Positions 1-44,897 of a stretch of 44,897 bases of DNA are shown here, one piece after another (position 1 is the first letter of the stretch; every line of letters begins with the position of its first letter). The translations under genes and the position numbers were made by a program. Under the pieces are notes generated by a model, which was not told the origin of the DNA, ran no database searches, and saw only the letters and a list, made by a program, of their open reading frames with translations. The DNA is from Nitrospinota bacterium (lineage in GTDB: Bacteria > Nitrospinota_A > UBA7883 > JACRGQ01), in contig JACQEX010000043.1 of the NCBI GenBank assembly GCA_016200345.1, positions 1-44,897 of the forward strand, in the 5' to 3' direction.

Positions 1-2508
1 GGCCTTACGCAGACCGCCCCTTCCGGCAACACCGCAAACGCCAACGTCGCGATAGTCATGCCGAAGGGCGTGTCCGTCAAGTCTGCGGGAGCTGGTGTAA
101 AATCGGTCACTGCAACCTCCATAAGCGTTTCAGTTACGGCCGCCGACATTGCCACGGTCATAACCGCCACGGTTCCTTTAAGCACTCTTTCCGTTTCGTT
201 TGACGTCCCGTCCGGAAGCGCAAGAACATTTACCGTCACGGTTGTCACCTCCAGCGGCAGTTATACCGGTAGCCAGACGGTTGATCTCGCAGGCGGTGCC
301 AGCGTGAACCTTTCAATATCGGTGACGACTTCAACCACGACCACGACTACCACGACCACGACCGCACCCTCGGCCCCTTCGGGTGTTTCAGTCGCGCTGG
401 GAAATGCGAGGGCGACTTTAACTTGGACGGCCCCGCCCCCGCCCGTCACGGTGACAAGCTACAACGTCTATTATAAAACGTCGGCCGGAGTGACTATCGG
501 AGGAGCCGGGGTGACGAAGTCCGCCGGCGCAACGAGCGGCGGTGCCATAACCGGCCTTACAAACGGCACCACCTATTACTTTGTCGTTACGGCGGTGAAC
601 TCGGGATCAGAAAGCGTGGTGTCCGCCGAAGTCAGCGCAAAGCCCGCCAACCTTCTCGGCGGCGGTGTGGAAAACGGCGGCGTGGCCATCAACAACTCGT
701 CCACCGGAAGCACCATTATGGTTAGCACTCTTGCCGGCCTGGCACTTACCGCCGGAACGACGGACGCAACCGGCTCGGGGGCGAGGTTCGGCAGACCGTA
801 CGGAATAACGACGGACGGCACGAACCTCTACGTTGCCGACCAGACCAACAACACAATCCGCAAAGTTGTCATGTCCACGGGAGTTGTAACCACCATCGCC
901 GGCTCCGGCGCCGCCGGCTCGGTGGACGGCGTCGGCACCGGGGCGAGTTTTAACGGCCCGACCGGCATAGCAACGGACGGCACAAACCTGTTTATAACGG
1001 ATCGCACGGGCAACACAGTGCGCAAGGTCGTGTTGTCCACCGGCGTCGTAAGCACCGTGGCCGGTTCCGGCGCCACCGGCTCTGCGGACGGGACGGGAAC
1101 GGCGGCGACCTTTAGCAGTCCCAACGGCATAGTTACGGACGGCAAGAAAGTGGTCATTTCCACGGGAGTGGTTACGACTCTGGCCGGGAGCGGTGTGGCC
1201 GGCTCGGCGGACGGGACGGGAACGGCGGCGAACTTTAAACTACCGGACGGCATAACGACGGACGGCACGAACCTGTTTATTGACGACAACAACAACTACA
1301 CCATCCGGAAGGTGGTGATATCAACGGGCGTGACCACCACTTTGGCTGGCACCCCCCTTATCACCGGCTCTACGGACGGCTCGGGCTCGGCGGCGCTGTT
1401 TAACTTCCCCACCGGCATAACAACGGACGGCTCCAACCTTTATGTGGCGGACGGAAGTAACAAGACCGTCCGGAAGATTTTTCCGTTGTTGGGTGGCACC
1501 TTTCAGGGCGGCTCGTTGGGCTTGGGCGGCGTTGTTACCACGTTTGCCGGGGGCGCAGGCGTTTTTGGCACGACAGACGGCACGGGGACGGGGGCGCGGT
1601 TTAGCTTTCCTTACGGCCTGACGACGGACGGCACGAACCTTTACGTGGCCGACACCACCAACAACACCATAAGACAAGTGGTTATCGCCACGGGCGTGGT
1701 GACGACTCTTGCGGGGAGCGGGACCGCGCTCGGCACGACAGACGGCACGGGAACGGGGGCGCGGTTTTACCTTCCCAACGGCATCACGACGGACGGCACG
1801 AATGTTTATGTGGCCGACACCTATAATCACACCATCAGGAAAGTGGTTATCGCCACCGGCGTGGTGACGACTCTTGCAGGGAGCGGGACCGCGCTCGGCA
1901 CTGCAGACGGCACGGGAACGGCGGCTCGGTTTAACCATCCCCAAGGCATCACGACGGACGGCACGAATGTTTATGTGGCCGACACCTATAATCAGACCAT
2001 CAGGAAAGTGGTTATCGCCACGGGAGTGGTGACGACGCTTGCAGGGAGTGCCGCGATCGGCACGATAGACGGCACCGGGACTGGTGCGAGGTTTTACCTT
2101 CCTCGCGGCCTGACGACCGACGGCACGAACCTTTATGTGGTGGATTGCGCTAACCACACCATCCGGCAGATTGTCATTTCCACGGGCGTGGTTACGACTC
2201 TGGCCGGCGGCGCAGGCGTTACCGGCACGACAGACGGCACGGGGACGGCGGCTCGGTTTAACTATCCCGAAGGCATCACCACGGACGGCACGAACCTTTA
2301 TGTGGCCGACACCACCAACAACACCATAAGACAAGTGGTTATCGCCACGGGAGTGGTGACGACTCTGGCCGGGGGCGCGGGGTTGACCGGCACGACAGAC
2401 GGCACGGGAACGGCGGCGCGGTTTTACCTTCCCAGCGGCCTCACGTCGGACGGCACGAACCTCTATGTGGCAGACTCCTCAAACAACAACATCCGGAAAA
2501 TCAAATGA
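1..2508 (+). CDS. NHL-repeat beta-propeller protein with fibronectin type III domain (5' end outside window)
   Basis: Frame is open to the left edge (GLTQTAPSGNTANANVAIVMPKG...). Poly-Thr linker, Fn3-like domain (APSAPSGVSVALGNARATLTW...TYYFVVTAVNSGSES), then 11 NHL-like units of about 55 aa (VVTTLAGSG..GTTDGTGTGARFYLPNGITTDGTNVYVADTYNHTIRKVVIATG). Confidence 0.85.
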   Translation, partial: GLTQTAPSGNTANANVAIVMPKGVSVKSAGAGVKSVTATSISVSVTAADIATVITATVPLSTLSVSFDVPSGSARTFTVTVVTSSGSYTGSQTVDLAGGASVNLSISVTTSTTTTTTTTTTAPSAPSGVSVALGNARATLTWTAPPPPVTVTSYNVYYKTSAGVTIGGAGVTKSAGATSGGAITGLTNGTTYYFVVTAVNSGSESVVSAEVSAKPANLLGGGVENGGVAINNSSTGSTIMVSTLAGLALTAGTTDATGSGARFGRPYGITTDGTNLYVADQTNNTIRKVVMSTGVVTTIAGSGAAGSVDGVGTGASFNGPTGIATDGTNLFITDRTGNTVRKVVLSTGVVSTVAGSGATGSADGTGTAATFSSPNGIVTDGKKVVISTGVVTTLAGSGVAGSADGTGTAANFKLPDGITTDGTNLFIDDNNNYTIRKVVISTGVTTTLAGTPLITGSTDGSGSAALFNFPTGITTDGSNLYVADGSNKTVRKIFPLLGGTFQGGSLGLGGVVTTFAGGAGVFGTTDGTGTGARFSFPYGLTTDGTNLYVADTTNNTIRQVVIATGVVTTLAGSGTALGTTDGTGTGARFYLPNGITTDGTNVYVADTYNHTIRKVVIATGVVTTLAGSGTALGTADGTGTAARFNHPQGITTDGTNVYVADTYNQTIRKVVIATGVVTTLAGSAAIGTIDGTGTGARFYLPRGLTTDGTNLYVVDCANHTIRQIVISTGVVTTLAGGAGVTGTTDGTGTAARFNYPEGITTDGTNLYVADTTNNTIRQVVIATGVVTTLAGGAGLTGTTDGTGTAARFYLPSGLTSDGTNLYVADSSNNNIRKIK

Positions 2509-2600
2509 CCCCGGTGGGTACACATTTTAATGTGTACATTGGCGCGGAGCGACAATTTGTTATTGCAGTACAGGCTGAAGCCCGTACCTACCGTTTCAAA
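2494..2600. repeat. 107-bp direct repeat, copy 1 (contains 80-bp GGTRGGYRC-bounded multi-hairpin element 2513..2592)
   Basis: Read directly: same sequence as 2622..2728 except 2502 c/a and 2520 a/g. Internal hairpins gtacacatt-tt-aatgtgtac (2518..2537) and gtacaggctgaagcccgtac (2568..2587). Confidence 0.9.
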
Positions 2601-2608
2601 CTGAGGCC

Positions 2609-4498
2609 CTACCGAACAATTCGGAAAATAAAATGACCCCGGTGGGTACGCATTTTAATGTGTACATTGGCGCGGAGCGACAATTTGTTATTGCAGTACA
2701 GGCTGAAGCCCGTACCTACCGTTTCAAATTTGACGGATGTTGCCGACAAGGGATGGTCCATCGCGCTCAACGCCTCGCCTGCTATCCGCATCCCCACTTC
2801 GGCGGCTTTATCGCCGGCCGCCGAGAGCTGGGCGCGAACGTCCTCCGGCACGCTCATCCCCGGCACCTCGTTGTGCAAAAACTCCGCCATTCTGAGCGAG
2901 GCGAGCGGCAGGATTCCAATCATAAGCGGAATTTTTATCTCCGGTATCATGTCCAGAAATTTCTCAAAAAGAACCGTGTCGAACACCGGCTGGGTGTAAA
3001 TAAACTCGGCGCCGCTCTCCACTTTTTGGCGAAGACGGCCCACCTCCTCGGCAATGTTGATGGCGGCGGGATTTACGCCGACCCCGATGTGAATCGCGGT
3101 CGGCTCGCCGATGCGGTTTCCGGCCACGTCCAGCCCGTGGTTGAGGTTGCTGATTATTTTGACAAGGCCGATCGCGTCCACGTCGTAAACCGCCGTTGCG
3201 TCCGGATAGTTGCCCAGCTTCGGCGGGTCGCCCGTGACCGCCAGTATGTCGTGCAGACCCAGGGCGTGCGCCCCCAAGAGGTCGGACTGCATCCCCAAAA
3301 TATTTCTGTCCCTGCACGTGTAGTGCAAAACCGGGTCCACGCCGCCGTTTCTTTTTATAAGTACCGCGAGGGACATCGGGCTCATCCTCGCGGAGGCCCT
3401 CGGCCCGTCCGGGATGTTGCACGCGTCCACGCCCGCGTCCTTCAATTTTTTCGTAATCTCCAAAACCTTGGCCGGGTCGCACCCCTTGGGCGGAAGTATC
3501 TCGACGCAGGTCGCAAACTTCCCCTCGGAAAGTTTTTTAGCAAGCGGCGACTTTAACTCCCTCGGCACCGGCTTTACCGCCTCCTCGGGCTTTTCCTGTT
3601 TTGTCTCTATCTGCACCCTGGACGGCGAAAGGGCGCGAACCGCGTGGTGGATGGCGCGAATGTGCGCCGGCGTGGTTCCGCAACAACCGCCGATGAGCCG
3701 CACACCGGCGCGTATCAGCCGCTTGGCGTAGGTCTCCAAATATTCCGGGGTGGACATATAAACCATCCTCCCCTCGTGCATCCGCGGGTACCCGGCGTTC
3801 GGCATGGCGGAAACCGGTTTTGCGGTGGATGACAAAAGCCTCGGAACTATTTCCAGCATCGGCGCGGGGCCGACGGAACAATTCATCCCGACCACGTCCA
3901 CCGGCAGGGAGTCCATCGCCCGCGCCACTTTTTCAATCGGGTCGCCCATGGACGTCATTCCATCCTCGCCGAAGCTCATCTGCGCCACAATTGGAATCGT
4001 GGTCGAGACCTTTCGGGCTGAGGCGACGGCTATCTCCAGTTCGTCCAGGCTTGTGAACGTCTCCAAAATTAAAAGATTCACGCCCCCCTCGACGAGCGCG
4101 GAGATTTGTTCCTCGAAGGCGGCCGACGCGTCCTCGCGCCTGACGGCTCCAAGCGGGGCGATGCTTGCGCCAAGCGGCCCGACGGAGCCAGCCACGTACG
4201 CTCCGCCGCGCGCCTCGTACACCGCGTCCTTGGCGGCGGCGAGGCAAATTCCCCGCACCGACTTTTCAAGCCCATATCTGGCGAGGCGAAAACGGTTCGC
4301 CCCGAAGGAGTTCGTCTCGATCAAGTCGGCCCCGGCGGCGATGTATTCCCGGTGAACCTCGCGCACGAGCTCCGGGCGGGTGAGGCTCAACTGCTCCCAC
4401 GAATGGGTTATGTACTCCCCCTTTGAGTAAAGGTACGTCCCCATGGCGCCGTCCGCCACAAGCACCCGTTCGTTAATCGCCTCTAGAAACCCCTTCAT
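2609..4498 (-). CDS. Bifunctional homocysteine S-methyltransferase / methylenetetrahydrofolate reductase, C-terminus encoded by a repeat
   Basis: N-terminal homocysteine methyltransferase (VADGAMGTYLYSKG, LIETNSFGANRFRL, IGGCCGTTPAHIRAI) plus MTHFR domain (CVEILPPKGCD, HYTCRDRN, ILAVTGDPPKLG, FIYTQPVFD). Confidence 0.9.
   Translation of the reverse strand: MKGFLEAINERVLVADGAMGTYLYSKGEYITHSWEQLSLTRPELVREVHREYIAAGADLIETNSFGANRFRLARYGLEKSVRGICLAAAKDAVYEARGGAYVAGSVGPLGASIAPLGAVRREDASAAFEEQISALVEGGVNLLILETFTSLDELEIAVASARKVSTTIPIVAQMSFGEDGMTSMGDPIEKVARAMDSLPVDVVGMNCSVGPAPMLEIVPRLLSSTAKPVSAMPNAGYPRMHEGRMVYMSTPEYLETYAKRLIRAGVRLIGGCCGTTPAHIRAIHHAVRALSPSRVQIETKQEKPEEAVKPVPRELKSPLAKKLSEGKFATCVEILPPKGCDPAKVLEITKKLKDAGVDACNIPDGPRASARMSPMSLAVLIKRNGGVDPVLHYTCRDRNILGMQSDLLGAHALGLHDILAVTGDPPKLGNYPDATAVYDVDAIGLVKIISNLNHGLDVAGNRIGEPTAIHIGVGVNPAAINIAEEVGRLRQKVESGAEFIYTQPVFDTVLFEKFLDMIPEIKIPLMIGILPLASLRMAEFLHNEVPGMSVPEDVRAQLSAAGDKAAEVGMRIAGEALSAMDHPLSATSVKFETVGTGFSLYCNNKLSLRANVHIKMRTHRGHFIFRIVR
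2622..2728. repeat. 107-bp direct repeat, copy 2 (element core 2641..2720)
   Basis: Second copy, 128 bp downstream of copy 1; overlaps the 3' end of the MTHFR ORF. Confidence 0.9.
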
Positions 4499-4974
4499 GC
4501 AGGAGGGCTCTGGTTCACGCGAAGGCTCGAAGACGCGAAAGAGGTATGGTTGTTGACAATTCGTTTTGTCCCTTCCTTGAAGGTGGAGGAGCCAAAATTA
4601 ACCAATAAACCCAAGGGTAAATCAAGAAGTCGAAGATACGTAAGAACCTGCTTGCCATGTACCGGCGCAAGTGTTTCCACGGATTTAAGTTCAACTACAA
4701 GTTTTTCATTTACCAAAATATCCAACCGCAAACCTTCCTCGAAAAGCATTCCGTCGAAAGTAAACCCGACCGATTTTTGCCTCTCCCCCTTTAAATAACG
4801 CTTTTCCAAAGTCCGCGCCAATACGGCCTCATAAACGGATTCCAAAAGGCCGGGCCCCAGTTCCTTGTGGATATGAAACGCCGCATCCACGACTATGGCG
4901 GACAACTCTTCAACGTCCAAATTTTTCGCGTCCTTCGCGCCTTCGCGTGAGACCTTCAGATATTCCGAGTTCAT
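4495..4974 (-). CDS. GxxExxY protein (PD-(D/E)XK nuclease-like fold)
   Basis: HIHKELGPGLLESVYEAVLARTLEKR, LRLDILVNEKLVVELKSVETLAPVHGKQVLTYLRLLDLPLGLLVNF: GxxExxY family hallmarks. Overlaps both neighbours by ATGA. Confidence 0.9.
   Translation of the reverse strand: MNSEYLKVSREGAKDAKNLDVEELSAIVVDAAFHIHKELGPGLLESVYEAVLARTLEKRYLKGERQKSVGFTFDGMLFEEGLRLDILVNEKLVVELKSVETLAPVHGKQVLTYLRLLDLPLGLLVNFGSSTFKEGTKRIVNNHTSFASSSLRVNQSPPA
4516..4949 (-). mobile_element. Candidate TIR-bounded cassette carrying the GxxExxY gene
   Basis: Left end cacgcgaaggctcgaagacgcgaaa (4516..4540); right end (4924..4949), reverse-complemented, reads cacgcgaaggcgcgaaggacgcgaaa: one mismatch and one 1-nt gap. Confidence 0.4.
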
Positions 4975-6365
4975 TTTCCTTTGCCTTCAATCTCGGCCTT
5001 GAGGGAGGCGTAGCCGTCCTTGCCCATCATCGCGTACGCGAAGTTTTTGCCGAACTCCACGCCCGGCTGGTCAAACGGGTTGATGTTGTAAAGCCCGCCG
5101 GAAAACGCCGTCGCGTGCTCCAACATATATATAAGCTGTCCCACCGTATACTCGTTTATCTCCGGCACCTTAATCGTCATGTTGGGCCTTTGGTGCTTCG
5201 TAAGGGCGTACTTCGTCCCTTGTAGCTCCACGCTGATGAGCTCGTTCATGCTCGACCCGGCGAGGTAGGAGACGTCCGGCTTGTCCTTGAAAATTTCGGG
5301 TATGCCGACGGAGGCGCGAAATTTTTCCACCTCTATGAAAACGGCAATCTTGTCGGCCGGCCCCTCCACGTAAAGCTGTACCTGCGAGTGCTGGTCGGTG
5401 GCGCCCAGCGCCTTTATCGGGGTCTGTCCGCAGTGGATTTCTTTTCCGTCTCGCGTTTTTGCCTTTCCCAGACTCTCGCCCCACAACTGGGCGAACCAGT
5501 CCGCGATTCCGTAAAGGCGCGACGAGTACGGCATCATCACGACCATCGGCTTTTTCTTCGCCGTGTCGGCCAAATAATTTATGGCCGAGAAAAGATAGGC
5601 GGGATTGTCCGCTATCTCCGGGGCCTCGCAGAGCTTTGCCATTCGCGCGGAGCCCTCCATCAGCCGGTCTATGTTCAGGCCGGCGCAGGCAAGCGGCAGA
5701 AGCCCGACGGCGGAGAATACGGAAAAGCGCCCGCCGACGTTTGGCGGCACCTCGAACGAATCGAGCTTGTATTCGTCCACTATCTCGCGCAAAATCCCTT
5801 TTTTCGGGTCGGTGGTTACGACCACCTTTTTCTTCCATTTTCCCTTCAGTTTTTTGTTCAGCATGTCGAACACGACCATGAACTGGCTCATCGTCTCGGC
5901 GGTGGCGCCGGATTTTGAGATGACGTTGAAAAGCGTTTTTTTCGGATCCAGCACGGACAAAAGCTCGCCGAAATGCTCAGGGTCTATGTTGTCCGCCACA
6001 AAAAGGCGCGGATAGCCGTTTCGTTTGCGCTTTGTGAGAAGGTTGGCGAAGTTTTTATTGACGGCGTTGTTCACGGCGGTGGTTCCGAGCGCGGAGCCCC
6101 CGATGCCCAACACCACGAAATTTTCAAATTTCTCGCGCGTTTTTGCGGCGTATTTTTTTATTTTTGAGACGTCCTGGTCGTGCAGGGTAAAAAAGCCCAT
6201 CTCCGACTTCGCCTTCAGCTCGGCGAGCCACTTGTGGGTGGCCGCCCCTTTTTCGCGAAGGGATTCGAAATCGCCCCGCGCCAAACCGTGCGTCGGGCCG
6301 ACGGCCGATTCCATCACGTTGGAATAATCAATGGTAACGTCCTGCCTGTAGTCCTCGTTTTTCAT
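4971..6365 (-). CDS. pgi: Glucose-6-phosphate isomerase
   Basis: FVVLGIGGSALGTTAVNNA, FNVISKSGATAETMSQF, VVTTDPKKG, PPNVGGRFSVFSAVGLLPLA. Start placed at MKNEDYRQ because GGGAGG lies just upstream; the supplied ORF extends to 6401. Confidence 0.95.
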   Translation of the reverse strand: MKNEDYRQDVTIDYSNVMESAVGPTHGLARGDFESLREKGAATHKWLAELKAKSEMGFFTLHDQDVSKIKKYAAKTREKFENFVVLGIGGSALGTTAVNNAVNKNFANLLTKRKRNGYPRLFVADNIDPEHFGELLSVLDPKKTLFNVISKSGATAETMSQFMVVFDMLNKKLKGKWKKKVVVTTDPKKGILREIVDEYKLDSFEVPPNVGGRFSVFSAVGLLPLACAGLNIDRLMEGSARMAKLCEAPEIADNPAYLFSAINYLADTAKKKPMVVMMPYSSRLYGIADWFAQLWGESLGKAKTRDGKEIHCGQTPIKALGATDQHSQVQLYVEGPADKIAVFIEVEKFRASVGIPEIFKDKPDVSYLAGSSMNELISVELQGTKYALTKHQRPNMTIKVPEINEYTVGQLIYMLEHATAFSGGLYNINPFDQPGVEFGKNFAYAMMGKDGYASLKAEIEGKGK

Positions 6366-6423
6366 CGCCAGCCTCCCATGAAAATTCAATCCAAACAGCA
6401 AACCGCCAAGGATATCGGGAATT

Positions 6424-7524
6424 TTACCCGCAAGCGGAGAGGACGTCTTGTTTCGTTATCCCCTCCAGCACGAACGCACGCCCTATTCTATCAATAACCA
6501 CGAACCGCGTCTTCCCCGAAAGAAACTTCTTGTCGTGCGCCATCCCGGCCCATACTTTGGCTGGGGTAAGGCCGCGCGGAAGCGCCGTCGGCAGGCCGAA
6601 CGAGGCGATAAGTTTTTCCAGCCGCTCCGCCGATTTTTTATCCAACAGTCCAAGCCTTGCCGAAAGTCTGCCGGCAACGACCATTCCAATCGCCACGGCC
6701 TCGCCGTGTTTTAATTTTTTGAAATTTAGAGCCGTCTCTATCCCGTGCGCGAAGGTGTGGCCGAAGTTTAAAAGCGCCCGCTCGCCGGCCTCCCTCTCGT
6801 CGTTCTCCACCACCCGCGCCTTAGTGGCGCACGAAATCTTCACCATCCGCTCAAGCGCGGCGACGTCCCCTTTAAGGATGTCTTTACGGAAGTTTTCGAG
6901 CCACTCGAAAAACTCCGCGTCTTTAATGGCCCCGTATTTTACGACCTCCGCAAGCCCGCAAAGGTACTCCCGTTTCGGCAACGTCTTTATGGCGTCCAAA
7001 TCGCACACCACCAATTTTGGCTGGTAGAAGGCGCCGACCATGTTTTTCCCGCCTAAAAAATCAACCCCGGTCTTGCCGCCGACGGAGCTGTCCACCTGCG
7101 CCAAAAGCGTGGTCGGAACCTGTACAAAGTCTATGCCGCGCATAAAAGTGGCCGCGGCGAAACCGGCCATGTCCCCGACCACACCGCCGCCGAGGGCCAG
7201 AACTGCGTCGGATCTCTCAAAGCCCCCTTTTAAAAGTCCGGCGTATATTTTTTCCATGGTTCTAAGGCTCTTGTGTCGTTCTCCGTCGGGCACGCGGACG
7301 GGGATTGCATTAAAGCCGGAATTTTTTAGGGAGGCCGAGACGATTTTGGCAAAAAGTTTTTCCACAACCGGGTTCGTGACGACGGCGATTTTGGGGGCGT
7401 TTGTGACCGAACGAACAAACCTTCCGATACCATGCAAAAGACCTGAGCCGACGAGGATTTGGTACCCCCTCCCCTCCAGGCTGACGTTAAGCCGGGTAGT
7501 CAAAGAGTGGACTCCCCGACCCAT
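6424..7524 (-). CDS. aroB: 3-dehydroquinate synthase
   Basis: PDGERHKSLRTMEKIYAGLL, ALGGGVVGDMAGFAAATFMRGIDFVQVPTTLLAQVDSSVGGKTGVDF, NFGHTFAHGIE. Confidence 0.97.
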   Translation of the reverse strand: MGRGVHSLTTRLNVSLEGRGYQILVGSGLLHGIGRFVRSVTNAPKIAVVTNPVVEKLFAKIVSASLKNSGFNAIPVRVPDGERHKSLRTMEKIYAGLLKGGFERSDAVLALGGGVVGDMAGFAAATFMRGIDFVQVPTTLLAQVDSSVGGKTGVDFLGGKNMVGAFYQPKLVVCDLDAIKTLPKREYLCGLAEVVKYGAIKDAEFFEWLENFRKDILKGDVAALERMVKISCATKARVVENDEREAGERALLNFGHTFAHGIETALNFKKLKHGEAVAIGMVVAGRLSARLGLLDKKSAERLEKLIASFGLPTALPRGLTPAKVWAGMAHDKKFLSGKTRFVVIDRIGRAFVLEGITKQDVLSACG

Positions 7525-7551
7525 CCTTCATTTTTTCTTTCCGGGCCAAAT

Positions 7552-7956
7552 CTACGGTTGCACGTTGAACGAGGTGTAGGCCGAAGAACCGTCAACCGAC
7601 GCCGTAACGGTTCCGGTTTTGCCAGCGGTCGTGTTGGGCGCGAAGGTTACCGTGACAACATCCGTTGTTCCCGGAGTCGTGGTCCCCGTCCCTGCGACTC
7701 CCGGAGCCACGACGTTCACCGACACTGAGGTGGTCGGATTGACTCCAGCTTTTGTGACGGTAACCGAGGCGGTAATGGAACTACCGGCTGAAATAGTACT
7801 GGGACAGACGGTCAAGGTAAACATATAGCCGTTTGCCGTCGTCGGCCCGGTGGGTCCGGACGTGTTGCAATTGCTCACCTGGGTCGGCGGCTGGCCGCAC
7901 GCCGCTAGCAAGACCGCCAGAGAAAACAAAAACGTCTTCAACATACCGCGCTCCAT
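7552..7956 (-). CDS. Putative lipoprotein with Ig-like beta-sandwich domain
   Basis: Signal with lipobox (FLFSLAVLLAACGQ); T/S/V-rich Ig-like body; SD aggagg upstream. Confidence 0.6.
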   Translation of the reverse strand: MERGMLKTFLFSLAVLLAACGQPPTQVSNCNTSGPTGPTTANGYMFTLTVCPSTISAGSSITASVTVTKAGVNPTTSVSVNVVAPGVAGTGTTTPGTTDVVTVTFAPNTTAGKTGTVTASVDGSSAYTSFNVQP

Positions 7957-7981
7957 TAAACCACTTCCTCCTGCAATGCCC

Positions 7982-10096
7982 TTATAGTACCTTGGGCGTA
8001 ATAAAAATCAAAAGTTCCTCGTTGTTGCTTGAATTGGACCTGTTTTTGAACAAATTCCCGATAATCGGAATTTGCGACAAAAACGGCACCGACGCGTGAT
8101 TTTCCGCGGTCGTCTCCGAGAACAATCCGCCGATGACCGTCGTCTCTCCGTCCTTTATGAGCACGACTGTCTTAGCGTGTTTGGTTAGAATTGGCGGAGG
8201 AGAATTAGGAAGCTGGTTTGCAAAATCCGGGGCGTCTTTGTTGGCCTCTATCTCCAACCTTATGAGGTTGTTGTCAGTCGCGTGCGGCGTGACCTTTAGG
8301 ACAAGCGACGCGGTTTTAAACTGGGTCTGCGTGCCGGAGGCCGAGGTGGTTTGGTATGGAATTTCCCTTCCGCTTTCAATCAGCGCCTCGATGTTGTTCA
8401 TGGTGGAAATTTTGGGCATCGAAAGAATTCTGCCCAGACCGTCGTTTTCGAGGGCCATCAACTGCATGTCCAAGACGGCGGTGCTGTCAACACTGCCGAA
8501 CCTAAGGCCGAGCGCGCCGGTTGGCGTGCCGGTCGTGCCGAGGTTTACGATGCTGTTGGGAGCGGAGGACGCCGCGCCGGCTGAGATTCCGCTAAGCCCC
8601 ACCGTGCCGGGGAGTCCCGTCGAGCCGGCCTTGGCGGTGTACGCGCCGCCCCAGTTGATGCCCAGTTGTTGCATGGACGTGTGCGTCACCTCCACTATTC
8701 TAGCCTCAATAAGAACCTGCACGGTCCGCTTGTCCAACACGGCTATCAACTGCTCCATCTCGGCCAGTTTTTCCTTCGTGTCCTGCACGATTAGCGTGTT
8801 GGTTCTTTCGTTAATGTCTATGCGGCCCCTGACCCCTTTTACCGACTCCAAATTTGCCTTCAACTTGCTGGACGACTCGAAGTTAACCTGGAAGACCTTC
8901 AAGTAAAGCGGCTCGGCCTTTCCCACCGTAGCCTGCGACGTTACGTCGTTCTCTTTTTCCTTTGCAATCTCCTCGGCGGTCGCCACGCGAATGACGTTGC
9001 CGGTTTTAACCATCGCCAGCTGGTTGTTCTTGAGCACTATTTCCAACGCCATGTCCCACGGCACGTCCACGAGCTTCATGGAGACCTTCCCCTGCACCTT
9101 TTCGGACGTGATTATGTTCATGCCGCCGACATCGGCCAGAATCCTCAGTATGTTGTGCACGTCGGCGGCTTGGAAATCAAGCGATATTTTGCGCCCCTCG
9201 AAGTCCTCCATGACCTTTTCCTTGTTGGTGGAGAGCATTTTGGATCTCTCGACCTTCTTCTCAATTTTTATCTCGGAGGCCGCAGATATTACCGCGTCCG
9301 GGCCGATGTCGAGCAGTATGTTGTTTTCTTTTGCAAACGCGTTGGAGGAGGAAAACTCCTTAAGATTCGCCACGACCTTCACGACGGGCGGCTCCACCGA
9401 GAACTGAAACACCGCGACGTTTTTTACGAGGGAGTCCTCGGTTTCGACGGTTAGGAGTTTTTCGTTGGCCTTCGTTATTCGCGCGTTCGGGATGTCCAGG
9501 GTTATGCGGTTCAATTCGCGCCTTCTAATCATCTCAAACTTCGGCTGTTCCCCCTTGAATGGAATCACCACGCGCGCCATGCCGGACGCCTCGCGCAGGT
9601 CAATGCCGGCAATCTCGACCTCCCCTTGGGCAAGCGAGACGCCGGAACCTGTATCGGCCCCCATCATCTCGCCCGCGGCGGGGGAAATAATCGCCACTAT
9701 TTTGCTTTCCGAAATCCTAGAGACCGAATAAGACACGGAATCTTTGACCGCTATTTCAACCCTAGAGTCCCCCGTCTTGGGAAAATAGCGGGCCGTCACC
9801 AGCTTTGCGATTCCTTTTGAAAGGTTTATCGGCGCCGAAAAAGCCGCGGAGTCGGTCATTGGAAGGTCTATGACCACCCTCTTGGGATTTTCCAACTTAA
9901 ATATGGTGTACTGAATTTTGCCGCTCGCCTCCAGGGTAAGCTCAAGCCCGCCCTTTTTTTCGACGGGGGAAAGGCTTGTTACAAACGCCCCTCCCTCTCG
10001 CACGACGCCCCTCGGTTCGCCCGAACGGTTGGGCGAGGCGCAAGACGCCGCAAACGCCCCAAGGAATAAAACGGAAAGCAACAACTTCTTTTTCAT
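7982..10096 (-). CDS. pilQ: Type IV pilus secretin PilQ (AMIN + secretin)
   Basis: AMIN-like segments (GIAKLVTARYFPKTGDSRVEIAV), secretin N0/N1 (ISLDFQAADVHNILRILADVGGMNIITSEKVQGKVSMKLVDVPWDMALEIVL), secretin domain (VEARIVEVTH, ESGREIPYQT, VPFLSQIPIIGNLFKN, ELLIFITPKVL). Confidence 0.95.
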   Translation of the reverse strand: MKKKLLLSVLFLGAFAASCASPNRSGEPRGVVREGGAFVTSLSPVEKKGGLELTLEASGKIQYTIFKLENPKRVVIDLPMTDSAAFSAPINLSKGIAKLVTARYFPKTGDSRVEIAVKDSVSYSVSRISESKIVAIISPAAGEMMGADTGSGVSLAQGEVEIAGIDLREASGMARVVIPFKGEQPKFEMIRRRELNRITLDIPNARITKANEKLLTVETEDSLVKNVAVFQFSVEPPVVKVVANLKEFSSSNAFAKENNILLDIGPDAVISAASEIKIEKKVERSKMLSTNKEKVMEDFEGRKISLDFQAADVHNILRILADVGGMNIITSEKVQGKVSMKLVDVPWDMALEIVLKNNQLAMVKTGNVIRVATAEEIAKEKENDVTSQATVGKAEPLYLKVFQVNFESSSKLKANLESVKGVRGRIDINERTNTLIVQDTKEKLAEMEQLIAVLDKRTVQVLIEARIVEVTHTSMQQLGINWGGAYTAKAGSTGLPGTVGLSGISAGAASSAPNSIVNLGTTGTPTGALGLRFGSVDSTAVLDMQLMALENDGLGRILSMPKISTMNNIEALIESGREIPYQTTSASGTQTQFKTASLVLKVTPHATDNNLIRLEIEANKDAPDFANQLPNSPPPILTKHAKTVVLIKDGETTVIGGLFSETTAENHASVPFLSQIPIIGNLFKNRSNSSNNEELLIFITPKVL

Positions 10097-10106
10097 AAAT
10101 TCCTTC

Positions 10107-11003
10107 TTATTCTACCTTTACTGCGGGTCTAAGCGTTAGAACTGTTTCACGGGTTTCGAACCCACCGCGCAAGTTCATAAATTTCTCCTCGACAACAATT
10201 TTTTCCTGCGTAATGTCGGTTATTTTGCCGCACCTTCTGCCTATGTGCATTCCCGGCCTGACCGTATAGCCGTTGCCGTTGCCGCCTTCCAGAAGGGCGT
10301 ACGCGCCGTTGCTAAACACTATGCCGCCGATTTTAAAGGACGAAAGGTCGAATCCCTCCAGAAATTCGCGCTTCCGCCCAAGATCGCATTTTTTCGCGTC
10401 CTCTGCGGAAACCTCGCCTTCCTCAACTTTTCCCTCAAGAATCAGCGATTCAAACGGGTCCCGTTTTCCCGCGGGCGTGTAGACCACGTTCATGGCCGCC
10501 GCCTTTTGGGCCGCCGAAGCGGCAAGCCCGGCTTTCAAGGCGGCCTCCCTCTCTTTTCTCTGTCTCATCTTTTCCGGAACGCCCGTCCGGTCCGAGGGGG
10601 AGAACCGCGAAAGACGCCACTTGCCGTCGTCCTCCCTCACCCATTCCTCTTTTGTTATTATTGAGGTGACGAGTTTTTTGTCCTCCACCACCTTGCGCGT
10701 GTAGGTCAGCTCGGCCTTGGGGCCGGTCACGACCACTCCGTCCAAATCGGCCCTGTATCCGGGTCGCTTGACGGAAAGCTCCTCCGTCGCCGAGGTAAAA
10801 TTAAGCCCGGCGTCGTTGAATTTTTTTGACACGAGGCCCGAAACTATCGCCTTGCTTCCCCCCGCCATTCCGGCGGAGAGTTCGTTGAACGCCTTGGCCA
10901 CCTCGTCCTGCGGGCCGGCCGCGCCGAGATAAAAATAAAGGCCGGCCCCCGCCAAAACCGCCACGATGGCGCCCGCCAAAATAAGTTTTAATGTTTTAGT
11001 CAT
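10107..11003 (-). CDS. pilP: Type IV pilus PilP-like protein with an extra N-terminal domain
   Basis: C-terminal GKRDPFESL...LEGFDLSSFKIGGIVFSNGAYALLEGGNGNGYTVRPGMHIGRRCGKITDI; position between pilO and pilQ. Confidence 0.85.
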   Translation of the reverse strand: MTKTLKLILAGAIVAVLAGAGLYFYLGAAGPQDEVAKAFNELSAGMAGGSKAIVSGLVSKKFNDAGLNFTSATEELSVKRPGYRADLDGVVVTGPKAELTYTRKVVEDKKLVTSIITKEEWVREDDGKWRLSRFSPSDRTGVPEKMRQRKEREAALKAGLAASAAQKAAAMNVVYTPAGKRDPFESLILEGKVEEGEVSAEDAKKCDLGRKREFLEGFDLSSFKIGGIVFSNGAYALLEGGNGNGYTVRPGMHIGRRCGKITDITQEKIVVEEKFMNLRGGFETRETVLTLRPAVKVE

Positions 11004-11009
11004 TGTTCG

Positions 11010-11693
11010 TCACTTCTTCGCCGCGTCGGGCTTTTTTTCTTCCTTTTTCTCTTCCTTCTTCTCAAGGTTCTGGTCAACCTTGGCCTCCAGGAAGCGGTAT
11101 GTAACCGCCTTGCACGTGGCGGTTATGGGCGTTCCCTTGGCGGCCGTCACGACCTTGGTTTTTTTTGCGCCCCTTGCAATCGCAACGTTGGTGAAAGTCA
11201 CAATTCGCGGCATCTTGGACACCTGGTCGAAAAAGGAGAGCATGCTGTGGAACGTTCCGCTGACAATCACGTCCACCGGCACCTCGGAGTAAAAATCCTT
11301 CTCCACCTCCGGAAGCGGCTTGAACACAACGAACTCCAAACCGGACTTAAGCCCCAAGGCGGAGACCTGCTCCAACAAATTTGGTATCTCCTTCGTCTCG
11401 GGCAACTGGCGCCTCAAATCGGACACCTGGGCGTCCAACGCGGCTATCTGCAAAATAAATTCCGGGAGTTTCGCCTCCAACTCCTCCTTGGCCTTTATCT
11501 CCTTTGCGACCTTTGCGTACTCATCTTGTATCTTCTGCGTGTCGTCCAGCGTGGACTGGATAAGGGTGAAAAACAGCGCCGCCACAAGGATCGCCGGAAC
11601 CCCGGCCACAATCCCCCAGCGCGCCTTTACTGGCAGACCCAGCAACATCTGGTACGGCAATATCGAAAGGAACTTTTCCTTAAAATCTCCCAT
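11010..11693 (-). CDS. pilO: Type IV pilus inner-membrane component PilO
   Basis: TM helix, coiled coil, LRRQLPETKEIPNLLEQVSALGLKSGLEFVVFKP; synteny. Confidence 0.92.
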   Translation of the reverse strand: MGDFKEKFLSILPYQMLLGLPVKARWGIVAGVPAILVAALFFTLIQSTLDDTQKIQDEYAKVAKEIKAKEELEAKLPEFILQIAALDAQVSDLRRQLPETKEIPNLLEQVSALGLKSGLEFVVFKPLPEVEKDFYSEVPVDVIVSGTFHSMLSFFDQVSKMPRIVTFTNVAIARGAKKTKVVTAAKGTPITATCKAVTYRFLEAKVDQNLEKKEEKKEEKKPDAAKK

Positions 11694-11698
11694 AGTCC

Positions 11699-12358
11699 CT
11701 ACTTCGCCTGCGGCGCCGGCGCCGGCGCAGGTGCGCCCTGCTTCGCCTTGTCCGCCGTCTTTTTTTCGTCGAGCTTGGCCACCGCCTTAAGCGCGCTCGA
11801 CAAAGTGAAACGCTTGATGTTTTCTTTTTGAACCACGTCGTTTTGTATTATCGAAAGCTCCACGTCCTTAAACTGGTCGTTCGCCTCCATGCTTCGCATC
11901 ATCTCGGCGATGGCCGCGTTTGTAAAGCTGTTCCCCGAAAGGGTCAATGCGGATCCCTGCGCGGACAGCTCGGTAAGCCATATGTCGGGGGGCAAAACAA
12001 GGTTCAACGCGTCCAAATACGGCCCGGGGCCGGCCTTTCTCTCCTCAAGTTTTTTTATGGCTTCCAGAATCTGCTCCCGCCTTTTTTTCTTCGCCTCGAA
12101 CTCGTCAATTTTTTTCTGCACGGAATCCAACTGCTCAAGCCTCGTCTTTCCCTTTGCGAGGGACTCCTCGGCCGAGGCCTTTGCGCTGAAGACCAAATTC
12201 GTCCAAAAACCAAGCGCGACCAGGGTGCCCGCAAGCGCCAGGACAAACGCAATGGCCTGCTTCTGAACAAGAGCCTTGTCCTTTGGAACCCTTACTACGA
12301 GGAGGTTGATCCTCATCCGAAGCCTCTGCGAATCCGTGGCGCCCGCCCGACTATCCAT
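11699..12358 (-). CDS. pilN: Type IV pilus inner-membrane component PilN
   Basis: MRINLLVVRVPK... TM helix, coiled coil, PPDIWLTELSAQGSALTLSGNSFTNAAIAEMMRSME; true start may be the internal MRINLL near 12316. Confidence 0.9.
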   Translation of the reverse strand: MDSRAGATDSQRLRMRINLLVVRVPKDKALVQKQAIAFVLALAGTLVALGFWTNLVFSAKASAEESLAKGKTRLEQLDSVQKKIDEFEAKKKRREQILEAIKKLEERKAGPGPYLDALNLVLPPDIWLTELSAQGSALTLSGNSFTNAAIAEMMRSMEANDQFKDVELSIIQNDVVQKENIKRFTLSSALKAVAKLDEKKTADKAKQGAPAPAPAPQAK

Positions 12359-12361
12359 CGG

Positions 12362-13441
12362 CTACTTGTCCTCCGTCGTCCTAAGGGCCAAACCCAGGGA
12401 AACGACGGCCGACGGAGCCATCGCCTCCAAATATTGCGGGTCGAACCTTTTGTCGCTAAAGGTAATTTTGTCGAACGGATTAATCATCTCCGTGCTTATG
12501 CCAAGCTGGTCGCCGACGAGCCTGTCCATCCCGTCCATCATAGCCCCGCCGCCGGAGAGATAAATTTTTGAAATTTTAATGTCGGAATTTTTCTCGAACA
12601 TGTCGAAGGTCTTCCTAAACTCTATGCATATCTCCTCCACGCCGCCCAACACGTTCTTGATGACCTCCTCCTTCGTGCGGCCATCCGGAATCTCGCCAAG
12701 CTTCATCTTCTCGGCCTCGCCGAAACCTATCGAAAGCCCTTTTTGAATCTCCTCCGAAATGACCGAGGCGCCCATCGGAAGGTCGCGCGCGAACGCGGTG
12801 GTCCCCCTTTCGAGAATGTTGATGTTCGTCATCGTGGCGCCGATGTTGACCAGCGCAATGGCGGAATCCAAGGCCGGGCCGTGGGAAAGCTCAAAAATGT
12901 TCTCCAACGCGAAAACGGAGAGATCCACAACCCTCACCTTCAGCCCCACCGACTTGAAAATGTCCAGAAAGGACTGGATTATCGTCTTTTGCACGGCGAC
13001 TATTATGACGTCCATCTGCCTCTCGTCCGGGCCGGACGACGAAGGCTCCGCCATGGCGTCGCCCCCCACTATCTGGAAATCTAGGTTTACCTCGTCTATG
13101 TCAAAGGGAATGTACTGCTCGGCCTCCTCCCTTATCATCTCCTCCAACTCCTCCTCGGGCATCATCGGGACGGAGATTTTTTTTATGACGACGGACTGCC
13201 CGCTGACGCCTATGACGGCGTCCTTGCATTTTATTTTTTCGGACTTTATGAGGTTGCTAAGCGCGTCCGCAAGCGCCTTGGGGTTTTCTATCTCGCCGTC
13301 AACGACGGAGTCGGGCGGCAGGTTCACGCACCCGAAGCTTAAAAGCTCGTAACCCGCCCTATTTTTTTTAATTTGGGCGACCTTAAGGGAGTGGGTTCCA
13401 ATGTCCACGGCCAACAGCGGCTTTTGGGATGAAAAGAACAT
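12362..13441 (-). CDS. pilM: Type IV pilus assembly protein PilM
   Basis: LLAVDIGTHSLKVAQIK, EEMIREEAEQYIPFDIDEVNLDFQIVG, IYLSGGGAMMDGMDRLV (actin-like ATPase motifs). Confidence 0.95.
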   Translation of the reverse strand: MFFSSQKPLLAVDIGTHSLKVAQIKKNRAGYELLSFGCVNLPPDSVVDGEIENPKALADALSNLIKSEKIKCKDAVIGVSGQSVVIKKISVPMMPEEELEEMIREEAEQYIPFDIDEVNLDFQIVGGDAMAEPSSSGPDERQMDVIIVAVQKTIIQSFLDIFKSVGLKVRVVDLSVFALENIFELSHGPALDSAIALVNIGATMTNINILERGTTAFARDLPMGASVISEEIQKGLSIGFGEAEKMKLGEIPDGRTKEEVIKNVLGGVEEICIEFRKTFDMFEKNSDIKISKIYLSGGGAMMDGMDRLVGDQLGISTEMINPFDKITFSDKRFDPQYLEAMAPSAVVSLGLALRTTEDK

Positions 13442-13452
13442 ATCTTGGACTC

Positions 13453-13671
13453 CTACTCTTCGTCGTCGGAAAAAACTGTCTTACGGTCCTCCAGGTTTAA
13501 CCCCAGCGCCAGAAGTATCTTTCGCTTGGTGTCCAAACGACACGGGAAGCCCTTCTCTATTCTGTCTATCGTCTGCACGGAAAGACCGGTCTTGCGGGCC
13601 AGTTCCGCCTTGCTCATCATCTTTGTCTCACGTATTTTTCTTACGCGGTTGCTTGCATTAACCTGCTTCAA
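13453..13671 (-). CDS. Small XRE-type helix-turn-helix regulator heading the pilMNOPQ block
   Basis: RVRKIRETKMMSKAELARKTGLSVQTIDRIEKGFPCRLDTKRKILLALGLNLEDRKTVF. Confidence 0.88.
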   Translation of the reverse strand: MKQVNASNRVRKIRETKMMSKAELARKTGLSVQTIDRIEKGFPCRLDTKRKILLALGLNLEDRKTVFSDDEE

Positions 13672-13745
13672 ACCAAGCTCCTCCTACAAGAACATTCGGC
13701 AAATCAGTAACGACACTTAAATCCCTCTCCAAGGAATTCCGCATA

Positions 13746-13774
13746 TTTATATCATTCTGTTATTTCAAAGTCAA
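13746..13774 (-). promoter_or_regulatory. Sigma70-type promoter for the HTH-pilMNOPQ operon
   Basis: On the minus strand TTGACT-N17-TATAAA (ttgactttgaaataacagaatgatataaa), 75 bp upstream of the HTH start. Confidence 0.65.
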
Positions 13775-14032
13775 CGAAGTTAAACCAATTATGGCATAAT
13801 TAGCATAAATTACCCGATTTCGCTGAAAAAGCGGTTTTTACACTGACCAAAGGCCCCAATACGCACTCTTGACCACTTGGAGAATATATCATTAAAAATC
13901 AAATTGTTACATGGTTAAAAGGTGACGGGCGTATCTCCGGCAGACCCGGCGCCAAAGTACGCTAAATCGCCAGCTTTAAGAAAGTTTACAGACGCCCAAC
14001 CTCCCTCCTTATATAATGCGGGCAATCAATAT

Positions 14033-14061
14033 TTGACAAATGGTTCGGGGTTTGGCACAAT
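14033..14061 (+). promoter_or_regulatory. Candidate sigma70-type promoter upstream of rho
   Basis: TTGACA-N17-CACAAT in an AT-rich divergent intergenic region about 110 bp before rho. Confidence 0.4.
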
Positions 14062-14169
14062 TGGCGACTTGCAAACGAATAAACATTTGCGTACTATTTA
14101 CCTTTAAGGGGCTTGTCAATAAGTTGATTTTCCTTTTTTACCCATTATTTTGAAAGTTGGAATTATTAC

Positions 14170-15417
14170 ATGAACATTGCTGAACTGAAAAAAAAGACGG
14201 TCGCGGATTTAAACGCCATGGCCAAAGATTTAAAAATCGGCGACGTAAGCGGCCTGCGCAAGCAGGAGCTGATTTTTAAAATCCTCGAAACACAGACCAA
14301 ATCGGAAGGCCAGCTTTTCGGCGAGGGGGTGCTTGAGATACTCCCCGACGGATTCGGCTTCCTCCGTTCGCCGCAGGCGAGTTACCTGCCGGGGCCGGAC
14401 GACATGTACGTCTCCCCGTCGCAAATTAGAAAATTTGACCTTCGCACCGGCGACTCGGTCAGCGGAGAGATTCGGCCCCCGAAAGAGGGGGAGCGGTATT
14501 TCGCGCTCCTAAAGGTGGAAAACATCAACGGGGAGCCGCCGGATTTCGACAAGCCGAGGCCGTTTTTTGACAACCTGACGCCGCTCTACCCGGAAAGAAG
14601 GATTAAGCTGGAGACCGCGGACGGCAACCTTTCCACAAGGGTCATGGATCTGCTCACCCCGCTCGGCATGGGGCAACGCTCGCTTATAGTGGCCCCGCCG
14701 CGCACGGGAAAAACAATGCTTCTTCAGGCGATTGCGAACAGCGTCGCCAATAACCACCCCGAGATATTCCTCATCGTTCTTCTTATAGACGAACGCCCGG
14801 AGGAGGTAACCGACATGGAACGCTCCGTCAAAGGGGAGGTCATAAGCTCCACCTTCGACGAGCCGGCCCAGCGCCACGTGAACGTCGCCGAGATGGCGAT
14901 AGAAAAGGCCAAGCGCCTGGTGGAGCACGGCAGGGACGTGGTGATATTGCTCGACTCCATCACGCGGCTTGCCCGCGCCTACAACTCGATTGTCCCCCCC
15001 AGCGGGAAGGTTCTTTCCGGCGGCGTGGACTCCCACGCGCTCCAAAGGCCGAAGCGGTTTTTTGGCGCGGCGCGAAACATCGAGGAGGGGGGAAGCCTCA
15101 CAATAATCGCAACCGCGCTAATCGAGACCGGAAGCAGGATGGACGACGTCATATTCGAGGAGTTCAAGGGAACCGGCAACATGGAAATACACCTTGAGCG
15201 CCCGCTGGCCGACAGGCGAATTTTCCCGGCGATAGACATAACCCGCTCCGGGACGAGAAAAGAGGAGCTGTTGTTCACGCCCGAGGAGATAGCCCGCGTG
15301 TGGCTGTTGAGAAAAGTTTTACAGCCGATGGACCCGATAGAGGCCATGGAGCTACTTTTGGACAAAATGCGGCAGACGAAGAGCAACGCAAAGTTCCTCG
15401 CCGCAATGAACGCTTAA
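14170..15417 (+). CDS. rho: Transcription termination factor Rho
   Basis: [93 protein letters not shown]. Confidence 0.98.
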
Positions 15418-15434
15418 TTATCAGGAGAGGAAAT

Positions 15435-15641
15435 ATGAAAAAAGAGATTCACCCGGACTACATGGACTCGAAGATTATCTGCGGTTGCGGACACGTGACG
15501 GAGACGATGGCCACCGTGAAGGAAATTCACGTTGACATCTGCTCGGCCTGCCATCCGTTCTACACCGGCACGCAAAAGCTGGTGGACACAGCGGGCAGGG
15601 TCGAGAAATTCCGCCGAAGAGCCGCAAAAGCCTCGAAGTAA
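15435..15641 (+). CDS. rpmE: 50S ribosomal protein L31 (zinc-binding C+ type)
   Basis: [62 protein letters not shown]; the supplied ORF is 5'-overextended into rho. Confidence 0.96.
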
Positions 15642-15654
15642 AACCAATGAGGTC

Positions 15655-15752
15655 GGTAGGCGCGCCATTTATGGCGTGCCTTGCCGCGCAAGCGGCAATA
15701 ATTTATTCGGCCTTGACGGGCCGAATAGCACGGCCCAAACGCCGTGCCCACC
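15655..15752. repeat. 98-bp TIR-bounded element with four consecutive hairpins
   Basis: Ends GGTAGGCGC and (reverse complement) GGTGGGCAC; hairpins 15659..15680, 15681..15698, 15705..15726, 15728..15747. Confidence 0.7.
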
Positions 15753-15771
15753 AAGGTAATGTCGGGACTTC

Positions 15772-16839
15772 ATGTTTGACAAACTAGCCTCCGTAGAAAG
15801 ACGGTACGAGGAGCTAAACGCGCTCCTGTGCAGTCCCGAAACGGCGGGCAACCAAGACCTGCTGAAAAAATACGGCAAAGAACAGGCCGACCTGGCCGAC
15901 ACAGTCGCGGCCTACCGCGAATACAACTCGTTAAAAAAGACCTTCGACGAAAACAGCGCCCTCGTCGCATCCGGCGAGGACGCGGAGCTTTCGGCGATGG
16001 CGAGGGAGGAGAACGCGGTTCTCTCCCAAAAACTGTCGGAAGTAGAGGCGAGGCTGAAGGAGCTGTTAATCCCCAAAGACCCGAACGACGTCAAAAGCAT
16101 AATCATGGAAATCCGCGCCGGCACCGGCGGCGACGAGGCGGGGCTTTTCGCGGCGGAGCTTTTCGCCATGTACTCGCGCTTCGCCCTCAAAAAAGGGTTC
16201 AAGGTGGAATCCCTTAGCGTCAGCCAGTCGCAGGCGGGCGGGGTCAAGGAGGTCATCGCCTCCGTCGAGGGAAAAGGGGCATTTGGAATTTTTAAGTTCG
16301 AAAGCGGCGTGCACCGCGTCCAGCGCGTGCCAAAAACGGAGACGCAGGGGCGGATACACACCTCCACCGTCACGGTGGCTGTTCTGCCGGAGGCGGAGGA
16401 AAAAGAGGTGAAGATAAACACCGCCGACCTGAGGATAGACGTCTTCCGTTCCAGCGGCCCCGGCGGACAGAGCGTGAACACCACCGACTCCGCCGTTCGC
16501 ATAACGCACATCCCCACCGGGATGGTGGTCTCCATGCAGGACGAAAAATCACAGCTAAAAAACAAGGCGAAGGCGATGAAGGTTCTTCTCTCGCGCCTTC
16601 AGGACTTCCAGATGCAACAGGACAGGGAGAAGGACTCGCAGGCTAGAAAATCGCAAATCGGCTCCGGCGACAGAAGCGAAAAAATTAGGACGTACAATTT
16701 CCCGCAGGGACGGCTCACCGACCACAGGATAAACCTAAGCCTTTATAACCTCGCGGAAATAATGGGCGGAGAGCTGGACGAGCTGACGGAAAATATGCGG
16801 CACCGTTCACAAGAAAAACTTCTCACGTCCGCCAAATGA
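15772..16839 (+). CDS. prfA: Peptide chain release factor 1
   Basis: [79 protein letters not shown]. Confidence 0.98.
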
Positions 16840-17714
16840 TATCAATACTAAACCGATACACGACCCTGCTGGCCGAGGGGGAGAACTCCCTCAGCGTATC
16901 CGGCGCACAAACGCCGGAGCTTGACGCGCAAATTCTGCTGGCGCAAGTTCTTGGCGTTGACCGAATGAGGATGATCGCTTTCCCGCCTGAGGAGGTTCCG
17001 CCGTTCGCCCCCGTAGAATACAGAAGACTGGTGAAAAGACGCGCCGAAGGGGAGCCGATTGCCTACATAACCGGACGGAAGGAGTTTCATAACTACGTCT
17101 TTAAAGTTGACAGGTCGGTGCTCATTCCAAGGCAGGAGACGGAGGAATTGGCGGAGGCGGCGCTAAAACGTTTTTCAAACTCAACCCCGTTGTCCGTGGC
17201 CGACGTCGGCACGGGGAGCGGTTGCATCGCCATAACGCTTGGGTTGGAACGCCCGTCCTGGCAAATTACGGCCGTTGACGTTTGCGAGGAGGCGTTGGTC
17301 GTCGCGCGGCAAAACGCCGCCGAACTGGGGGCAAAAAACACGGCGTTTTTCAAATCGGACGTTTTGTCCGGCGTGGAGGGCAAATTCGACCTGATTGTAT
17401 CGAACCCCCCTTACATTGACCCGGCGCAAAGCACCACGTTACAGGTGGAAATTAAAAACTTCGAGCCGCATACCGCGTTGTTCGCCGGTTACAAAGGCCT
17501 AGAAATAATCCAAAAACTTGTCGCGCAGTCGGAACAACGTTTGAACGACGGGGGCGCCCTTTTTTGCGAGATTGGTTGGGACCAAAAAAACGAGGTCGCG
17601 GGGCTTTTTAACGACGCGTGGGAAGACGTCACATTTATAAAAGATATTTCTGGGCGCGACAGAATCGTTTTCGCCACGTTGCGAAAAAAACAAGGAATCC
17701 AATGGACAAAATAG
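16836..17714 (+). CDS. prmC: Release factor glutamine methyltransferase
   Basis: [65 protein letters not shown]; 4-nt overlap with prfA. Confidence 0.96.
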
Positions 17715-18973
17715 TAATAGAGGGGGGAAGGCGGCTAGAAGGCGAGATAAAAATAGCGGGCGCGAAAAACGCCGCGCTCCCGGCCTTCGCGGCCACGCTT
17801 CTTTGCCCCGGCAAATTTGTTTTTTCCAACGTGCCGGACCTAAGGGACATGGACACGATGATTGCCCTGCTTAAGGTCATGGACGCGGTGGTCGAAAAAC
17901 ATGACGGCGGCGTTGTGACCGTAAACACGGAAAACATCGTCCATTGCGAGGCCCCGTACGATTTGGTCAGAACCATGCGCGCCTCATGCCTCGTGCTGGG
18001 GCCTTTGCTGGCGAGACTTGGAAAATCAAGATTGTCATTGCCGGGCGGATGCGCCATAGGCGAGCGCCCCATCAACCTCCACTTAAAGGGGTTTCAATCC
18101 CTCGGTGCGGAGATATCGCTGGAGGAGGGTTATGTAAACGCGGCGGCTCCGGACGGGCTTACGGGCCAGAGGGTATACTTTGACCTTGTTACGGTCACCG
18201 GAACTGAAAACCTGATGATGGCCGCGACCGGCGCAAAGGGAACCACCGTTCTTGAAAACGCCGCGCGCGAGCCGGAGGTGGTCTTTTTGGCCGACATGCT
18301 GAATAAAATGGGCGCCGACGTTCGCGGGGCCGGAACGGACAAAATAACCATCAACGGCGGAAAAGAGCTAAAGCCCGCAGAAATAGCAATAATCCCCGAC
18401 AGGGTCGAGACCGGCACCTTCATGGCTGTTAGCGCGATAACCGGCGGATTTTTAAAAATTGTCGGTTGCCACCCCCCGCACGTGGAGGCGGTTACGCTGA
18501 AGTTCATCGAGATGGGGTGCAAGATTTCCGAAGGCCCCGACTGGCTGGAGGTGACCGGCCCCGCAAGACCGCGCCCGGCGGACGTGGAGACAAACCCCTA
18601 CCCTTCCTTCCCCACGGACATGCAGGCGCAGGCGATGGCGGTGCTCGCGGTGGCGGACGGCGCGAGCGTGGTGACCGAGTCCATTTTTGAGAACCGATAC
18701 ATGCACGTGGCCGAGATGCGAAGGATGGGCGCAAACATACTGATAAAAGGAAAAAACGCCTTCATACACGGCGTGCCTTCGCTCTCCGGCGCGCAGGTTA
18801 TGGCGACCGACCTAAGGGCGAGCGCGTCGTTAATCGTCGCCGGCCTCGCGGCAAAGGGGAAAACGCACGTGCGACGGGTTTACCACCTCGACAGGGGTTA
18901 CGAGCGGATAGAGGAAAAACTTCGCAAGGTGGGCGCAAAAATCACCCGCCAGCCGGACAAAGACAAAAAATAA
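17702..18973 (+). CDS. murA: UDP-N-acetylglucosamine 1-carboxyvinyltransferase
   Basis: [74 protein letters not shown]; start moved to 17702 from the overextended ORF. Confidence 0.97.
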   Translation: MDKIVIEGGRRLEGEIKIAGAKNAALPAFAATLLCPGKFVFSNVPDLRDMDTMIALLKVMDAVVEKHDGGVVTVNTENIVHCEAPYDLVRTMRASCLVLGPLLARLGKSRLSLPGGCAIGERPINLHLKGFQSLGAEISLEEGYVNAAAPDGLTGQRVYFDLVTVTGTENLMMAATGAKGTTVLENAAREPEVVFLADMLNKMGADVRGAGTDKITINGGKELKPAEIAIIPDRVETGTFMAVSAITGGFLKIVGCHPPHVEAVTLKFIEMGCKISEGPDWLEVTGPARPRPADVETNPYPSFPTDMQAQAMAVLAVADGASVVTESIFENRYMHVAEMRRMGANILIKGKNAFIHGVPSLSGAQVMATDLRASASLIVAGLAAKGKTHVRRVYHLDRGYERIEEKLRKVGAKITRQPDKDKK

Positions 18974-18974
18974 T

Positions 18975-19487
18975 ATGAAAAAATCTGCTCGAAGCACACC
19001 ATCAGCGACCATAGACGAATATATCGCCCGCTTTTCCCCTGCCGTCCGCAAAAAACTGAACGACATTAGAGGGGCTGTTAAGAAAACCGCCCCGGGCGCC
19101 GAGGAGGCGATGCGATACGGGATACCGACGTTCCGGCTTGGGGGCAGAAACCTCGTTCATTTTGCGGCTTTCAAAAACCACATTGGGTTCTACCCGACAT
19201 CGTCGGGAATCCGGGCGTTTAAAAAGGAGCTCGCGGGATACAAGTGTTCGAAAGGCGCCGCGCAGTTCCCAATAAACGACCCTTTGCCACTTTCCGTCAT
19301 TCGCGCCATCGTAAAGTTCCGGGTCGCGGAGGAGCTTGCCAGGGCTGGCGGTTCGCCGCAGAGGGGGGCATCCGTTACAAAAACTAAGGGCAAACCTGCC
19401 ACCTGTTCTCGCGGTCATAAGTTCCTAAAAACAGTCGGTCATACGGTATGCCCGCAATGCTGGCCGGGACACTACCGCAAAAAGTAA
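18975..19487 (+). CDS. DUF1801-like protein with C-terminal zinc-ribbon-like tail
   Basis: IDEYIARFSPAVRKKLNDIRGAVKKTAPGAEEAMRYGIPTFRLGGRNLVHFAAFKNHIGFYPTSSG; tail CSRGHKFLKTVGHTVCPQCW. Confidence 0.8.
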   Translation: MKKSARSTPSATIDEYIARFSPAVRKKLNDIRGAVKKTAPGAEEAMRYGIPTFRLGGRNLVHFAAFKNHIGFYPTSSGIRAFKKELAGYKCSKGAAQFPINDPLPLSVIRAIVKFRVAEELARAGGSPQRGASVTKTKGKPATCSRGHKFLKTVGHTVCPQCWPGHYRKK

Positions 19488-19517
19488 AACGCCGCCAAGC
19501 GGACGCTGTTTCTATTG

Positions 19518-19526
19518 TGGTATAAT
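19518..19526 (+). promoter_or_regulatory. Extended -10 promoter element (TGGTATAAT) upstream of the pilB-like gene
   Basis: TGnTATAAT, 35 bp before the ATG at 19561; no clear -35. Confidence 0.45.
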
Positions 19527-19560
19527 CCGCCATTATGGGTTTTAGGGGGGAATTAAGACC

Positions 19561-20115
19561 ATGGCGGTAATTGAAGAGAGAAAGTCCAGTTTTAAGAAAA
19601 CAATACAGGACGACACCAAACGGGAGAAGCTCGCCGACCTTCTGCGCAAGGACGGCAGAATAACCGGCAGACAGTTGAAAGAGGCCGAGGAGCTTCAAAA
19701 GAAAAAGGGCGGCTGGATTGGCACCGTCCTCATAAAACTCGGCTACGTGACCGAAGACGCGATACTAAACTTCGTAACGCGCACCCTTTTAATCCCGTCC
19801 GTGGAGATTTCCCGCGAGACCATAACCCCCGAGACCGTCAAACTGGTGGAATACCAAACCGCCAAGTCCCATATGCTTATGCCGCTGAACGTCGAGGCCG
19901 GGGTCCTGAACGTCGCCATGGTGGATCCCACCAACATGGACGGCGTGGAGCGAGGCCGGGGTCCTGAACGTCGCCATGGTGGATCCCACCAACATGGACG
20001 GCGTGGAGGAAGTGGCCGGCAAAACCAAACTCGCCGTAAAAATCAAGGTCGCGCGCATAAAAGACATCGCGGACGCTTACAAAAAATACTACGCCATATC
20101 CGAAGAAGAGTATAA
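19561..20115 (+). pseudogene. N-terminal part of the PilB/GspE-type ATPase, frameshifted by a 58-bp tandem duplication
   Basis: MshEN/T2SSE-N-like region LADLLRKDGRITGRQLKEAEELQKKKGGWIGTVLIKLGYVTEDAILNFVTRTLLIPSVEIS; out of frame after 19950. Confidence 0.75.
19893..20008. repeat. Perfect 58-bp tandem duplication (19893..19950 and 19951..20008)
   Basis: cgaggccggggtcctgaacgtcgccatggtggatcccaccaacatggacggcgtggag twice, identical. Confidence 0.97.
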
Positions 20116-21838
20116 ATCGGTGCTCCCGCAGGAGGAGACGGCAGAGGAGAAGGCCGACACCGCCAAACAGTCCGAAAAGCCCGAGGCGACTTTCGACATG
20201 GGCGAGATCATCTCCAGCGTCGAGGAAGAGCTGGAGATAACCCCCGCCGACGCCGGGGAGGACGAGGAGGGAATGGTTCAGGCCGGAGACGCGGCCCTGA
20301 TAAGGCTCGTGAACGGACTTCTTGTAAAGGCGGTAAACCAAGGCGTCTCCGACATACACATAGAGCCGTACGAAAAAAGGATGCGCGTCCGATATAGGAA
20401 GGACGGCACTTTGTCCGAGGTGATGACCCTCCCCCTGCAAATGAAAAACGCGCTCGTATCCAGAATAAAAATCATGTCCAGCCTCAACATCGCGGAAAAA
20501 AGGGTTCCGCAGGACGGACGCATAAAAATTAAGCTCTCCAAGGTTCGGTACGTGGATTTCCGCGTCTCCATACTTCCGACGTTGTTCGGCGAGTCGGTGG
20601 TCATGCGTCTTTTGGATCCCGGAAAACTGCAGGTTGACCTGACGAAGCTCGGATTTTCCCTGGACGCGCTCGGGAAATTCAACCGCGCAATCGAGGCCCC
20701 GCAGGGGCTTGTACTGGTCACGGGGCCGACCGGCTCCGGCAAAACCAACACTCTTTATTCCGCCATAAACGCCCTTAACACCGAGGACGTAAAGATACTG
20801 ACCGCAGAGGACCCGGTCGAGTTCAACTTCGAGGGAATAAACCAGGTGCTTGTTCGCAACGAGGTGGGGCTGACCTTCGCCGCCGCGCTAAAATCATTCC
20901 TTCGGCAGGATCCCGAAATTATTCTGGTCGGCGAAATCCGCGACATGGAGACGGCGGAAATAGCCATAAAGGCCTCCATCACGGGCCACTTGGTGTTCAG
21001 CACCCTGCACACCAACGACTGCCCCAGCACGGTGGCGCGCATAATAGACATAGGGATACCGCCATACATGGTCTCCAGCTCGCTGATACTAATCGTGGCC
21101 CAGCGTCTACTGCGCAGAATTTGCACCAAATGCAAACAACAGGTGGAGAACATCCCGCACAAGGCCCTTCTGGAGGCCGGATACAACAAGGAGGAAATCC
21201 CCTCCGTAAAAATATACAAGGGGGCCGGTTGCCCCGCGTGCAACGCCGGATACAAGGGGCGCGTCGGCAATTTCGAACTGATGGAGTGCACGGAGGCGGT
21301 CAAACAGGCGATTGCGGCGAGCGTGCCGGAGGACGTCCTGAGAAAAATCGCCATCAAGGAGGGGATGATTACGCTTCGGAGGGACGGCCTGAACAAAATG
21401 CTGGAGGGCATGACCACGATGGACGAGGTTTTGGGAAACACAGTCCTCGCCAAAGAGGCGCTCCCGGCGTACCTTTTGAACCCGGACGAGCTTATTTTCG
21501 AGGACGGCGACCTTGTCATCCGCGAGGGAAACACGGACAAAAACTTCTACCAACTCCTGCAGGGCGGGCTTGTGATTATGAAATCCGGCAAGGTCGTCGG
21601 CGAAATCACACAGCCGGGGGACTACTTCGGCGAGATGTCCGCGCTCATGAACCAGCCGCGAACCGCGACCGTGCGGTCAAAGGGTAAAAGCGTCGTCAAG
21701 GTTTTCCCCGGCGACAAACTGCGCGAGACCATAGAGAACCAGCCGGAAATCGCCTTTACGATAATCAAGGCGCTAATGACGAGAATGGACGAGGCCGACA
21801 AACGGCTGGTGCGCATCAGCGAGAAGTTAAAAGAGTAG
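19976..21838 (+). CDS. Type IV pilus assembly ATPase PilB/GspE-like with C-terminal cyclic-nucleotide-binding domain (N-terminus displaced by the duplication)
   Basis: GPTGSGKTNTLYSAIN (Walker A), DPEIILVGEIRDMETAEIAIKASITGHLVFSTLHTND, CxxC...CPAC; C-terminal FGEMSALMNQPRTATV (cNMP-binding cassette). Confidence 0.9.
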   Translation: MVDPTNMDGVEEVAGKTKLAVKIKVARIKDIADAYKKYYAISEEEYKSVLPQEETAEEKADTAKQSEKPEATFDMGEIISSVEEELEITPADAGEDEEGMVQAGDAALIRLVNGLLVKAVNQGVSDIHIEPYEKRMRVRYRKDGTLSEVMTLPLQMKNALVSRIKIMSSLNIAEKRVPQDGRIKIKLSKVRYVDFRVSILPTLFGESVVMRLLDPGKLQVDLTKLGFSLDALGKFNRAIEAPQGLVLVTGPTGSGKTNTLYSAINALNTEDVKILTAEDPVEFNFEGINQVLVRNEVGLTFAAALKSFLRQDPEIILVGEIRDMETAEIAIKASITGHLVFSTLHTNDCPSTVARIIDIGIPPYMVSSSLILIVAQRLLRRICTKCKQQVENIPHKALLEAGYNKEEIPSVKIYKGAGCPACNAGYKGRVGNFELMECTEAVKQAIAASVPEDVLRKIAIKEGMITLRRDGLNKMLEGMTTMDEVLGNTVLAKEALPAYLLNPDELIFEDGDLVIREGNTDKNFYQLLQGGLVIMKSGKVVGEITQPGDYFGEMSALMNQPRTATVRSKGKSVVKVFPGDKLRETIENQPEIAFTIIKALMTRMDEADKRLVRISEKLKE

Positions 21839-21920
21839 GCTCCGTGTTCGGCGGAATGAAAACGACACTTATTCTGGCCCGACGTCCCCCACGCGGCCAG
21901 TTTGCCCCCCGGTTCCAGAG

Positions 21921-23285
21921 GTGAACGACATCCGCGCCCTCGTTTACGAAAAAAATCTGCATCGCGCCGCCGAGCTTCGTAGAATAACGGAGGAGGCCGG
22001 CTTTGTCACGCGAACGGTCTTTTACCCGTCGGAGGCGGAGGCGGTTCTGCGAAAGGAACGCTTCGACGTGCTCATCGTGGGATGGGACGCGCTTCCGCTG
22101 TCCGCCCCGCTTGAAAAAATCGCAAAAATCATCGTAAGCGTCCCGCACATCCTGCGCGACGACGCCGAGGCCACGGCGCTAAGATACGGCCTTTCGTCGA
22201 ACATCGTCGAATATCCGTTCAAGGCGCGTGAAATCGTCGAGGCCATTGGAAAAACCGCGCCCGTTCGGGCGCCGGGGGCCGCCACTTCAAGGCGGGACGT
22301 CCCGTCAATCATTGGCGCCTCGCCGGAAATCACCGAGGTCAAGGAGCTTTTGCTAAAGGCCGCCGGAACCGCCAGCACGGTGCTTATTTTGGGCGAAACC
22401 GGAACCGGGAAAGAACTCGTCGCCCGCGCATTGCACGACCTCGGCCCGCGCAAAGACCGGCCGTTCGTCGCGCTTAACTGCGCCGCCACGCCGGAGACGC
22501 TTTTGGAGACCGAGTTTTTCGGCCACGAAAAGGGGGCGTTCACCGGCGCCGTGGGAAAAAGGGCGGGGAAATTCGAGCTGGCGGACGACGGCACGATTTT
22601 TCTCGACGAGATAGGCGAAATCTCCCCCTCGCTTCAGGCGAAGCTTTTGCGGGTGCTGGAATCAAGGAATTTCTACAGGGTCGGCGGCGAGAGATCGGTC
22701 GCGATGAACGCGCGAATCGTCTGCGCCACAAACCGCAACATTTTCCAGATGGCCCAAAGCGGGGCGTTTCGCCCGGACCTCCTTTACAGGATTAACGTCG
22801 TTCCGGTGAACCTCCCGGCGCTGAGGGAGAGGATGGGCGACCTCCCGCCGCTTGCGGAACATTTTTTAAAAAAATATTCCTCCATATTCGACAAAACGAA
22901 CGTCGCCTCCTTTTCGGACGAGGCGATGGAGGAAATGTCCCTGTATCCCTGGCCGGGCAACATACGCCAGTTGGAGCACGTCGTGGAGAGGGCGATAATA
23001 CAGTGCGAGGGGGACGTAATCACAAACGTCCGGCTGGAAACGCCGGAGGAGAAGAACGCCCCTATTCCGCCCAGCGTGGCGGAAATGGCCGGCCTGGATT
23101 ATTCCGCGATGAAGGACAAGGTGATGGACTTTTACGAGCGCGAGTACATATCGGCCCTTTTGGCAAAGACCCAGGGCTCGCTTCAAACGGCGTGCGAGAT
23201 GAGCAAGATGGACAGAAAAACGCTCTACAGAAAAATTAAGACGTACGGGCTGGACAAAAAAGACTTCAAGTCCAAAAACCGGTAG
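21921..23285 (+). CDS. Sigma54-dependent transcriptional activator with degenerate receiver-like N-terminus
   Basis: GETGTGKELVARALHDLGPRKDRPFVALNCAATPETLLETEFFGHEKGAFTGA, FRPDLLYRINVVPVNLPALRER, C-terminal Fis-type HTH (LAKTQGSLQTACEMSKMDRKTLYRKIKTYGLD). Confidence 0.93.
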   Translation: MNDIRALVYEKNLHRAAELRRITEEAGFVTRTVFYPSEAEAVLRKERFDVLIVGWDALPLSAPLEKIAKIIVSVPHILRDDAEATALRYGLSSNIVEYPFKAREIVEAIGKTAPVRAPGAATSRRDVPSIIGASPEITEVKELLLKAAGTASTVLILGETGTGKELVARALHDLGPRKDRPFVALNCAATPETLLETEFFGHEKGAFTGAVGKRAGKFELADDGTIFLDEIGEISPSLQAKLLRVLESRNFYRVGGERSVAMNARIVCATNRNIFQMAQSGAFRPDLLYRINVVPVNLPALRERMGDLPPLAEHFLKKYSSIFDKTNVASFSDEAMEEMSLYPWPGNIRQLEHVVERAIIQCEGDVITNVRLETPEEKNAPIPPSVAEMAGLDYSAMKDKVMDFYEREYISALLAKTQGSLQTACEMSKMDRKTLYRKIKTYGLDKKDFKSKNR

Positions 23286-23292
23286 CGTCGAA

Positions 23293-24483
23293 ATGTCTAA
23301 ACTTTTTGTCCCGGCCATACACCTGCCGCACGGAGCCGAGCTGTTCCGCACGCTGGGGCACAGGCGGTCGCAATACAAAAAAATTCTCAAGGCGCTCTCC
23401 GAAAGAACCCTGCTTGAGTGCTCGCCGGACGACCACGTTGTCCTTTCGTCGGAGCCGCAGGCGGAGTTTCTTGAATTTTTGCTCGACCTCGGACTTGGCA
23501 CAAAAAACATAATAGTCCCGCCTTCCGTCGAATCCAACCTCGGGCAGGATGTTTTGGGCGACCCCGTCGCGATGGAAAAAATATCGTCCTTAAGGCCGGA
23601 AGAAATAAGGTTCTACATACATCTGGAGGAGGAGATGGAAATCGCCCGCGCGGCCGGACTCCCCGGCGCCGTGACGAACCACTCGCTCACAAGGATGTTC
23701 AACACGACGTATTTTCTCATCCGGCTTGAGGAGGACATGGATTTGGAGGCGATTCCACGCGAACAGGCGCGGTCGTCGCGGCTGGAGTCGGTCTTGAACC
23801 GGATGACCGAGGGGGGGCAAAAAGTCTTCGCGCGGGGAAACGAAAGTTGCGGGGGGAGCCAGGTTTTTATTCTAAACGACGCGGACGACGTTTCGGCAAT
23901 GGCCCGCAAAGTGTCGCGTAACAAGTCCATAACACGCTATTTCGCCTCCAAATTCATCGAGGGGACCGAAAGCTGGAATTTTCAATTTTTTCTGGACGGA
24001 GCAGGCGGGTTTTCCTTTTGGGGGGCGAGCAGGCAACTCCTAAGGGACGGCGGAGTACACGAGGGGAACGTAGGCGGCGAGACGCCTCCCCCGGCGGGAT
24101 TACGGCTTTCCGAAAAACTTGCCGGACGCCTTTCCGAAACGGGGGGAAAGGGTTTTTTCGGCGCGGACGTTCTTATGGACGGCGACAAGGCGTATCCGGC
24201 GGAGTTAAACATGAGGGAGAACACCTCCACCCCGGTTTTGGCCGTGCAGAGAAAAATCGGCCCCGCCTATTTTAAGACCGTAAAAATTTTCGTTCCGCGC
24301 GGATACACCTTTCGGGGGTTCGTGGAAAACATCGGGGCCGAAAAACTTTTAAGCGCGAAAACCAAAAGTGGGCTCCTGCCGTTTAACTTTGCGTCGTCCG
24401 ACATGACCGGATATTTGGACGTGGCGATTTTCGGCGATTCCTTGGAAGAAGTGGAAGCGGAATCCCCCACCCTTTCTTTCTGA
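23293..24483 (+). CDS. ATP-grasp-like protein of unknown function (possible pre-ATP-grasp architecture)
   Basis: GKGFFGADVLMDGDKAYPAELNMRENTSTPVLAVQRKIG resembles the ATP-grasp metal/ATP site (D..x..E.N.R). Confidence 0.5.
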   Translation: MSKLFVPAIHLPHGAELFRTLGHRRSQYKKILKALSERTLLECSPDDHVVLSSEPQAEFLEFLLDLGLGTKNIIVPPSVESNLGQDVLGDPVAMEKISSLRPEEIRFYIHLEEEMEIARAAGLPGAVTNHSLTRMFNTTYFLIRLEEDMDLEAIPREQARSSRLESVLNRMTEGGQKVFARGNESCGGSQVFILNDADDVSAMARKVSRNKSITRYFASKFIEGTESWNFQFFLDGAGGFSFWGASRQLLRDGGVHEGNVGGETPPPAGLRLSEKLAGRLSETGGKGFFGADVLMDGDKAYPAELNMRENTSTPVLAVQRKIGPAYFKTVKIFVPRGYTFRGFVENIGAEKLLSAKTKSGLLPFNFASSDMTGYLDVAIFGDSLEEVEAESPTLSF

Positions 24484-24581
24484 ATCTCGGATAATTTCTC
24501 CAATTTCTTGCGAAATGGCACCGTCCGTCGCATAAGGAAAATGTTGGACGCGACTACCTGTGCACTTCCGCATTCGCTCCA

Positions 24582-24636
24582 GCGCAAAAAACGCAAAAGG
24601 CGCCAAAAATGTCAATAAAGCCAAAAACGCAAAAGC
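24582..24636. repeat. Approximate 9-nt-period repeat (CGCAAAAGG-like)
   Basis: gcgcaaaaaacgcaaaaggcgccaaaaatgtcaataaagccaaaaacgcaaaagc. Confidence 0.6.
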
Positions 24637-24709
24637 CCTCCGCACGGATACGGGGTATAAATAGTGGAATGATAAATAACAGAATTCAGAATAAAAGAAG
24701 ATGGAAAGA

Positions 24710-24736
24710 GTACATGGCGGAGGCCAGGTACCTACC
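24710..24736. repeat. Partial copy (right end) of a GGTRGGYRC-bounded hairpin element
   Basis: gtacatggc-ggag-gccaggtac hairpin followed by ctacc, matching the layout gtacaggctgaagcccgtacctacc at 2568..2592. Confidence 0.5.
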
Positions 24737-24755
24737 GGGAACGGGAGCGGGGTTG

Positions 24756-24784
24756 GTGTACACCATAAAGGGTGTGGCTACCGG
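24756..24784. repeat. GTGTACACC-type hairpin repeat, copy 1
   Basis: gtgtacaccataaagggtgtggctaccgg; similar to 24853..24881. Confidence 0.55.
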
Positions 24785-24809
24785 GAAAAAAGCAAAAAAA
24801 ATAAAAAAA

Positions 24810-24846
24810 TTGGACAAATCGGACAAATTGGACATTCTCGACAAAA
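24810..24846. repeat. Short 9-nt-period repeat (GGACAAATY)
   Basis: ttggacaaatcggacaaattggacattctcgacaaaa. Confidence 0.6.
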
Positions 24847-24852
24847 CAATTT

Positions 24853-24881
24853 GTGTACACCCTAAAGAGTGCACACACCGG
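24853..24881. repeat. GTGTACACC-type hairpin repeat, copy 2
   Basis: gtgtacaccctaaagagtgcacacaccgg; arms gtgtacaccct / agagtgcacac, 9 of 11 paired. Confidence 0.55.
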
Positions 24882-24980
24882 TGAAAAGGGGGAAAGGCAT
24901 GGACATGTCGGTCAAATCGGTCAAACTGGCGGCGGTCTGCGGAGAAGGCGGTTTGATTTTGCGTTTGAAAGAGATGTTTG

Positions 24981-24989
24981 TGCTATACT
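24981..24989 (+). promoter_or_regulatory. Extended -10 promoter element (TGCTATACT) upstream of cheA
   Basis: TGnTATACT, about 130 bp before cheA. Confidence 0.4.
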
Positions 24990-25116
24990 GCGAGGTGGTT
25001 TTTGAGTGGTTTTTTGGAATTTGCAAAACCGCAAAAACCGGGGGCGGAGTTAAGAGTGGAAAACGTCGAACGACCTACATATCGGTCGTTTGCTCCAGCG
25101 GGGGTTTTAGTCAGGA

Positions 25117-27855
25117 ATGGATTTCGACAAGTCCATATTGGACGAATTCATAACGGAGGTCAAGGAGCATCTCTCAACCGTAGAGGACGACCTTCTAAAC
25201 CTTGAAAAAGGGGCCGGCGACTCCGCGTTTGCCGACACCGTCAACAAGGTATTTCGAGCCGTCCACACCGTAAAGGGAACGGCCGGCTTCCTCGGCTTAA
25301 AAACCATGGCCGAGGTGGCCCATCTGGCCGAAACAATCCTCTCCATGCTCCGTGCCGGGGAGTTGAAGCCGGACGCCACGCTGACCGACGCGCTGTTGGG
25401 CGCGGTGGACACAATCCGGGGAATGCTTGGGGACGTCGAACACAGCAACGAGCAAGACGTTTCCGCCACCATGGCCAGATTAAAGGCGGTTCTTGACGCA
25501 AAGGGCGCCCTTCCGGCCCAGGCTCCTCCGACCATGGAAGAAATTCTGGCCGAGGCCAAACTCGCGGCTGACGCAAAACTCGCCGAAGAGGAAAAACCGG
25601 CACCGGAGGCTCCTGCGGCCCCGACCACCATCGTAGCGGCGGCCGTCAAACATGACGCTCCACCCCCGCCGCCAAAACCCGACGGCCCGTCTGACAGAAG
25701 AAGCGTGGAGCGCGGAGGCGGAGAATCCGTGAGGATAAAGGTCGGGGTGCTAAACAAGCTTATGCAACTTGCCGGCGAGTTGGTGCTCGTGAGGAACCAG
25801 CAACTTCTGGCGAAGGAGAAATCCGACCAACAACTGCGCGGGCACATTCAACGCCTTAATTTGGTGACCACGGAGTTGCAGGAAACGATCATGGCCACCA
25901 GGATGCAACCGATAGGCAACATCCTCGGCAAATTCCCCAGGGTCGTACGGGACTTGGGGAAAAAACTTGAGAAAAACGTGGAGCTTGAGATAACCGGAAA
26001 CGAAGTGGAGTTGGACAACACCATTCTAGAGGCTTTGAACGACCCGCTTACCCACCTTGTAAGAAACTGTTGCGACCACGGCATTGAAGCGCCCGAAAAG
26101 AGGGCGGAGTCCGGAAAACCGGAGATGGGCAAGATATTGCTACGGGCCTACCACGGGAACGGCCAGGTGAACATAGAAATAACGGACGACGGCAAGGGGA
26201 TAGACCCGAAATTTATCCGGCGGAAGGTTCTTGAAAAAGGGCTGAAGACCGAGGCGGATCTTTCCGCGTTGAACGACGACCAGATAACCTCGCTCATACT
26301 CCTGCCCGGTTTTTCCACCGCCGAGAAACTAAGCGACGTCTCGGGGCGCGGGGTTGGAATGGACGTGGTTAAAACAAGCATAGAAAAACTGGGCGGCACG
26401 CTAGACATCGAGTCCCGCGCCGGCGTTGGAACGACGATACGCATGAGGATGCCGCTGACGCTTGCAATAATCCCGAGCCTAATAGTCACCATCGGGGACT
26501 TTCGATACGCGATTCCGCAGACCAACGTGGAGGAACTTGCCTGCCTGTACGACGACGACGTTAGGAACAAGATAGAGTCCGCCGGGGCGCGGGAGGTCTA
26601 CCGCCTTAGGGACCAGCTCCTGCCGATGGTCCGCCTTGAGGAGGTGCTAAAGAGGAAGGACAAGTTTACCGAGACGACCAACTCGGAGATAATGGAAAAC
26701 CACAGGCAGATTCAGGAAAAAAAATACACCGAGACGCTGAACAAGCAAATCGCCGGGGGGAACGCGGACGTCAAACTGACCCAGTCCCTAAATTTCGTGG
26801 TCCTGCGGGTCAACACGGTGAGCTTCGGCCTTATCGTGGACCGCGTAATCGGCACCGAGGAGATTGTCGTAAAGCCGATGCACCCGGCCCTTAAAAATCT
26901 TTATTGCTACGCCGGCGTGACGGTTATGGGCGACGGCAACGTGGCCCTTATTTTGGACGCGCAGGGCGTGGCAAAACACGCCGGGATAGACATTGACGAA
27001 AAAATAGAAACCGCGGTCAAGGATCAGACCACGATGGGCGACTACCAGACGGTTCTGCTTTTCAAGAGCGGCGAGGCCGAGCAGTTTGCGGTGGCCCTGC
27101 CGATGGTGAAACGAATAGAGACGATCTCGCCGGTCCGCGTCGAAAAAATCGGCGGGAAGGAATACATAACCATAGACGGCGTCTCCACGCTCGTCATAAG
27201 GATTGAAAATCACCTAAAGGTCTCCCCCTGCGTCAACAAGGACGAAATGTACCTTTTACTGCCGAAACACTATAAAAACCCGTACGGCGTTTTGATGTCG
27301 AGCCTCATTGACACCACCGAGACGTCCATAGAGCTGAACACCGACACGTACAAGGAGGACGGAATCCTCGGAACCTCGATAATAAGGGACAAGATGACCC
27401 TGTTTCCGGATTTAAACACCTTGGTGGAGATGGCCGAGCCGGCGTGGTTCGTCGGCGAAAAAGTCATTGCGGTCTCGAAGGCGCGCATACTTCTGGTGGA
27501 GGACTCGCCGTTCTACCGGCAGTTGGTCAAGAAGTATTTGGAGACGCGAGGTTACGACGTGTCCACCGCCGAAAACGGGCAGGACGCGCTGGAAAAACTT
27601 AAACATATCGAAACGGACGTATTAATATCGGATTTGCAGATGCCTGTGATGGACGGCCTGCAACTTATAAAACACGTCAGAAACAACCAGAGATGGAAAA
27701 ATCTTCCGACAGTGGCGCTTACCGGGCTAAACAGCGAGACAAGCCGTTTGAAGGCGGAGGAGGCGGGGTTCGACAGATACGCGCTTAAGGCGGACAAGGA
27801 AAGACTGCTGGAGACGGTGGCGGAACTCGTCGCGTCCCGCGAGGCGGCGGCGTGA
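25117..27855 (+). CDS. cheA: Hybrid chemotaxis histidine kinase CheA with C-terminal receiver domain
   Basis: HPt VFRAVHTVKGTAGFLGL; P4 HLVRNCCDHGIEAPEKR, GRGVGMDVVKTSIEKLGGTLDIES; CheW-like regions; REC ILLVEDSPFYRQLVKKYLETRGYDVSTAENG...LISDLQMPVMDG. Confidence 0.95.
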   Translation: MDFDKSILDEFITEVKEHLSTVEDDLLNLEKGAGDSAFADTVNKVFRAVHTVKGTAGFLGLKTMAEVAHLAETILSMLRAGELKPDATLTDALLGAVDTIRGMLGDVEHSNEQDVSATMARLKAVLDAKGALPAQAPPTMEEILAEAKLAADAKLAEEEKPAPEAPAAPTTIVAAAVKHDAPPPPPKPDGPSDRRSVERGGGESVRIKVGVLNKLMQLAGELVLVRNQQLLAKEKSDQQLRGHIQRLNLVTTELQETIMATRMQPIGNILGKFPRVVRDLGKKLEKNVELEITGNEVELDNTILEALNDPLTHLVRNCCDHGIEAPEKRAESGKPEMGKILLRAYHGNGQVNIEITDDGKGIDPKFIRRKVLEKGLKTEADLSALNDDQITSLILLPGFSTAEKLSDVSGRGVGMDVVKTSIEKLGGTLDIESRAGVGTTIRMRMPLTLAIIPSLIVTIGDFRYAIPQTNVEELACLYDDDVRNKIESAGAREVYRLRDQLLPMVRLEEVLKRKDKFTETTNSEIMENHRQIQEKKYTETLNKQIAGGNADVKLTQSLNFVVLRVNTVSFGLIVDRVIGTEEIVVKPMHPALKNLYCYAGVTVMGDGNVALILDAQGVAKHAGIDIDEKIETAVKDQTTMGDYQTVLLFKSGEAEQFAVALPMVKRIETISPVRVEKIGGKEYITIDGVSTLVIRIENHLKVSPCVNKDEMYLLLPKHYKNPYGVLMSSLIDTTETSIELNTDTYKEDGILGTSIIRDKMTLFPDLNTLVEMAEPAWFVGEKVIAVSKARILLVEDSPFYRQLVKKYLETRGYDVSTAENGQDALEKLKHIETDVLISDLQMPVMDGLQLIKHVRNNQRWKNLPTVALTGLNSETSRLKAEEAGFDRYALKADKERLLETVAELVASREAAA

Positions 27856-27868
27856 CGGCGGGGGGCAA

Positions 27869-28363
27869 ATGACGGACGAGGCGAGAAAAAACGCCTTTTC
27901 ACTGGGGGACAACAAGGTGCAGTACTGCACCTTCTGGATCTCGAACCGCCTTTTTGGCGTGGACATCCTTGACGTGAAGGAAATATTCCCCGAGGTGGTC
28001 GTCACCCCTGTGTTCCACGCGCCGAAAGAGGTGCGCGGGTACGTGAACATTCGCGGACAGATATACCTTATTTTGGATTTGCGCCTGATTCTTTCGCAGG
28101 ACGAAAAACCGGTGGACGACGACAGTTGCCTTGTTCTCTTCAAAAACTCCATCGGCGAGCCGTTCGGCGTGCTTGTGGATAAAATAGGCGACGTCGTCCT
28201 GGCCGGGTTCGACCAGTTGGAAAAGAGAAAAAACCACCTCCCCGAGGGGGACGGCAAGGAGGACTTCATAGAGTGCATATGCAAAATGGACAAGGCGCTT
28301 TTGACGGTGTTGAACGCCGTTAAAATATTACAGTACATTTATTCCGCCAAGGAGGAGGGTTGA
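27869..28363 (+). CDS. cheW: Chemotaxis coupling protein CheW
   Basis: FWISNRLFGVDILDVKEIFPEVVVTPVFHAPKEVRGYVNIRGQIYLILDLRLIL, GVLVDKIGDVV. Confidence 0.93.
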   Translation: MTDEARKNAFSLGDNKVQYCTFWISNRLFGVDILDVKEIFPEVVVTPVFHAPKEVRGYVNIRGQIYLILDLRLILSQDEKPVDDDSCLVLFKNSIGEPFGVLVDKIGDVVLAGFDQLEKRKNHLPEGDGKEDFIECICKMDKALLTVLNAVKILQYIYSAKEEG

Positions 28364-30579
28364 TGGCAGGGGTGACGGCAATAAAAAAACACGACGGCGA
28401 AGACATGGCGCCCCAGGAAATTGGGACGGGCGGCATACGGCTGGTGGTAAAACTTCCCGTTTTATTTTTAGTGGTTGGACTGGTTCCGTTCCTCATAACC
28501 GGCGTGGTTTTGCTTAACAAGGCAAAAAACGCGCTGACCGAGCAGGCGTTCAGCCAGTTGGAGTCGGTGCGTGAAATTAAAAGGACCCAGGTTGAGGCGT
28601 ATTTCTCGCAAGTCAACAAGGACGCAAACGAACTGTCCGAGTTGGCCGCCTCCTTCGAGGCCGAGTCCCGCTCGCCTCGCGTGGACTTTTCCGACAAACG
28701 CAACCAGGAATCATTCGTTAAGAAATACGGCGCATACCTGAAAAAATTCAGGGAACTAAACGGCTACGGCAACATTCTGGCCGTTGCTCCGGACGGAAAC
28801 ATTTTATATTCGGCGGCTGGTGGAAGCGACGACCACGGAAACCTTTTTTCCGGCAGTCTGGCGAACACCTCTCTCGGCAGGCTGGCCAAATCCGTGCTCG
28901 TCACAAAAAAATACGACATCGCGGATTTTGCGCCTTACCCGCAGACAAACAGCGAGCCAACATTATTTGCCGCGGCGCCGGTGATGAGGGACGGAAGCGT
29001 GTGGATGATCGTCGCCCTGCGGGTTAACCCGGACGCGCTTGACCAAATATTGCAATTCAGGGGCGGAATGGGAACCACCGGCGAATCCTACATGGTGGGG
29101 CCGGACAAGCTTATGCGCTCCGATTCGTTTATAGAAAACGTCAGCCACACCGTTTCGGTGTCGTTCGCAAATCCCACGAAAGGAAGCGTTGACACCGAGG
29201 CGGCTAAGGACGCGCTGGCGGGCAACTTCAAAAGCATAAAAACCACCGATTATAACGGCAGAAAGGTGCTTTCGTCATATACGCCCATCCAAGTCGGCTC
29301 CTTCACGTGGGCGTTGCTGGTCGAGATGGAGGAGGGGGACGAAGCGCTTGCCGCCATTTACGAGATTAAGAAGAACTTTTTTATAATCGGTCTTCTGGGC
29401 TTGGCGGCGATTATTTGGCTGGCAATTTCAATTAGCCGGGCCATCACCAGACCGATAGTGGAGACCGTGTCCGTAATAAAGGAGATTGCGGCCGGGGACT
29501 TCACGAAAACGGTGCATGTAAAAACCAAGGACGAGATAGGCGTTCTGGGCGACACGGTAAACAACATGATTTCCGAACTTAGGGCCATGATGTTCAACAT
29601 TAAAAACCAGTCCAAATCGCTTGGGATGTCCTCCGAGGTTTTGTTCTCGGCGTCCGACATGCTTGCCTCGGCCTCCAAGGACATGGCCGTGCAGGCCTCC
29701 GGCGTCGCCAGCGCCACCGAGCAGATGTCCATAAACATCAACTCGATGGCGGCGGGCGTCGAGGAGGCGAGCATGAACGCCGCCAAAGTGTCCAGCACCG
29801 CCAAACAGATGTCCAGCAACATGCAGGGAATAGCGGACGCCATCGGGGGCATATCCATCAACATATCCGAGGTGGCCAAAAACACGGACGAGACGCTTGC
29901 CGTGGCCAACAAGGCGATGGAGATGTCCAAAACCGCGATGGACACCATGGAACTGCTCGGCAAGGCCGCCAATGAAATCGGCAAGGTAACGGAGATGATA
30001 AAACGAATCGCCGAGCAGACAAACCTGCTGGCGCTAAACGCCACCATAGAGGCCGCGTCCGCCGGGGACGCCGGAAAGGGGTTTGCCGTGGTCGCAAACG
30101 AAATTAAGGAGCTTGCAAACCAAAGCGCGAGGGCGGCGGAGGACATAGCCGCAAAAATCGGCGGGGTGCAGGGAAACACCACCAACGCCGTGAACGTCAT
30201 AACCGAGGTCTCGAACATCATCGACCAAATAAACACCTCGGTCGCGCACATAACCAAGAGCGTGAACCTCCAGACGGTGGCGGTGACGGACATATCGAAA
30301 CACGTCGCCGACGCGACCAACGGGGCGAACAACATAGCCGGCTCCATCGCCGAGGTTGCCAACGGGGCCAGCGACATGTCTCGAAACGCGGGCGAGGCGG
30401 CCCGCGGCGCGAACGACGTCTCCTCCAACATCCACGGGATAAGCAGGGCCGTGGCGGACAACGACTCCAACAGCCAGGACATAAGCGCGGCGGCCAAGGA
30501 ATTTTCGAACATTGCCTCGGCGTTGGACGGGATGGTGTCCAAATTTAAGGTCGAGGAAGACCCGGAGCAGAAGGCCTAA
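28363..30579 (+). CDS. Methyl-accepting chemotaxis protein (Cache-like sensor, HAMP, MCP signalling domain)
   Basis: Two TM segments; HAMP RAITRPIVETVSVIKEIAAGDFTKTVHVKTKDEIGVLGDTVNNM; hairpin tip IKRIAEQTNLLALNATIEAASAGDAGKGFAVVANEIKELANQSARAAEDI. Confidence 0.96.
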   Translation: MAGVTAIKKHDGEDMAPQEIGTGGIRLVVKLPVLFLVVGLVPFLITGVVLLNKAKNALTEQAFSQLESVREIKRTQVEAYFSQVNKDANELSELAASFEAESRSPRVDFSDKRNQESFVKKYGAYLKKFRELNGYGNILAVAPDGNILYSAAGGSDDHGNLFSGSLANTSLGRLAKSVLVTKKYDIADFAPYPQTNSEPTLFAAAPVMRDGSVWMIVALRVNPDALDQILQFRGGMGTTGESYMVGPDKLMRSDSFIENVSHTVSVSFANPTKGSVDTEAAKDALAGNFKSIKTTDYNGRKVLSSYTPIQVGSFTWALLVEMEEGDEALAAIYEIKKNFFIIGLLGLAAIIWLAISISRAITRPIVETVSVIKEIAAGDFTKTVHVKTKDEIGVLGDTVNNMISELRAMMFNIKNQSKSLGMSSEVLFSASDMLASASKDMAVQASGVASATEQMSININSMAAGVEEASMNAAKVSSTAKQMSSNMQGIADAIGGISINISEVAKNTDETLAVANKAMEMSKTAMDTMELLGKAANEIGKVTEMIKRIAEQTNLLALNATIEAASAGDAGKGFAVVANEIKELANQSARAAEDIAAKIGGVQGNTTNAVNVITEVSNIIDQINTSVAHITKSVNLQTVAVTDISKHVADATNGANNIAGSIAEVANGASDMSRNAGEAARGANDVSSNIHGISRAVADNDSNSQDISAAAKEFSNIASALDGMVSKFKVEEDPEQKA

Positions 30580-30632
30580 TAGAACAGCATGGGCTGTTTA
30601 AAAGTGGGGTTGCGCCGCAAATTTTCAACGAA

Positions 30633-30641
30633 TGATATAAT
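30633..30641 (+). promoter_or_regulatory. Extended -10 promoter element (TGATATAAT) abutting cheB
   Basis: TGnTATAAT ends 7 nt before the cheB ATG. Confidence 0.4.
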
Positions 30642-30647
30642 CCCCCG

Positions 30648-31754
30648 ATGCGCAGAAAATTAAAAATCCTTGTCGTGGACGACTCGGCCTTGTACAGGAA
30701 GGCCATAAAGAAAATCCTCCAAGAAGACCCGAACATCCAAGTTGTGGGGACGGCCGCCGACGGCGCAAAGGCCATAACCTTCATTAAATGCGCGCAGGAA
30801 TTGCCGGATTTGGTGACGCTGGATCTTGAGATGCCCGGCATGAACGGAATAGACACATTAAAGGCCATCAAGGAACTGAGCAAAACGAACGGTACAAACA
30901 TAGGCGTGCTTATGGTCAGCTCGCGCACCCGCCACGGGGCGGAAACAACAATCGAGGCGCTGGAGGCTGGCGCGTTCGACTTTGTGCTCAAACCGTCCGG
31001 CGGCGACAACCAAGAGCAAAGCATGGCAATGCTTCGGACAAGCCTTATGGTGAAGGTGCGGTACTACGACATCGTTACCCACCACTCGGCGGGAAGACAC
31101 AAAAAGCTCGTCGTTCCCAAGCCCGCCGAGCCGCCCGTCCCGGCGAAAGCCCTGAAGGAGGCCGTTAGGGGGATTGTAATCGGCGTGTCCACCGGCGGGC
31201 CGCAATGCCTCTCCCAGTTTCTGCCGTCGCTTTGCGAGGCCGTAAGCCTGCCAATCCTGATAGTCCAGCACATGCCGCCAATGTTCACCGAAACGCTTGC
31301 AAAAAGCCTGAACGTTAAATGTAGCCACGAGGTGCGCGAGGCGGCCGAGGGGGACGTGGTCGCCCCGAACAAGGTTTTTATCGCGCCCGGGGGCAGGCAC
31401 ATGATTGTCAAAAAAAACGGCGGCGGCCCCGTGCTAATCGGCCTAAACGACCAGGCCGCGGAAAACGGGTGCAAACCGTCGGCCGACGTGCTGTTTCGAT
31501 CCGCGGCGGAAGTCTTTAACGGAAGCGTTGTTTCGATTATCCTGACCGGCATGGGAAGCGACGGCTCCGGCACGATGGGACTCTTGAAAAACGCGGGCGC
31601 GCACGTGATAGCGCAGGACGAGGCCACAAGCGTTGTGTGGGGAATGCCAAAAAGCGCGGTTTCGACCGGTTTTGTGGACGAGATTCTGCCTTTGATGGAA
31701 ATCCCGGCGGCAGTAAAACGAGAGATAGACAAAAGGAACGTGCAATGGAACTAA
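30648..31754 (+). CDS. cheB: Chemotaxis response regulator protein-glutamate methylesterase CheB
   Basis: REC ILVVDDSALYRKAIKKIL...LVTLDLEMPGMNG; methylesterase GVSTGGPQCLSQFLP, VQHMPPMFTETLAKSLN, GMGSDGSGTMG. Confidence 0.96.
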   Translation: MRRKLKILVVDDSALYRKAIKKILQEDPNIQVVGTAADGAKAITFIKCAQELPDLVTLDLEMPGMNGIDTLKAIKELSKTNGTNIGVLMVSSRTRHGAETTIEALEAGAFDFVLKPSGGDNQEQSMAMLRTSLMVKVRYYDIVTHHSAGRHKKLVVPKPAEPPVPAKALKEAVRGIVIGVSTGGPQCLSQFLPSLCEAVSLPILIVQHMPPMFTETLAKSLNVKCSHEVREAAEGDVVAPNKVFIAPGGRHMIVKKNGGGPVLIGLNDQAAENGCKPSADVLFRSAAEVFNGSVVSIILTGMGSDGSGTMGLLKNAGAHVIAQDEATSVVWGMPKSAVSTGFVDEILPLMEIPAAVKREIDKRNVQWN

Positions 31755-32605
31755 GCAATAAGGAGTTTACGGAGCTTTGCAAGCACATCTATAAGCTTTG
31801 CGGCCTTAACATCAAGGACAAGAAACACTACCTTGTGTTGCAGAGACTGGAACCGCTTGCCGTAAGCGAGGGAAACGGCTCCTTCAAGGGCTTGATTGAA
31901 AAATTATCCTCCAACGCCGGCCCGCAGTTAAAGGATTTGGTTATAGAGGCGATAACCACAAACGAGACCTCGTTTTTTCGGGACGAACATCCCTTCGAGG
32001 CCTTTCGGGAAATTGTGCTCCCGCAACTAGCCGAGATGGCAAAACATCGAAAACATCCCGGCCACCACAGAAAGGGCTCCAAAATAAATATTTGGTCGGC
32101 CGCCTCCTCCACCGGGCAGGAGCCGTACTCCATAGCCATGCTGATACACGAGTTTCTTGGCTCAAAGGGAAAGGGGCTTTCCGCCGAGGACTTCGAGATA
32201 ATCGCCACGGACATCTCGCCGAAGGTGCTGTCAAAGGCGATTGCCGGCTCTTACACCGACTCGGAAATAAAGAGGGGCCTCTCGGTGGAAAGACGGGACA
32301 GATTTTTTAGGAAAGAGGGACATCATTGGGTGATAAACGACTCTCTGAGAACCATGATTGACTTTAAAAGAATCAACCTTGCGGAGCAGTTCACACGGCT
32401 TGGCGGGGTGGACGTTATTTTTTGCCGCAACGTCCTAATTTATTTTGACGAGGAGACAAAGGGGAGGATTCTCTCCCAGTTCAGCCAGATGCTTTCCGAA
32501 TCCGGATTTCTTTTTTTGGGGGCGTGTGAAAACGTCGGAACCCTGCCGAAAAAATTTAAAAAAGTGGCTTACAAGGAATCCGTAGTGCACCAGATTGTAG
32601 GGTGA
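31745..32605 (+). CDS. cheR: Chemotaxis protein methyltransferase CheR
   Basis: MELSNKEFTELCKHIYKLCGLNI, TTNETSFFRDEHPFEAF, IWSAASSTGQEPYSIAMLI, DVIFCRNVLIYFDEETK; start re-placed at 31745. Confidence 0.95.
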   Translation: MELSNKEFTELCKHIYKLCGLNIKDKKHYLVLQRLEPLAVSEGNGSFKGLIEKLSSNAGPQLKDLVIEAITTNETSFFRDEHPFEAFREIVLPQLAEMAKHRKHPGHHRKGSKINIWSAASSTGQEPYSIAMLIHEFLGSKGKGLSAEDFEIIATDISPKVLSKAIAGSYTDSEIKRGLSVERRDRFFRKEGHHWVINDSLRTMIDFKRINLAEQFTRLGGVDVIFCRNVLIYFDEETKGRILSQFSQMLSESGFLFLGACENVGTLPKKFKKVAYKESVVHQIVG

Positions 32606-32612
32606 GGCGGAT

Positions 32613-32655
32613 AAAAAAGAGGCCGGCGCGCTTCTTTAAAAAAACCGCGCCGGCC
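32613..32655 (-). terminator. Rho-independent terminator for the leftward 82-aa/ODP operon
   Basis: Perfect 10-bp arms ggccggcgcg (32621..32630) / cgcgccggcc (32646..32655), followed on the minus strand by tctttttt. Confidence 0.75.
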
Positions 32656-32665
32656 GACTTGATGG

Positions 32666-32914
32666 TTATATGTTGATTCCCACTTTCCTGATGATCTGCT
32701 TCGCGCTGATTTTAACCACGGCCATCTCGGCCAGGTTGTCCATCAACGTCTTTAGCACTGCCATCGGGTCGCCGGCTATTGCGGAGACCTTCATGCCGCC
32801 GTCCAAAGTCACGCCGGATTTCTGAAAAATGGCCCTAATCCGGTCTTTTTCCAAACTGAGTTTTTGGGCCGTATCAAGAATTTCCTCTATTATCGCCTTT
32901 GGATTCATCGTCAA
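32666..32914 (-). CDS. Small conserved-looking protein of unknown function (82 aa), translationally coupled to the ODP gene
   Basis: MTMNPKAIIEEILDTAQKLSLEKDRIRAIFQKSGVTLDGGMKVSAIAGDPMAVLKTLMDNLAEMAVVKISAKQIIRKVGINI; 4-nt overlap with the upstream gene; followed by a terminator. Confidence 0.7.
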   Translation of the reverse strand: MTMNPKAIIEEILDTAQKLSLEKDRIRAIFQKSGVTLDGGMKVSAIAGDPMAVLKTLMDNLAEMAVVKISAKQIIRKVGINI

Positions 32915-33702
32915 CCTCCCAACTTGACGCCGTGTTTCGCGGCCAGCGAGTCAATCTCCCCACCAACTTGGAGAGCGTGCGCGGCCTCGAGGTACGCCGG
33001 AATCAACTCTTTTTTAATCAAGCAACCGTGCTGGGGGGCTATGAGGTTCACCCCGTAGGCGGCGTTGATCTGCTCCAGGCGCTTTAGCGCGTATTCAAGC
33101 GCGCGCTTGGAGCCGAGGTACTGCCCCAGGAAGGACGTGAGTTGAAGCGGATAGTCCGGCCCGGCGTAAAGATCCGTCATTCCGGTAAACCCGCCGAACG
33201 CGTCGGAGGAAAATACGATTTTGTGCTTTGTGTCGTATGTGACCATCGAGCCGACGAAATGACAGTACGGGGTCATGGCGAAAACAAACTTTCGGTTGTC
33301 GCCAAAAACCAACGTGTCGTCGTCGTCGAGCGGATGCAGTTTCGACTTGAAGTTATAGTGTTGTATCAACACCTTCGCCTCAAGCGGCGCATGAACCGTC
33401 ACGTCCGGGGCGCAATGCACCTCGACCAACGGAATCGCCGCGCAAAGGTCAGGGTCCTGGTGTTGGACAATTATGTGCTTTATCTTCTTGAGGTCGCCCT
33501 TGAGGGCCTTTTTGACCTTCTCGAGCACAACGTTGAAGAATTCCGGTTTCGCGGAGCCCGGGTCTATCAGCGCGGCCTCGTTGCCGTCCACTATGACGTA
33601 GGGGATGTTATTAAAGCTGTTTGGCGCGTCCTGGACACCAAGATGGAACACCCCGGGTGCCACCTCGATTGGATCGCTTGCATTATATGTTTCTGCCACC
33701 AC
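32911..33702 (-). CDS. Metallo-beta-lactamase-fold diiron protein, ODP/FprA-like
   Basis: GVFHLGVQDAPNSFNNIPYVIVDGNEAALIDPGS, IKHIIVQHQDPDLCAAIP, MTPYCHFVGSMVTYDTKHKIVFSSDAFGGF, LIAPQHGCLI: flavodiiron-type MBL domain without a flavodoxin domain. Confidence 0.85.
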   Translation of the reverse strand: MVAETYNASDPIEVAPGVFHLGVQDAPNSFNNIPYVIVDGNEAALIDPGSAKPEFFNVVLEKVKKALKGDLKKIKHIIVQHQDPDLCAAIPLVEVHCAPDVTVHAPLEAKVLIQHYNFKSKLHPLDDDDTLVFGDNRKFVFAMTPYCHFVGSMVTYDTKHKIVFSSDAFGGFTGMTDLYAGPDYPLQLTSFLGQYLGSKRALEYALKRLEQINAAYGVNLIAPQHGCLIKKELIPAYLEAAHALQVGGEIDSLAAKHGVKLGG

Positions 33703-33932
33703 TTCCTCCTTCTCCTAAGTTAAACAACCGAAAACCAATCCTCTCGCCGCGCGCCCTTCAAATTTCAACTTGAGAAGCCGCGACACTATGACACCAACGC
33801 CGGGAACCAATGACCGACCTGCGGCCAACCCCTTCTCCCTACGCAACAGGGGTGATTTTAGCCCTTTTCGATAAATAAGTCAAAAAAAATAAATTGACCC
33901 GGGAGGTGTATTTCATGTACATTTACCGGATT

Positions 33933-34067
33933 ATGAAAAGGACATATCAACCAAGTAAGATAAAAAGGAAAAGGACTCACGGCTTTTTAACCAGGATGAA
34001 ATCCAAGGATGGTCGGGCGGTGCTAAGAAGGCGCAGGGCCAAAGGCCGCGCGCGTCTTACCGTCTAA
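33933..34067 (+). CDS. rpmH: 50S ribosomal protein L34
   Basis: Manual translation (not in ORF track): [44 protein letters not shown]. Confidence 0.98.
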
Positions 34068-34072
34068 CCAGT

Positions 34073-34411
34073 TTGAGCCAAAAATCCAACCGTATCCGCC
34101 TTTCTGGGGCCGACGCCTTTAACGGGGCGTTTGCCGGAAGAAAAATCGCGACGGCGGATTTGGTCTTCTACTTCAGGCCCAACGGCTCCGTTGAGGGGCG
34201 CGTCGGGTTGGTCGTCGGCAGAAAGGCGTACGCCGGGGCGGTGACGCGCAACCTCCTTAAACGTAGGTTAAGGGCGCTGTACCGCCACAGCGTTGCGGCA
34301 ATGCGCGGGTTCGACGTGGTCATAGTGGCCAGGCGCGGACGCAAAGAACCTGGTTTTGCGGCGCTGGAGGGCCAGGTGAGGAAGCTGGCGGTCGCATTGG
34401 AAGGAAAATGA
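34073..34411 (+). CDS. rnpA: Ribonuclease P protein component (TTG start)
   Basis: [32 protein letters not shown]; between rpmH and yidD. Confidence 0.93.
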
Positions 34412-34617
34412 GAAAAATTTTAATATTCGCCATCCGGGCGTATCAAATGGCGATTAGCCCGTACCTGCCGCCTTCGTGCAGGTTCCACCCCACCTGCTCC
34501 GAATACGGGCGGGAGGCGGTGCAAAAATACGGCGCGGTTCGGGGCGCGTGGCTTTCCGCAAAGCGGCTCGCCAAATGCCACCCGTTTCACCCCGGCGGTT
34601 TGGATCCCCTCCACTAA
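34408..34617 (+). CDS. yidD: Membrane protein insertion efficiency factor YidD
   Basis: [62 protein letters not shown]. Confidence 0.97.
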
Positions 34618-34620
34618 GCC

Positions 34621-36246
34621 ATGGAAAGAAAAACTTTATACGCCATACTGCTCTCAATCGCAGTCGTCATACTTTGGGACGTTTGGTACTACTACCGTTA
34701 TAAGGACGTCCTGGAGGCCAACCGCTCCAAGATGGCCCATAAAAGGGTCGAGCAACAGACCAACGGCAACAATCGCCAGCCTTTAAAAGAGAACGCGCCG
34801 GCATCGCCCGCTTCGGCCCCGGCGCCGACCCCCGCGTTGGCTGTCGAATCCAAACCTTTGGATCTGGCAACCACGGCTCCGCCGGCGCAAGGCAGGACGA
34901 TAACGGTGGACACGGGGGTGTCGAACGTCTCCATCTCCACCACCGGCGGAATAGTTGAGTCCATAAAACTTTTTAGATATAAGGACGCCGACGGCGGCCC
35001 GATAGAAATAGTTGACGCAAAATCCCAGTTTCGCCCCCTTTCGCTGGAATTCGCCACGCCGGAGGCGAGCAATAAGATAAACTCGGCGGTGTTCTCCTCC
35101 GCCGCGCCCGATAAAATCACCCTCACCGCCGGAAACAAGGACGTCTCGGTTCCGCTGACCATGGCGTTGCCAAACGGGGTGGTCATCACAAAAACGCTTG
35201 TATTCCACCATTTGTCGTACCTCGTAGATTTGCAAATCGGCGTGAGCGGCCCCGGCGTCGAGGGGACGACCTTTGGCGTTTCGTGGAACGGAATCGCGGG
35301 CGAGGAGGGGAAATCGTACTCCTATGTCGGCCCGGTTGTGCTGGTGGACGACAAGCGGCTAGCTGACTCGCCCAAGGAAAAGGAGCCGCAAACCCACGAA
35401 GGAAACGTTTTGTGGGGCGGCGTGACCAACAAGTACTATTGCGCCGCATTCCTCCCGACTGCCGTCAAGTCTAAATTCACCGCGCGCAAGACTGGCGAAA
35501 AGGACGTCGTAACGCTCCAACTCCCGGCTGGCTCCGCGAACGGCCTGGCGTTTTACGCCGGCCCCAAGGATCACGGGGAGCTGAACAAAACGGGGCGCGA
35601 ACTGATACGAATGATAAACTACGGCTGGTTCGACATACTCGCCAATCCGCTTTTTATACTGCTGACGTGGTTCAACTCAATCATAGGCAACTTTGGATTT
35701 TCCATCATTTTGCTCACCGTCCTGGTAAAACTCCTTTTCTGGCCGCTTTCGCAGGCCAGCTTCAAGTCGGTGGAAAAAATGAAAAAGGTCCAGCCGGAAA
35801 TGAAGATGCTCCAGGAAAGGTACAAAAACGACCGCACGAAAATGAACGAGGAGCTTATCGCCCTTTATAAAAAATACAACATCAACCCGATGGCGGGATG
35901 CCTCCCCATAATTTTGCAAATTCCGGTGTTCGTGGCCCTTTACAAGGTTTTGCTGGAGTCAATTGACCTCAAGGGGGCGAACTTCGTTTTGTGGATACAC
36001 GACCTCTCGACAAAAGACCCCTATTACGTGACGCCGGTACTGATGGGCCTTTCCATGCTGGCGCAACAAAAGATGTCGCCATCGAGCACCGACCCGTTGC
36101 AACGCAAACTGATGCTGGCGATGCCGCTGGTTTTCACAGTCATGTTCATAAATTTTCCATCGGGACTTGTAATATACTGGCTTGTCAATAACCTGTTGTC
36201 CATACTTCAACAGTACCTTTTGATAATGCAACAAAAGGAGGCGTGA
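34621..36246 (+). CDS. yidC: Membrane protein insertase YidC
   Basis: N-terminal TM, periplasmic domain, LTWFNSIIGNFGFSIILLTVLVKLLFWPLSQASFKSVEKMKKVQPEMKMLQERYKNDRTKMNEELIALYKKYNINPMAGCLPIILQIPVFVALYKVL. Confidence 0.97.
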   Translation: MERKTLYAILLSIAVVILWDVWYYYRYKDVLEANRSKMAHKRVEQQTNGNNRQPLKENAPASPASAPAPTPALAVESKPLDLATTAPPAQGRTITVDTGVSNVSISTTGGIVESIKLFRYKDADGGPIEIVDAKSQFRPLSLEFATPEASNKINSAVFSSAAPDKITLTAGNKDVSVPLTMALPNGVVITKTLVFHHLSYLVDLQIGVSGPGVEGTTFGVSWNGIAGEEGKSYSYVGPVVLVDDKRLADSPKEKEPQTHEGNVLWGGVTNKYYCAAFLPTAVKSKFTARKTGEKDVVTLQLPAGSANGLAFYAGPKDHGELNKTGRELIRMINYGWFDILANPLFILLTWFNSIIGNFGFSIILLTVLVKLLFWPLSQASFKSVEKMKKVQPEMKMLQERYKNDRTKMNEELIALYKKYNINPMAGCLPIILQIPVFVALYKVLLESIDLKGANFVLWIHDLSTKDPYYVTPVLMGLSMLAQQKMSPSSTDPLQRKLMLAMPLVFTVMFINFPSGLVIYWLVNNLLSILQQYLLIMQQKEA

Positions 36247-36249
36247 TAA

Positions 36250-36966
36250 ATGAACTGGAGAATGGCCCAAGGCGCGACGTTTGAAGAGGCGGTCGCCTCG
36301 CTGTTAAAGTCATTGGGCGCGGACGAATCCGAGGTTGAAATAGAAAACCTCGGGGAATCCCGCAAGCTTTTCGGCCTCGGCGGCCCCGTGATAAAAGTGC
36401 GCGGAAGGCTCAAGGAGGACGCCGTCAGGGGCGAGCCGCGAGAAAAAACCGAGAGGGTCAGGACTGAGCCGAAAAACACGACGCCCATGACGGAATCGGA
36501 AATTGAAGAAATCGCGGAAAAAGCGTCGCTCTTCCTTCAAAGCATCATCGAGAACATGAACCTCCCCAAGTACAAGATAACCATCACGGTTGAAAAAACC
36601 GAGGTCACGCTTGTGATTAACGACCACGACGAACCATTCGCCGTGGGTCGAAACGGCGAGGTTCTGGAGGCCATCCAGACGTTGCTGGGCATATACATCG
36701 GAAGACTGCACGAGGGTCGCGCGAGAATTACCGTGGACGCCGGCAACTACCGCGAAAATCGCCTTGAGAGCCTTAAAACAATCGCCGAGAAGGCCGCGGC
36801 GGAGGCATTGGCGAAAGGGAAGAAAGTTTATTTGGGCCCGATGAAATCATCCGACCGAAAGGTGGTTCACGCCGCCCTGCAAGAAAACGCGGATGTGCAG
36901 ACAAAAAGCCAGGGCGAGGGAGACCGTAGGCAGGTGGTAGTATACCCCGCCAAATCGAACAAGTAA
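36250..36966 (+). CDS. jag: Jag/KhpB-type RNA-binding protein (Jag-N, KH, R3H)
   Basis: GATFEEAVASLLKSLGADESEVEIENLGESRKLFGLGG; KH FAVGRNGEVLEAIQTLLGIYIG; R3H SSDRKVVHAALQENADVQTKSQGEGDRRQVVVYP. Confidence 0.93.
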   Translation: MNWRMAQGATFEEAVASLLKSLGADESEVEIENLGESRKLFGLGGPVIKVRGRLKEDAVRGEPREKTERVRTEPKNTTPMTESEIEEIAEKASLFLQSIIENMNLPKYKITITVEKTEVTLVINDHDEPFAVGRNGEVLEAIQTLLGIYIGRLHEGRARITVDAGNYRENRLESLKTIAEKAAAEALAKGKKVYLGPMKSSDRKVVHAALQENADVQTKSQGEGDRRQVVVYPAKSNK

Positions 36967-37030
36967 CGCCCCTCCCGCAGTTGAGACTGCCCGCCATCGA
37001 AAACGGGCCGCATATACTCCCCCCGTACCC

Positions 37031-37064
37031 CCGCATTAGTTATCTTTATATTTTTTTTATGCGG
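37031..37064. promoter_or_regulatory. Candidate KdpE operator upstream of kdpF
   Basis: ctttatattttttttat flanked by inverted arms ccgcat/atgcgg; resembles the remembered E. coli KdpE site TTTATACTTTTTTTACA. Confidence 0.45.
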
Positions 37065-37169
37065 AATGACCGTCATTTTACACATTATTTATTATCCAAT
37101 TGCTACATTTACGTCGTGCGGGAAACACTAACACTTTAAAGTGCGAACAATTTCGAAAGGGGTAATAAT

Positions 37170-37250
37170 ATGGGAGTCGGGTACGTCGTTCTTTCGGCCG
37201 TTGTTTTAATATATCTAATCTACGTCATGTTCAGGCCGGAGAGGTTTTAG
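37170..37250 (+). CDS. kdpF: Potassium-transporting ATPase small subunit KdpF
   Basis: Manual translation (not in ORF track): MGVGYVVLSAVVLIYLIYVMFRPERF*; directly before kdpA. Confidence 0.9.
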   Translation: MGVGYVVLSAVVLIYLIYVMFRPERF

Positions 37251-37261
37251 GGAGACAGGCA

Positions 37262-38953
37262 ATGAACAAATTTGATTTCCTACAGATACTCATCCCTCTG
37301 GCGGCCCTAATCGCCCTCACGCCATTGCTCGGCTCCTACATGGCAAAAGTATTCCAAGGGGAGAACCACCTTCTAAAAAAGCCCCTCGGCTTTTTGGAAA
37401 GGCTCGCGTACCGACTGTGCTTTGTTGACGAAAAAGAGGAGATGGGATGGAAAAACTACGCGGTCGCGCTCGTAATATTTAACCTTTTCGGTTTTTTGGC
37501 CCTCTTCGCCCTTCAAATGCTCCAAGGGCATTTGCCGCTAAACCCGCAGAAACTGCCGAATGTCTCATGGGACTCCTCCTTCAACACCGCCGTAAGCTAT
37601 ATGACCAACACCAACTGGCAGGGGTATTCCGGCGAGACCACCATGAGCTACCTCACTCAAATGCTCGGCCTGTGCGTGCAGAATTTTCTCAGCGCGGCCA
37701 CCGGAATCGCGGTTTTTCTCGCGTTGGTCCGCGGAATCATCCGCAAGAGCTCGGCCACAATCGGCAACTTTTGGGTTGATGTGGTTCGCTCCTTCGTCTA
37801 CGTCCTACTCCCTCTGTCGTTTTTCTTCGCCCTCGTTCTTGTGTGGCAGGGGTCAATCCAAAACTTTTCGCCATACGTTACCGCCACCGGCGTCGAGGGA
37901 ACCAGGCAGGTTCTTCCGATGGGGCCGGCCGCGTCGCAAATAGCCATTAAACAACTCGGCACGAACGGCGGTGGCTTTTTCAACGCCAATAGCGCGCACC
38001 CGTTCGAGAATCCAACGCCGTTGACCAACCTGCTTGAACTGGTGGCAATTTTGCTCATCCCATCGGCCCTTGTCTGGACGTACGGGATAATGCTTGGAAA
38101 ACGAAGGCAGGGGGCGGTTATTTTATCGGCCATGTTCGCCCTGTTAATCATGGGGCTTGCCGGGTCGCTATGGGCGCAATACAGACCAAACGCCTCCTTG
38201 GGCGAGCCGGAGGTAATGGAGGGGATAGACACTCGCACCGGGGTCGCCAACTGCGTGATATGGTCGGTCTTCACCACCGCCGCGTCCAACGGCTCGGTCA
38301 ACTGCATGCACGAGTCGCTCTCCCCGATATCCGGCGGGGTGCCCCTCGTAAACCTGATGGTCGGAGAGGTAATTTTCGGCGGCGCGGGCGTGGGGCTTGC
38401 CGGAATGCTGGTGTTCATGCTCATCACGGTTTTTCTTTCCGGGCTGATGGTCGGGCGCACGCCGGAATACATCGGAAAAAAAATCGAGGCCCGCGAGGTG
38501 CAGATGAGCATGATAACGGTCCTCGCCCCCAGCGCGGTGATTTTAATAGGCTCGGCGGTCTCGCTTTTTCATCCGGCCGGTCTTGCGGGGATTTCCGCCA
38601 AGGGACCGCACGGGTTCACCGAGGTTGTTTACGCCTTCACCTCCGCCGCGCAGAACAACGGAAGCGCGTTCGCCGGGCTAAACGCCAACACCCCCTATTA
38701 CAACGTGGTTCTTGGCTTGGTCATGCTGGTTGGAAGGTTTTTAACCATCGTCCCCGTTCTCGCAATCGCGGGAAGCCTTGCGCAAAAGAAATGCGTGGCC
38801 TCCTCGGAAAGCGGATTTCGGACTGATTCGCCGCTTTTTTTCATCCTTCTTGTGGCGACAATACTTGTTGTGGGGGTGCTGACGCACTTCCCCTCGCTGG
38901 CGCTCGGCCCCGTTGTCGAGCATTACCTGATAAACGCCGGCTGGGTAAATTAA
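37262..38953 (+). CDS. kdpA: Potassium-transporting ATPase subunit KdpA
   Basis: [63 protein letters not shown]. Confidence 0.98.
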
Positions 38954-38966
38954 AAAGGAGACGCAG

Positions 38967-41042
38967 ATGAAAGAGCAAAAACTGTTTTCAAAAAAACTTT
39001 TGGTCGGCGCGATTGGAGACTCGTTTAAAAAGCTTAACCCGCGCACCCAGGCGGCAAACCCGGTGATTTTCGTCGCCCTCATATGCGCCGCGATAACCAC
39101 GGCCATCGTTATTTTAAGCGCGGCGAAGGGGGTCTCCGCCTTTGAGATTCAAATCGCCCTTTGGCTCTGGCTCACCGTTCTTTTCGCCAATTTCTCCGAG
39201 GCCCTTGCCGAAGGGCGCGGAAAGGCGCAGGCGGACGCGCTTCGAAAGATGAAGACGGCGGTGAAGGCCCGCCTTGTCAGGGACGGAAAGGAAATCCTCA
39301 CGGTGGCGAGCGATTTAAAACTTGCCGACTGCGTCGTCTGCGAGGCGGGCGACATAATACCCGGCGACGGCGAGGTGATAGAGGGAATCGCCACGGTTGA
39401 CGAGTCGGCCATCACCGGGGAATCCGCGCCGGTGGTCAGGGAAAGCGGAGGCGACCGAAGCGCGGTGACCGGCGGAACCCGCGTGATAAGCGACAAAATA
39501 ATCGTCCGAATAACCGCCGAGACGGGGCAAAGCTTCCTTGACCGAATGATACAACTCGTCGAGGGCGCGAAGCGGCGAAAAACCCCGAACGAAATCGCGC
39601 TTACAATTCTTCTGTCGGCGATGACCGCCCTGTTCCTTCTTGTGGTAGTGACGCTAAAACCATACGCGGACTACTCGGCGTCCGTCGCCAAAACCGACTT
39701 GTCCGGAGTCATCACCATTCCGGTGCTTATTTCCCTTTTGGTATGCCTTATTCCGACCACCATCGGCGGCCTTTTGAGCGCGATTGGAATAAGCGGAATG
39801 GACCGCCTTATTAGAAAAAACGTAATAGCAAAAAGCGGAAGGGCGGTGGAGGCCGCCGGGGACGTGGACGTTCTGTTGCTGGACAAAACCGGCACCATAA
39901 CGCTGGGAAACAGAATGGCGCACGATTTTTTGCCCGCCCACGGATTTTCCGACAGACAGCTGGCCGAGACGGCACAACTGGCCTCCTTGAGCGACGAAAC
40001 GCCGGAGGGACGATCAATCGTCATATTGGCAAAGGAGAAATTTAATCTCCGTGCCGAAAACGTGACCAAGCTGGACGCGGTCTTTATCCCATTTTCTGCG
40101 CACACCCGGATGAGCGGGGCGGACCAAAAGGGCGCTTCCGGAACCCGAACAATTCGCAAGGGGGCGTTCGACGCCGTTAAAAGACACGTGGAAACGTTGG
40201 GCGGGACGGTGCCGGCGCAAATAACCGGGGTGGTGGAGACAATCGCCAGAAGCGGCGGCACGCCGCTGGTCGTCAGCGAGAACGAAAATGTAATCGGCGT
40301 CGCCCACCTTAAGGACATCGTGAAGGGGGGCATCAAGGAAAGATTCGCCGAAATGCGAAAGATGGGAATAAGAACCGTGATGATAACCGGCGACAACCAG
40401 CTAACGGCGGCGGCAATCGCCGCCGAGGCGGGCGTGGACGACTTTTTGGCCGAGGCGACCCCGGAGACAAAACTAAGGCGGATTAGAGAAGAGCAGGCCA
40501 AAGGTTACATGGTGGCGATGGCGGGCGACGGAACCAACGACGCACCGGCGTTGGCGCAGGCGGACGTGGGCGTGGCGATGAACGCGGGAACCCAGGCCGC
40601 GCGCGAGGCGGGCAACATGGTGGACTTGGACAGCAACCCGACCAAACTCATTGAAATTGTGGAGACCGGCAAACAGTTGCTTATGACGCGCGGCGCGCTC
40701 ACCACGTTCAGCGTCGCCAACGACGTCGCAAAATATTTCGCCATAATTCCCGCCATGTTCGCGGGCCTTTACGCGGCGTCCGGCGGGGTCGGCCCGCTGG
40801 CCCGCCTGAACGTGATGGGGTTGCACTCCCCCCAATCCGCCATATTAAGCGCGGTTATTTTCAACGCGCTCATAATCATCGCGCTGGTGCCGCTTGCCCT
40901 TAAAGGGGTTAAGTACCGCCCTTTGGGCGCGATGACGCTTTTGCGAAACAACCTGCTGGTGTACGGCCTCGGCGGACTGGCCGCCCCGTTTGCCGGCATA
41001 AAAATAATTGATATTTTAATCGTAGGAATGGGGTTGATATGA
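38967..41042 (+). CDS. kdpB: Potassium-transporting ATPase ATP-binding subunit KdpB
   Basis: [14 protein letters not shown] (phosphorylation loop), [52 protein letters not shown]. Confidence 0.98.
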
Positions 41043-41590
41043 AGACGTCCGTCCGGGCTTTGGCAACGCTGTTGTTTTTTACGCTACTTACGGGCCTCGT
41101 CTACACCGGAGCCGTGACGGGGGTGTCCGCCGTCGCCTTTAACAGACAGGCAAACGGCTCGCTTGTTGTTTCCGGCGGCAGGGTGGTCGGTTCCGAGTTA
41201 ATCGCCCAAAATTTTAAGGGCCCCGGCTATTTCTGGCCCCGTCCCTCGGCGGCGGATTTCAACCCCCTCCCTTCCGGCGGGTCGAATTACGCCCCCTCCA
41301 GCGCCGAATTGCTGGGCAAAATAAAGGAGAGAAAAAAACTTGGAATGACGCGGGATTTATTGTTCGCCTCCGCAAGCGGTCTGGATCCGCACATAAGCCC
41401 CGAGGCGGCATTCGACCAAATTGAGCGAATAGCCTCCGCGCGCGGACTCCGCGACAACCAATTGTCCGCAGTTCGTGCTTTAATATTGAGGCATGTGGAG
41501 GAAAGACAGTACGGAATGCTGGGCGAGGGACGTGTGAACGTATTGCGGCTTAACCTTGCGCTTGACGAGGAAACACGAATTGCAAAGTGA
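41039..41590 (+). CDS. kdpC: Potassium-transporting ATPase subunit KdpC
   Basis: [65 protein letters not shown]. Confidence 0.97.
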
Positions 41591-44261
41591 CGAACGGCCA
41601 AATCCGGACGAGATACTAAAAAACGTCCAACGGGAGGAAAAAAGGGCCTCGAGGGGAAAACTGCGGATTTTTTTCGGGATGTGCGCCGGAGTCGGAAAGA
41701 CGTACGCCATGCTGGAGGCCGCCCGAAACATGGCCGCCGCCGGCGTGGACGTGGCCGTGGGCGTGGTGGAAACCCACGGTCGAAAAGAGACGGAGCTGAT
41801 GCTCGCCGGGCTCCGGGCAATCCCGCAAAAAAAGATGGATTACAAAAACTCCGTTTTTTTGGAACTGGACATAGAGAGAATCCTGGTTGAGAGGCCCCCG
41901 CTTGTGCTTGTGGACGAACTCGCGCACACCAACGCCCCCGGCTCCCGCCACGCAAAACGATACCAAGACGTCGAGGAGATATTGGATTCCGGCATAGACG
42001 TATATTCCACCATGAACGTGCAACATTTGGACAGCAGGGCCGACCCGGTGAGAAAAATCACGGGAATCAACGTTCGTGAAACGGTGCCGGACACCATATT
42101 GGAACTCGCCGACCAGATCGAGTTGATAGACCTGCCCCCGAGGGACCTGTTGAAGCGGTTGAAAGAGGGGAAGGTTTATCTTGGGGAAAAGGCGGAACTG
42201 GCCGCCGCAAATTTCTTCAAGGAAGAGAACCTCATGGCGCTCCGCGAGATGGCCTTGCGCTTCACCGCGGAAAAGGTGGACGACGAGCTCCGGGGCCAGA
42301 TGACGGTGAAACGAATATTGGGGCCGTGGAACACCAACGAAAGGCTTTTGGTCGCCGTAAGCCAAAGCCCCCACTCCCCGTCCCTCATCAGGAGGGCAAG
42401 ACGCATGGCCTTTAGGCTGGGCGCGCCGTGGGTCGCCCTTTACGTGGACTCCGGGCTGGTGTTGAGCGAAACTGACCAGAAGCGACTGCATGAAAATCTG
42501 GAACTCGCAAAGGAATTGGGAGCCGAGTTGGTTACGACGCGCGACACCGACGTGGCCGGCGCGGTCAACCGGGTCTGCCTTGAAAAAAACGTCACCCAAA
42601 TCGTCATGGGAAGGCCGGAACGCCGGTTTTTTATGGACATAATCTCGCGCGGCACCATACTCGAACAGCTGATAAGAGACACCAGCGAAATTGACATTCA
42701 CGTAATAAGACGATCCGGAAAAAAACGGTTTCGGGGCCGGCGTTTCCGCGTGCCCGCCGTCAAGGCCCGCCCCAAGGACTACGCCTTGGTCGGCGGCGTA
42801 ATTTCCGCCGCCTCCTTATTGTCCCTGTTCTTCCAGCCTTTAATAGGGTATCGCGCCGTGGGCTACGTTTTCATGGCGACCGTTCTACTGCTTTCTATGA
42901 CGACGACGATAGGCCCGATTTTTTTTGCGGCCACCCTTGGCGCCCTGATATGGGATTTCTTTTTCGTGCCCCCTCTCTACACTTTTATGGTCTCCTCCCC
43001 CGAGGACCTGATGATGATATCCGCCTATTTTCTAGTCGCGGTCGTGGCGGGGGCGCTGACCACCCGCATAAAGAGGCAGGACGCGGATCTTCGACAAAGG
43101 GAACACCACGCAAATGTGCTGTACGAGTTGGGCAGAAGTTTTTCCGAGGCAAAGGACGTGGATAAAATCGTGTCCGCCGCCGTGGGGTGCGTGGAGACGC
43201 TCTTTGCGGTAAAGGCGGCGATGTTGATGGTCACGCCCGAGGGACAGCTTTCGCGAACTCCAACCGCCGGAGGCGCCGTGGACATAGTGGAAAAAGAATA
43301 CGCCGTTGCGTTTTGGAGTTTTTCAAACAACAAGAAGGCCGGATGGAACACCGACACGCTACAGTCAGCCAAATGCAAGGCTCTTCCGCTCCTCGGCAAG
43401 GTGCATCCCGTCGGCGTCCTTCTTCTTTACCCGCAATCCTCCGCGCCGTTTCCGCTCGAGGAGGAAAACCTTATAGACACCATCGCCTCCCAACTTGCCG
43501 TCGCGTTGGAGAGGGAGTTGCTCGACGCGCGCGCAAAGGCCGCGCAACTGCTCGAGGAGTCGGAAAGGCTTCACCAGACCCTGCTTAACTCGGTCTCTCA
43601 CGAACTGCGCACTCCCATCACCAGCATCATCGGACACGCCTCCGCCCTTCAGGACCCGGGCGTGGGGGACAACCCGATGATACGCCTCACCGTGTCGGAG
43701 GAGCTTATAGATTCCGCCGAAAGATTGAACCGGATTGTCGGGAACCTGCTTGACATGTCCCGGCTGAGCGGCGGCATTCTCAAGCTCAAAAAGGAGGTTT
43801 TCGACGTCAACGACCTAGTGTCGGCCACGCTGGAGACACTACAGCGTCCGTTGCGTTTTCATAAATTAACCCTTGGATTGAACGCAGGCGAATTGTATTG
43901 CGAGGGGGACTATCGCTTTCTGGAGCACGCCATAGCCAACGTCATATTAAACGCCGCCTATTATTCGCCGACCGAAACCACGGTGGATATTTCAACCGGC
44001 GTCGAGGGCGGGTATGCGTTCGTCCGCGTGAAGGACGAGGGAAAAGGAATACCGGAGGAGTCATTGGACAAGATATTTGAAAAATTCTACCGGATACCGG
44101 GCACGCCGCCGGGGGGAACCGGGCTGGGCTTGTCCATCGTAAAGAACATTGTGGAGGCCCACAATGGAACCGTCGCCATTAACAACAGGTTCGACCGAAG
44201 CGGCGCCATTTTTTCAATAATGCTTCCGTTGGCCGCAAACGTTCGACAAATGGCCGGCTGA
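41556..44261 (+). CDS. kdpD: Osmosensitive K+ channel sensor histidine kinase KdpD
   Basis: GKLRIFFGMCAGVGKTYAMLEAARNMAAAGVDVAVGVVETHGRKETELML, VDELAHTNAPGSRHAKRYQDVEEIL, HisKA SHELRTPITSIIGHASAL, GGTGLGLSIVKNIVEAHNG. A TTG at 41580 is an alternative start. Confidence 0.97.
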   Translation: MRLTRKHELQSDERPNPDEILKNVQREEKRASRGKLRIFFGMCAGVGKTYAMLEAARNMAAAGVDVAVGVVETHGRKETELMLAGLRAIPQKKMDYKNSVFLELDIERILVERPPLVLVDELAHTNAPGSRHAKRYQDVEEILDSGIDVYSTMNVQHLDSRADPVRKITGINVRETVPDTILELADQIELIDLPPRDLLKRLKEGKVYLGEKAELAAANFFKEENLMALREMALRFTAEKVDDELRGQMTVKRILGPWNTNERLLVAVSQSPHSPSLIRRARRMAFRLGAPWVALYVDSGLVLSETDQKRLHENLELAKELGAELVTTRDTDVAGAVNRVCLEKNVTQIVMGRPERRFFMDIISRGTILEQLIRDTSEIDIHVIRRSGKKRFRGRRFRVPAVKARPKDYALVGGVISAASLLSLFFQPLIGYRAVGYVFMATVLLLSMTTTIGPIFFAATLGALIWDFFFVPPLYTFMVSSPEDLMMISAYFLVAVVAGALTTRIKRQDADLRQREHHANVLYELGRSFSEAKDVDKIVSAAVGCVETLFAVKAAMLMVTPEGQLSRTPTAGGAVDIVEKEYAVAFWSFSNNKKAGWNTDTLQSAKCKALPLLGKVHPVGVLLLYPQSSAPFPLEEENLIDTIASQLAVALERELLDARAKAAQLLEESERLHQTLLNSVSHELRTPITSIIGHASALQDPGVGDNPMIRLTVSEELIDSAERLNRIVGNLLDMSRLSGGILKLKKEVFDVNDLVSATLETLQRPLRFHKLTLGLNAGELYCEGDYRFLEHAIANVILNAAYYSPTETTVDISTGVEGGYAFVRVKDEGKGIPEESLDKIFEKFYRIPGTPPGGTGLGLSIVKNIVEAHNGTVAINNRFDRSGAIFSIMLPLAANVRQMAG

Positions 44262-44265
44262 CGCG

Positions 44266-44897
44266 ATGACCCAAAAAGTGCTGGTAATAGACGACGAGCC
44301 GTCCATACGCAAGTTGTTGCGGACTAGCCTGGAGCTAAACGGATACAAGGTCGCCGAGGCAGGCTCCGCCGGGGAGGGTTAGCGCCGTAACTGGCGACAG
44401 GCCCGACGTCGTAATTTTGGATCTCGGACTGCCGGACATGGGGGGAATAGAGTGGTTGCAACAATTTAGAGAATGGTCGAAACTGCCGGTCGTGGTCCTT
44501 ACCGTCAACGACTCGGACGAGGAAAAAGTCGCCGCTCTTGATTTCGGCGCGGATGATTACGTCACAAAGCCGTTCAGCGTCCCGGAATTAATGGCCCGCC
44601 TTAGAACCGCCATGCGCCACACGATGTCGCCGGAGGAAAGCCCTGTTTTCAAGAACGGCGGACTGGAAATTGACTACTCTGCAAGAACCGTGACGGTTGC
44701 AGGGAAAAAGATAAAATTAACCTCGACGGAATATGACCTTCTAAGGGTTCTTGCGCGAAACATCGGGAGGGTCGTGACGCACGGGATGCTCCTAAAAGAG
44801 GTGTGGGGCCCTCATTCGGTCGAACACACGCAATACCTAAGGGTTTACATGGGTAAAATCCGGAAAAAATTACGTTTTGACGGTGACAAGCGGGAAT
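44266..44897 (+). pseudogene. kdpE: KdpE response regulator, frame-disrupted and truncated by the window edge
   Basis: Frame 44266: MTQKVLVIDDEPSIRKLLRTSLELNGYKVAEAGSAGEG* (stop 44380..44382); +1 frame continues ...RPDVVILDLGLPDMGGIEWLQQFREWSKLPVVVLTVNDSDEEKVAALDFGADDYVTKPF... to the window end. Confidence 0.85.

Follow-up and report, generated by a model that had tools for sequence, protein, structure and literature searches.

A GxxExxY gene between pgi and MTHFR

The window analyzed here is the whole stretch of 44,897 nucleotides of contig JACQEX010000043.1 from the Nitrospinota bacterium assembly GCA_016200345.1. An open reading frame of 159 aa at 4495-4974 on the minus strand was confirmed between a pgi-like gene and a methionine synthase/MTHFR-like gene. 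As an earlier note on this DNA had described, this frame shares an ATGA with each neighbor, its ATG with the stop codon of pgi and its stop codon with the start of MTHFR. The near-perfect inverted repeats which the same note had placed just inside both ends of the frame were also recovered, at 4512-4540 and 4924-4954. The features are as follows.

4495..4920, minus strand: GxxExxY nuclease gene, most likely coding sequence, with a TTG start at 4920 (141 aa; the longest frame is 4495-4974, 159 aa)
4971..6401, minus strand: upstream neighbor, pgi-like gene, coding up to the ATGA overlap
2609..4498, minus strand: downstream neighbor, methionine synthase/MTHFR-like gene, with an ATGA overlap
4512..4954, no strand assigned: whole insert of 443 bp between the host genes, delimited from the empty sites L052, L053, and L054
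4924..4954, minus strand: 5' arm (outer end 4954), GGTCTCA followed by the three tandem units CGCGAAG, CGCGAAG, and CGCGAAA with G and GA between them; GAAGGA precedes the TTG
4512..4540, plus strand: 3' arm (outer end 4512), GGTTCA followed by the three tandem units CGCGAAG, CTCGAAG, and CGCGAAA with G and A between them; in frame, it encodes the protein C-terminus SFASSSLRVN

The 3' arm reads GGTTCACGCGAAGGCTCGAAGACGCGAAA at 4512-4540, and the 5' arm reads GGTCTCACGCGAAGGCGCGAAGGACGCGAAA on the minus strand at 4954-4924. An inverted-repeat search of the region returned no inverted pair other than these arms (18 nt at 94%). Their alignment score is 43 against a control maximum of 34 (280 placements, 80 other GxxExxY loci), the gap penalties of the two computations differing by one unit. 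The repeats had been described as arms of 25 and 26 bp; the inverted pair is real, but each arm consists of three tandem units of about 8 bp and is not a plain 25-mer.

The TTG at 4920, just inside the 5' arm, is more likely to be the start of the gene than the ATG of the longest frame, since this register matches the Sphingomonas homologs, which start directly after their arm. An in-frame start lies downstream of the 5' arm in 52 of the 56 loci with clear arms. With this start, the 5' arm in the window would probably supply a Shine-Dalgarno-like GAAGGA ahead of the TTG, a ribosome-binding-like sequence rather than codons. The proposal that the repeats are coding therefore holds for the 3' arm of the window, as for that of 18 of 56 loci, and probably not for the 5' arm. 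In 33 of 56 loci, the stop codon precedes the 3' arm, so coding by that arm is incidental, and conservation of the arms as coding sequence is ruled out as a general cause.

In three genomes of the same family (L052, L053, and L054), pgi and MTHFR are adjacent without the insert, with about 10 bp from the pgi stop to the MTHFR ATG. The window thus carries an insertion of about 443 bp, which is bounded by the arms as expected of a cassette with terminal inverted repeats, and an ordinary operon gene kept in place is ruled out by these three relatives. The comparison with related genomes, which the earlier note had proposed for defining both the empty site and any target duplication, provided the former only: no target duplication was seen at empty/filled pairs, whose flanks are too diverged to define one. 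Across GxxExxY loci, the upstream neighbor is co-directional in 53 of 64. Elsewhere in the window, positions 58-2508 encode an 816-aa NHL-like protein with repeated DGTGTGARF...GLTTDGTNLYVADTTNNTIR units, overlapped by long antisense frames.

Inverted arms at GxxExxY genes across phyla

Each locus was scored by the strongest inverted repeat pairing the 220 bp on the upstream side of the domain with the 220 bp on its downstream side. The scan covered 80 GxxExxY loci from a genome collection, representing at least 12 phyla by record titles; they are the closest relatives of the window protein, and distant PF13366 branches lie outside the scan. The controls were 280 placements shifted by 1.5-2.5 kb inside the same loci. 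Inverted arms (score of at least 28) were found at 70 of the 80 loci and at 2 of the 280 control placements (medians 42 and 18), which rules out a chance inverted repeat. When upstream arms were paired with the downstream arms of other loci, the median score was 19. Among the full-length loci of the set of relatives of the window genome, L040 and L047 have no such arms.

Enclosure between inverted arms is the rule at GxxExxY genes, each arm being built from about three 8-bp units in tandem. The units are arranged head to tail, consist of CGC or CAC followed by RRAG, and are spaced by 1-2 bp; the letters vary between elements. The median size of the elements is 471 bp. Within an element, both arms change in concert. 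Mismatches between the arms average 1.16 within a locus and 1.65 in same-type shuffles (0/2000), and the unit spacing and spacer lengths of both arms agree in 44 of 45 loci. Between L277 and L310 (genomes G145 and G192), one 8-bp unit is missing from both inner arms of L310. Across phyla, the distance between nucleases correlates with the distance between arms (Mantel r 0.54, 0/2000 permutations).

The encoded nuclease

The product of the frame at 4495-4974 matches TIGR04256 (E 4.6e-37) and PF13366 (PDDEXK_3; E 6.8e-37), and its 126.9 bits exceed the curated cut-offs of 35 and 22. Matches in Pfam and NCBIfam were to PDDEXK_3/GxxExxY only, with no transposase, HUH, or strand-transfer domain. 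Numbered from the TTG, the motifs are E27 (in GxxExxY), D67, E77-x-K79, and Q91xxxY95, which constitute the PD-(D/E)XK set. In 77 sequences, H18, G22, G24, E27, Y30, D67, E77, K79, N108, and F109 are invariant, and Q91 and Y95 are nearly so. The earlier assignment to PD-(D/E)XK-like nucleases is borne out by both the family cut-offs and the catalytic motifs.

The domain fills the whole 117-aa core with no further domain. The predicted structure has a pLDDT of 90.8, and its best Foldseek matches in the PDB are Cas4 SSO0001 and lambda-type exonucleases, which are weak (E 6e-3); no convincing sequence relative was found in the PDB. The median dN/dS is about 0.09, and nearly all Sphingomonas copies retain intact catalytic motifs. 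These values indicate purifying selection on a nuclease whose catalytic residues are all in place. Cargo of phages or plasmids is ruled out as an explanation of the gene: the window protein has no match in phage records, GxxExxY genes occur in 8 of 72,556 plasmid records, and 3 loci were found in 2.9 million viral contigs.

Exchange of cassettes at the fabD-fabG junction

In Sphingomonas, 58 of 90 fabD-fabG junctions hold a GxxExxY cassette, all in operon direction, and the remaining junctions are mostly empty (15-43 bp). Three arm types (GGAG, GAAG, and AGAG) are distinguished. On the host tree, which like the other Sphingomonas trees was built from short genes, the arm type changes 27 times, which is the random level (27.3 in shuffles). 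On the tree of core residues of the nuclease, it changes three times (27.4 in shuffles, minimum 21), and the result is the same whether the arm-coded residues are included or only the core columns are used. The difference between 27 and 3 changes indicates that the nuclease and the repeat travel as one cassette.

In 33 close pairs of differing type, the nuclease DNA is 66% identical, whereas fabD and fabG are 92% and 91% identical, as in same-type pairs. In L204, L212, and L216, near-identity reaches to the outer arm ends, and in L208 and L239, a relic GAAG left arm adjoins an AGAG cassette. It follows from the diverged nuclease between intact neighbors, the extent of the identity, and the relic arms that nuclease and arms are swapped as one cassette at a fixed place in the chromosome, with the neighbors left unchanged.

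Other occupants of such sites were also observed. Three Sphingomonas genomes (L188, L191, and L182) have other inserts longer than 1 kb at fabD-fabG, replacing the cassette. The cassette-free junctions L232 and L252 (fabD-fabG) and L296 sometimes carry unrelated GTCATCCCGGCGAAAGCCGGGATC-type hairpins, which may represent a second palindrome family attracted to the same intergenic sites.

Dispersed gene-less elements

A search for further copies, as proposed earlier, found two GxxExxY genes in the window genome, where the arm core has 16 exact matches, several of them as inverted pairs 70-190 bp apart. The gene-less copies are dispersed through the genome, mostly as hairpins formed by inverted pairs of 70-220 bp. 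Gene-less inverted pairs measure 137-139 bp in Novosphingobium G048 and 120-220 bp in Sphingomonas G145. Their interiors are unlike the GxxExxY gene, resemble no gene remnant, and contain hairpins of their own. Three examples, folded as single strands, gave much stronger folds than shuffles did (z -5.6 to -10.4). Some elements are composite: an element of one type is nested inside a pair of a different type, with about 10 bp separating the two. At other intergenic sites, gene-less elements differing in type and interior occupy the same place in different species. Three loci which hold elements in gene-positive species are empty at the orthologous sites of the gene-free genome G147.

Several layouts differ from that of the window cassette. 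The second GxxExxY gene of the window genome (L001/L034, G000 C15:1-1000) has near-identical gene-less hairpins of about 130 bp on both sides, with CACGGAG/CACAGAG arms and in direct repeat, a composite layout. One-sided composites in C24, C74, and C93 of the same genome (L006, L015, and L016) have a CGCGAAG arm beside an inner CACGAAA-type element; this third repeat type has no matching nuclease gene in the incomplete genome G000. In Sphingomonas G145, L276, L278, and L283 are three copies of a larger unit with a central hairpin and about 45 bp of common flank per side, one of them in the opposite orientation.

Association of the repeats with the gene

Repeat-dimer matches number 11-277 in 57 gene-positive Sphingomonas genomes and 0-6 in 22 genomes with an empty junction (n = 79); these are counts of dimer matches of three types, not of elements, and a single element can account for as many as four. 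For CGCGGAG dimers, the control with the pattern reversed is non-independent because a periodic repeat reads the same backwards, and the conclusions on the repeats rest on the gene-free genomes. A whole-genome search found the gene as a single copy in nearly all gene-positive genomes. The genomes with an empty junction have no copy anywhere, except G072, in which a copy sits at a different place, between arms of another type. On the fabD+fabG tree, the gene switches between present and absent at least 10 times, and all eight phylogenetically independent pairs show the repeats following the gene (p 0.0078).

Outside Sphingomonas, the comparison was drawn from the set of relatives of the window genome. 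Strict triads were found in all seven relatives with the gene and in 2 of the 33 without it (Fisher p 2e-6, kinship ignored). G001, from the same genus as the window genome, has neither the gene nor triads, and the two exceptions, G004 and G035, have one or two triads without the gene. Separately, G006 has 48 triad matches and a truncated GxxExxY gene (L039, C44:5939-6076); the repeats may outlive the gene, or another gene copy may have been missed.

The repeat is abundant, one half of the situation which the earlier note had named as refuting its proposal; the other half, a lack of association with GxxExxY genes, is not found, the repeats being strongly tied to gene-carrying genomes. Most gene-positive genomes carry all three repeat types despite having one nuclease, and enrichment of the own type is significant for GAAG and AGAG and not for GGAG. 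The comparison between gene and repeats was made for GxxExxY only. As for causal direction, loss of the gene could follow loss of the repeats, or a third gene could track both.

Comparison with known systems

In REPIN/RAYT, a single-copy chromosomal enzyme, not seen on plasmids, keeps dispersed doublets (PMC8049555). Similarly, GxxExxY is a single-copy chromosomal enzyme gene which is associated with a repeat and is absent or rare on plasmids, and dozens of non-autonomous inverted hairpin doublets are more numerous in enzyme-carrying genomes. The enzymes differ: GxxExxY is a PD-(D/E)XK protein resembling Cas4 and lambda exonuclease, whereas RAYT is an HUH (Y1) tyrosine transposase. Also unlike REPIN/RAYT, the GxxExxY gene lies inside one of the elements, the arms are three tandem 8-bp units, and enzyme and repeat are exchanged together, as a cassette, at a fixed site. 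Compared with the single-copy, vertically inherited enzyme of REPIN/RAYT, GxxExxY is single-copy, but its cassette type departs from the host tree. As an HUH enzyme is absent, these elements do not belong to REPIN/RAYT, and the statement which stands is that they work like it.

The gene-less copies resemble MITEs accompanying a parent insertion sequence in being short non-autonomous elements which share terminal inverted repeats with a gene-bearing element. Unlike in that case, a transposase of the DDE or any other kind is missing, the comparisons showed no duplicated target, and the gene-bearing parent exists as a single copy. Homing endonucleases of the freestanding kind, PD-(D/E)XK ones among them, are likewise small intergenic nuclease genes with cassette replacement at fixed sites; GxxExxY cassettes differ from them in having terminal inverted repeats and dispersed gene-less copies, and no shared target was noticed. 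The motifs E, D, ExK, and QxxxY and the predicted fold are shared with Cas4/RecB-like nucleases. Unlike Cas4, the 117-aa core of GxxExxY has no iron-sulfur part, and its neighbors are pgi, MTHFR, fabD, and fabG with no CRISPR locus. A GxxExxY gene has been found where CRISPRone called cas4 (PMC8934634). In the open-access literature searched, the papers naming GxxExxY give no function, repeat association, or mobility, and no description of mobility or of an enzyme-repeat partnership was found for GxxExxY/PF13366.

Interpretation

The window cassette is probably the enzyme-bearing member of a family of dispersed hairpin elements which depend on the nuclease, comparable to REPIN/RAYT and served by an unrelated PD-(D/E)XK enzyme that recognizes the repeat. 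We infer both a direct action of the nuclease and the mechanism of copying. The nuclease would bind the tandem units, probably as a hairpin or cruciform, and would nick or resect there. Fold-back repair synthesis could then equalize both arms, and break repair could copy elements into new or formerly occupied intergenic sites. Given a Cas4/exonuclease-like fold with no strand-transfer chemistry, copying would have to rely on host repair. The cassette itself would pass between strains by replacement bounded by the terminal inverted repeats, not by multiplication within a genome. A broader and more tentative proposal is that these elements form their own class of mobile DNA, which would have spread to at least 12 bacterial phyla. 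Its sole protein may be a minimal Cas4/lambda-exonuclease-like nuclease which recognizes hairpin arms of tandem units, and the breaks may be turned by host repair into new copies and homogenized arms, with no transposase, recombinase, or reverse transcriptase.

The original proposal of a minimal one-gene mobile or homing cassette stands in so far as the insert is bounded by its repeats, relatives have the empty junction, arms are usual at GxxExxY genes, and whole cassettes are exchanged at one Sphingomonas site; a stand-alone, multi-copy, or randomly homing gene is not supported, the gene being single-copy in nearly all Sphingomonas carriers and rare on plasmids and the repeats being mostly gene-less. 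As a full explanation, in which the nuclease cuts unoccupied junctions, recombination copies the cassette in, and gene-less copies are decayed by-products, homing is unlikely. It would account for an insert bounded by terminal inverted repeats with empty sites and for at least 27 exchanges at fabD-fabG on the host tree, and freestanding PD-(D/E)XK homing nucleases exist. However, a single gene copy accompanies dozens of gene-less elements, whose hairpin-bearing interiors resemble no remnant of the gene, and an unsystematic look noticed no recognition site common to pgi-MTHFR and fabD-fabG.

It is improbable that another, unseen enzyme spreads the repeats and that the GxxExxY gene only happens to lie within one copy or to be under its regulation. 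Such a passenger role is compatible with the missing strand-transfer domain, with gene-less elements outnumbering the gene, and with GxxExxY being the only gene compared with the repeats; arms around these genes in at least 12 phyla, near-zero repeats in genomes without the gene, and the co-phylogeny of nuclease and arms all argue against it. Still less probable is an RNA or regulatory element, in which arms and hairpins act in operon mRNA (as terminators or in processing or translation control) and the arms covary through selection for pairing. The positions between operon genes, the ribosome-binding-like sequence in the 5' arm, the strong hairpins, and the co-directional upstream neighbors are in accordance with it. 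PD-(D/E)XK enzymes act mostly on DNA, however, and this reading leaves unexplained the dispersed gain together with the nuclease, the exchange of cassettes, and the arms of tandem units which flank a nuclease gene in many phyla. A defense-like locus, with nuclease types under diversifying selection, repeats marking or protecting self, and alleles swapped by homologous recombination, would agree with frequent type exchange between intact flanks, a single copy, and purifying selection inside the family, but the neighbors read are metabolic genes and the arms enclosing the gene are left unexplained, and it deserves almost no weight.

With nuclease-dependent hairpin elements as the preferred reading, GxxExxY proteins, which are common and unexplained, gain a testable role through their link to a repeat. 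Many environmental genomes contain intergenic repeats such as CACGGAG-CACAGAG or CGCGAAG-CGCGAAG, which are now tied to GxxExxY. The fabD-fabG locus offers a ready comparison, with three enzyme-repeat types repeatedly exchanged at one site. If the interpretation is true, bacteria would have a second, independently evolved REPIN-like system, based on a nuclease with no strand-transfer chemistry, and the copying of its elements would become a direct question on DNA repair at hairpins.
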